A DNA stretch of 44,562 nt from Chloroflexota bacterium (GTDB taxonomy: Bacteria; Chloroflexota; Anaerolineae; Aggregatilineales; Phototrophicaceae). The notes below the pieces were generated by a model that ran no database searches, was not told the DNA's origin, and saw only the letters and a program-made list of their open reading frames with translations. How positions within the stretch are numbered: the stretch's first letter is position 1; every line of letters starts with the position of its first letter. This document shows positions 1 through 44,562 of the stretch, one piece after another. The stretch covers positions 1-44,562 of the forward strand of contig RFHA01000332.1 of assembly GCA_003696565.1 (NCBI GenBank), given 5' to 3'. Made by a program: the position numbers and the translations under genes.

Positions 1-45
1 GACCCTTTTTCTACCTTTTCTGGCGCATTTTTTACCACAATAGCA

Positions 46-78
46 CAAAAATAGCCCGCAAAGAAAACTCGCGGGCTA
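46..78 (-). terminator. Intrinsic terminator of the yajC-secD-secF operon
   Basis: On the minus strand an 8-bp stem (TAGCCCGC / GCGGGCTA, 52-59 and 71-78) with an 11-nt loop is followed by ATTTTTG. It lies about 55 bases beyond the secF stop, which fits an operon end. It is back to back with a second hairpin serving the other strand. Confidence 0.75.
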
Positions 79-98
79 CTTAAAGTGCCAAAGTCGAG

Positions 99-130
99 AA
101 CAGGCGCAGATAAACCGCGCCTGTTTTTTT
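99..130 (+). terminator. Intrinsic terminator for a plus-strand gene left of the window
   Basis: The inverted repeat AACAGGCGC / GCGCCTGTT (99-107, 117-125) runs straight into a plus-strand T-tract ending at 130. It should stop transcription entering from a gene before base 1, which cannot be seen here. No coding region is recognisable in 1-132. Confidence 0.75.
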
Positions 131-132
131 GT

Positions 133-1494
133 TTATTGGGCTTCTTGTGCTAAATTTTTATTCCCTTTAACAAAAGGAATTTCCCCTTTTTCCCAAGCAA
201 CTAACAATGGCACTGCTGTGAAAATGGATGAATATGTGCCAGATAGCAGCCCAACAAATAGAACAGCGATAAATTGTTTAATAGTTTCACCACCAAACAA
301 AAGGATAGCTGCCATCACAAAAAAAGCGTTGAGTTGTGTGGCTAATGAACGATGAATTGTTTCCCAAATACTACGGTTGACAATTGTCTCGTAGGATTCC
401 CCTAAATGTTTGGGGATATTTTCGCGAATGCGGTCAAACATCACGATAGAATCCTGTACGGAGAAGCCAACAACCGTTAAAACAGCCGTTAAAAACAAGG
501 CATCAATTTCCCAACCGAGTAACATCCCCATTAAAGACATGAAGCCCATCACAACTAGGACATCATGGACCATTGCTGCAATGGCACAAATACCATAACG
601 TGTTGCCTTTGGAATTTGCCGAAATGCAATAACGATAAACCCTGTCACAACTAGGGCAGCCATAGCAACAGCAATAAATGCTGTACGGGTGACTTCTGCT
701 CCAACTGTTTCTGAAATACTGGAAATCCTTAAACTCGATCTGTCTAGCTCTGCAAGCTCTTCTAATCCACTGAGGATGTTATCATTGGTTGTTTGGTCTT
801 CAAAACCACCACGTACAGACCAGCGATAAGGCTTACGTTGAATGAAAGTCGCTTCTGGTAATGCTTGGGTTACAAATGCTTCATCGATTGTTTCGTCGCT
901 AATTGTCACTTCAAACACAGTTCCAGGTAGGCGTTCAAATGTAAGCGGGGAGCTTTCATTAAGAGCGGTTAAGGCTTCTTCCAGACGGTTGATGTCATTT
1001 GTTGGGGTGACGATCGTCCAAGAATTTTCTTCTGCCGGGCGAACAAATGCCTCATTCAGCCCTTGATTGACCAAATACTCACGCAGTTCTGCTGTGTCGA
1101 GCGTTGTGTCTGATGTGAAAGATATGATATAGACGGTTTCTTCTACCTCGCTAACCTGTACTGAAATATCAGGTTCAGGTAATACGGCAGTGATCGCTTG
1201 GTTAATTTCTGTCGCTGTAAGATTGCCTTTGACCCACCATTCTGAACCAGTGCTGCCCAAGCGTTGAATAACAACATTCTCCTCGCCGTTTTGTGCAAAG
1301 ACATCACGGATGGCGGATTCAGTTGCGCCTTCTTCAATAAAACGGAACTCATAGATGCTACCACCGACGAAATCAATGCTTAATTTGAATGGGGCACCGG
1401 TTTCGATTGTGGAAAGAACCATCATCAATATCCCTAGCCCAATGACTAGACCAGAGAATAAAAAATACCATTTGCGCTTACCAATAATATCCAT
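133..1494 (-). CDS. secF: Protein translocase subunit SecF with enlarged periplasmic region
   Basis: SecF is the RND-type membrane partner of SecD, which uses proton motive force to help pull Sec substrates across the membrane. It has an N-terminal membrane segment (about residues 10-30), the family motif DFVGGS at 41-46, five C-terminal membrane segments (about 270-435) and the SecF hallmark VQDSIVMFDRIREN at 346-359. At 453 aa it is about 150 aa longer than a typical SecF. The extra length lies in the first periplasmic domain, where three successive units (about 46-110, 119-188, 191-260) share a strand-helix-strand-helix look and a W-x-V core. The ATG start has a GGGAGAT ribosome site, 10 bases after the secD stop. 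Identity is secure; the triplication is my reading by eye. Confidence 0.95.
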   Translation of the reverse strand: MDIIGKRKWYFLFSGLVIGLGILMMVLSTIETGAPFKLSIDFVGGSIYEFRFIEEGATESAIRDVFAQNGEENVVIQRLGSTGSEWWVKGNLTATEINQAITAVLPEPDISVQVSEVEETVYIISFTSDTTLDTAELREYLVNQGLNEAFVRPAEENSWTIVTPTNDINRLEEALTALNESSPLTFERLPGTVFEVTISDETIDEAFVTQALPEATFIQRKPYRWSVRGGFEDQTTNDNILSGLEELAELDRSSLRISSISETVGAEVTRTAFIAVAMAALVVTGFIVIAFRQIPKATRYGICAIAAMVHDVLVVMGFMSLMGMLLGWEIDALFLTAVLTVVGFSVQDSIVMFDRIRENIPKHLGESYETIVNRSIWETIHRSLATQLNAFFVMAAILLFGGETIKQFIAVLFVGLLSGTYSSIFTAVPLLVAWEKGEIPFVKGNKNLAQEAQ

Positions 1495-1504
1495 CTGATC
1501 TCCC

Positions 1505-2992
1505 TTAAACGCCTAACAACCAGGGACGTTTTTCAATTGAATTTTTAGCTAGATCAACCATGACATAAAGAAACGTGCGTGTGACAAGAACCGCTGTAAA
1601 TAGGTTGAGTATCAACCCCAATGCTAAGGTAATAGCAAAACCGCTGACGATGCTTGCGCCGGGGGTTTGACCAAAGAAGAATAAAATGCCACAAACGATA
1701 ATGGTAGAGATATTTGAATCACGAATAGATGTCCACGCGCGATCAAAACCGGCATCGAGAGCATCGTTTAAGTTACTTCCTGCCCGCATTTCTTCTTTAA
1801 GACGCTCAAAGATAAGAATGTTACCGTCAACGGCTGTACCAATTGAGATCAAAAAGCCGGTTATAGCTGGTAAAGTTAGGGTGATTGGCACTAACTTAAA
1901 TAATGCCAAGTTAAGCAGCACAAAAACTAGCAGAGCTAAATCCGCTGCAATGCCAGGGACGCGATAGTATACAAGCATGAATGTCAATACGACAATGACC
2001 CCAACGATCCCTGCCCGGATGCTAGCACTAACTGATTCATCCCCTAAGGTTGCCCCAACAATTTCGGTACTTTCTACCCGTAGAGGGATTGATAATGACC
2101 CTGAGCGTAGCTGTAGTGCAAGTGTTTTAGCCTCTTCTTCTGTGAAGTTCCCGCTGATTGTGCCACCGGTATCCAATCTTGCGCGGATTGTCGGCGCAGA
2201 AAGCACAACACCATCTAAAACAATTGCCATGGGGTTACCAATATTAGCGGCGGTATATTCTCCAAATGAGCTATAGTTTGGATCAAGGATTTCATGATCG
2301 CCCGCAATATCGAACTGGATAACCCAGCCTTCTCCTTGTGTATATATTGCGGCGGCAGCATCTAAGCCGTCACCAGTCATAATGGTTTGAAATGGTTGCC
2401 CGGTGACTGGGTTCACTGCGCCCTGATCCAGAGGGCTTTCCTCTAACACTTCACCGTTTTCAGCAGCTAAGGCACGGCGTTGTGCTTGAATAGCGGCTTG
2501 TTGTGTCGTGAGAATGCGTTGCCCGCTGAAGTCTACCCCGACAACATCGCTAAAATCGACGAACTCTAATAAGGCTGTTTGTTGGATTGTCTTGATGGCA
2601 CGTTCTGGATTGGTTTCGCCAGGGAGTTCAACTAAGATGCGATCATTGCCAAGCGTTTGAACAGTGACCTCAGTAGTGCCTAGTGCATTGATACGCCGTT
2701 CAACATTATTAGCTGTTTCGGCTAAATCATCGGCATTAAATGCATCTGGTGGCAGCTCAGCCTGCATCAAAACACGCAAGCCTCCCACTAAATCTAAGCC
2801 GAGTTGGTAGTCAAATGTACCTTCATATTCTGAACAATCTTGCGGTGGCACAATTAACTCACATTCACGTAATGCATCTGGATCACCACCACGTCTTAGA
2901 AACTGTGGTGGGTTATTGTTTGGCAACACAATGTAAAATGTTGCCGCAACGAGGACGATAATGGCTAATAGCCAACGATAATGGTTGCTCAT
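1505..2992 (-). CDS. secD: Protein translocase subunit SecD
   Basis: SecD works with SecF and YajC as an accessory complex to SecYEG, pulling translocated chains out on the far side of the membrane. The 495-aa product has one N-terminal membrane segment (about 6-24), the first periplasmic domain starting at YQLGLDLVGG, a head subdomain with an extra acidic stretch around 165-215, and five C-terminal membrane helices. The signature VDGNILIFERLKEE in the fourth helix region matches the family VDANVLIFERIREE. The ATG start is preceded by AGGAAGG. It sits between yajC (69-base gap) and secF (10-base gap), an operon order common in bacteria with split SecD and SecF. Confidence 0.96.
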   Translation of the reverse strand: MSNHYRWLLAIIVLVAATFYIVLPNNNPPQFLRRGGDPDALRECELIVPPQDCSEYEGTFDYQLGLDLVGGLRVLMQAELPPDAFNADDLAETANNVERRINALGTTEVTVQTLGNDRILVELPGETNPERAIKTIQQTALLEFVDFSDVVGVDFSGQRILTTQQAAIQAQRRALAAENGEVLEESPLDQGAVNPVTGQPFQTIMTGDGLDAAAAIYTQGEGWVIQFDIAGDHEILDPNYSSFGEYTAANIGNPMAIVLDGVVLSAPTIRARLDTGGTISGNFTEEEAKTLALQLRSGSLSIPLRVESTEIVGATLGDESVSASIRAGIVGVIVVLTFMLVYYRVPGIAADLALLVFVLLNLALFKLVPITLTLPAITGFLISIGTAVDGNILIFERLKEEMRAGSNLNDALDAGFDRAWTSIRDSNISTIIVCGILFFFGQTPGASIVSGFAITLALGLILNLFTAVLVTRTFLYVMVDLAKNSIEKRPWLLGV

Positions 2993-3061
2993 AGCACCTT
3001 CCTGAAGATGATAATATGAAACACAGTAAAAAGTTGTTGAAGGTCTTCCTCCACCAACTTA

Positions 3062-3373
3062 TCACTCTTGTTCTAAGCTCTTGCGGGCGTTTTGTGAGAT
3101 TTCCTCTGCATCATATGGTTGCATTAAAGCCGCGGTGATGATGCGGATAACAACACCGTCCGCAATCTCTACGTAGGCAATCCCCATTTCTGCATCAATT
3201 TTTTGGATTTTACCGATAATCCCGCCATAGGTGATGATTTCATCGCCGGCTGCTAAGGAGCGAGCGAACTGCTGGCGTTTGATAAAGTCACGTTGTTTTG
3301 GGAACGTGACAAATGACCACCACGCACCCAGGGCTAGCAACAACACAAACGCTAAGAATGCAAATTCACCCAT
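3062..3373 (-). CDS. yajC: Preprotein translocase accessory subunit YajC
   Basis: A small single-span membrane protein (103 aa) associated with SecDF. The N-terminus is a hydrophobic helix (about residues 4-24), followed by the family hallmark of a basic stretch and a GDEIITYGGIIGKIQKID segment resembling the YajC consensus. The C-terminal part (EIADGVVIRI) is also typical. It is first in the translocon operon. ATG start with GGAGAT eight bases upstream. Length is normal for the family. Confidence 0.93.
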   Translation of the reverse strand: MGEFAFLAFVLLLALGAWWSFVTFPKQRDFIKRQQFARSLAAGDEIITYGGIIGKIQKIDAEMGIAYVEIADGVVIRIITAALMQPYDAEEISQNARKSLEQE

Positions 3374-3432
3374 GCCGTTATCTCCAAATTCGCTTGACCA
3401 GATGGTTGATTAAACCTACAATATGGTTCGCC

Positions 3433-3460
3433 ATTATACACCTGTCTGTTGTGTCGTAAA
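3433..3460 (-). promoter_or_regulatory. Candidate sigma-70-type promoter for yajC-secD-secF
   Basis: On the minus strand a perfect TATAAT (3433-3438) lies 16 bases downstream of TTTACG (3455-3460). Transcription would begin near 3426, giving a leader of about 50 bases before yajC. The -35 element is weak. Confidence 0.5.
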
Positions 3461-3503
3461 TAGGGGTGTTGTGGTTTTTATCACGAAAGTGAGGATAATC
3501 GGT

Positions 3504-4616
3504 ATGCAGTACCTAAAAAAAATCTTTCTGATTGGTTTATTGATGCTATTGGCTGTGATGTTCGGCACCGCACAAGCTGGTGATGTGATTCTCAGCAATA
3601 ATTCTGGCAGTGCCAGCACTGTATGGTATATCACAGGTGAAAAATCACTTGTGATGAATGGATTTGATCTACAAAGCTTGGGGATTCAGCGACCAGTGCA
3701 AGTAGAAAAAATTACGTTGGCAGTGCAAAGCCCTGTCTCTGGTCAACTTGTTGATGCGGTGGTATATCAAGATGCGAATGGTGGCTCGCCGATTGATGCA
3801 ACATTAGCAGGCAGTCAGCAGGTGAGCATTACAGAAGCAGGTGTTTTTACCGTAACATTCAGTCCACCTATTCAAATTACTCAACCAGTTATTTGGGCGG
3901 GATTTTATCTACCGGTGGATTTTGAATTTCTGGCAGATCGTTCTGGAACATCTGTATTGACATACTGGGCGTGGCAACCGAATAGCACATTTAATTTGAG
4001 TAATTTGTCTTCGGCAGCAGTTTTTGGTCCAGCGGATGGGTCTGCGCCTGTGAATATCAATATGAACGGCATTGCCCGGATTACAGTGGAGCTTAATACA
4101 GGTGGACAAACGCCAACCGGGGCAGCAACGCCTACACCTGTTCAACAAGTTGTTACAAATCCAGAAGAACCATTAATTGATTCACAGGGGCGTATTTTGC
4201 AAATTTTTGGTGGTAATACTGCGGATTTGTCATCGTTTTCACCGTATACACTTTGCCAAACCCTCTATTGGGATCGGGCTGATGTGAATTATACATATCG
4301 TGATAGTGTGGAACTTGGTTGTAAACTTGTGGATGACCGCTTTATTCCGGCTAACCCGGAAGGGTATGCACGCAGTACAGGTGTGATTTACGATGTGACG
4401 CTGTTTGGGCGTGTTTCGCCAGGCACCAATCCTATCCCATATCCAATTACACATTGTGTTGCGCCACAGGGTGGTGTGGCATTAGAACGTGGTGTGATCG
4501 GTTTGGCATGGGGCGCGCCACGTGAATGGGAAATTTTACCGACGGTACGGTATGGTAATTTCCTGTGTGCAGAGCTATATACATTTGGTAATGTCGCTGT
4601 TTTTATCCCGAATTAG
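3504..4616 (+). CDS. Secreted protein of unknown function
   Basis: I do not recognise the family. The start is set at the ATG at 3504 because GAGGAT lies seven bases before it and because it begins a clean signal peptide: a Lys pair, a long hydrophobic run, and a likely cleavage after AQA near residue 24. An upstream in-frame ATG (3423) would bury that signal. The mature protein (about 345 aa) has a beta-rich N-terminal half, a short Thr/Pro linker (TPTGAATPTPVQ, about residue 205), and a C-terminal half with four cysteines that could form disulfides outside the cell. Nine bases separate it from the next gene, so the two are probably co-transcribed. Confidence is for a real exported protein, not for any function. 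Confidence 0.85.
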   Translation: MQYLKKIFLIGLLMLLAVMFGTAQAGDVILSNNSGSASTVWYITGEKSLVMNGFDLQSLGIQRPVQVEKITLAVQSPVSGQLVDAVVYQDANGGSPIDATLAGSQQVSITEAGVFTVTFSPPIQITQPVIWAGFYLPVDFEFLADRSGTSVLTYWAWQPNSTFNLSNLSSAAVFGPADGSAPVNINMNGIARITVELNTGGQTPTGAATPTPVQQVVTNPEEPLIDSQGRILQIFGGNTADLSSFSPYTLCQTLYWDRADVNYTYRDSVELGCKLVDDRFIPANPEGYARSTGVIYDVTLFGRVSPGTNPIPYPITHCVAPQGGVALERGVIGLAWGAPREWEILPTVRYGNFLCAELYTFGNVAVFIPN

Positions 4617-4625
4617 AGTCTGATT

Positions 4626-5372
4626 ATGCGTATTGTCACCAACGAAGCATTAGTTAAACGGAATCGTAAAATAGCAACACGGCTATTCTTCTTTAGTTTA
4701 GGTGTGTTAATTTTGGGGTTTTTCTTGGCAAATGGCAATTTATTAGGGTTAATTCCAGAAGATGCTATAGACCCACAAGTTTATATGCTGTTTATGCCTG
4801 TTGTTTTGCTGGTAGGGCTTGTTACAACATTGATTTCTGTGCGGATGACTAACTTATGGATTCGTGTGCCCCGCCCGGAAGATGCTATTGCTGAAGGCTT
4901 AAAAGGCGTTAGTAGCAAAAATGTTTTGTATAACTATTTTCACTTTCCAGCGCGGCATGTTTTGATTACACAACAGGCGATTTTCCCAATTGTGACGCGC
5001 TTTCAGGATGGGAAATTCACCGTTAAAGGTAAAAAATGGCGTGCCCATAAAGGTCCAATTGGAACGATCTTCACATTGTTCCGGTTAGATGGCATTGGTA
5101 ATCCTTTCTTAGAAGCGGAACAAGCTAAAAAATATTTGGAATACATCATCGAAGACTATGATAAGACGATTCCTGTTCAGCCATTGGTTGTTTTTGTTGA
5201 TTCGCGCGCTCAACTGGAAATTGAAGACCCAATCTATCCGGTTTTATACGCTGATTCTAAGAAAACGCCTTCTCTTAAGAATTATCTCAAGGAATTTGGC
5301 GAAAACATCGAGCAACTTAGTGGGAAAAATCGTGAAGAGTTTCTTGAGGAGTTTGAAGCTGCCACCTTATAA
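4626..5372 (+). CDS. Two-helix membrane protein with NERD-like domain
   Basis: The 248-aa product begins with a basic N-terminus, then two membrane helices (about 18-36 and 52-74). The remainder is soluble and resembles the nuclease-related domain (NERD): a stretch like HVLITQQAIFPIVTRFQDGK, a following G-K-K-W turn, and later a PLVVFVDSRAQLEI strand. NERD proteins are often membrane-tethered and of unknown role; nuclease activity is inferred only from fold. I cannot point to a complete catalytic D/E-x-K set. Likely co-transcribed with the preceding secreted protein and convergent with the histidine kinase gene on the other side. Confidence 0.75.
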   Translation: MRIVTNEALVKRNRKIATRLFFFSLGVLILGFFLANGNLLGLIPEDAIDPQVYMLFMPVVLLVGLVTTLISVRMTNLWIRVPRPEDAIAEGLKGVSSKNVLYNYFHFPARHVLITQQAIFPIVTRFQDGKFTVKGKKWRAHKGPIGTIFTLFRLDGIGNPFLEAEQAKKYLEYIIEDYDKTIPVQPLVVFVDSRAQLEIEDPIYPVLYADSKKTPSLKNYLKEFGENIEQLSGKNREEFLEEFEAATL

Positions 5373-5383
5373 TGATGCAAAAT

Positions 5384-5408
5384 GGGTACAGTTTAAGAGA
5401 CTGTGCCC
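5384..5408. terminator. Hairpin between convergent genes
   Basis: GGGTACAGT (5384-5392) pairs with ACTGTGCCC (5400-5408) with one G-U pair and a 7-base loop. On the minus strand it is followed by ATTTTG. It sits between the stops at 5372 (+) and 5429 (-) and probably serves the minus-strand kinase operon. Confidence 0.5.
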
Positions 5409-5428
5409 GTCATTTCTATAATAAAAAA

Positions 5429-6634
5429 TTAAGCAATTGGTAGAGTGAAGTAAAATGTGGTGCCGATATTTTCTTCACTTTCCAGCCAAATTTGTCCGTC
5501 ATGTGCCTCAATAATCGCTTTCGTGATGACCAAACCTAACCCTGTGCCGGTTGCTGCATCTGCAGTGTGATCTGCACGGAAGAATTTTTGGAACATTTGC
5601 TTTTGATTCTCTTTTGATAGCCCGTAACCAGTATCTGCAACTGCAATACGCACCATATCGTGCCCATTGTCATGTTGTAAGTTGGTGAAAACATGAATTT
5701 CACCATTCGGGCGGTTATACTTGATAGCGTTTGTCAGCAAATTTAATAAAACTTGTTTGACCTTTCCCCGATCCCCTAAGATTGTATACTGCGTGTTATC
5801 AACTTCTATTGAGATACCTTTTTCATTGGCTTGTGGTAAAACGACCTCCACACTTTCTCGCAATAAATCAGCAATTTCAAATGGTTCGATTTGTAAACGG
5901 GCACGCCCTGATTCCATCTGTGCTAAGTCGAGAAAATCTGTTGTCAGGCGCATCAAACGGTTTGTCTCATTTTGCATGGTGAGGATGATATCTTTGCGCT
6001 TTTCTTCTGGTAAGTCGGATCGCATCAATAGGGCGGTACTAGCTTTTAATGACATGAGTGGGGTACGGAGTTCATGTACCATTTCAGCAATAAAATCGCT
6101 TTGACGAAATAGGCGTGCATTTTCTATAGCAACAGCGGCTTGGCTAGCAAGGGTTGTTAAAATGTTGATGTCGCTACTGGTAAATTTAGCATTCCCACGT
6201 TTGTTCACTGCCTGTACGACACCGATAACTTTTTCGTGAGTTCGCATTGGAACACCTAATAAGTTACGTGTTTGAAAGTCGATTGTGTTATCAACGGTTT
6301 GGAAGTGTCCGGGTTCATTCCGCACATCTTGGATAACTCGAGGTTCGCCATGCGTCGCAATCCAGCCTGCGATACTCCCCTCCATTGGAATGATAATATC
6401 ACTCAGTTGGTGCGGGCTGAGGTTAGAGGAGATTTCAAACCGCAGCTCACCTGTTATGGGGTCAATCAGCATGATTGAAGCGGCTTCTGTGTCAATCAGT
6501 TCAGTGGCAGCGGAGACAATCTGCTTGAGCAACGAGGTGTGATCATAAGTTGAGTTAAGCTGACGACTGATTTCAATAATCCGCTCATAATTAGCCAATA
6601 ATGTACTTTCTGAAGGCGTTTGTGTATCTGTCAT
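5429..6634 (-). CDS. GAF-domain sensor histidine kinase
   Basis: A soluble histidine kinase of 401 aa. A GAF domain occupies about 34-175. The phosphoacceptor region has the H-box EMVHELRTPL with His187. The HATPase domain shows the N-box (NLLTNAIKYN), the G1 box (VADTGYGL) and the G2 box (GTGLGLVI). There is no membrane segment, so it senses a cytosolic cue, perhaps a small ligand or redox state through GAF. Its ATG overlaps the sirtuin stop by four bases (ATGA at 6631-6634), indicating translational coupling. The response regulator/ParA fusion upstream in the same operon is the obvious, though unproven, phosphorylation partner. Confidence 0.93.
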   Translation of the reverse strand: MTDTQTPSESTLLANYERIIEISRQLNSTYDHTSLLKQIVSAATELIDTEAASIMLIDPITGELRFEISSNLSPHQLSDIIIPMEGSIAGWIATHGEPRVIQDVRNEPGHFQTVDNTIDFQTRNLLGVPMRTHEKVIGVVQAVNKRGNAKFTSSDINILTTLASQAAVAIENARLFRQSDFIAEMVHELRTPLMSLKASTALLMRSDLPEEKRKDIILTMQNETNRLMRLTTDFLDLAQMESGRARLQIEPFEIADLLRESVEVVLPQANEKGISIEVDNTQYTILGDRGKVKQVLLNLLTNAIKYNRPNGEIHVFTNLQHDNGHDMVRIAVADTGYGLSKENQKQMFQKFFRADHTADAATGTGLGLVITKAIIEAHDGQIWLESEENIGTTFYFTLPIA

Positions 6635-7392
6635 GTGATCTTCAACTCCACCTGTTTTACAATTTTGGGCAAAACATCCGCAGCGCGCCCATGAATAACT
6701 ACTTCAGCAAGATGATCAATAGGTGTTGGGTCTAAATTAATGATAATGAGTTTTGCACCGCTTCGCTTTGCCAAAACGGGGAGGTCACTAGCTGGAGCCA
6801 CCTCTAAAGATGAACCGACAATAATCATGAGATCACACTTGCGACTAGCATCTTGTGCGGCTTGTAACTCACGAAAGGGAAGTTGCTCACCAAATAAGAC
6901 GACATTTGGTTTAAGAACACCATTGTCACAAGCTGTGCATTTAGGAACTTGATGGTTCATCAATAATTGTTTGAGAATGATCTCTCCATCATAGACTTCT
7001 AAACAATGCAGACAAGTTGCTTGGCGTAAGTGTCCATGAAGTTCAAATATATTCGTATTGCCTGCGCGAGTATGTAGCATATCAATATTTTGAGTGATGA
7101 TAGCGGAGAGTTTACCGATTTGCTCAAGCTGCACAAAAGCTAGGTGGGCAGCGTTTGGAGCAGCGTTGATGGTGATTTCTGCTAGCGGGCGTACCCAATC
7201 ATAAAATGCTTGTGGGTTACGACGAAAGCCATAGATGCTTGCAACAACCAGTGGGTCTACATTGTTCCAAAGCCCGCAATCGTGACTGCGAAAATCCGGA
7301 ATACCGGAGTCAGTGCTGATACCTGCTCCGGTAAAACCCACAATATAATTGGACTGCTGAATTAATTGTGCTGTACGAAATATCTTTTCCAT
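6631..7392 (-). CDS. cobB: Sir2-family NAD-dependent protein deacylase
   Basis: Sirtuins remove acetyl or other acyl groups from lysines while consuming NAD. All core motifs are present: GAGIS (22-26) for NAD binding, QNID (101-104), catalytic His119 within FELHG, a zinc ribbon of Cys127, Cys130, Cys152 and Cys155, and the GSSLEVAP segment near 194-201. At 253 aa the length is normal. It lies between a response regulator/ParA gene (6-base gap) and a histidine kinase (4-base overlap), an unusual neighbourhood for a sirtuin. No clear ribosome site precedes the ATG, so its translation may depend on that of the regulator. Confidence 0.94.
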   Translation of the reverse strand: MEKIFRTAQLIQQSNYIVGFTGAGISTDSGIPDFRSHDCGLWNNVDPLVVASIYGFRRNPQAFYDWVRPLAEITINAAPNAAHLAFVQLEQIGKLSAIITQNIDMLHTRAGNTNIFELHGHLRQATCLHCLEVYDGEIILKQLLMNHQVPKCTACDNGVLKPNVVLFGEQLPFRELQAAQDASRKCDLMIIVGSSLEVAPASDLPVLAKRSGAKLIIINLDPTPIDHLAEVVIHGRAADVLPKIVKQVELKIT

Positions 7393-7398
7393 AAAGGA

Positions 7399-8538
7399 CT
7401 AGCTTTTTTCAATACGTGCTTTGATTTCCTCACCCATTTTAATCAGTTGGCTAGAAACAACGGCGTTTGGTTGATAGTAAACGAGGGGGGTTGCTGCTTC
7501 CATAGCTTGGAATGCCAAATCCGGGGCGGGGGAAATAATGGCACGTATATCTTGACCTAAAATATGTTCAACTTCATGCCAGGGTGGTTGCTGGCTGACT
7601 TGTACACGATTAACAACTACCAAATATACCCGTTCGCGGTCTGTACGCCCAATTTCTTGGAGCATTTCGCGCGCCATCGCTAAGGTTACGCCTGCAGGAT
7701 CAACCACCATCACTAGCGTATCCATTTCACTTTGCAAACGACTCAAAAGCGGTGTATAGCCGCATCCTAAGTCAAATACAGAGGGTTTGCCTATCATGCG
7801 CATTTCCCGCACAATAGCGAGGGCTGTATCGGTTGGAATATTGATTAACCCTTCTTTAGCGCGGGAAGATGATAATAATGCTCGTAAACCAGAAGGGTGT
7901 ACCACGATTTCTTGCTCGATGATACTGCTGTTGATCTCTAATGCGGGGCGTTTAAGTAGGTTTGCCATCCCTGTTGAACGCCCCATGCCTAGGGCTAGCC
8001 CTAAGCTTCCCATACCTAGGCGAAAATCTGCCACAATAGGGTTCATATTGAACTCACGCAAAGTCGCTGCTAAGTTGAGGGCGATTGTGGTTGTTCCAAT
8101 GCCGCCCTTAGCCCCCACAACACCAATGGTTGTGCCACGTCGCGCTGTGTTACGGTTTCCTTTATTGGCGCGGCGTTGTAAAATTGCCTTGACTCTGGAT
8201 GCAAGCTCTTGGGGGTGTGTGGGTTTAGTCAGGTAGTCGTCTGCGCCTGCTTCAAACCCGGCGACCTTATCATCGATGAGGGTCTTTGCTGTGAACATAA
8301 TGATCGGAATATCTTCTGTTGAGGAGTCCATTTTAAGGCGGCGGCAGACTTCGTATCCATTCATGTCTGGCATCATCACGTCCAGGATGATTAAATCCGG
8401 CAATTCACTTTGTGCCTTCATGATGGCTTGGTTGCCTGCACTAGCTGCGACGACTTCATAACCATGCCGTTGTAGCATTAAGCCGATTAGTTTTAAACTG
8501 TCTAAATCATCATCAACAATTAGGATTTTTTCTGCCAT
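7399..8538 (-). CDS. Response regulator receiver fused to ParA/MinD-like ATPase
   Basis: Residues 1-122 form a receiver domain: acidic pocket Asp9-Asp11, phosphoacceptor Asp53 in ILDVMMPD, and Lys105 in YLTKP. After a basic linker, residues 136-379 form a P-loop ATPase of the ParA/MinD class with the deviant Walker A motif KGGIGTTT (144-151). This receiver-plus-MinD layout resembles the CpaE/TadZ localisation proteins of pilus systems, but no Tad or pilus genes are visible here. The ATPase half could act in positioning or partitioning under control of receiver phosphorylation. First gene of a three-gene operon with the sirtuin and GAF kinase; a second kinase is divergent. Confidence 0.92.
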   Translation of the reverse strand: MAEKILIVDDDLDSLKLIGLMLQRHGYEVVAASAGNQAIMKAQSELPDLIILDVMMPDMNGYEVCRRLKMDSSTEDIPIIMFTAKTLIDDKVAGFEAGADDYLTKPTHPQELASRVKAILQRRANKGNRNTARRGTTIGVVGAKGGIGTTTIALNLAATLREFNMNPIVADFRLGMGSLGLALGMGRSTGMANLLKRPALEINSSIIEQEIVVHPSGLRALLSSSRAKEGLINIPTDTALAIVREMRMIGKPSVFDLGCGYTPLLSRLQSEMDTLVMVVDPAGVTLAMAREMLQEIGRTDRERVYLVVVNRVQVSQQPPWHEVEHILGQDIRAIISPAPDLAFQAMEAATPLVYYQPNAVVSSQLIKMGEEIKARIEKS

Positions 8539-8638
8539 GCTCTACCATATATTTGTATTCATACGTAATGAAGCCAAGTCTAGCACGAAAGAATTGAGGC
8601 TGCAAGCAGCCTGATCGTTATGATTTCCCAACCTAAAC

Positions 8639-8667
8639 TTGCCCACATCTAAGGACAAGTTTATAAT
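8639..8667 (+). promoter_or_regulatory. Sigma-70-type promoter for the histidine kinase at 8704
   Basis: TTGCCC (8639-8644) and a perfect TATAAT (8662-8667) are separated by 17 bases. Transcription would begin about 30 bases before the start codon. Confidence 0.75.
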
Positions 8668-8703
8668 CCATAGTGTTTAGACTTAGTAGAGTGAGGGCAT
8701 ATA

Positions 8704-9858
8704 ATGGCGCAGGTCCAAAGTGAGCAAACAATCTTGCGTGAGGTGCTTCGAATTATCGCCACCACACCTGAGCCAGTTGATGTAATCCCGCCTGTGCTGG
8801 AAATGATGCAGGATGTTACCCGTGCGCGCACTGTCGGGATTTTTTTATTTGAAGAACCACGTTTATTACTATCTGCGGGTGATGCTGTTGATGATCTTCC
8901 TGAAGATGAGGAATTACAACAGATTGTGCTAGACCTAAACGAACCAGTTGAGGTGGTCTTTAATTGTTGGGTTCTTTGCCAAATTAAGTTAAAGGGCGAA
9001 ATTGTCGGCGGGCTGTTTTTAGTTTATCACGATACAGTGACATTAACAGACGAACTCACTGATTTAATCACGATGTTTATTAATAGCCTGACTACGGTGA
9101 TTAGCAACCTGAGGATGATTGCTCGTCATGAAAAACTAGGGCGTAATCAAAGTGAGTTTATGCGTATTGTCTCTCATGATTTGCGTTCTCCGCTGACTTC
9201 TATGCAGGGATTCGCTAGCATGTTGGAATCTGGCATGGTCGGTGAACTAAATGAAAAGCAAGCGCATTTTGTGGAAAAAATTCTTTCGGGCATTTCTCAA
9301 ATGACCTCATTGGTGGAAAATATCCAAGATGCTGGGCGTTTTGACCCAGAAACAGGGTTTTATGAAATGCAGCGGACACAGTGTGATTTGACTGAGATGG
9401 TGCATCGTATTATCAAGAATCACTTATTGCCTGCTGAAAAACAAGAGTTGACACTCCGCGCCATGATTGCTGATGACATCCCGATTATTTATGCCGATGC
9501 GAATATGCTGGAACGTGCGATTACGAATCTGGTTGATAATGCGATTAAATACACACCCAATGGGCGAGAAATTCAAATAGGCGTAAAGCGACAGGATGAA
9601 AAAATCATTGTCAGCGTAAAAGATAATGGTTTAGGTATTAGCCCAGAGCATCAAAAATTGTTGTTTGAGCGTCATGTGCGTATTCCGCGTAAAGAGCATA
9701 AACGGGTTAAAGGAAGTGGATTAGGGCTGTTTATTGTGCGCAGTGTGGCACGTCGGCATGGCGGGAATGCCTGGGTTGAAAGTGAAGAAGGGGTAGGCAG
9801 CACTTTTTATATCAGCATTCCATTGAATGAGGAAAATCTTTTTGGTGACGGGCAATAA
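8704..9858 (+). CDS. Soluble sensor histidine kinase
   Basis: 384 aa. The N-terminal 140 residues look like a divergent GAF-type sensor domain (alternating strands and helices, no membrane segment). The kinase core starts with the H-box RIVSHDLRSPL (His158), then an N-box NLVDNAIKYTPNG, a G1 box VKDNGLGI and a G2 box GSGLGLFI. It is divergent from the regulator/ParA operon across 165 bases and might phosphorylate the same receiver, giving that regulator two possible kinases; this is inference. Start ATG with GAGGG six bases upstream. Followed directly by a terminator. Confidence 0.92.
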   Translation: MAQVQSEQTILREVLRIIATTPEPVDVIPPVLEMMQDVTRARTVGIFLFEEPRLLLSAGDAVDDLPEDEELQQIVLDLNEPVEVVFNCWVLCQIKLKGEIVGGLFLVYHDTVTLTDELTDLITMFINSLTTVISNLRMIARHEKLGRNQSEFMRIVSHDLRSPLTSMQGFASMLESGMVGELNEKQAHFVEKILSGISQMTSLVENIQDAGRFDPETGFYEMQRTQCDLTEMVHRIIKNHLLPAEKQELTLRAMIADDIPIIYADANMLERAITNLVDNAIKYTPNGREIQIGVKRQDEKIIVSVKDNGLGISPEHQKLLFERHVRIPRKEHKRVKGSGLGLFIVRSVARRHGGNAWVESEEGVGSTFYISIPLNEENLFGDGQ

Positions 9859-9888
9859 TTTTAATGCATCTAGTTGATTAATAGCGAG

Positions 9889-9921
9889 AACGTCCCCCCA
9901 AGTGTGAGGGGATGTTTTTTT
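9889..9921 (+). terminator. Terminator between the kinase gene and mutL
   Basis: ACGTCCCC pairs with GGGGATGT (one G-U pair) and the hairpin leads into a run of seven T (9915-9921). The mutL start is only 12 bases further on, and I see no good promoter between them, so mutL may rely partly on read-through. Confidence 0.8.
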
Positions 9922-9933
9922 AAGGCGAGTTTT

Positions 9934-11676
9934 ATGACCATACAAATTCTATCGGATCAACTGATTTCACAAATTGCAGCCGGTGAGGTTGTGGAACGTC
10001 CAGCTTCTGTTGTTAAAGAATTGCTGGAGAATGCGCTTGATGCTGGTGCTAGCAATATTCATATTTTGGTTAACAGTGGTGGGCGTAAACTAATCAGCGT
10101 GAGTGATGATGGGTCAGGCATTGCAGCTCACGAAGTTGAGTTAGCGTTTACACGTCATGCTACCAGTAAGTTGCAGAGCATTGATGATTTGATGCGCATT
10201 ATGACATTGGGTTTTCGTGGGGAGGCGTTATCTAGCATTGCAGCTGTTAGTCAGGTACAAGTGATTACCCGTGCTAGAGGAGAAGATGTAGGTACACAAA
10301 TGAAGATTGATGGCGGGTGTGTCAAGCAACATCAACCGGTTGGTGCGCCTGTGGGCACAGTTATTCGGGTAGAAAACTTATTTTTCAATACACCCGCGCG
10401 TCTTAAATTTCTTAAATCTGAAAACACGGAAAAAAAACAGATCACAACGCTGGTTACACGATATGCAATGGCTTATCCAACGGTGCGTTTTGTTCTTGAA
10501 CAAGACGGTCGGGAAGTTTTTCGCTCTAATGGTAAAGGGCAACTAGCAGATGTCTTGATAAAAATTTTGGGACTAAATAACTTTCGGCAGATGATAGATG
10601 TATTTGCAGAAGATCGTGCTTTAGAAGGTCGCCCAGCAGTACGTGTGAGTGGGTTTTGCTCTCTGCCAGAATTCCACCGTGCAGATCGCACCAATATCAC
10701 GCTGTTTGTGAATGGACGATGGATACAAGACACAAAATTAACTTATGCGGTTATTCAAGCATACCGTGGTATGTTGAATGAAGGGCGGTTTCCGGTAGCT
10801 GTGCTACTGATTGATATTGCTCCGGAAGAGGTGGATGTGAATGTTCATCCTACCAAAGCGGAGGTGCGTTTTCGTGATCCGCAGGCGGTTTTTTCTGTGG
10901 TTCAGAGAGGGGTTCGGGAGGCATTGGTAAAAACTACAATCCCCTCACAGGATTTTAACTCACAAACACATTTTGTATTCCCACAACATTCGTCTGATTT
11001 TTCATCCACACTGATAGATAATACCCCGCTACCTTATGTGACAGATACACAAGATCAAGGATTAGAGGATTTAAGCCATATACCAGAAGGTCTTGGTGCG
11101 CCACAAAAACCGCGCACGTTGCCGCCATTACGTCTTGTTGGTCAAATTGGTGCAACCTATATTATTGCAGAAGGTCCGGCAGGTATGTATTTAATTGATC
11201 AACATGCTGCTCATCAACGTATTCTTTATGAACAATATATGGCAGATTATCTTAACCAGACGATTTCACAGCAAGAATTTTCCGGCACACAAATGTTTGA
11301 AGTACCTGTTAAACAATTAAAACAATTAGAAAATCGCTTAGGGACACTAGAAACACTTGGATTTAAATTGTCATTATTTGGGACAACAACATTCCGTATA
11401 GAGGCTGTACCAGCGTTGATTTCCCAATTGAACCCAATTGATTTGATGCCACATATATTAAACGTGCTGGATCAGGCAAATGTTGAAGACCGGATCATTC
11501 AGCTAGTGTGTGAGTTTGCTGCTGTCAAATCTGGGCAAGTGTTAAATCAGGATGCAATGCAAAGTATTATCAGGCAACTTGAACGCTGCCAATCGCCCCA
11601 AATTGCCCCAGATGGCAAGCCAACCCTGATTCATATGAGTGGCGAGCAACTGGCGCGTGAATTTAACAAACGATAG
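9934..11676 (+). CDS. mutL: DNA mismatch repair protein MutL
   Basis: MutL couples mismatch recognition by MutS to strand removal. The N-terminal GHKL ATPase is intact: general base Glu32 in LLENALDAG, DDGSGI (58-63), RHATSK (74-79), GFRGEAL (93-99), and VDVNVHPTK near 300-308. A low-complexity linker (about 335-395) leads to the C-terminal dimerisation domain. The endonuclease metal site seen in most MutL proteins is altered: DQHA (422-425) is followed by Gln428 instead of Glu, and the CPHGRP box reads APDGKP (558-563), losing Cys and His. Start ATG 9934 has AAGGCGAG upstream; 20 extra upstream codons overlap the terminator and are unlikely to be translated. Length 580 aa is normal. Confidence 0.95.
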   Translation: MTIQILSDQLISQIAAGEVVERPASVVKELLENALDAGASNIHILVNSGGRKLISVSDDGSGIAAHEVELAFTRHATSKLQSIDDLMRIMTLGFRGEALSSIAAVSQVQVITRARGEDVGTQMKIDGGCVKQHQPVGAPVGTVIRVENLFFNTPARLKFLKSENTEKKQITTLVTRYAMAYPTVRFVLEQDGREVFRSNGKGQLADVLIKILGLNNFRQMIDVFAEDRALEGRPAVRVSGFCSLPEFHRADRTNITLFVNGRWIQDTKLTYAVIQAYRGMLNEGRFPVAVLLIDIAPEEVDVNVHPTKAEVRFRDPQAVFSVVQRGVREALVKTTIPSQDFNSQTHFVFPQHSSDFSSTLIDNTPLPYVTDTQDQGLEDLSHIPEGLGAPQKPRTLPPLRLVGQIGATYIIAEGPAGMYLIDQHAAHQRILYEQYMADYLNQTISQQEFSGTQMFEVPVKQLKQLENRLGTLETLGFKLSLFGTTTFRIEAVPALISQLNPIDLMPHILNVLDQANVEDRIIQLVCEFAAVKSGQVLNQDAMQSIIRQLERCQSPQIAPDGKPTLIHMSGEQLAREFNKR

Positions 11677-12807
11677 TTAACGACCTAACCAGTTAAATGT
11701 CCGTGAAGCAGTTCCTCCGACGGGGATATACCCCTGTTCTGTTGGACTAGCGACCGTAACAGACCATTCAATGGTAGTGACTTCTGCTGGTAGCCGGTTC
11801 ACTGGAACTTCAATAAATACATGCTCCGTTACACCAGCCCAGATTAATTCATTGTTGGCGGTGTTAAACAACTGCACCAAATATCGCTGCTCTGTTGGTA
11901 ATACCCCCACGCTAACCCACTGCAAAACAACTCTACCAGAAACACTTCCACCATTAGGGGGTGCCACTAAAGATGGTGCTAGTGGGGTGGGGGTGGGGGT
12001 GGAAGTCTCCAAACCGGATGGTGTTGGGCTTGGTGATGGCGTGGCTGTTGGCAATAGGATAATAATACAAGTATCTGGTATGATGAGTGGATTGCAGTTT
12101 GGTCCACCACTAGGCAAATCAAAATTGCACCCCGTCCAATATAGATCAGGATTCAATTGAGATAAAATAGCTAGATTCATGCCATCATAGCGTTCTGCAA
12201 TACCGACCATACGATCATTTTCCTGCACAATATGGCAACCAAACTCCTGATTGGGGGGTAGGTTCGCTTGTAAACGAGACCAATCCACAACCACAGTTGG
12301 AGCGCCGGGGGCATTGCCTGATACGTTTGCTTGATTGGTGTTAGGTTGCGGTGTGGTAGCTGAGACTGGTGTAGCCGTTGGGCGTGGAATAAGGATAACA
12401 GACCCTGGCGGGGGTAATTGGTCTGCACTGGGGATGTTATCGTTAATCCGCACGATTTCTTGGATGACATCAAAAGTACGATAGTTAAAGGGTTCTTGTT
12501 GGATGATAAAACCAAGTGTATCGCCCTCTTGAATGGTATATTCCCAGGGACTTGGTGTATCAGTTGGCAGCGGAATGTTGGTTGGTAAAGGTGCAGGGGT
12601 AGGGGTGGCTGTTGAAAAAATCACAACAGGCGGTTCTAACGTTGGGAATGGGGTCGCGCTTGGCGACGGTGAAGGGCTAGGTGTGAATGTCGCACTCGCG
12701 ACGATTTGTGGCGTGAGTGGCTCAACAGTTGGGGTTGGCTCATTGTTATTGCTAAAATTGCACCCTGCTAAAAATAAGATGGTGATTATACAAAGTGTGT
12801 TTTTCAT
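11677..12807 (-). CDS. Lipoprotein with LysM-like domains and C-terminal Ig-like domain
   Basis: 376 aa. The N-terminus is a lipoprotein signal: Met-Lys, hydrophobic core, and lipobox LAGC (lipidated Cys near residue 16). A Thr/Pro/Ser linker follows, then a LysM domain beginning YTIQEGDTLGFI (about 108-160), a second LysM-like module with two extra cysteines (FGCHIVQENDRM to about 265), another TP-rich linker, and a C-terminal Ig/Fn3-like domain (about 292-376). LysM modules bind N-acetylglucosamine polymers such as peptidoglycan, so the protein probably sits on the cell envelope. The ATG overlaps the stop of the upstream paralogue by four bases. I chose it over an upstream ATG because it begins the signal peptide. 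Specific function unknown. Confidence 0.85.
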   Translation of the reverse strand: MKNTLCIITILFLAGCNFSNNNEPTPTVEPLTPQIVASATFTPSPSPSPSATPFPTLEPPVVIFSTATPTPAPLPTNIPLPTDTPSPWEYTIQEGDTLGFIIQQEPFNYRTFDVIQEIVRINDNIPSADQLPPPGSVILIPRPTATPVSATTPQPNTNQANVSGNAPGAPTVVVDWSRLQANLPPNQEFGCHIVQENDRMVGIAERYDGMNLAILSQLNPDLYWTGCNFDLPSGGPNCNPLIIPDTCIIILLPTATPSPSPTPSGLETSTPTPTPLAPSLVAPPNGGSVSGRVVLQWVSVGVLPTEQRYLVQLFNTANNELIWAGVTEHVFIEVPVNRLPAEVTTIEWSVTVASPTEQGYIPVGGTASRTFNWLGR

Positions 12808-14156
12808 TCTGAACTTTCCCAGGTAAATGTCGCTGTTGGTGTGGTAAATAAGGGAGTGTCTGGCATATTGATATTGATGACACTGACCCGCCACACAAAC
12901 TCATGTCTTGGATTAATCTCTGCGTCAGTTCCTTGCCATTCAATTGGAATGACAAAGGATGTGTTTTGTGTATCCGCAGTATAAACAATTTGTGAGGTTC
13001 TGTCCTCTACGGTTACCCTATACACTTCATCAATTGCCAACGTGCCAGATGGCACCCAGCGTAGTGTGATGAGTTTATTGCGCTCAAAAAATGTCCCACT
13101 TGCTGGACTTAAAATAGTTGGCGCGTTGAACGTGGGTGTCGGTGTTGGTGTTGGTGTTTCGCTACCAGACGGTGTTGGAGAGAGCGTTGCAGTGGGCAAT
13201 GGCACGGGAACGCGAATTTGTTGACCAGCAATTAACAAAACTGAACAACGTGGTCCACCAAATTGAATGCCAAACTCACATTGGGAAAAAGTTAGCTCAG
13301 GGTTTAATTCCGATAAAACCTGAACAGATGCATCATATTGGGCGATGATTGAAATCATATCTTCCCCAGTTTGGATGGTGTGCCAGGCTATGCCAGGTGG
13401 AAGCGTTGCCGTTGGGAAAAATTCTGGGTCGAAGTTTTCATCAAATGCACTGTTGATAGATGATGAAACCGCAACATCGCCTTCCGTTGTGGGTAGTACA
13501 GCAGAACTGTTGTCTGCTGGCGATTCAGTTGGGGGATTGGCACTTGTTGGGTAGGGGACGATAATTGTCTGCCCTTCGCGCACAGCGTTCGCACTTGATA
13601 AGTTGTTAATTTCGACAACTAGATCAATGACATCCGGACTGCGGTGTCCACATCGTAGTACAACGGCATATAAACCCTCACCAGGTCCTACAGTTTGAAT
13701 ACAGGGTTCTGGTGTTGGTACAGGCGTTAATGTTAAGGTTGGTGTTGGCGATAAAGTACGTGTAGGTGTTGGAGGCGCAGGGGTGACCGTTGGATAAACA
13801 ATTTGTGGTATTGGTGTGTTTGTTGTTGATGAGTCATTGGTATTGATTTGGATACTGGTGATGGTGTCTAGGGCAGAAGGTCCAATAAACATAATTAGAC
13901 CAAAAAGCATTAATGCTGTTAGCATACCAAAACAACCGTATATATATCGTTGACCAACGGCATAAACCTCATTTTCATATAAATCTGTTTCTCCATAACG
14001 AAACAGATAATTTCCCCCTGGTATTTTATTGATCGCTTTGCGCGGTGTGGTATAAATTTCTACCTCACGTAGTGTTGTACCACAATTCCAACAAATTGTA
14101 GCACTGCCAGGGTTGGATGCATTACAAATAGGGCAAATCTTATATGCTTCTGCCAA
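12804..14156 (-). CDS. Membrane protein: zinc ribbon, one helix, two LysM-like domains, Ig-like domain
   Basis: 450 aa. Starts at a TTG with GGAGGGAG just upstream. A zinc ribbon at the N-terminus (CPIC ... CWNC, residues 8-25) should be cytoplasmic. A membrane helix follows (about 75-95), then outside the cell a TP-rich linker, a LysM-like module (about 150-200), a second LysM-like module with an inserted cysteine pair (about 258-320), another TP linker and an Ig-like domain. From the linker onwards it has the same layout as the downstream lipoprotein, so the two are paralogues. Zinc-ribbon plus single-helix proteins are common in Chloroflexota, but their roles are mostly unknown. Confidence 0.82.
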   Translation of the reverse strand: MAEAYKICPICNASNPGSATICWNCGTTLREVEIYTTPRKAINKIPGGNYLFRYGETDLYENEVYAVGQRYIYGCFGMLTALMLFGLIMFIGPSALDTITSIQINTNDSSTTNTPIPQIVYPTVTPAPPTPTRTLSPTPTLTLTPVPTPEPCIQTVGPGEGLYAVVLRCGHRSPDVIDLVVEINNLSSANAVREGQTIIVPYPTSANPPTESPADNSSAVLPTTEGDVAVSSSINSAFDENFDPEFFPTATLPPGIAWHTIQTGEDMISIIAQYDASVQVLSELNPELTFSQCEFGIQFGGPRCSVLLIAGQQIRVPVPLPTATLSPTPSGSETPTPTPTPTFNAPTILSPASGTFFERNKLITLRWVPSGTLAIDEVYRVTVEDRTSQIVYTADTQNTSFVIPIEWQGTDAEINPRHEFVWRVSVININMPDTPLFTTPTATFTWESSE

Positions 14157-14182
14157 GTAACTCCCTCCATATAAGGGTAGCT

Positions 14183-14212
14183 ATTATCCGTGCAGCTGGG
14201 AGAAAGGGTCAA
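14183..14212 (-). promoter_or_regulatory. Candidate promoter for the LysM gene pair
   Basis: Minus-strand TTGACC (14207-14212) and GATAAT (14183-14188) are 18 bases apart, placing a start about 20 bases before the TTG codon. It would uncouple the LysM pair from the upstream nucleotidyltransferase-like gene. Confidence 0.55.
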
Positions 14213-14215
14213 CCC

Positions 14216-15184
14216 TTAATCAAGAATTTTCCCTCGTGTTGTAAAGATGTTATTGGTTAGGCGGGTTTTGGGTGGAATTGTGCCTTTTGTTAATACTAGA
14301 CTGTCTCTAATGACTACATCATGCCCAACACTACAACCACGCTCTAGATAGACATTGGGTCCAATAACCGCACCTTGCCCAACATTAACATGTGGGTCAA
14401 TCCGCACAGGGGGGATAATATTCACGGTATAAGGGACTTCACTTAAGATGTGAGCATCATTACCTTCTTTAAGTAGATACGTGTTGAGTGTAAGTAAGTC
14501 TCTATCCGCTTCAACTTGTAAAATCCAATTGGATTCAGCGATTAATCCAGTGTTTCCTATTTGAATATATTTTCGCGCAATATCCATAAAATCTAAACTG
14601 ATTTGTGTTGGTTCGACGGAAACATACCGCAAATAATCCACCATCTGTTGCCCACAAACAAACAAATCGGTCAGTTTATAAAGTTCGTGTTCGCGGGTAG
14701 CATCATCGGTGATTTCTACCACATGCTGGTTTTCTACAACACCATAATCATGATTATAAGATGATGATAACGTGTTATGTGCTCCACTGAAGATTAAAGC
14801 ATCGGTATTAGTTTGATGCAGTTTTAATAAACGTTCAGGAAAATTATGATGGGTGAAGCTGTTATAACTACAGACAATAAATGGTTGTTGATGTTGTTCA
14901 GCAATGTTCTTAAACATTCGTAGCAAGTTATCATGTTCAAACCAAATCATCAGGTTAATTTTGACATCGGGCATCCAATTTGCATTGAGATATGAAACAA
15001 CAGCTCCTTCACTTGCACCAACGATGACGGTATATTCTCGGATGCCGATGCGATATAATCGATCCATGATGCGTGTGACTAGAGGTTTTCCAAGTGCAGG
15101 AAGCATGGCATGAGCACGATTATAGGTTAACTTGCTGCGATGATGTGGATTACTAATCGCTAGAATAACAGCATGTAAGAGCAA
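14216..15184 (-). CDS. Nucleotidyltransferase-like protein with degenerate active site and hexapeptide tail
   Basis: The 322-aa product aligns by eye with sugar-phosphate nucleotidyltransferases (RmlA/GlmU/GlgC class): AVILA at the N-terminus, a LTYNRAHAMLPALGKPLV segment, and C-terminal left-handed beta-helix repeats (about 255-315: VRIDPHVNVG, AVIGPNVYLE, CSVGHDVVIR). The glycine-rich G-G-x-G-T-R loop that holds the nucleotide is replaced by ISNPHHR, and the conserved Lys of RPKAMLP is His. Catalysis is therefore doubtful; a regulatory or sugar-nucleotide-sensing role is possible. TTG start chosen because AGGAG lies eight bases upstream and translation begins directly with the first strand. 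Confidence 0.8.
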   Translation of the reverse strand: MLLHAVILAISNPHHRSKLTYNRAHAMLPALGKPLVTRIMDRLYRIGIREYTVIVGASEGAVVSYLNANWMPDVKINLMIWFEHDNLLRMFKNIAEQHQQPFIVCSYNSFTHHNFPERLLKLHQTNTDALIFSGAHNTLSSSYNHDYGVVENQHVVEITDDATREHELYKLTDLFVCGQQMVDYLRYVSVEPTQISLDFMDIARKYIQIGNTGLIAESNWILQVEADRDLLTLNTYLLKEGNDAHILSEVPYTVNIIPPVRIDPHVNVGQGAVIGPNVYLERGCSVGHDVVIRDSLVLTKGTIPPKTRLTNNIFTTRGKILD

Positions 15185-15316
15185 GGATAAAACTCCTAGT
15201 TGATTTCTGGTATGAAATACGTTAAAACCTAATTATAGCACGCCATATCTCAATTCTTCTACCTATATAGTCTTTGCTATAATAATTTAAGCTAAGACGT
15301 AAAGAGGGAAAGTAAA

Positions 15317-15547
15317 TTGTCATCATCAGTCAATCGTATTGTAAATTATCATATCAATCGGCTGAAGGATAAACGCCCTGAAGTTCGGCTAGAGGCAATT
15401 CGCGAGCTTGAGCTACTTGCTGATCCAGCAGCTCTAGAGCCGCTTAAAATTGTATTTGAAAATGATAGCAACACGGAAGTAAAAAAAGCAGCACAATCTG
15501 CTGGGCGTTCCATTTTTCTTAAGAATCAAACGGCTTCTTCAGACTAA
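15317..15547 (+). CDS. Small HEAT-repeat-like protein
   Basis: 76 aa, starting at TTG with GAGGG eight bases before it. The sequence is two to three amphipathic helices of HEAT type (RPEVRLEAIRELELL, PAALEPLKIVF, TEVKKAAQSAGRSI). Such small helical-repeat proteins usually mediate protein contacts; no specific role can be given. A TATAAT lies at 15278-15283 but without a convincing -35. It ends before a bidirectional terminator shared with valS. Confidence 0.75.
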   Translation: MSSSVNRIVNYHINRLKDKRPEVRLEAIRELELLADPAALEPLKIVFENDSNTEVKKAAQSAGRSIFLKNQTASSD

Positions 15548-15569
15548 AATAGACCAGTAACACAATAAA

Positions 15570-15602
15570 AATTGGGGTAGCCAACAATAAGCTACCCCAA
15601 TT
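15570..15602. terminator. Bidirectional terminator between the HEAT gene and valS
   Basis: A perfect 12-bp stem (AATTGGGGTAGC, 15570-15581, with GCTACCCCAATT, 15591-15602) and a 9-base loop. T-rich sequence follows on both strands (TGATTTTT on plus, TTTATTG on minus), so it can end both convergent units. Confidence 0.85.
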
Positions 15603-15608
15603 TGATTT

Positions 15609-18245
15609 TTAGCACAAACTCGCTAAACGCTCTGTAATTTGAAGCGCACTTGCTTCTAATTCTGTCAGGCGATCTCGTTCTCGTTGTACCACTGCTGCGG
15701 GTGCTTTATTGACAAACCGTTCATTAGCCAATTGAGCTTTAACACGCTGGATTTGCTGTTGAATATCTTCCTGTTCTTTGCTGAGCCGGGCACATTCTGC
15801 CCGAATATCAATCATGCCTTCTAATGGTAAGTAAAGAGTTACATCACTTGCGACGACTGATGCAGCTTTATCAGGTGCGTCTCCGTGGATAAGCTGAACT
15901 TCATGGATATTACATAACCGTGCAAAGACATAACTATAACGTTTGAGATTCGCTTCATGACTACCAGGACTGATGAGGGCACTTATGCGTTTACCTGGAT
16001 CAACATTATACTGATTCCTGACATCACGCACACCACGCACTAATTCAATGAACACATTCATTTGTGCTTCAACAGCCTCATCGATGTATTGTTCATTTGC
16101 TTCTACCCATTTTGCCAGAATTAAGGCATCCCCTTCGTGCGGCAAGTAACTCCAAATTTCTTCTGTGGCAAAGGGCATAAATGGATGTAATAGACGCAGG
16201 GTTGTATCTAAGCAATGGACTAAAACACGTCTGGCGATGACCTTATCCGCTTCTGTTCCGTTATACAGTGGATGTTTGCTAATTTCCAAATACCAGGGAG
16301 CAAACTCATCCCACAAGAAACTACGAATATTACGCCCGGCTTCACCATATTGATAGGCATCAAATAAATATTGCACATTTTTAATGAGCTTGTTCAAGCG
16401 TGATAAAATCCAGCGTGATGGCAAGTCAAGCTCTTCTGGTTTTGGTACACCAAGCTCAAAATCGCCATCAACTAGGTTATTAACTGTGAAACTAGTCGCT
16501 TGCCAAATTTTGTTTACGAAGTTTCGGCTGTTTTCTACCCATTGCTCATCCAAGTTAACATCATTACCAGGTGTACCACTGGTGATTAGGGCAAAACGAA
16601 GTGGGTCTGCACCATATTTATTAACAATGACAAGCGGATCAATCACGTTACCGACTGTTTTACTGAATTTGCGTCCTTGTTTGTCTCTAACTAATCCATG
16701 TAAATAGACGGTATGAAATGGGGGCTTATCGGTAAACCACATGCCCATCATAATCATGCGTGCTACCCAAAAGAACAGGATATCGTGCCCGGTTTCCATC
16801 ACATGAGTGGGATAGAAGCGTTTAAAGTCAGATGTTTCTTGGGGCCAACCTAATGTGCTAAAGGGCCAAAGTCCGCTACTAAACCAGGTATCTAACACAT
16901 CTTCTTCTTCAACCCAACCTTCGCCTTCTGGTGCAGTGCGCCCAACATAAATTTCACCATAAGGATCGCCGTCTTTTTCTCGATACCAAGCGGGAATACG
17001 ATGCCCCCACCAGAGTTGACGGCTCACACACCAGTCTTGAATATTTTCTAGCCAGTGATAATACACTTTTTCAAAACGTTCTGGTACGATCTTAATATGC
17101 CCATCACGCACCACTTTTAAAGCTTTAGCGGCGATATCTTCCATTTTGACAAACCACTGATCGCTCAGTAGTGGTTCAATGATTTCACCACCCCGTTGTG
17201 AGCGAGGGACAATCATCGTGTGTGGTTCAACTTTAATTGTTAACCCAGCTGCCTCCATATCTGCCCACAAGGCTTTACGGGCTTCAAAACGATCCATTCC
17301 GGCATATTTCCCACCATTTTCATTGATTGTTGCGTTTCGATTCATCACATTGATGATATCTAAGCCGTGTTTTTGCCCAATTTCATAGTCATTGAAATCG
17401 TGCCCGGGTGTGATTTTTAATGCCCCTGTACCAAATTCACGGTCAACGTATTCATCGGCGATAATTGGAATTTCACGATTAAGGATTGGGACATAGGCTT
17501 TTTTGCCGATGAATTTTTGATAGCGTTCGTCCTCTGGGTGTACACACACTGCGGTGTCACCTAGAATGGTTTCTGGACGGGTAGTTGCCACTGGGATATA
17601 TTCCCCACCTTCTACTGGATACTTGAAATAATATAGATGTCCTTGTTCTTCACTGCGCTCCACTTCTAGGTCACTCACAGCGGTTTGTAACCCCGGTGAC
17701 CAATTTACCAATCGTGGACCACGATAGATTAACCCTTGTTCCCACAGGCGAATAAATACCTCTTGTACGGCTTCTGATAAGCCCTCATCTAGCGTAAAGC
17801 GTTCACGATCCCAATCACAACTAGCACCAAGCCGGCGGAGTTGACGGATAATCGTACCGCCTTTTTCTTCTTTCCATTGCCATGTGCGGCGTAGAAATTC
17901 TTCTCGCCCGATATCTAACCGATGTAGTCCCTCTTTGGCTAACTGTCTTTCCACCTGAAGTTGAGTTGCAATCCCTGCATGATCTGTACCAGGTACCCAC
18001 AACGCAGCTTTCCCACGCATTCGCTCATAGCGGATCATTAAATCTTCTAGCGCAGTGAACAGCGCATGACCGATGTGTAATTCACCTGTTACATTAGGTG
18101 GCGGCATACTGATGACAAATGGTTCAGCATCAGGTGGCTGTGCCTCTGGCTTAAACCAGCCATTTTGTTCCCACCATTCATAAATTTCTGGTTCACGTTT
18201 GATAAAGTCAAAATTTTTTGGCATTTCTTTCTTATTGAATTGCAT
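15609..18245 (-). CDS. valS: Valyl-tRNA synthetase
   Basis: Charges tRNA-Val with valine. The class I signatures are present: HIGH at 57-60 (after PPPNVTGEL) and KFSKT (about 523-527) in place of KMSKS. The editing domain lies between them, the anticodon-binding domain follows (about 600-750), and the C-terminus ends in the charged ValS coiled coil (about 810-878). Length 878 aa is typical. The ATG has AGAGG upstream inside the end of the methyltransferase gene, two bases after whose stop it starts. The whole unit is preceded by a T-box leader with a valine GUC specifier. Confidence 0.98.
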   Translation of the reverse strand: MQFNKKEMPKNFDFIKREPEIYEWWEQNGWFKPEAQPPDAEPFVISMPPPNVTGELHIGHALFTALEDLMIRYERMRGKAALWVPGTDHAGIATQLQVERQLAKEGLHRLDIGREEFLRRTWQWKEEKGGTIIRQLRRLGASCDWDRERFTLDEGLSEAVQEVFIRLWEQGLIYRGPRLVNWSPGLQTAVSDLEVERSEEQGHLYYFKYPVEGGEYIPVATTRPETILGDTAVCVHPEDERYQKFIGKKAYVPILNREIPIIADEYVDREFGTGALKITPGHDFNDYEIGQKHGLDIINVMNRNATINENGGKYAGMDRFEARKALWADMEAAGLTIKVEPHTMIVPRSQRGGEIIEPLLSDQWFVKMEDIAAKALKVVRDGHIKIVPERFEKVYYHWLENIQDWCVSRQLWWGHRIPAWYREKDGDPYGEIYVGRTAPEGEGWVEEEDVLDTWFSSGLWPFSTLGWPQETSDFKRFYPTHVMETGHDILFFWVARMIMMGMWFTDKPPFHTVYLHGLVRDKQGRKFSKTVGNVIDPLVIVNKYGADPLRFALITSGTPGNDVNLDEQWVENSRNFVNKIWQATSFTVNNLVDGDFELGVPKPEELDLPSRWILSRLNKLIKNVQYLFDAYQYGEAGRNIRSFLWDEFAPWYLEISKHPLYNGTEADKVIARRVLVHCLDTTLRLLHPFMPFATEEIWSYLPHEGDALILAKWVEANEQYIDEAVEAQMNVFIELVRGVRDVRNQYNVDPGKRISALISPGSHEANLKRYSYVFARLCNIHEVQLIHGDAPDKAASVVASDVTLYLPLEGMIDIRAECARLSKEQEDIQQQIQRVKAQLANERFVNKAPAAVVQRERDRLTELEASALQITERLASLC

Positions 18246-18247
18246 AG

Positions 18248-19021
18248 TTACCTCTCTGCACTGATTGGCTTACGCGCCACTAATATACGTTCTGTTCGAT
18301 CAGCTTTGTCTTCTGGTTCTTCAAAACCAGCTTCTAATAAAACAACTTTTACTTCATCTGTTGATAATGGGCGATAAACAACTTTACGTTTCATCGCCCG
18401 ATAATCCTTTCCTTTGCCTTTGATGATATAAAGATTTTGAGTGGCAATAACAGGTGGTCCATCTTCCCATTCCCATACATCAAATGTGATGAACTCGTTA
18501 TCGTCAGGGTCTACTGTAATAGACCCGGGGATGAAACGCGGACGTTCCTCCATGAATGGCGCAAAGTCACGCATTCCAATAACAAGTATTCCACCAGGGC
18601 GTAGTAGTTCATAAAAAATACGAATAGTCATTTCAATTTCTTCATCCAGCAAAAGGTGGGGGAGTGCGTTGCCTTTGCTGATTACCGCATCAAAAGGTGG
18701 TTCAACGACATCAAGTAGACTCAAAAAATCAGAACGAACAAATTCGATCTTTTCTGAGACATTGTATTGTGCTGCGATTTCTTGCGCTTTGCGTAACATA
18801 CCTGGGCTAGGGTCTGCTGCGACAACATCGAACCCCAATGTCGCTAGCGATACTGACTGTGTTCCTGCGCCACAGGATGCATCTAACACACGTACGACAC
18901 CTTTATTGCGGAAAATGGCACGCAAGCCAAGACCTTCTCGTTCAAGTTGTGTTTGCCAATCACGGAAAAAGTACGGATAGTGTTCGGCTATCGCATCATA
19001 AAATTCAGTTGTATCGTTCAT
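18248..19021 (-). CDS. Class I SAM-dependent methyltransferase
   Basis: 257 aa with a Rossmann-type methyltransferase fold. Motif I is VLDASCGAGTQS (about 45-56), motif II has the acidic ribose-binding Asp in VVAADPSPGM, and the later DFLSLL and PFDAVISKGNALPHL segments fit motifs III-IV. The LLRPGGILVIGMRD strand is typical of motif V-VI. It resembles glycine/sarcosine N-methyltransferase-like proteins, but the substrate cannot be read from sequence. It lies between the valine T-box and valS with almost no spacer to valS, so it should be induced on valine starvation together with the synthetase. Confidence 0.87.
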   Translation of the reverse strand: MNDTTEFYDAIAEHYPYFFRDWQTQLEREGLGLRAIFRNKGVVRVLDASCGAGTQSVSLATLGFDVVAADPSPGMLRKAQEIAAQYNVSEKIEFVRSDFLSLLDVVEPPFDAVISKGNALPHLLLDEEIEMTIRIFYELLRPGGILVIGMRDFAPFMEERPRFIPGSITVDPDDNEFITFDVWEWEDGPPVIATQNLYIIKGKGKDYRAMKRKVVYRPLSTDEVKVVLLEAGFEEPEDKADRTERILVARKPISAER

Positions 19022-19095
19022 TTCTAGTCTCCAAAAACATGATTAGTAGTCAAATTATCCACTTAATTGAAAGACTAGCAGCATATTGTAAAAAC

Positions 19096-19412
19096 AAAAA
19101 ACCCCTCGCCTTAAGAATTTATCTCAAGGACGAGAGGGTCTTTCTCGCGGTACCACCTTGATTCGGTATGGTATATCACACATACCGCACTCATTTTCGC
19201 TATTACGGGCGTTCCCGTCTTGTGCTAATTAGTGAATAGTCTGTTGTTGGTATTTAAAGACGGCTAAAAGTTGATAACTGACAGCTACACTGTTCACACA
19301 AGCGACTCACGGGCGACCTTCCACCGACTGTTGTGTGCGGGTTTTCAGCCTATGACCTGCACTCTCTGATTAACAAGGGAGTTGGTGTACTCCTCCCGGT
19401 CAACGTCTTTCT
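19096..19412 (-). ncRNA. T-box riboswitch leader, valine specifier
   Basis: Read on the minus strand, the leader contains the T-box core GGTGGTACCGCG (19146-19157), followed by the terminator hairpin (19102-19139) and a T-run (19096-19101). In the Stem I part, the triplet GUC (19315-19317) is followed by a purine as expected for a specifier, and GUC is a valine codon. The TGGT in the T-box bulge matches a tRNA acceptor end with A at the discriminator, as in tRNA-Val. Uncharged tRNA-Val should stabilise the antiterminator and allow transcription of the methyltransferase and valS. The 5' end is set by the promoter below; Stem I boundaries are approximate. Confidence 0.93.
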
Positions 19413-19419
19413 TTGGTAG

Positions 19420-19449
19420 AGTATAGCATGCTGTGAAAATTAACGTCAA
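19420..19449 (-). promoter_or_regulatory. Promoter of the T-box/methyltransferase/valS unit
   Basis: Minus-strand TTGACG (19444-19449) and TATACT (19420-19425) are 18 bases apart. The -35 overlaps the final codons of udk. Transcription would begin near 19412, at the start of the T-box leader. Confidence 0.7.
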
Positions 19450-20084
19450 TCCTGATTTCGTGCTAACATACTGCGAATGCGTGCTGCGATCATATCGATA
19501 GCAACCATGTTAAACCCACCTTCAGGAATAATTACATCAGCGTATCGTTTGCTCGGTTCAACAAATTTGAGATGCATGGGGCGTACTGTTGTTAAATATT
19601 GGTCTATAACAGACTCTGCTGTTCGTCCACGTTCTGCCATATCGCGTTTAAGCCGGCGGATAAATCTTAGATCAGCATCTGTATCCACGAAAATTTTAAC
19701 ATCAAATAATTCACGCAGTCTGCGCTCTGCGAAAATTAAAATCCCTTCCACCAAAATAATAGGCTGGGCAGTGACTTTAATAACACGGTCTGTCCGGCGA
19801 TCTTGTGTGAAATCATAAACTGGAACCTCAACGGGTTGCCATTTTTGAAGCAGCTTGATATGTTCAATCAGCAAATTTGTATCTAGTGCGTCAGGGTGGT
19901 CAAAGTTAACTTGTCTGCGTTGCTCATCTGTAAGGTGAGAGAAATCCTTATAATAAGCATCATGAGGTAAGTAGGCAATGTGCTGCTCACCAACGCGCTC
20001 TAATAGGGCGTTTGAAATAGTTGTTTTGCCTGACCCTGTGCCGCCAGCGACTGCAATCGTAACTGGACGATGCTCTTCTGTCAC
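19446..20084 (-). CDS. udk: Uridine kinase
   Basis: Phosphorylates uridine and cytidine for pyrimidine salvage. The P-loop GGTGSGKTT lies at the N-terminus (about 14-22 of a 212-aa product), followed by the DAYYKD substrate-binding segment and the NFDHPDALD motif typical of uridine kinases. The RRLKRDMAERGR lid region is also conserved. I place the start at the GTG at 20084, because GGGGAG lies eight bases upstream and the resulting length equals the usual Udk size. An ATG 18 bases earlier and longer forms would run into the terminator and the tRNA gene. It lies downstream of tRNA-Thr, with that tRNA's terminator in between. Confidence 0.93.
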   Translation of the reverse strand: MTEEHRPVTIAVAGGTGSGKTTISNALLERVGEQHIAYLPHDAYYKDFSHLTDEQRRQVNFDHPDALDTNLLIEHIKLLQKWQPVEVPVYDFTQDRRTDRVIKVTAQPIILVEGILIFAERRLRELFDVKIFVDTDADLRFIRRLKRDMAERGRTAESVIDQYLTTVRPMHLKFVEPSKRYADVIIPEGGFNMVAIDMIAARIRSMLARNQD

Positions 20085-20102
20085 GTTATTTGCTCCCCAC
20101 AT

Positions 20103-20129
20103 TAAAATACCCGCAGGGGATGCGGGTAT
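20103..20129 (-). terminator. Terminator downstream of tRNA-Thr
   Basis: ATACCCGC (20107-20114) pairs with GCGGGTAT (20122-20129) with a 7-base loop; on the minus strand a TTTTAA tract follows. It lies 10 bases beyond the tRNA and 18 bases before the udk start codon. Confidence 0.75.
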
Positions 20130-20138
20130 TGATGATAA

Positions 20139-20209
20139 GCCACTGATGGGATTTGAACCCATAACCTCACGCTTACGAAGCGTATGCTCTGCCGTTGAGC
20201 TACAGTGGC
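20139..20209 (-). tRNA. tRNA-Thr, anticodon CGU
   Basis: A complete cloverleaf reads from 20209 down to 20139: 7-bp acceptor stem (GCCACTG / CAGTGGC), D-arm with GGCAG, a 5-bp anticodon stem around the loop TTCGTAA, and a T-arm ATGGG-TTCAAAT-CCCAT. The anticodon CGU reads the threonine codon ACG. No CCA is encoded; the RNA would need CCA addition. Confidence 0.95.
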
Positions 20210-20224
20210 GAATAATATGGCGGC

Positions 20225-20253
20225 ATTATAACATTCCGTTTTTTTGATGACAA
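20225..20253 (-). promoter_or_regulatory. Promoter of tRNA-Thr
   Basis: Minus-strand TTGTCA (20248-20253) and a perfect TATAAT (20225-20230) with 17-base spacing, about 15 bases before the tRNA 5' end. Confidence 0.8.
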
Positions 20254-20266
20254 GGGGTAGTTAAAT

Positions 20267-20291
20267 CAGGGTGTACGTGCTGCACACCCTG
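20267..20291 (-). terminator. Hairpin downstream of purH
   Basis: CAGGGTGT (20267-20274) pairs with ACACCCTG (20284-20291). The minus-strand tail ATTTAAC is only weakly T-rich, so this is a probable but imperfect terminator 15 bases beyond the purH stop. Confidence 0.5.
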
Positions 20292-20305
20292 TAATCTATT
20301 TGTTT

Positions 20306-21850
20306 TTAGTGTCGGAAGTGACGTGTACCAGTGACTACCATCGCGATCCCAGCCTTGTTTGCCGCTTCAATTACCTCTGTATCACGAATAGAACCACCAG
20401 GTTGAATAACGGCTGTTACACCGGCGCGGATTGCTTCTTCTAGCCCATCGGCAAAGGGAAAGAAAGCATCTGAAGCCATAACGGCTCCTTTGGCTTTTTC
20501 ACCTGCTTTTTGTACAGCTAACTTAACCGCATCAACACGACTTGGTAAGCCACCACCAATACCAACAGTAGCACCAGCAACTGCTAATACGATGGCGTTT
20601 GATTTAACATGTTGCACGGCTTTCCATGCAAACTGCAATGCTTCAAGTTCTTTTTCAGATGGCGCACGTTCGGTGACTGTTTTGAACAGAGTGCCATCTG
20701 GATCGCCCATGTCTGCGCGTTGAATCAATAACCCTTTATGAACATTGCGGATTTCTAGTTCAGAGCCATCAAATGGTTGTGGGATTTCAACTAGGCGGCA
20801 ATTTTTACGCTTGGTATTGAGTAATTCAGTAGCTGCATCTGTGAATGATGGTGCAGCGATTGCTTCAACAAATAGGGACCCTAATGCTTCCACAAATGCT
20901 TCGTCAATTTGCCGATTCACCGCAATAACTCCACCAAAAGCGGAGACTGAATCCGATTCCAGTGCTGCAGGAAATGCCGCAGTGATGCTATCTGCGCTAG
21001 CAATACCAGTTGGTGTTAGGTGTTTGACGATGACAACAGTTGGATCACCAAACATGCTGACTGCTCGCCATGCCGCGTCAATATCTAAAATGTTATTATA
21101 AGACAATTGTTTTCCGCCATGAATTTTCCCGCCAAAAGGTGCATCGGAAATTTGATTGCTATAATAAGCAGCTTGTTGATGTGGGTTTTCTCCATAGCGT
21201 AACGTTTCAACTTTTTGCATTGCGATTGAAAGCTGTTCTGGCAATTCATCACTGATGTCTAATATTGGTGTTAGTGTACCACGCGCCAAATAAGCATGGA
21301 TTGCGGTATCGTAGTCGCGTGTATGGGCAAATGCCTTAACTGCTAAAGCACGTTTTGTTGCTAGGTCAACATCACCACCGGCTTTAATTGCTGCAATTAC
21401 TTTTCCGTAATCAGCAGGATCACACACACTGGTTACATGAAAGAAATTTTTAGCGGCTGCGCGTAACAAGGTTACCCCGCCAATATCAATTTGCTCAACG
21501 GCATCTTGCACTGTGATACCAACTTGGGCAATAGTTTCTTGAAAAGGGTAGAGATTGCAAACAACGAGCTTAATCGGGGCATAACCATTAGCATTGAGAT
21601 CATCAATATCGCGTTGGGTAGCTCGTGCTAAAATCCCTGCATGGATAGCCGGATGCAATGTTTTAACACGCCCACCAAGCATTTCTGGCATACCAGTTAA
21701 TTGCTCAACAGGTGTAACAGGCAATCCTGCTTCTGCGAGGATTTTTTGTGTGCCCCCACTAGCGACTAAATCCCATCCCATATTAATTAATTCACTGGCA
21801 AATTCCACAATGCCCGTTTTGTTATAAACGCTTAATAATGCGCGCGGCAT
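20306..21850 (-). CDS. purH: Bifunctional AICAR formyltransferase / IMP cyclohydrolase
   Basis: Catalyses the last two steps of de novo IMP synthesis. The N-terminal MGS-like cyclohydrolase domain begins RALLSVYNKTGIVEFA and contains ASGGTQ and GGRVKTLHP. The C-terminal transformylase domain has the YGENPHQ and KHLTPTGIA segments (the family has K-H near the active site) and ends in the typical TGTRHFRH. 514 aa is the standard length. It stands alone, 96 bases from rarA on one side and beyond a tRNA on the other. ATG start. Confidence 0.98.
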   Translation of the reverse strand: MPRALLSVYNKTGIVEFASELINMGWDLVASGGTQKILAEAGLPVTPVEQLTGMPEMLGGRVKTLHPAIHAGILARATQRDIDDLNANGYAPIKLVVCNLYPFQETIAQVGITVQDAVEQIDIGGVTLLRAAAKNFFHVTSVCDPADYGKVIAAIKAGGDVDLATKRALAVKAFAHTRDYDTAIHAYLARGTLTPILDISDELPEQLSIAMQKVETLRYGENPHQQAAYYSNQISDAPFGGKIHGGKQLSYNNILDIDAAWRAVSMFGDPTVVIVKHLTPTGIASADSITAAFPAALESDSVSAFGGVIAVNRQIDEAFVEALGSLFVEAIAAPSFTDAATELLNTKRKNCRLVEIPQPFDGSELEIRNVHKGLLIQRADMGDPDGTLFKTVTERAPSEKELEALQFAWKAVQHVKSNAIVLAVAGATVGIGGGLPSRVDAVKLAVQKAGEKAKGAVMASDAFFPFADGLEEAIRAGVTAVIQPGGSIRDTEVIEAANKAGIAMVVTGTRHFRH

Positions 21851-21946
21851 AAGTCATTCCTTATGATGTATATGAGCCAATAAGATGCAATTATAACCTA
21901 ATTGACATGTTTGATAACCGCTGATCAACTGAATTTTTGTTAAAAA

Positions 21947-23143
21947 TTAGGATTGTTTTTTGTAGTATTGTCTGTTTTTTAATTTCTCTGGTAGGTAGCT
22001 TTCTTCACCATACATCTCATATTCTTTACCATAGCCACTATCTTTCATAAGTTGAGTTGGTGCGTTTCGCAGGTGGAGTGGAATTGAGAGATTACCATGC
22101 CGCTTTACATCGTCCATTGCGGCAAAAAATGCATCATACGATGAACGATCTTTAGGAGCAGACGCAAGATAGACCACACCGTGCGCTAAGTTGATTTGGC
22201 ATTCTGGATAGCCGATTGTTTCCACAGCACGAAATACTTCATTAGCGACAACTAAGGCAGTCGGTAGTGCCATGCCGATGTCTTCGCTAGCAAAGATGAC
22301 CATCCGCCGAGCAATAAATTTGGGGTCTTCTCCAGCAGCAACCATGCGTGCTAAGTAATAAAGTGCTGCATCCACATCGCTAGCGCGCATACTTTTGATA
22401 AATGCACTGATCGTGTTGTAATGTTCTTCGTCAGCTTTGTCATATCGCAAATGTTTGGATTGCAGTGTGTTTTTTAGATGCTCTATGTTAAGTGTTTTAT
22501 CTGGATATAAAGTTGATGTGGATTCTAATAAGTTGAGAGCCATCCGCCCATCACCATTAGCGTAATTTGCCAAAAACGCTATTGCTTGTGCTTCAATTTT
22601 GATATTAAGTTCCCTTGCACCGCGTTGGATAATCTTTGAGATATCATCTTCAGATAATGATTCCAGCGTGAAAACTTGGCAACGGGAGAGAAGCGCGGGA
22701 ATAACCTCAAAACTAGGATTTTCGGTTGTTGCGCCGATCAATGTGATGGTTCCATCTTCTACATATGGCAGCAAAATGTCCTGTTGTGCTTTATTGAAAC
22801 GATGAATCTCATCCAGAAACAGAATGATGCCTTCTGGTGTTTCTTCAGAAATCAAACGTTCCATGGGCGTTGATTTTGCTTCCATCACCACACGTTGAAC
22901 ATCTGCCTTACCGGCTGATACAGCTGATAGAATAATCAATTTCTTATTAGTGTGATTAGCAATGATACGGGCAAGTGTGGTTTTACCCACACCGGGCGGA
23001 CCCCAAAAAATCATGGAATGGACGTGTCCGGTCTGGATTGCCTGATAGAGCGGTTTGCCTGGGGCAACCAAATGGCTTTGACCGATGAATTCATTCAGTG
23101 TTTGTGGGCGGAGGCGATCCGCTAGTGGTTGTCTCTTATTCAT
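21947..23143 (-). CDS. rarA: Replication-associated recombination ATPase RarA (MgsA)
   Basis: A clamp-loader-like AAA+ ATPase acting at stalled replication forks. Walker A is GPPGVGKTT (48-56), Walker B is [15 protein letters not shown], sensor 1 is [12 protein letters not shown], and the arginine finger region is ALLSRCQVF. The C-terminal tetramerisation region ([18 protein letters not shown], then [12 protein letters not shown]) is diagnostic. 398 aa, slightly shorter than E. coli RarA. The ATG lies only eight bases from a -10 element, so its mRNA may be nearly leaderless. Confidence 0.96.
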
Positions 23144-23151
23144 GCTAGTTT

Positions 23152-23180
23152 AGTATGGCTTAGAAAATAGATAGGGTCAA
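23152..23180 (-). promoter_or_regulatory. Candidate promoter for rarA
   Basis: Minus-strand TTGACC (23175-23180) and CATACT (23152-23157) with 17-base spacing. Eight bases separate the -10 from the rarA ATG, implying a very short or absent leader. Confidence 0.55.
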
Positions 23181-23251
23181 TGTAGAAGTCTTAGCATGCT
23201 TGTGGTACAACAGACCCATGTCTTGACTTTATTAACTAGGAGCGCATTTCT

Positions 23252-24787
23252 ATGGCAAAACCTGTAATGTTAATTATTTTGGATGGGTGGGGCATTCGCG
23301 ATATGGAGCATGGCAACGCTGTTAAGCTCGCTAATACGCCAAATTATGATCACTGGTTGAAAAATTACGAAAAATCTGTGATCGATACATTTGGGGAGCA
23401 TGTTGGCTTAACACCCGGACAAATGGGAAACTCGGAGGTGGGGCATCTCAATCTTGGAGCCGGGCGTGTGGTTTATCAAGACATCACTCGTATTGAAATG
23501 GCTATTCGTGATAAGACACTGGGTAAGCACGAATCTATTTTGAAGGCTTTTACCCGTGCGAAACAATCAAATAAAAAAGTGCATCTCATTGGATTACTTG
23601 GTCCAGGTGGGGTACACAGTCATCAATCACATTTGCACGCGCTGATGGGTATTTGCAAGGAACATGGGTTTGATCCGGTCATTCATGTTATTACAGATGG
23701 ACGCGATACGCCGACGCAAAGCGGTATTGAATTCCTTAGAGATTTAAAAACACAAATTGATATGCTTGGTGTGGGGCGGATTGCCTCTGTGAGTGGGCGA
23801 TATTATGCGATGGATCGTGATAAACGATGGGAGCGGACTGCCCGCGCATTTAATGCAATGGTTTATCGCCAAAGTGACATTACCGCATCAACGGCGGAGC
23901 AGGCAATTCAACAGAGCTATGATAAAGGTGTAACGGATGAATTTATTGAACCTACTGTAATAGGGAATGATGATAATCTGAAAATTGAAAGCGGCGATGT
24001 TGTTATTTGCTACAATTTCCGTGCGGATCGTATGCGACAATTGACGCAGGCGTTGGTATTGCAAGATTTTGAAGGGGCTTCTTGTTTTACGTTTGTGCCA
24101 GATTTGCATGTGTTGACCATGACACAATATATCGAAGGGTTGCCAGTTGATATTTTATTTCCACCATTGTATCTAAACAATACGTTGGCAGAGGTTATCA
24201 GTAAAGCTGGCAAAACACAATATCACAGCGCGGAGACCGAGAAATACCCCCATGTGACATTTTTCTTTAATGGGCGGCGCGAAGAACCTTGGGAAGGGGA
24301 GGCTCGTCAGATAATCCCTTCACCTAAAGTCGCTACATATGATCTTAAGCCAGAGATGAGTGCCTATGAACTGACAGAAGCGACGTTAAAACGAATGGAA
24401 GAATACGATGATGATTTTATCCTGATTAACTTCGCTAATCCTGATATGGTTGGGCATACTGGTGTACTAGAAGCGGCGATTAAAGCAGTAGAAGCAGTTG
24501 ATGAATGTGCTGGTCGGTTGGTGAATAAAGTGCTAGAAAAAGACGGTGTTGCTATTGTTACTGCTGATCATGGTAACTGTGAACGCATGATTAACGAGAT
24601 CACTGGTGAGCCGCATACATACCATACAGTTGGTCCGGTTAACCTATTTGTTATCGGCAATCAATATCATGGGTTAATTACACGTGGTAAATTAGCCGAT
24701 GTCGCACCGACAGTGCTTGAACTAATGGGATTACCACAACCGGAAGAAATGACGGGCATGAGTTTGCTTGAGCATACCGGTGCATGA
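23252..24787 (+). CDS. gpmI: 2,3-bisphosphoglycerate-independent phosphoglycerate mutase
   Basis: Interconverts 3- and 2-phosphoglycerate in glycolysis and gluconeogenesis, using two metal ions (often manganese). The alkaline-phosphatase-superfamily core is clear: IILDGWG at the N-terminus (metal ligand Asp11), the phosphoserine Ser61 in QMGNSEVGHLNLGAG, GPGGVHSHQSH, DGRDTPT, and the C-terminal VTADHGNCE and HT metal-binding segments. 511 aa is typical. ATG start with TAGGAG nine bases upstream. Divergent from rarA and followed by a strong terminator. Confidence 0.98.
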   Translation: MAKPVMLIILDGWGIRDMEHGNAVKLANTPNYDHWLKNYEKSVIDTFGEHVGLTPGQMGNSEVGHLNLGAGRVVYQDITRIEMAIRDKTLGKHESILKAFTRAKQSNKKVHLIGLLGPGGVHSHQSHLHALMGICKEHGFDPVIHVITDGRDTPTQSGIEFLRDLKTQIDMLGVGRIASVSGRYYAMDRDKRWERTARAFNAMVYRQSDITASTAEQAIQQSYDKGVTDEFIEPTVIGNDDNLKIESGDVVICYNFRADRMRQLTQALVLQDFEGASCFTFVPDLHVLTMTQYIEGLPVDILFPPLYLNNTLAEVISKAGKTQYHSAETEKYPHVTFFFNGRREEPWEGEARQIIPSPKVATYDLKPEMSAYELTEATLKRMEEYDDDFILINFANPDMVGHTGVLEAAIKAVEAVDECAGRLVNKVLEKDGVAIVTADHGNCERMINEITGEPHTYHTVGPVNLFVIGNQYHGLITRGKLADVAPTVLELMGLPQPEEMTGMSLLEHTGA

Positions 24788-24851
24788 TGTTGCTATTCCA
24801 TTCTAATTGTTAAGTTCACTCTTGTTAAAATCCGAATCATGATTAGAGTTT

Positions 24852-24884
24852 GCCTCTTGTTCATCAGGAATGAGAGGCTTTTTT
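24852..24884 (+). terminator. Intrinsic terminator after gpmI
   Basis: GCCTCT (24852-24857) pairs with AGAGGC (24873-24878), followed by six T (24879-24884). It separates gpmI from the YitT-type gene. Confidence 0.85.
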
Positions 24885-24935
24885 CTGTCAAGGACTGTAT
24901 GAATTTAAGGATTGTTTTTGGTTATGGAGAGTTTG

Positions 24936-25811
24936 ATGAAAAACAATTGGCAACTTACGATTTTACAATACTTTTGGATGACGATTGCTGTACTAATTAG
25001 CTCTGTTGCTGTAATCATTTTTCTTGCACCTTTTGATATTGCACCAAGTGGTGTTTCTGGTGCGGCGGTTATTTTACATCGCTTGATAGAGACACCAATT
25101 GGGTTGGTTACATTTTTATTGAACATCCCAATTCAAATTCTGGCTTACTTTTTGTTACCTGGGAGCTGGCGTGTAGTTGTGCGAACGCTTTATGTATTGG
25201 TTGTGTATTCGATTACACTAGATTGGTTGGCAATTTATATTCCTGATAAAGGAGTGAGTGATAATGTGTTGCTGAATGCGATTTTTGGCGGTGTGCTAGA
25301 AGGTGTGGCTGGTGGGATTATTTTCCGGGCTGGTGGCACATTTGGTGGCACATCAACACTTGCTTTGATTTTGCGACATAAATTTGGGATGCCAATGAGC
25401 ACAACGCTGCTTTATACAGACGCACTAGTGATGGCTGGTGCTGGTTTTACATTCGGATGGGAAGCAGCCATGTTCGCTGTTGTATCTTTGTTTATTAGTG
25501 GGGTAGCTAGTGACTATGTGTTGGAAGGACCTAGTGTGATCCGAACGGCTGTGATTATCACTAATCAACCAGAACTCGTTTCAACAACAATTTTACATCA
25601 TTTAGGGCGTGGGGTAACTGGTTGGGAGGCAATCGGGATGTATACCCATCAACCGCGCTGGGTATTATATGTCTCGATTTCTCGGTCGCAAGTGGGTGAA
25701 TTGCGGCGGTTAGTTATGAAAGCTGATCCCAAAGCGTTTATGGTTATTGGACAGGGACACACCGCTTATGGAGAAGGTTTTAAGCAGAGTGAGATATTAC
25801 CTGTTCCTTGA
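24936..25811 (+). CDS. YitT-family membrane protein (DUF161/DUF2179)
   Basis: About 291 aa with five to six membrane helices in the first 200 residues, including the glycine-rich GVLEGVAGGIIFRAGGTFGG segment region typical of the YitT family, and a C-terminal soluble DUF2179-like domain (about 205-285: TAVIITNQ, HHLGRGVTGWEAIGMY, GHTAYGEGF). The transported substrate or role of this family is unknown. I use the ATG at 24936 because GGAGAG lies just upstream; in-frame TTG (24912) and ATG (24924) are alternatives. Its stop is one base from that of glgX, which converges on it. Confidence 0.88.
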   Translation: MKNNWQLTILQYFWMTIAVLISSVAVIIFLAPFDIAPSGVSGAAVILHRLIETPIGLVTFLLNIPIQILAYFLLPGSWRVVVRTLYVLVVYSITLDWLAIYIPDKGVSDNVLLNAIFGGVLEGVAGGIIFRAGGTFGGTSTLALILRHKFGMPMSTTLLYTDALVMAGAGFTFGWEAAMFAVVSLFISGVASDYVLEGPSVIRTAVIITNQPELVSTTILHHLGRGVTGWEAIGMYTHQPRWVLYVSISRSQVGELRRLVMKADPKAFMVIGQGHTAYGEGFKQSEILPVP

Positions 25812-25812
25812 A

Positions 25813-27912
25813 TCAACGTCCAACCAGAACAACTACTGAACGGGCACCAATATTGATAAATTGCTGATTATCTAAAACAGGTTCTTGCCCTGGTGGGTGG
25901 ATATGCTGCCAGGCATTGGCACTTGTATTAACAAAAACATGCCAAAGCATCTCTGAAGGCAGGGCAGGAATCTCAAATATATGATCTTCCCAATGCATAT
26001 TCATAGCAAAGTAAATCATATCATCATCGACATGGCTGCCATCTAATAAAAATGCCAGGGTTAATACATAGTCTCCCCAATCAGCAAACCATGCACGAGT
26101 GCCATGCCAAGAAATATCTGGATAACCACTCTCCCCACGATCTTGATGATAAAAATGCTCATGGCTACGCAGAACTTTATGTTTATGACGGAAGTGGATA
26201 CATTGTTTAAAGAATTCAAAAATATCAGCGTTTTTATTGAGATTATTCCAATTTAACCAATTTAAGTCATTATCATGACAAAAGGTGTTGTTATTACCAT
26301 ATTTTGTGTGTCCCATCTCATCGCCCATTAAGATCATAGGGATACCTCGACTCATCATCAACGTCGTAATCGCATTTTTAATAAGTCGGCGGCGTAGCAT
26401 ATTGATATTTGGGTCTTTTGTTTCACCTTCGTAACCACAATTCCAGCTATAGTTGTCGTTTGCCCCATCACGATTGCCTTCACCATTAGCATAATTGTGT
26501 TTTTCATTGTAGGTGTATAGATCATATAAGGTAAACCCATCATGGCAGGTGATAAAATTAATAGATGCTGTTGCGCCACGATCTCCGTACAGGTCTGGTG
26601 AACCTTGTAGTCGTTCTGCCATTTCCCATACTAACCCAGTATCGCCTTTTAAGAAACGCCGTGTGACATCCCGATATTTCCCGTTCCATTCTGCCCAGCG
26701 TCCATAAGCGGGGAAACTACCTACTTGATATAATCCACCAGCATCCCAAGCTTCTGCAATCAGTTTACAATTTGCTAAGATTGGATCATGAGCTAATGCT
26801 TCTAATAACGGTGGATTAGAGAGCGGATAACCGTTTTGGTCACGCCCCAAAATCGATGCTAAATCGAAACGAAACCCATCAATGTGGTAGTCTGCTACCC
26901 AATAACGTAAGCAGTCAACTACCATGCTCCGCACCACTGGATTGTTACAGTTCATGGTGTTGCCTGTACCACTGAAGTTCAGATAACGTCCGTCTGGTGT
27001 GAGCATATAGTAGGTTTTGTTGTCGATACCGCGAAATGAGATCGTTGGTCCCATTTCGTTACCTTCACCAGTATGGTTAAAGACCACATCTAAGATGACT
27101 TCTATGCCATTACGATGAAGTTCTTTGATGAGGGTTTTTAGCTCATCCCCTTCCATACCTAATCCACCGGTGGCGGCGTATCCGGCTTTGGGGGCAAAAA
27201 AACCAATTGTGCTATATCCCCAATAGTTAAGTAAACGTTCGCCGGTAATGGGGTTGATACCACTATATTCAAACTCATCAAATTCAAAAATTGGCATCAA
27301 TTCAATGCAATTAACCCCTAACTCTTTGAGATAGGGGATTTTCTCGCGAATGGCGGCAAATGTCCCTGGATATTTTACGTTAGACGTATGATGCTTGGTA
27401 AAACCTCGAACATGCATTTCATAAATAACCAGGTCTTGCACCGGGATGTTAGGTGGCGTGTCACCTTCCCAGTCGTAGTCATCTGGGACAATTTGTGCAC
27501 GATGCTGATAAAGGTTATCTGGATCGGGTGCTTCTCCCCAGATTGCTCGTCCGCTAATTGAGCGTGCATAAGGGTCTAGTAAAATTTTGCTTGCATCAAA
27601 GCGATGCCCTGCATGCGGGATATATGGTCCATCAAGCCGAAACCCATATTCAATACGCTCAATATTTAAGCCGAACACCATCATTGTAAAAACATTCCCA
27701 ACCCGAAATTCTGGCGGAAAAGGGATTTCTTCAAAGGGATTTAGATGCCCTTTTTCGTATAAGACGAGTGTACAACTTGTTGCATGGCGAGAAAAAATTG
27801 AAAAATTCACACCATTACCCATCACAGTCGCGCCAAAAGGTAATGGGCGACCAACACGCATTTTAAGATTATTATGCTGATGGGTTGGTTGCGAATCAAT
27901 GCGAGTATGCAT
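25813..27912 (-). CDS. glgX: Glycogen debranching enzyme (GlgX/isoamylase type)
   Basis: Hydrolyses alpha-1,6 branches in glycogen or limit dextrins. An N-terminal CBM48-like domain (about 20-130) precedes a GH13 catalytic barrel. All four GH13 regions are visible: DVVFNHTGEG (275-284), GFRFD with nucleophile Asp350, AEAWD with acid/base Glu387, and CHDG with Asp458. The C-terminal beta domain ends near residue 699. Length is normal for GlgX. AAGGA precedes the ATG, which follows the STAS gene stop by nine bases, so the two form an operon. Confidence 0.95.
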   Translation of the reverse strand: MHTRIDSQPTHQHNNLKMRVGRPLPFGATVMGNGVNFSIFSRHATSCTLVLYEKGHLNPFEEIPFPPEFRVGNVFTMMVFGLNIERIEYGFRLDGPYIPHAGHRFDASKILLDPYARSISGRAIWGEAPDPDNLYQHRAQIVPDDYDWEGDTPPNIPVQDLVIYEMHVRGFTKHHTSNVKYPGTFAAIREKIPYLKELGVNCIELMPIFEFDEFEYSGINPITGERLLNYWGYSTIGFFAPKAGYAATGGLGMEGDELKTLIKELHRNGIEVILDVVFNHTGEGNEMGPTISFRGIDNKTYYMLTPDGRYLNFSGTGNTMNCNNPVVRSMVVDCLRYWVADYHIDGFRFDLASILGRDQNGYPLSNPPLLEALAHDPILANCKLIAEAWDAGGLYQVGSFPAYGRWAEWNGKYRDVTRRFLKGDTGLVWEMAERLQGSPDLYGDRGATASINFITCHDGFTLYDLYTYNEKHNYANGEGNRDGANDNYSWNCGYEGETKDPNINMLRRRLIKNAITTLMMSRGIPMILMGDEMGHTKYGNNNTFCHDNDLNWLNWNNLNKNADIFEFFKQCIHFRHKHKVLRSHEHFYHQDRGESGYPDISWHGTRAWFADWGDYVLTLAFLLDGSHVDDDMIYFAMNMHWEDHIFEIPALPSEMLWHVFVNTSANAWQHIHPPGQEPVLDNQQFINIGARSVVVLVGR

Positions 27913-27921
27913 TAGATGTCC

Positions 27922-28308
27922 TTAAGATGCCATAAGCTGTTTTAAGCCATCTTCACGATTATCTACTGTATGGAAAAAATCCAGAAAACCGGTGATAGCC
28001 ATGACATCACGGACTTCATCGTTTAATCCACAGACGACGATTTTGCCAACTTTATTTTGAATTTCTCGATACAGAACTAATAAAATACGCAACCCCGCAC
28101 TAGACATATATGATACCTGACTCATGTCTAGTAGAATGCGGCTATCCTGTTTAACTAAAGATAGGATATGGTCTTGTGCTTGTGGGGCAGTGATGGAGTC
28201 CAGTTCACCGAACAATTCAATAACAGTAACTTTTCCATTTTCTTCTGAATGAATATCCATAATATCAACAAATAACGTAGCTGATTTTAATAACTGATTG
28301 TATATCAT
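27922..28308 (-). CDS. STAS-domain protein, anti-sigma factor antagonist type
   Basis: 128 aa; resembles SpoIIAA/RsbV. The domain spans about residues 20-122, with the phosphorylatable serine in the loop SYMSSAGLRIL (Ser at about 69-70). In partner-switching systems the unphosphorylated form binds and removes an anti-sigma factor. The first ATG (28308) has GTGAG upstream and fits the promoter; an internal ATG 16 codons later (28260) has no ribosome site. No anti-sigma kinase is next to it. It heads an operon with glgX. Confidence 0.88.
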   Translation of the reverse strand: MIYNQLLKSATLFVDIMDIHSEENGKVTVIELFGELDSITAPQAQDHILSLVKQDSRILLDMSQVSYMSSAGLRILLVLYREIQNKVGKIVVCGLNDEVRDVMAITGFLDFFHTVDNREDGLKQLMAS

Positions 28309-28342
28309 TGTTTCTCACTGTTGCAAATTAAATTTTGCTTTG

Positions 28343-28372
28343 ATTATATCGTTACGTTAAGCGGTTTACCAA
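28343..28372 (-). promoter_or_regulatory. Candidate promoter for the STAS-glgX operon
   Basis: Minus-strand TTGGTA (28367-28372), 18-base spacer and perfect TATAAT (28343-28348), about 35 bases before the STAS start. Confidence 0.6.
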
Positions 28373-28381
28373 TTTATGTCA

Positions 28382-29956
28382 TCATCGTGAAGTGTTTTTT
28401 TGAGTATTTTTCATAAATTTCAAACCAAATACTAATGGACTTACAATAACTCGGATGATTTTAATGATCCAACTCAGAAAAATGACGCTTTTTTCAGGAG
28501 GAGAGGGATGGTGAATTGTTATAGGTTGTTGATTGTTTTGTGCCAAAATAGCATTTGCTGCGCCAATCCCTGTAGTGGCAGCGCGCTCCATCCAAAATGT
28601 CGGCGTATCAAACCCAATCCAATCGCCACAAGCATATAAATTCTGCCAGGGAGTATGAACCCAGAGGCTACGGTGATCTGGTACACGAAACGCTGTTTGA
28701 GTTCGTAAGTTGCGCCGAACTGTCCCATACACAAAATGCCCACGAAGCTCAGGAAACGCAAGATAGACATCATTAGTTGCTAAAACCAGCAAGTGACTGT
28801 CTGGTTTAGACATTAGATCATGTGTGCCGTAAATATGTACTTCAATAACGCTACCACCCGTTTCTTGGTGCCAAACACGGTATTCATCATATAAGCGATG
28901 TAACCAGAAAAAATTATCTGCCACAAAATCTCCGGTAAACATCCCGCCTGGGGTACCAGCTCTTGGAGAGGTATCAAACCAGATTCGGACGACAGCATTA
29001 GAGAGCGCGTTAGGGAAAATTAAATTTTGGGCTTCTGGTGCGGTATCCGGGCTTGCTATGAGTAGTCGTTGAGCGGCAGGCGCATCAACTGCCAAAACGA
29101 TATATTTTGTGTTTAGGCTGCGCAGACCACCGCGTTTTGCATCTTCTACGATAATACGCCAGCCATCAGATTGTTGTTCTAATTTGATTGCGGTTGTGCC
29201 ATAAAAGATACCCCCCTGGCGCGATTCAATATAATCAAGTAATGGTTTAACAAAGCTTTTGGCGGGTGGGGCAGGGAAGTATTGCATATTCCAAGCATCT
29301 CGCCGGAGTACCGTATAAAAACGTAAGGCTGCGATCAAACTGCTTAATGAAATGGTCTCTTCTGGGGCGGCTAGTAAGTTAACACCAACGCCTACAAATG
29401 TCGCTTTGAGATTTGGAGTCCATAACCGGAAATAATCATGAAGCATTAAACCATCTAATGCACGTTGTTCTTTTATTGGATCAAATCCAACTGTCCAGCT
29501 AATGCTAAACAAAAACCCAGGTAAAGATAGAAAATCCCAGGGAGAAATTGTCCGCCAAAAACGTGGACTGAACAACAATTGCAAATAATGGAATGGGGCT
29601 GGGATAATACTGTTCCTAACGGCGTTTCCTGCTTCTACTGTGCGGACTTCGCGCCCCCAGCGATTGATCCATTCCTCACCTGGGGAGGTAATGAGTTGTG
29701 TATCAGTAAAGCGTTTAAGTGTAGCACGCAAGTTATGATACCCGCCCCAAAAGGCGTGCATACCTTGATCTGGGCTAAAAGACCATTCTTTTCCGTTGTA
29801 TACAAATGTTTCTGGATGCCCGCCACAAATGCGCCCACCTGCCCATTGACTATCTGCTTCTAGGATAACTGGCTCATATCCCTGCTCAGCAAGATAGGCG
29901 GCGGCGGTTAAACCTGCAATACCACCGCCAATAACAACGACTTTAAACTGATCCAT
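28382..29956 (-). CDS. FAD-dependent oxidoreductase, amine oxidase/phytoene desaturase-like
   Basis: 524 aa. The N-terminus holds the dinucleotide-binding GGGIAG loop (about 10-15) and the EADSQWAGGR segment expected in the amine oxidase/desaturase superfamily. The C-terminal flavin motif is LYACGDWIGFDTPTFWMERA, similar to carotene desaturase and hydroxysqualene dehydroxylase-like enzymes. A hydrophobic C-terminal tail could touch the membrane. No other carotenoid or hopanoid gene is nearby, so the substrate is open. The ATG lies inside the last codons of the kinase-STAND-WD40 gene (14-base overlap), which implies translational coupling. A GTG one codon earlier is an alternative. Confidence 0.85.
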   Translation of the reverse strand: MDQFKVVVIGGGIAGLTAAAYLAEQGYEPVILEADSQWAGGRICGGHPETFVYNGKEWSFSPDQGMHAFWGGYHNLRATLKRFTDTQLITSPGEEWINRWGREVRTVEAGNAVRNSIIPAPFHYLQLLFSPRFWRTISPWDFLSLPGFLFSISWTVGFDPIKEQRALDGLMLHDYFRLWTPNLKATFVGVGVNLLAAPEETISLSSLIAALRFYTVLRRDAWNMQYFPAPPAKSFVKPLLDYIESRQGGIFYGTTAIKLEQQSDGWRIIVEDAKRGGLRSLNTKYIVLAVDAPAAQRLLIASPDTAPEAQNLIFPNALSNAVVRIWFDTSPRAGTPGGMFTGDFVADNFFWLHRLYDEYRVWHQETGGSVIEVHIYGTHDLMSKPDSHLLVLATNDVYLAFPELRGHFVYGTVRRNLRTQTAFRVPDHRSLWVHTPWQNLYACGDWIGFDTPTFWMERAATTGIGAANAILAQNNQQPITIHHPSPPEKSVIFLSWIIKIIRVIVSPLVFGLKFMKNTQKNTSR

Positions 29957-32900
29957 CACACAACGGCTCTACACGATACTGCTCGCGTTCTGCACAAGTT
30001 AACTCTCTAATGTAACGGTTTTGTCTAGCCCATTCTAAAATTTCTGTGGGGGAAGATGGGACAAGCCAAAGTCGAATAGTACGGTCTTGTGCGCTGGAAA
30101 TAGCATAGCGTTCATCTGGCATGAAGCGTACTTGAGAAAGCCAATCAGTATGATCATCAAAGCGGAAAATCTCTTGCCCAGTGTTGACATCCCATAAACG
30201 CATCGTCGTATCTGCTGAGCCGGTTAAAATCAATGTCCCAGTTTGGTTGAAGGCAACAGTTTGGATGCGATCATTATGCCCAATAAATTGACGTATCTCT
30301 TGTCCAGATTCGATATCCCACAAGCGAGCTGTTGAATCCCACGCTCCTGTAAGGATATATTTTCCATCTGGGCTAAACGCAACATCGTTAACAAAGCGGG
30401 TGTGCCCTTCAAATGTTTGTAGGCGTTCACCAGATTCGATATCCCACAAAGCAGCTGTGTTATCCCAGGATGATGTCGCTAATTGTCTGCCATCTGGGCT
30501 GAACGCTAGCCCGGTTACTTGAGCATTATGATCACCGAATGTGATAATTTCTTCGCCAGTGACGACATCCCAAACGCGCACAGTCCCATCACCTAAGCCG
30601 GCAACAATCTTTGAGCCATCCGGGCTGAATATAACATTATAAACAGCCTCCCCACCATCAGCTAAGCGGTTGACTTCCTCAATTTCTAAGTTGCCTGGCT
30701 CAATTTCTGTTATGTGCCATAAAATAACACGCCCATCCCAAGACGCTGAAACAAGCATTGTGCCATCCGGGCTGAAATTCACGCCTTCAACTGTGGATTC
30801 GTGCCCTTCTAATACTGCTAATTCGGTATTAGTTTCTAAATCCCACAGGCGTACAGTTGTATCTACAGCTAGGCTTGGGTCTAACGGTCCTGAACCGGAT
30901 GCTGCATAACGCCCGTTAGGATGAACTGCCATACTCCAGACCCAATCTTGATGTCCTGTGAGGGTGGTTAATAACCCTCTACTACGGAGATCAATTAACC
31001 ATGCAGCGGGTGCGGTAGATTGCTCTGCTTCTAGCGTAATTTCATTACCTCCTAAATTGCCGGATGCCACAATAGCGTATTCTCCATCTGCACTGATTGC
31101 AACATCCAATAGTAGGTCATCAAAAACGTTAAAGCGTTGAACCTCAATACCTGTGTTAATTTCCCAGACACGTAAAGAACGATCCCAAGAAGCGGAGACA
31201 ATGTATTGGCTATCTGGTGTAAATGTGATGCCAGGAATCAGGTTGGAATGCCCGTAAAGTGTGCGGATTTCCTCACCAGATTGCCGATCCCAGATGCGGA
31301 TAAACCCGCCACGATTGCGATCCCATGATCCAGAGGCAACATAACGTCCATCAGGACTGATATCTACCGTACGTACCCACCCTGAATTGAGGTTCCATTG
31401 ATGGATCACTTCGCCAGTATCTAAATCCCACAAACGTACAGAACGATCCCGTGGGTTATTTGGAACATTGTTACCAATCAAGCCATCACCGTGTGCTGTT
31501 GCAGCGAACTGTCCGTCTGCAGAGATGGCTAAACGGAAGATGAACCCGGTAGTTTCTTCATAGGCTTGGATTTGCTCACCTGTTGCGACCCGCCAACGAC
31601 GCAAGGTGCGATCTAACCCACCAGAAAGTATCTCTTCCCCATTTGGTAGAAAAGCCACAGTTGTAACATCATCTGTATGCCCTACAAATGACCGAATCAA
31701 TTCCCCAGACTCGACATCATATAAGTGCAGCATGTTGTCTGTACCACTGACAACAACCTGTTTCCCATCCGGGCTGAAGGCAACATCTGTGAGCAATGAC
31801 CCTTCAACCATAACTGTCAGCCGATTTTCACCTGTTATATTATCCCACAAGCGTAAGGTGCCATCTGCCGAAACACTTGCGCTGATGTTTTCAGTAGGGC
31901 TGCTAGCTACAGCAAGAACAGTGGCAGTATGTGCGTCAAAACGATAACGCACACCTGGACTATAAACAGAATTCGCTAATATCCGGGTGACTTCAATAGG
32001 GGTAGGTGTATATACTTCTTGAGCAGCAACCGACAACGCAATCGCCAGGGTGGGGTCATGTTGGATTAAAGCATTCCGGGCGTTTGCGCCAAGTGCTAAC
32101 GCTTTTGCTTCTTGGCTAGCGTTCCGTGCCAGTTCGGCTTGATGTTCTGCCTCTTGGTTAGCTATTTTAAGCTGATTTGCATTGCGTTCAGCATCAGCCC
32201 GAGCATTGAGTGCGAAAACTGCCAACACAGCGGAAATTACTGCCGCAATGGTCATAACAGCAACAAGCATTCTAAGACGATTGCGAGAGCGTATTTCAAG
32301 TTCTTGCTCACGTTGTTGTCGTACTAGCTCCTCGGCTTCTCGTTTTTTACGCTCTTCAATACTTGCATTTAAATAGGCAAGTTCTCGTTCATTTAGTTCG
32401 AGATTGGTTGTCTCATACCAGTTTTCAAATTGTTGTAAACGTAGACCACGTGCAAGGTAACTGGGGTCTTTGCCCGCATTATGCCACTCTTCGGCAGCGG
32501 CTGTAATACGCCGTTGCATTCGTAAATCTTCACGGCTGCTGTCCAACCATTCACGAAGCTTTTTCCACTCTCGGATCAGTGCTTCATGCGCTACTTCAAC
32601 TGTTGCGGTACGTGTGACCGGATCATGGTCAAATGTCAATAAACGATACCGTCCGAAAGCGTCAATAATCATTGACATGGTATCGGGATCATTGCCGATA
32701 GATAAGAGTTCTGATTGCAAAACACGCCGACGAGTATCTTCTGCCCCTTCACCTAATGTCACCAGACGCACGAACATTTGCCTGGCAGCTTCTTGGGCAT
32801 CATCATCTAAACCAGCAAGCAATTCATCAGCACGGCGGGCTAATGCCCCCATTGTACCGCCAATTTGATTATATGTTTCGATGGAGATTGATAGACCATC

Positions 32901-34574
32901 CCGCCGCTCAAACAATTCGGTTAGTGCATACTGTAGGAGAGGCAACGCGCCGGGTTGTTCATTGACATCGGCAACGATTGCGGTGACTAAGCTCTCTTCT
33001 AGATGTAAACCAACGCGACGCGCAGGTCCTGTGATGGCGCGTTCTAACTCCTCTGCTGAAAGGGGTAAGACTACTTCTGTGCGCGCTTTCATCAACTGAC
33101 CAAAGCGGTTGTAATTCAATGGGCGATCATAAAAATCGGCTCGTAAGGTAATGATAACCCGAACACGGCTACGGGGATCCATGACAGCTTCAACTAAGCT
33201 ATCCATGAAATGTGTGCGGACTTCTTCTTCATCCACTAGGGTAAATAATTCTTCAAATTGATCAATTAGAATGAGTAACTCAGTCTCATCATCTGGCAGT
33301 ACACGCTTAATAGCACGGACTAATCCGCGCGAATCTTCTTTTAGTTGTGAGAGTAAACTCTCTGGTGGATTAACCGCAATACGCAGTAAGGCAGCCTCTA
33401 ATTCTTCCATTGGGTCAATGCCTGGTAGCATTTCAACGACAAACCAGTTTTCTGATCCTGGCATCATGCCGCTTCTGAGTTCAGGGATAACCCCTGCTTT
33501 AACCACGCTAGATTTCCCACTACCGCTTGGTCCGACAACTGCTAGAAAGCGATTATTATCTACAGGTTCTTGCATCCGCCGGATAATACTCATGACTAGC
33601 ACTTCGCGCCCAAAGAAATCTGCTGCATCGGCTTGCTGGAAGGCACGTAACCCTTTATAAGGATTTTCTGGGTCTGGAATAACAATACTGCCAGATGACC
33701 CAGTGAATACGGCTGTGCCGGCTGGTAGTTCATCATCAGATGATAACAGTGGTTTGATCGCACGACGAAAATCACGCGCTAATTCAATTGTGTTTTCGTA
33801 ACGAAATTCAGGGTCTTTGGCTGTTGCCCTTTGTAAAACGGCATTAATCGCATCTGGCAATTCTGGATTAACCAGCACAATATCTGGTAATGGTTCACTG
33901 AGGTGACGATACATAAGCGTGACAGGTGAATCAGCTTGATAGGGTTTTTCACCTGTTAACATCTCATAGATAACAATGCCAAGTGCATAAATATCACTTT
34001 TTGCAGTGACATTTTCCCCTTTGATTTGTTCTGGAGAAAGATATGCTGGTGAACCAATAACGGCATTTTTTTGCGTGATGTTCTGTTGACTGCCTAACTC
34101 TTTGGCAATGCCAAAATCCGATAGATAAGCGTTGTTGTTCTCATCTAGTAGAATATTTTCCGGCTTTATATCACGATGAATAATTCCCTGGCGATGTGCA
34201 ACATGTAAAGCCTCGGCAATCTGATTAAGCACATGACTCACGGATTGAGGTGACCAAACCCCATCTTTTTCTAATGAATCTTGTACACTACCCCCCCGTA
34301 GCCAACGCATGACTAGATAAGCACCAGATGGCTCTCGCCAATAATCGTAGAGTGGTACAATATGAGGATGTTCTAAACGAGCAACAAGCTGTGCTTCTGT
34401 TTCAAAACGACGAATAAATTCCGGGCGGTTAGCATGTTCCGGTAGAATGATTTTAATGGCAACTTCCCGTCCAATAAATTGTTGATATGCACGGTAAACT
34501 GCCCCAAACCCGCCTTTACCAATTAACTCTTTCAACTCGTAAGTTTTTATAACCTGTCCGGTCAGATTGTCCAT
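29943..34574 (-). CDS. Ser/Thr protein kinase fused to STAND NTPase and 14 WD40 repeats
   Basis: 1543 aa. Residues 10-275 are a complete Hanks-type kinase: IGKGGFGAVY, ATP Lys41, catalytic HRDIKPEN (133-140), DFG (153-155) and SPE (180-182). A linker leads to a novel-STAND NTPase (about 302-690): NPYKGLRAF, Walker A GPSGSGKSS (348-356) and Walker B LILIDQFEE with Asp438. A charged helical region and one membrane helix (about 768-788) follow, then a coiled-coil-like stretch. Residues 875-1520 contain 14 WD40 repeats by my count, enough for two seven-bladed propellers. The kinase and NTPase would be cytosolic and the propellers outside. STAND proteins act as signal-triggered switches. ATG with AAGGAT upstream. 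Confidence 0.95.
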   Translation of the reverse strand: MDNLTGQVIKTYELKELIGKGGFGAVYRAYQQFIGREVAIKIILPEHANRPEFIRRFETEAQLVARLEHPHIVPLYDYWREPSGAYLVMRWLRGGSVQDSLEKDGVWSPQSVSHVLNQIAEALHVAHRQGIIHRDIKPENILLDENNNAYLSDFGIAKELGSQQNITQKNAVIGSPAYLSPEQIKGENVTAKSDIYALGIVIYEMLTGEKPYQADSPVTLMYRHLSEPLPDIVLVNPELPDAINAVLQRATAKDPEFRYENTIELARDFRRAIKPLLSSDDELPAGTAVFTGSSGSIVIPDPENPYKGLRAFQQADAADFFGREVLVMSIIRRMQEPVDNNRFLAVVGPSGSGKSSVVKAGVIPELRSGMMPGSENWFVVEMLPGIDPMEELEAALLRIAVNPPESLLSQLKEDSRGLVRAIKRVLPDDETELLILIDQFEELFTLVDEEEVRTHFMDSLVEAVMDPRSRVRVIITLRADFYDRPLNYNRFGQLMKARTEVVLPLSAEELERAITGPARRVGLHLEESLVTAIVADVNEQPGALPLLQYALTELFERRDGLSISIETYNQIGGTMGALARRADELLAGLDDDAQEAARQMFVRLVTLGEGAEDTRRRVLQSELLSIGNDPDTMSMIIDAFGRYRLLTFDHDPVTRTATVEVAHEALIREWKKLREWLDSSREDLRMQRRITAAAEEWHNAGKDPSYLARGLRLQQFENWYETTNLELNERELAYLNASIEERKKREAEELVRQQREQELEIRSRNRLRMLVAVMTIAAVISAVLAVFALNARADAERNANQLKIANQEAEHQAELARNASQEAKALALGANARNALIQHDPTLAIALSVAAQEVYTPTPIEVTRILANSVYSPGVRYRFDAHTATVLAVASSPTENISASVSADGTLRLWDNITGENRLTVMVEGSLLTDVAFSPDGKQVVVSGTDNMLHLYDVESGELIRSFVGHTDDVTTVAFLPNGEEILSGGLDRTLRRWRVATGEQIQAYEETTGFIFRLAISADGQFAATAHGDGLIGNNVPNNPRDRSVRLWDLDTGEVIHQWNLNSGWVRTVDISPDGRYVASGSWDRNRGGFIRIWDRQSGEEIRTLYGHSNLIPGITFTPDSQYIVSASWDRSLRVWEINTGIEVQRFNVFDDLLLDVAISADGEYAIVASGNLGGNEITLEAEQSTAPAAWLIDLRSRGLLTTLTGHQDWVWSMAVHPNGRYAASGSGPLDPSLAVDTTVRLWDLETNTELAVLEGHESTVEGVNFSPDGTMLVSASWDGRVILWHITEIEPGNLEIEEVNRLADGGEAVYNVIFSPDGSKIVAGLGDGTVRVWDVVTGEEIITFGDHNAQVTGLAFSPDGRQLATSSWDNTAALWDIESGERLQTFEGHTRFVNDVAFSPDGKYILTGAWDSTARLWDIESGQEIRQFIGHNDRIQTVAFNQTGTLILTGSADTTMRLWDVNTGQEIFRFDDHTDWLSQVRFMPDERYAISSAQDRTIRLWLVPSSPTEILEWARQNRYIRELTCAEREQYRVEPLCDGSV

Positions 34575-34660
34575 AGTAATCCTTATAGAAGAGGCATTTT
34601 CTTAAGAGATGCTGATTATAACACTAATAAGTCATGCGAACTTAAAAATTCGTAAAATTT

Positions 34661-36589
34661 TTAGAGTGATAATGACATGTCTGTATCATCAGGCGAAGGA
34701 GTTTCGCTAGAACTACTGGGGCGGAAGCGAGTTCGTAATTCTCGAATGGCTAATCCTGCTACTAGATACATCAATCGCCGTCCGCCGATTGATGCGGTTT
34801 CCCATGTCAGCGTTCGTAACCCACAAAAGACCAAAGCTGTGTAATACTCTGACCATTTATCATCTTCTGCAAGGCATTGTCTAGCAATCTCACGGATGTA
34901 ACGCACGGTTTCTAATCGTGCAATAGCTGGTGAGAGGGTAGTATCAATAAACTCCCCCCCATTCAGTTTTATAATGTGATTTACAACCATACGAGCAGCA
35001 TCCCAAGACCCATCTGTCGCGCTCATCACGTAGTCATTTAAGATGCTATTTTCTAATGTTACCCAATCAAAAATCGTGTGACCATCACGTGTATGAGCAA
35101 AATCAATCAGAAACGCGCTTTGGTTAGGACCAATCATGATATTGCCTGGATGTAAATCCCCATGAATTGTACACAGGGTACCGTTGACATAACTATCAAG
35201 TAAGCCTTCATAGGCTAAAATAGGGTTAGGGATTTTTTCTTTGTTATTGATGGGAATTTTTTCTGCTTGAGCGTCAAAATCTGGCTCTAACGCCCGTAAT
35301 GCAAGCAAGAGCTGCTGAGCGCGTGTTTGCCATACCGTGCCGACTAAGTTTTCAACCACTTCGCCACGATAATAAGTGTTTTCCTCTAAGTTGACCCCGC
35401 GAACCTCTATTTTGTAGGCATTAGTGGAATCTGTATTATTGCCAACAGCGAGTTGAATTGTGTTGCGATCCGGGTATACACGTTGTACGATGAAATTTTC
35501 AACTGCGACAACATCACCATAATCGAGTCTGCGGAGCTTAGCACGTTTAATTGGCATACGTATGACATGCCCATTTGAAGGAAATTCCTTTTGACTGAAT
35601 TCTAAAGTAAGTACAGGTGGGAGAAGCCAGTCATATTCACGCCAAACTTGGAAACGAAACGGACGATTTTGCTTCCACCAGCTATGACTGAAAGGCGGAA
35701 ATAGTTCATTCTTAAGCCATTCGCCAATGTCTTTTGGTGTCCAAGTAGCCATAATTGCCCGCAAATCTTTCGGTACACGGTCATAACCAGCGATCAAGGT
35801 ATATTTAATACCTGCTAGGTCGGATTGTTCTGGGGCGATTGGTTTATCTTCGATACGTGCTGTCATGGGCGGAAGTTTAGTTTTAACATGGGCTTCATAT
35901 CGTTGTGCTTCATCTAAAATGCTATCCACTTGGTTGATTTTAACAATAACAGCCGCGTCTTCACGTTTATCAACATGAATTGGCGTGACAACTAAAAGCG
36001 TTGCACTACTATATCCACTAGTCAGGCGACGTTCTACTCGAATTTGAGAATAGCCATAAAACATTCGCCTTAAAATAAAGGCTTCATCTCTAGAGAGTTT
36101 ATCAGTTGGCTCAAAATGTTGCCCAAAATCAATACGAATATATGGTTGTTGTGAGCTTGAATGTGTCGCTGTGTTTTGTGCTAACTCAATTAATTCGCGA
36201 GGGTTATTTAATCCAAGTGCAATTAATACACGCATCGGAATATTTTCATATTCTTCAAATAATGCGATTAAGATATCACGCTCATTGATTTGCTCACGCC
36301 CATTATCAAGTGCTAAGTCATTTGCAATACTGAGGATAACCTCTGCTCTTGGGGTTTTAGGAACATCTGCCCATAAGCGGTGCTTACCACCTTTTCCAAG
36401 TTTTCGGCGGATTGCGTTAATGACATATTCAGGGGTTAAGCCATAATGTTGAACAATGTGGCTTGCTAAGCTACCGCGAATTTGAAGCAATGCAATAAAC
36501 AGGTGTTCTGCGCCAATGTAAAAGTGCCTCATTCGGTAAGCTTCTTGTCTGGCGGCAATTAAAATGTCTTTAAGTTCGATATTGGGCAT
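34661..36589 (-). CDS. Clp-N domain fused to an aminoglycoside-phosphotransferase-like kinase
   Basis: 642 aa. Residues 1-140 are a double Clp N-terminal domain (AYRMRHFYIGAEHLFIALL and RAEVILSIANDLAL), normally the substrate/adaptor-binding part of ClpA/ClpC, here without any AAA+ module. Residues about 180-620 are a phosphotransferase of the APH/choline-kinase type: a beta-rich N-lobe with probable ATP Lys217 (AAVIVK), the catalytic loop HGDLHPGN (476-483) and the metal-binding Asp496 in IDFAH. A separate domain of about 90 residues (about 325-415, beta-rich) is inserted between the lobes. Both catalytic acids are present, so activity is plausible, but the substrate is unknown. Seven bases after the FHA gene and 86 before the kinase-STAND gene; same strand. 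Confidence 0.85.
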   Translation of the reverse strand: MPNIELKDILIAARQEAYRMRHFYIGAEHLFIALLQIRGSLASHIVQHYGLTPEYVINAIRRKLGKGGKHRLWADVPKTPRAEVILSIANDLALDNGREQINERDILIALFEEYENIPMRVLIALGLNNPRELIELAQNTATHSSSQQPYIRIDFGQHFEPTDKLSRDEAFILRRMFYGYSQIRVERRLTSGYSSATLLVVTPIHVDKREDAAVIVKINQVDSILDEAQRYEAHVKTKLPPMTARIEDKPIAPEQSDLAGIKYTLIAGYDRVPKDLRAIMATWTPKDIGEWLKNELFPPFSHSWWKQNRPFRFQVWREYDWLLPPVLTLEFSQKEFPSNGHVIRMPIKRAKLRRLDYGDVVAVENFIVQRVYPDRNTIQLAVGNNTDSTNAYKIEVRGVNLEENTYYRGEVVENLVGTVWQTRAQQLLLALRALEPDFDAQAEKIPINNKEKIPNPILAYEGLLDSYVNGTLCTIHGDLHPGNIMIGPNQSAFLIDFAHTRDGHTIFDWVTLENSILNDYVMSATDGSWDAARMVVNHIIKLNGGEFIDTTLSPAIARLETVRYIREIARQCLAEDDKWSEYYTALVFCGLRTLTWETASIGGRRLMYLVAGLAIRELRTRFRPSSSSETPSPDDTDMSLSL

Positions 36590-36596
36590 AAGCTAA

Positions 36597-36950
36597 TTAC
36601 TCTATCGTTTCGATCCGCAACCAGGTTTTTCCTATACGGAATAGTTGATGTGTATTGAGGATAACAGTGTCTTGTATAGGGATGTCATTAAAAAAATCGT
36701 CGGGGTTTTCTAAAAAGGAGCCATTTGTACTTTTACAATCTTCCAGTAACCAATGACCTGCCTCATAAATAATATTAGCATGCCAGCGGGAGATGTAAGT
36801 ATCACTCTTTAAGCAGATGTCATTTTCATCTTTGCGTCCAATGCTAAGTCGCCATTTGCCTTGATCTTGTTGACCATCCCCCCTGGAGGAGTCGTATTCC
36901 AAGGTGTTGCCATCTTCTACACCGCTCATGATGGTAATTGTGATTTTCAA
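36597..36950 (-). CDS. FHA-domain protein
   Basis: A single forkhead-associated domain of about 117 aa, which binds phosphothreonine peptides. The conserved phosphopeptide-binding residues are visible: SIGRKDEN, the SRWHA motif and the CKSTNGSFL motif. I place the start at the TTG at 36950 because GGAGG lies exactly six bases upstream and the product then begins with the first FHA strand; upstream ATGs (37004, 36974) lack ribosome sites. It heads the block containing the Clp-N kinase and the Ser/Thr kinase, and could read phosphothreonines made by the latter. Confidence 0.88.
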   Translation of the reverse strand: MKITITIMSGVEDGNTLEYDSSRGDGQQDQGKWRLSIGRKDENDICLKSDTYISRWHANIIYEAGHWLLEDCKSTNGSFLENPDDFFNDIPIQDTVILNTHQLFRIGKTWLRIETIE

Positions 36951-37052
36951 GAATCGCCTCCGGTAGCACACCATATTGATTTCAGTATAACCTAAAACGT
37001 TCAATTGGATACAAGGAAACGTTTCAGATTATGTTACAATTATTTTAATTCT

Positions 37053-37080
37053 TTGCGCTTCTTACAATTTATGATATAGT
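37053..37080 (+). promoter_or_regulatory. Candidate promoter upstream of the SAM riboswitch
   Basis: TTGCGC (37053-37058), 16-base spacer, TATAGT (37075-37080). A start near 37087 would produce a leader holding the whole SAM-I aptamer. Confidence 0.5.
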
Positions 37081-37110
37081 TGAACTCAATTAACAACCCC
37101 ATACACAGAT

Positions 37111-37224
37111 ACTCTTATCCAGAGCAGTGGAGGGACCGGCCCTTTGAAGCTGCGGCAACCGTCACTTACATGAGGTGAAATGGTGCCAACTCCGACAGGT
37201 GGAATACCTGACAGATGAGAGGAA
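37111..37224 (+). ncRNA. SAM-I (S-box) riboswitch
   Basis: The S-box core is unmistakable: CTTATCCAGAGCAGTGGAGG, GGACCGGCCC, GCGGCAACC, GGTGCCAACTCC and CAGATGAGAG. P1 forms between TCTTATC (37113-37119) and GATGAGA (37214-37220). No T-tract terminator follows. Instead CTCTCCT (37236-37242) can pair either with GAGAG at the end of P1 or with the Shine-Dalgarno GGGAGAG (37298-37304), which suggests translational control of the next gene. Confidence 0.95.
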
Positions 37225-37309
37225 GTCTAATAAGGCTCTCCTAAAAAACCCGGATGTTTGAGTAAGCAAGTGTCTGGGGTGATATGACAACAACTGAGGG
37301 AGAGTGAGC

Positions 37310-38524
37310 ATGATTTACCCAACGGAACGAAATCAACAACAAGGTCATAATACTCGCGCGGTACATGGGGGTACACAGCGCAATAAAGCGTTTGATTCCT
37401 TGACAACGCCCATTATTCAAACAGCGACTTATACATTTAACAAAACTCAGGATTTAATTGACTTTATGGAAAGTAAGACCTGGGGAGATGGCAATGATCG
37501 TGGTGAATATGGGCGTTATGGTAATCCAACGGTTGCTGCTGTAGAAGCAAAAATCGCTGCATTGGATGGCGCAGAAGATGCAGTGTTATATGCATCTGGC
37601 ATGAACGCCGTCACATCATTGCTGCTCACAATCTTACCAACCGGATCACATATCGTGATGACGAGTGATTGCTATCGCCGTACTCGTCAATTTTGTCAAA
37701 CATTTTTGGCACGTTTTGGTATTGAAACAACCGTTGTTTTAAACGGAGATTATGAAGCGTTAGAATCAGCGATTATTCCCCGTAAAACACGCTTTATCAT
37801 CTCTGAAAGCCCGACAAACCCTTATTTACGTATTGCCGATTTAGATCGTATTGCACATTTAGGGAAAAAATATCGCTGTTTGACATTAATTGATAGCACA
37901 TTTGCTACACCGATCAACCAACGTCCGATTGAATGGGGAATCGATTTTGTGTTGCATAGTGCAACTAAATATCTTTCTGGTCATAATGATTTACTGGCAG
38001 GCAGCGTAAGTGGGCGGGCAGATCGGATTAAAGCATTAAAGGATGCACGTGGCGTGCTTGGTGGGGTGGTTGATCCACAAAGTGCTTATCTGTTGGAACG
38101 GGGTATAAAAACATTGGGAGTTCGTGTACGGCAACAAAATCAAACGGCGATGGCTGTTGCGAAGTTTTTGGAAGGACATCCTAAAATTGAACGTGTGTGG
38201 TATCCTGGGTTGGAATCACATCCTGATTATGAAATCGCTGTGCAGCAAATGAATGGATTTGGTGGCGTGGTGAGTTTTGAGGTATATGGTGATTTACAAA
38301 CAACAGCGCGCTTTATTGATGCCTTACAAATTCCATATATTGCTCCAAGTTTAGGTGGGGTAGAAAGTTTGATCGAACAGCCTGCGCTGATGAGCTATTA
38401 TGAAAAAACGACCGAAGAACGTTTGGCATTAGGCATCAAGGATAATCTTGTGCGCTTTGCTATTGGTATTGAAGATACACAAGACATCCTTGATGATTTG
38501 GAACAAGCCTTACAAACGTGTTAA
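37310..38524 (+). CDS. metB: Cystathionine gamma-synthase, plant-like
   Basis: A PLP enzyme of the Cys/Met metabolism family, joining an activated homoserine with cysteine to give cystathionine on the way to methionine. PLP Lys220 lies in HSATKYLSGHND; YGRYGNPT and SPTNP are family motifs. Long stretches (TPIIQTATYTFNKTQDLIDF, DSTFATPINQ, NLVRFAIGIED) look closer to plant cystathionine gamma-synthases than to E. coli MetB. Plant enzymes use O-phosphohomoserine, and thrB is nearby. The ATG at 37310 has GGGAG seven bases upstream; a GTG at 37304 overlaps that site and is unlikely. The SAM-I riboswitch regulates it. 404 aa. O-acetylhomoserine sulfhydrylase or methionine gamma-lyase activity cannot be ruled out from sequence. 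Confidence 0.88.
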   Translation: MIYPTERNQQQGHNTRAVHGGTQRNKAFDSLTTPIIQTATYTFNKTQDLIDFMESKTWGDGNDRGEYGRYGNPTVAAVEAKIAALDGAEDAVLYASGMNAVTSLLLTILPTGSHIVMTSDCYRRTRQFCQTFLARFGIETTVVLNGDYEALESAIIPRKTRFIISESPTNPYLRIADLDRIAHLGKKYRCLTLIDSTFATPINQRPIEWGIDFVLHSATKYLSGHNDLLAGSVSGRADRIKALKDARGVLGGVVDPQSAYLLERGIKTLGVRVRQQNQTAMAVAKFLEGHPKIERVWYPGLESHPDYEIAVQQMNGFGGVVSFEVYGDLQTTARFIDALQIPYIAPSLGGVESLIEQPALMSYYEKTTEERLALGIKDNLVRFAIGIEDTQDILDDLEQALQTC

Positions 38525-39054
38525 ACCTCGCGCTTGATGATTTTGCCATGCGTCTCGAAATGTTGATGATAAAATTCCGAGCGTGTTAAACCGGATTCAT
38601 CACGTAATCGATAAAGCTCATGGCGATTATTGGTTTGTTGTGCAGGGGTGAGCAGCATTCGGGTGGCTGTTCCACCCCCAATACCGTTTAATGCATCTTC
38701 AATTTGAGGAACATGCCACCAAAATAAATCGTGTGGTAGGTTGTCTAACGTGAACCAACCAGTATCAATCACTTCCTCAACTTGAGGGCAAAGCGTTCCG
38801 CCAATAATCTCACCGACGAATAACGCGCCATGTATATCTTGCCCACCGCCAAGCCGTGCGTAGATTCCAACCAAATGTGTTAAACGCACATCATAACCGG
38901 TCTCTTCTTTTGCTTCACGGATGGCGGTTTGCGCTTGTGATTCGCCGGGTTCACTCATCCCACCAGGTAAACACCACACTTCAAAATCTTCTCGTTTGGT
39001 TAGTAGAATTTTTCCGTCTTTGATAATTGCGATATTCGCACCGAACATTGTCAT
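38521..39054 (-). CDS. Nudix hydrolase
   Basis: 177 aa with a complete Nudix box (GGMSEPGESQAQTAIREAKE then ETG, about 31-53), matching Gx5Ex7REUxEExGU. Nudix enzymes cleave nucleoside diphosphates linked to another group; the substrate cannot be deduced. The C-terminal 40 residues are an extra segment. Its ATG overlaps the thrC stop by one base (TAATG on the minus strand) and its 3' end overlaps that of the cystathionine synthase gene by four bases, tail to tail. Confidence 0.9.
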   Translation of the reverse strand: MTMFGANIAIIKDGKILLTKREDFEVWCLPGGMSEPGESQAQTAIREAKEETGYDVRLTHLVGIYARLGGGQDIHGALFVGEIIGGTLCPQVEEVIDTGWFTLDNLPHDLFWWHVPQIEDALNGIGGGTATRMLLTPAQQTNNRHELYRLRDESGLTRSEFYHQHFETHGKIIKREV

Positions 39055-40361
39055 TATTCGCGCTCCGTTAGTAATTTTATAATGCTGCGAGCATCACCAA
39101 CCGCTTGTAACAGTTGATTTGGGTATGATGCGGATAGATTATCCAGTGTGTTTTGATGATACTTGATGGTAGCATCTGGGTCTTTTAATAGATGTCCAGT
39201 CAGAATACCAACAACCGTTTGTCCAGCTTGAATAATGCCTGTTTGTGTGAGCTTGCGTACGCCGGCTAATGAACAAGCTGATGCTGGCTCACAACCGATA
39301 CCTTGTGCATCAATGAGGGCTTTAGCATCCATGATTTCTTGATCAGTCACTTTTTCTACAACGCCGTTTGTTTGGCGTAGAGCACGTACTGCTTTGGGGT
39401 AGTTAACCGGATTACCAATTTTTATAGCAGTGGCGATTGTATTCGCTTTCATAGGAGTTAGTTCATCTATACCACGCTGATAGTCTTTGATATCGGGGTT
39501 TGGCTGGTAGCTATGGAACAAAGGGCTGGCTCCTTCTGCTTGTATGACGGCAATACGTGGTAATTTATCAATTAAGCCTAGCTCATAAAGTTCGACCAAT
39601 CCCTTACCAAATGCAGATGTATTGCCTAAATTCCCGCCTGGTACGACGATCCAATCTGGAGCTTGCCATTTGAGTTGTTGGATGACCTCGAACATGATGG
39701 TTTTTTGTCCCTCTAACCGAAAAGGATTTACGGAATTCAACACATAAATCCCTAATTGGGCAGAGACTTCTCGCACAAGCTCTAAGTTGCGGTCAAAATC
39801 TGCATCAATTTGTATACAGGTTGCCCCATAAGCAATTGCTTGAGACAACTTGCCAAGGGCGATATTTTTGTTTTCGAAAAAGATAATGCCTTGAATGCCA
39901 GCAGAGGCAGCATAAGCAGCTAACGCGGCAGATGTGTTACCAGTTGATGCACAAGCTACTCGTTGCATCCCTAGAACTCTTGCCTGGGTTACCCCTCCGG
40001 TCATACCGCGATCTTTGAATGATCCAGTGGGGTTTTCTCCTTCATGTTTAAGATATAAGTTGGAAACACCTGCCCACGCCGCTAATTTAGGAACATGATA
40101 TAGGTTGGTGTTGCCTTCTGGCTTGCTAACAATGAATTTCTTATCTAGATCAGGATAGATCAGCTCTTTGTATCGCCATACACCGCTGTTGTAAGGTGCT
40201 TGTAGTGCCCCTAAACGGCTATCGAATAATTCACGTGAGATCAAAGTGCGATTGAATTCATGTTTGACATCCAGCAGACCGCCACAGGCTTCACACGTAT
40301 AAATTACCTGATTAATTGGGTATTGCTTTTGGCAATCCATACATTGCAGGAAACTAGCCAT
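39054..40361 (-). CDS. thrC: Threonine synthase
   Basis: Converts O-phosphohomoserine to threonine with PLP. PLP Lys116 lies in ENPTGSFKDRG, and GGNLGN binds the cofactor phosphate. An N-terminal zinc ribbon (Cys7, Cys10, Cys23, Cys26) is typical of one branch of the family. 435 aa. ATG with GAGG upstream. It is divergent from thrB across only 29 bases and translationally linked to the Nudix gene. Confidence 0.95.
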   Translation of the reverse strand: MASFLQCMDCQKQYPINQVIYTCEACGGLLDVKHEFNRTLISRELFDSRLGALQAPYNSGVWRYKELIYPDLDKKFIVSKPEGNTNLYHVPKLAAWAGVSNLYLKHEGENPTGSFKDRGMTGGVTQARVLGMQRVACASTGNTSAALAAYAASAGIQGIIFFENKNIALGKLSQAIAYGATCIQIDADFDRNLELVREVSAQLGIYVLNSVNPFRLEGQKTIMFEVIQQLKWQAPDWIVVPGGNLGNTSAFGKGLVELYELGLIDKLPRIAVIQAEGASPLFHSYQPNPDIKDYQRGIDELTPMKANTIATAIKIGNPVNYPKAVRALRQTNGVVEKVTDQEIMDAKALIDAQGIGCEPASACSLAGVRKLTQTGIIQAGQTVVGILTGHLLKDPDATIKYHQNTLDNLSASYPNQLLQAVGDARSIIKLLTERE

Positions 40362-40390
40362 TGATGTAACCTCATTTGTTGTAAGATTTC

Positions 40391-41359
40391 ATGGATAAAA
40401 GGATAGCACCTTTGACAACTTTTAACAGTGCAGAAGCGTATGCTCCCGCTAGTATGGGTAATGTTGGGGTTGGTTTTGATATTTTAGGGCTTGCCTTTTG
40501 TGAGCCGGGGGATATCGTTCGTGTAGAACGTCGTCTTGATGGGACGGATATAGTCATTGAATCGATTGAGGGGGATGGCGGTGTTTTACCGCGTGATGCG
40601 GCTAAAAATACTGCCTCTGTGGCAGTGAAAGCGTTTTTGAAAATGATTGACGCATCATCTGGGGTTTGTATCTCTCTCAAAAAAGGATTGCCTTTATCAA
40701 GCGGACTAGGAAGTAGTGCGGCTAGTGCTGTGGCGGCTGTTGTAGCAGTAAATGCACTTTTTGGAGAGCCATTAAGTTGCGAAGAGCTGTTACCTGCTTG
40801 TTTAGAGGGAGAAGCGTTAGTCAGTGGATATCATGCGGATAATGTTGGTCCGAGTTTACTGGGTGGGATTACCTTAATCACTGGAACATCAATACAAGAT
40901 ATTTACCGATTACCTGTACCGGAAAATATGCACTTTGCATTGATTACACCAAATATTGCTGTGCCAACAGTAGAAGCGCGGGCTGTGTTACCACAGATGA
41001 TCTCACTTAAACAGATGGTGTCTCAAACCGGGGCAGTTGCTCGTTTGATTGATGCGCTATACCGAAATGATTTGCAAGCTGTGGTGCAGGCGATGGAAAG
41101 TGATGAGGTTGTTGAACCAGCACGAGCTATGTTGATGCCATTGCTGAATGAAGCCAGGACACTTGCAAAGCAAAAGGGGGCGTTAGGATTGGTCATTAGT
41201 GGGGCTGGTCCAACTTTATGCGCAGTGTGTGATTCGAGCAAAACAGCGGTACACGTTGCAGATGCACTACAAGGGCTTTATGATGAGGCAAAAATTGGTG
41301 GGGTTGCCCGAGTTACTAAGGTTGACCAAACCGGTGCAAGAGTATTGAACGTCCTTTAA
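40391..41359 (+). CDS. thrB: Homoserine kinase
   Basis: A GHMP kinase that phosphorylates homoserine to O-phosphohomoserine, the branch point to threonine (ThrC) and, in plant-like pathways, methionine. Motif 1 is APASMGNVGVGFD, motif 2 the P-loop-like GLPLSSGLGSSAAS, and motif 3 SGAGPTLCAV near the C-terminus. 322 aa from the ATG at 40391. A TTG at 40412 preceded by AAAAGGA eight bases upstream may be the true start; it would give 315 aa and an N-terminus nearer the usual length. Divergent from thrC. Confidence 0.95.
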   Translation: MDKRIAPLTTFNSAEAYAPASMGNVGVGFDILGLAFCEPGDIVRVERRLDGTDIVIESIEGDGGVLPRDAAKNTASVAVKAFLKMIDASSGVCISLKKGLPLSSGLGSSAASAVAAVVAVNALFGEPLSCEELLPACLEGEALVSGYHADNVGPSLLGGITLITGTSIQDIYRLPVPENMHFALITPNIAVPTVEARAVLPQMISLKQMVSQTGAVARLIDALYRNDLQAVVQAMESDEVVEPARAMLMPLLNEARTLAKQKGALGLVISGAGPTLCAVCDSSKTAVHVADALQGLYDEAKIGGVARVTKVDQTGARVLNVL

Positions 41360-41402
41360 TTACCCCATTAGATAGGGTATAGTTACTGCAATAAAATAAC
41401 AA

Positions 41403-41433
41403 GCCTGATTTGTGAAATAATTGACAATCAGGC
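41403..41433. repeat. Inverted repeat overlapping the aldehyde dehydrogenase promoter
   Basis: GCCTGATT (41403-41410) and AATCAGGC (41426-41433), perfectly complementary. It may be the thrB transcription end (hairpin without a good T-tract) or an operator covering the -35 element. Confidence 0.6.
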
Positions 41434-41449
41434 AGTATATTTCTATACT
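41421..41449 (+). promoter_or_regulatory. Strong sigma-70-type promoter for the aldehyde dehydrogenase
   Basis: Perfect TTGACA (41421-41426), 17-base spacer, TATACT (41444-41449), about 27 bases before the start codon. The last base of the -35 and the start of the spacer lie in an inverted repeat. Confidence 0.85.
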
Positions 41450-41475
41450 TCTTAAGCGGAAAGAGATATTTTATT

Positions 41476-42954
41476 ATGTCACAAACAGTTAATCATTTTA
41501 TCGGTGGTCAATTTACCCCGTCACAATCTGGTCAGACATTTGAAAGCTATAATCCTGCAACAGAAGAGCTAGTAGCTGTAGCTGCTAAAGGTGATGCGGT
41601 GGATGTGGATGCGGCAGTTCAAGCAGCTAAAGCTGCTTATCAGAATTGGCGATTAATGCCTGCACCACGCCGAGGTGAGATTCTGTATCGTGTGGCGGAG
41701 ATTCTGCAAGAACGCAAGGATAAAATCGCCCGTTTGATGACAACCGAAATGGGTAAGGTATTGGCGGAAGCCCGCGGCGATGTGCAGGAAGCCATTGACA
41801 TGGCATATTATATGGGGGGGGAAGGTCGCCGGTTACTAGGCTATACTGCTCCGGTGGAAATGCCTAATAAGTTTGGTATGGCTATTCGTGACTCGGTTGG
41901 GATTGTTGGTTTAGTCACCCCCTGGAACTTTCCAGTTGCTGTGCCAAGTTGGAAGATTTTACCCGCTTTAGTTGCAGGTAATTGTGTTGTCTGGAAACCT
42001 GGTGAAGATTGCCCAGCGGTCTCAATTATGTTTGCAGAAGTATTTAAGGATGCTGGCTTGCCAGATGGTGTTCTGAATGTTGTCCTTGGGGCAGGGGAGA
42101 CCGGTGCTGCACTTGTTAATCATCCTGATGTCCGTGTTATCTCTTTTACAGGCTCCACAGATACTGGGTTGAAGGTTTATACTCAAGCAGCAGCATTAGG
42201 CAAAAAAGTAACGCTTGAAATGGGTGGCAAAAACGCCATCATCGTGCTGGATGATGCTAACCTAAATTTAGCGGTTGATGCCATTAACTGGAGTGCATTT
42301 GGGACAACCGGACAACGTTGTACAGCAACAAGCCGGTTGATTGTCCAGAAAGGGATCAAATCGCGCTTGGTAGAAGCCTTAGTTGCAAAAGCAAAATCAC
42401 TTAAGTTGGGTTTTGGATTAGAGGATGGTGTAGAAGTTGGTCCATTAGTTAACCAAAAAGCACTGAACAAAGTTTCCAGCTATATGGATGTGGCGAAAGC
42501 AGAAGGTGTGAATGTTCTGGTTGGTGGGAAGCGTCCATCTGATATGCCCAAAGGCTTTTTCTTTGAGCCAACTTTATTAGACGGCGTTAAGGCGGGTATG
42601 CGTGTTGAGCAGGAAGAAATTTTTGGTCCTGTACTTTCTATAATAGAGGTTGAAACATTTGAAGAAGCAATCCGCATTAATAACAGTGTGAAGTATGGCT
42701 TATCTAGCAGTATTTTTACTGAAAATGTCAATGCAGCTTTCCGCGCTATCCGTGATTTAACAACTGGTATCGTGTATATTAACCATGGCACAACTGGTGC
42801 AGAAATTCAGTTCCCGTTTGGTGGAACACGTGGTACTGGTAATGGCATGCGTGAAGCAGGTCAAGCAGGTTTAGATAGCTTTACAGAGTGGAAATCTGTT
42901 TATGTGGATTACAGCGGACAACTGCAACGTGCACAAATTGATAATCGTGAATAA
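41476..42954 (+). CDS. NAD(P)-dependent aldehyde dehydrogenase
   Basis: Oxidises an aldehyde to the acid. 492 aa, with TPWNFP (148-153), the nucleotide-binding GSTDTG (226-231), general base Glu248 in LEMGGKN and catalytic Cys282 in TGQRCTA. Overall it looks nearest to semialdehyde dehydrogenases such as ketoglutarate semialdehyde dehydrogenase, judged by segments such as [17 protein letters not shown], but the substrate is not certain. Monocistronic, with its own near-consensus promoter. Confidence 0.93.
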
Positions 42955-42995
42955 GCGAGATACTCATCTGTTTTTTGGTCGATATTTAGGGCAAA

Positions 42996-43226
42996 ATGGT
43001 GTATCCTGATAGTGATATGCCACTGTACTGGGAAGCTGAGTATGAAATTGTACAGGCATTAATAGTGGCTTACCCGGAAGTGGATGTTGAAAGTGTGGGG
43101 TTAGATCAACTCTATAAATGGATCGTTGCTTTACCTAATTTTGCTGATGATCCTGAGTTAGTGAATGACAATATCTTAAGCGGTATTTTGCGTGAATGGT
43201 ACGAGGAGATCAATGAGTACAATTAA
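42996..43226 (+). CDS. iscX: IscX-like Fe-S assembly protein
   Basis: 76 aa, similar to IscX (YfhJ): a W near the N-terminus (YWEAEYEI), the [19 protein letters not shown] stretch, the acidic NFADDPEL motif and the C-terminal [11 protein letters not shown]. IscX is an acidic helical partner of IscS and frataxin that tunes iron-sulfur cluster assembly. No other isc gene is in the window. It overlaps nuoB by 14 bases, so it is likely made together with complex I. An internal ATG (43017) gives a 69-aa product nearer E. coli IscX in length but lacks a ribosome site. Confidence 0.82.
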
Positions 43227-44052
43227 TTTACAAGAACTGCATGATACGGAATTTCCACTTCCAGAGGGAATGCAGGGAAATGTCGCTATCACGAATTTAA
43301 GTAAAATTTACAATTGGAGCCGGCGTAATTCGATGTGGCCCCTGTTATTTGGGTTGGCTTGCTGTGCTATTGAAATGATTGGTACGGCTGCCTCTCGCTT
43401 TGATTTTTCTCGCTTTGGGATGGAAGTAATGCGTGCCACCCCTCGGCAGTCAGATTTGATGATTGTATCTGGTACGGTGACCAAAAAGATGGTTGTGCCT
43501 ATTGTGCGTTTATATAACCAAATGCCAGAGCCAAAATATGTGATGGCAATGGGGGCGTGTGCTAGTGGTGGCGGTCCATTCAAAGAAGGGTATAACGTTG
43601 TTTCTGGGATTGATAAGTATTTGCCAGTTGATATTTATGTTCCTGGTTGCCCACCAACCCCACAAGCATTGCTTTATGGTTTAATCGCTTTGCAAAAGAA
43701 GATTGATGGGCAATCCTTGGCAAATTTTGATGATGTACCTTGGTATGGTGTTGGACCGTCTGAGCCGACACCAATTCCAATTTTAGGTCCTGATATCATT
43801 GACCCCCGTCAGATGGACATGATCCGCCGGCAAGCAGAGCTAGCAGCACTTGGGCAACCAGTTGGAGTGCGTGAGTTGCCATCTAAGCCAATTTATGAAG
43901 CTGTGCCAAAGCAAATGTCAGCGCGTGCAGCGGCAGCAGCAGAAGCCGCTGCTGCGCCAGCACAAGCAGACCCGTCTGCGGAAATGGTACTTGAATTACG
44001 CAAGAAAGCCTTGGCACGTAAACGTGCTTTTGATGCTGCGAGAGGAAAGTAA
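43213..44052 (+). CDS. nuoB: NADH-quinone oxidoreductase subunit B
   Basis: NuoB carries cluster N2, the last Fe-S cluster before quinone in complex I. The ligands are visible: LACCAIEM (two Cys), GACASGGG and VPGCPPTP. The ATG at 43213 has GAGGAG five bases upstream, inside the end of iscX. At 279 aa it is longer than usual: after the conserved core (about residue 175) comes a tail of roughly 100 residues rich in Ala, then a basic helix ([12 protein letters not shown]). Followed four bases later by nuoC. Confidence 0.96.
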
Positions 44053-44056
44053 TAGA

Positions 44057-44562
44057 ATGAGTGATTTAGTTCCTGTTGAAGAAAATTTGCAAGATACTCA
44101 GTCTGCTATCGACTATCTAAAAGAAAAATTTCCGGGCACGGTGACGGAAGATACCCGTGATGGATTTGAAGGGGTTGTGGTTGATTCTCGTAAATTGGTG
44201 GAAGTTGCTACAACAATCCGGGATGAATTAGGCTACGATTATCTTTCTAGTGCTACAGCAGTTGATTACCTGGGGGTAGCAGACCCAGATAGCGATATGG
44301 AAATGGTTTATCATGCTTATCGCACATCTGGGGGTAAGGCGTTAGTGTTCAAAGCACAAACACCGCGCGATAATCCCGAAATTCCATCATTAATTGATGT
44401 TTGGCCCGGTGTAGATTTTCAAGAACGCGAAGCCTATGACTTGATGGGGATTCGTTTTCCGGGACATCCGAACCTCAAGCGTATTTTAATGTGGGAAGGA
44501 TTCCATGGGCATCCACTTCGTAAAGATTGGAAAGAAGCCTACTACGAAGAAGATCATAAACC
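44057..44562 (+). CDS. nuoC: NADH-quinone oxidoreductase subunit C, partial
   Basis: Starts at ATG 44057, with AGAGGAAAG upstream, and runs off the window after 168 codons. The 30-kDa subunit signature is present: EREAYDLMGIRFPGHPNLKR followed by ILMWEGF and HPLRKDW. NuoC is a structural hydrophilic subunit of complex I. Whether it ends as a separate NuoC or continues as a NuoCD fusion cannot be seen. Confidence 0.93.
   Translation, partial: MSDLVPVEENLQDTQSAIDYLKEKFPGTVTEDTRDGFEGVVVDSRKLVEVATTIRDELGYDYLSSATAVDYLGVADPDSDMEMVYHAYRTSGGKALVFKAQTPRDNPEIPSLIDVWPGVDFQEREAYDLMGIRFPGHPNLKRILMWEGFHGHPLRKDWKEAYYEEDHK

Follow-up and report, generated by a model that had tools for sequence, protein, structure and literature searches.

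The question raised by this locus is whether four closely spaced genes on the minus strand of a 44,562-nucleotide stretch of Chloroflexota DNA (the window) form one signalling system, and what those that truly belong together might do. All four were confirmed as open reading frames, with the gaps of 7 and 86 bases and the 14-base overlap first reported for them, and the domains assigned in an initial annotation (FHA; Clp-N/APH; kinase, STAND, helix and WD40; flavoenzyme) were borne out by Pfam:

36597-36950, minus strand: FHA-domain protein of about 117 aa, a stand-alone phosphothreonine reader (Pfam FHA, 1.4e-12); first core gene of the pair described below
34661-36589, minus strand: ClpN-TCAD9 (APH-type) kinase, 642 aa; second core gene of the pair
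29943-34574, minus strand: Ser/Thr kinase-nSTAND1-TM helix-WD40 protein; outside the conserved unit
28382-29959, minus strand: FAD amine-oxidase/HpnE-like enzyme; a local neighbour only

The FHA gene starts with TTG, preceded by GGAGG, and its longest open reading frame extends to 37004; 7 bp separate it from the ClpN-TCAD9 gene, in which a single protein matches Clp_N (4.8e-9), TCAD9 (2.3e-32) and APH (9.5e-8). After the 86-bp gap comes the large kinase gene, whose product combines matches to Pkinase (2.4e-58), nSTAND1 (1.2e-121) and WD40 -- 12 stretches by Pfam, against the 14 blades of the initial annotation -- with a hydrophobic helix separating the STAND and WD40 portions. Its overlap with the FAD gene is 14 bp if the latter begins at ATG and 17 bp if it begins at GTG. 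The NCBIfam model closest to the FAD enzyme is HpnE, at 90 bits, far below the 283-bit cut-off. Past the FAD gene the minus-strand run goes on, first with a gene of STAS anti-anti-sigma type (27922-28308), then with glgX (25813-27912).

Gene order among relatives gives good support for a conserved unit of two genes only, those for the FHA protein and the ClpN-TCAD9 kinase, which bears out the earlier proposal that these two belong together. ClpN-TCAD9 loci were collected to a total of 76, and in 60 of the 74 with enough upstream sequence the FHA gene lies immediately upstream, mostly at a distance of 3-9 bp; this adjacency spans several families and two flanking contexts. Where it is missing, an FHA gene of the same family was found elsewhere in the genome (12/12 genomes tested). 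The pair holds a stable chromosomal position next to leu/met genes, the recurring identified neighbours in 38 neighbourhoods being leu, met, murA and arg genes. Neither a clp nor a clpP gene lies next to the pair itself. A chance reading frame is excluded, since most genomes of the family, and many of the order, have a ClpN-TCAD9 orthologue whose frame is open over its full length; the strong family matches in 199 genomes of the class all (8/8) come from the window's own family or order. The literature searched on TCAD9, on ClpC, FHA and kinases, and on Chloroflexi yielded nothing on such a module. The co-inheritance of the two genes points to a connection, so far undescribed, of phosphorylation signalling with the Clp degradation machinery.

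The initial annotation had the STAND-WD40 kinase sensing a signal, the FHA protein relaying it and the ClpN kinase acting; a pathway of all four genes would also give the FAD enzyme a part in the output. Though the shared strand and short gaps in the window favour such a pathway, as does a kinase-STAND gene beside the pair in three close relatives (G017, G006 and G034), it is highly improbable: these and the window's own genome are the only cases (4/71) among the loci whose downstream sequence extends for 1 kb or more. The kinase-STAND-WD40 protein belongs to a large multi-copy paralogue family, whose members elsewhere have no FHA, ClpN, STAS, GlgX or FAD gene beside them, and its nearest kin in other places lie far from the FHA/ClpN pair. 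A TATAAT-like element is present inside the 86-bp gap upstream of its gene, and the FAD gene is missing from the other kinase-STAND loci and even from the close relative L040. The four-gene block was rejected as the unit on synteny; by the test of conserved neighbours that the initial annotation set for the Clp-N fusion, the FHA gene holds up, while the kinase-STAND and FAD genes do not.

The ClpN-TCAD9 protein was modelled with AlphaFold2 at a mean pLDDT of 89.6, and three regions can be set out:

36170-36589, minus strand: Clp_N domain of ClpC type, residues 1-140 (Foldseek and phmmer)
35270-35626, minus strand: beta-barrel (OB-like) insert in the kinase, approximately residues 322-440 (AlphaFold2 pLDDT 91.1)
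35141-35164, minus strand: APH catalytic motif HGDLHPGN, residues 476-483

The Clp_N domain resembles ClpC N-domains both in structure (Foldseek E 1.4e-7, TMt 0.70-0.83) and in sequence (phmmer 1e-13), and is present, ClpC-like and without erosion, in every full-length orthologue. Pfam detects no AAA domains after it in the window protein, which is accordingly not an Hsp100 unfoldase of the ClpC, ClpB or ClpV kind. In Bacillus subtilis ClpC the two phosphoarginine anchors are the glutamates E32 and E106; E28 of ClpN-TCAD9 aligns with the first and is invariant, while the second aligns with R104. As only that first anchor aligns, and the N-terminal phosphoarginine-contact residues of ClpC are missing, a role of this domain as phosphoarginine reader seems doubtful. 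The kinase belongs to TCAD9 (PF19974) at 113 bits, against a Pfam gathering cut-off of 40 bits, and its predicted APH-type active site is complete, with the N-lobe Lys, the HxDxxxxN loop and the metal-binding Asp; K217, E227, H476, D478, N483 and D496 are invariant in 61 sequences. The top Foldseek matches of the insert are mostly OB-folds, none of them significant (E 0.14 or worse), so that an OB-fold is suggestive only. In other Chloroflexota, TCAD9 is found fused to a response-regulator receiver.

The same genomes hold a second locus, an operon encoding Clp2 (788 aa), a Ser/Thr kinase with 17 TPR and an FHA protein; in 15 of the 23 genomes this linkage holds over a distance of 10 kb or less. 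Clp2 of L162 carries both AAA domains and is a second, ClpC-like protein without the M-domain; it was ruled out as the canonical ClpC, which sits at G000:C83. Fusion proteins also occur, one of Pkinase, Clp_N and FHA (L173) and one of Pkinase and Clp_N (L166), and G001 keeps Clp_N and FHA without the kinase. In trees, the ClpN domains of Clp2, the pair and the fusions separate from those of ordinary ClpC/ClpB (93/90), as do the FHA domains of the pair, the Clp2 operon and the fusions from generic FHAs (92/93). The closest relatives of the pair's Clp_N and of its FHA are themselves linked again, in the Clp2 operon or in kinase-ClpN(-FHA) fusions; this recurrence with Ser/Thr kinases also upholds the original grouping of the two.

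These arrangements bear on whether ClpN-TCAD9 might instead be a small-molecule kinase, acting on a sugar, nucleoside or antibiotic-like compound, with Clp_N serving only its own turnover or oligomerisation and the FHA protein regulating the enzyme. TCAD9 lies within the APH superfamily, the Foldseek matches of the kinase include 1nd4 APH(3')-IIa and amicoumacin kinase, amino-acid biosynthesis genes flank the pair, and there is precedent in the FHA proteins OdhI and GarA, which act on metabolic enzymes. It is nonetheless an unlikely reading, as the Clp_N domain has been kept intact throughout and FHA and Clp_N recur with a protein kinase, while the kinase-less G001 case suggests that the link between ClpN and FHA, rather than the kinase chemistry, is the core.

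The predicted phosphothreonine pocket of the FHA protein (Gly-Arg, Ser, His, Asn) is complete, with G56, R57, S72, R73, H75 and N94 (numbered on the 135-aa open reading frame) invariant in 60/60 pair partners. A possible ligand lies in the C-terminal tail of ClpN-TCAD9, where the AlphaFold2 pLDDT falls below 50:

34679-34705, minus strand: disordered tail motif ETPSPDDTD, residues 629-637, with T630 and T636; a candidate phosphothreonine site

The pattern [DE].T[DEN] is found in 38 of 62 such tails, as against 7.9 +/- 2.6 in shuffled tails, and makes this acidic Thr motif a candidate docking site for the FHA protein. It may be, though this is rather improbable, that FHA and ClpN cooperate but the phosphothreonine bound by the FHA protein belongs to a Hanks kinase or to a client, the tail carrying an unrelated acidic linear motif. 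The motif is missing from 24 of the 62 tails and shows no correlation with FHA adjacency (29/50 with an adjacent FHA, 9/12 without), and the FHA protein of the Clp2 operon has no such tail beside it; against this stands the excess over shuffled tails, within a disordered stretch that is otherwise unconserved.

Our preferred reading, to which we would give a probability of roughly 45% from the comparisons above, is that the pair forms a phospho-threonine-switched kinase/adaptor that uses a Clp substrate-receptor domain. A Hanks-type Ser/Thr kinase would phosphorylate the disordered tail at its acidic Thr motif, and the FHA protein would dock there and hold or recruit partners. The N-terminal domain of ClpC is known to bind adaptors and marked substrates, such binding activating ClpC (PMC12583610); Clp_N of ClpN-TCAD9 may bind the same kind of substrate or adaptor as the Clp2 N-domain, and the APH-type kinase might then phosphorylate the bound client, marking it for Clp degradation or shielding it. 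Against this model count the 24 tails that lack the motif and its independence of FHA adjacency, the partial phosphoarginine anchors, the absence of clp and clpP genes next to the pair, and the frequent action of APH-type kinases on small molecules. As a tentative extension, Clp2 as a dedicated unfoldase, the kinase-TPR protein, the FHA readers and the ClpN-bearing APH kinase could constitute one Anaerolineae phospho-threonine network that controls Clp proteolysis, with Clp clients being phosphorylated by a kinase that bears a detached Clp substrate-receptor domain. Kinase-driven regulated proteolysis in bacteria is known mainly through arginine phosphorylation (McsB-ClpC); a lineage that has repeatedly joined Clp N-domains, FHA domains and Ser/Thr kinases, by operon, duplication and fusion, would offer a second, independent route from kinase to Clp and put the phosphothreonine code to a use that can be tested directly, while the uncharacterised TCAD9 kinase family gains a concrete partner.

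Among known systems, the vWA-MoxR ternary conflict systems share the TCAD9 domain family, and ClpN, APH and FHA domains have been reported as rare parts of them (PMC7159879). That report, the Pfam name (ternary complex associated domain) and the STAND neighbour could suggest phage defence or biological conflict. Such a role is very improbable for a pair whose inheritance, unlike that of those systems, is conserved and vertical: ClpN-TCAD9 is single-copy, fixed in genomic position and free of effector variation, no MoxR AAA, vWA or VMAP/third-component gene was identified beside the pair in the 38 neighbourhoods, and PADLOC gave no match to the FHA protein or ClpN-TCAD9, the kinases matching by their kinase domain only.

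The threonine-phosphorylation pathway of type VI secretion (PpkA kinase, Fha, ClpV), in which Fha binds the phosphothreonine of a partner (PMC3953482), likewise combines a Ser/Thr kinase, an FHA protein and an AAA+ Clp with an N-domain, though in the pair the kinase is fused to Clp_N. The sheath gene VipB was found in 0/31 genomes, with a positive E. coli control, and a T6SS link was rejected on that absence; Clp2 falls below the ClpV model cut-off (682 vs 885 bits). A phage/eCIS-type sheath is present in 11 of 31 relatives and absent from the window's genome.

With FhaB, OdhI and GarA the window FHA protein shares the character of a stand-alone FHA switch protein; unlike them it has no visible N-terminal phosphothreonine motif, is gene-linked to Clp_N proteins and falls in its own family, separate from generic FHAs, its match to NCBIfam FhaB being weak (48 bits vs a cut-off of 125). 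A parallel to the kinase/adaptor model is McsA/McsB of Bacillus, where the kinase acts through the ClpC N-terminal domain and marks clients for ClpCP (PMC12583610). McsB is a phosphagen-kinase relative that binds that domain, whereas ClpN-TCAD9 is of APH/TCAD9 type, carries a ClpC-like N-domain of its own in which the phosphoarginine anchors are conserved only in part, and has an FHA partner; by analogy it may work as a freestanding, phospho-switched counterpart of what McsB is for ClpC, built from different parts.

Domain checks of the window (ORFs, Pfam, NCBIfam) bear out the four minus-strand reading frames and the domains that the initial annotation assigned to them. The first protein is an FHA domain and nothing else; its gene most likely starts at the TTG at 36950, judging by the GGAGG upstream. 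By its domain matches, the second protein (642 aa) is better named ClpN-TCAD9, TCAD9 being a Pfam kinase domain.

36597..36950 (-), FHA gene
34661..36589 (-), ClpN-TCAD9 gene
ClpN-TCAD9 residues 1-140, Clp_N domain
ClpN-TCAD9 residues 182-594, TCAD9 domain (APH-superfamily kinase), 113 bits
29943..34574 (-), kinase-STAND-WD40 gene
28382..29959 (-), FAD enzyme gene

The same strand continues downstream with STAS and glgX genes (25813-28308), which also lie behind the kinase-STAND gene in locus L040 and are absent behind its kin elsewhere. A SAM-I riboswitch (37112-37221(+), 92 bits) precedes a metC-like gene and shares its intergenic region with the oppositely read FHA gene; a T-box leader lies at 19123-19412(-) and a tRNA gene at 20138-20209(-).

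Most genomes of the window's family carry a full-length ClpN-TCAD9 orthologue, as do many in the order. Scanning 84,980 species genomes turned up 76 loci; almost all bear an Anaerolineae/Chloroflexi label, and the two labelled Bacteroidetes and Pleurocapsa are probably mis-assigned MAGs. In 60 of the 74 loci whose upstream sequence spans 300 bp or more, an FHA gene sits directly before ClpN-TCAD9 in the same orientation, the gap being most often 3-9 bp. The pair is usually followed by a convergent leuB-cimA-leuD-leuC cluster and often preceded by a metC-like gene, murA or arg genes; its fixed genomic position and vertical inheritance set it apart from mobile defence islands. The kinase-STAND-WD40 gene, which had been counted as part of the unit, drops out of it, adjoining the pair in just 4 of the 71 loci that extend 1 kb or more downstream (the window's genome, G017, G006 and G034); its relatives are found elsewhere in many copies, with no FHA, ClpN, STAS, GlgX or FAD neighbours.

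Where FHA is not adjacent to ClpN-TCAD9, an FHA of the pair's family was present in all 12 genomes tested (88-162 bits, against <60 for generic FHAs); two of these genomes have the pair-type FHA about 20 kb away on the same contig. Strong matches to this family (>80 bits) occur in 8 of 199 class genomes, each belonging to the window's family or order; another three matches are weaker, at 70-77 bits. Genomes without ClpN-TCAD9 lack the FHA family or have only the type found in the operon of a second ClpC-like unfoldase, here Clp2. In G001 (L163:7962-8745(+)) the gene after FHA encodes Clp_N alone (142 aa), the kinase domain being lost.

L162:5811-12585 (contig C190 of G000), operon of Clp2, a Ser/Thr kinase with 17 TPRs, and FHA; conserved across the order

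This gene order recurs in L165, L168, L170, L176 and L177, and in 15 of 23 genomes (hand count) no more than 10 kb separates Clp2 from FHA. The FHA belongs to the same family as that of the pair, at another locus of the same genomes. Clp2 combines Clp_N with two AAA+ modules, each with its Walker A motif; it lacks an M-domain and in some cases has an [LI]GF-type loop. It is 41-42% identical to the canonical ClpC encoded elsewhere in the same genome, and reaches no NCBIfam Clp model cut-off. Single-protein versions also exist: Pkinase-Clp_N-FHA (560 aa; L173:8215-9897(+), G040) and Pkinase-Clp_N with an adjoining FHA gene (493 aa; L166:6429-7910(-), G041). In trees in which many forks are weak, the Clp_N domains of Clp2, pair and fusions group apart from ClpC/ClpB (support 93/90), and their FHAs apart from generic FHAs (92/93). 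Clp_N and FHA have thus moved and been duplicated as a set; their usual third party is a Ser/Thr kinase.

In L103 (989-aa frame) a ParA/MinD-like 'KGGVGRSMALAN' ATPase is fused N-terminally to ClpN-TCAD9; the same MAG (JAIOHM, MAG_04) has an ordinary pair at L085. Given a receiver-TCAD9 fusion identified by Pfam in other Chloroflexota (L154:5321-6937(+)), TCAD9 appears to serve as an output kinase that is coupled to varying inputs. Receiver-like N-termini were judged by eye in others (L155:6599-8242(-), L157, L158, L161), and a P-loop ATPase of 455-477 aa adjoins TCAD9 in L153, L157, L158 and L161.

The AlphaFold2 model of ClpN-TCAD9 is confident (pLDDT 89.6). By Foldseek its N-domain matches ClpC N-domains (1.4e-7) and its kinase part, more weakly, APH enzymes; a beta-barrel insert of ~115 residues within the kinase has mostly OB-folds as top matches, none significant. 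K217, E227, H476, D478, N483 and D496 are unchanged across 61 sequences, and the FHA pocket residues are identical in 60 of 60 pair partners. The last dozen residues of ClpN-TCAD9 are disordered, with TPSPDxTD/E-like motifs; [DE].T[DEN] occurs in 38 of 62 non-redundant tails versus 7.9 +/- 2.6 when each is shuffled individually, a control that ignores shared ancestry. Since, in addition, 24 of the tails lack the motif and no dependence on FHA adjacency was found among the 62, it may serve as a lead, not as proof.

Adaptors and marked substrates dock on the N-domain of ClpC and in doing so activate it (PMC12583610). A detached, kinase-borne N-domain of this kind would give the kinase access to the clients that a ClpC-type N-domain recognises, and the FHA partner would make the complex dependent on phospho-threonine, in the way known for T6SS Fha with phospho-TssL (PMC3953482); phosphorylation might then mark or protect the client.

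A T6SS itself is ruled out (VipB in 0 of 31 genomes), as is a vWA-MoxR ternary system on the neighbour genes identified, and the pair's kinase is not McsB. The literature searched held no description of FHA and ClpN-TCAD9 with their kin, so that the combination is apparently undescribed there; its parts are known families, and the pair is related to known kinds of system, namely kinase-linked Clp regulation and STK-FHA modules.
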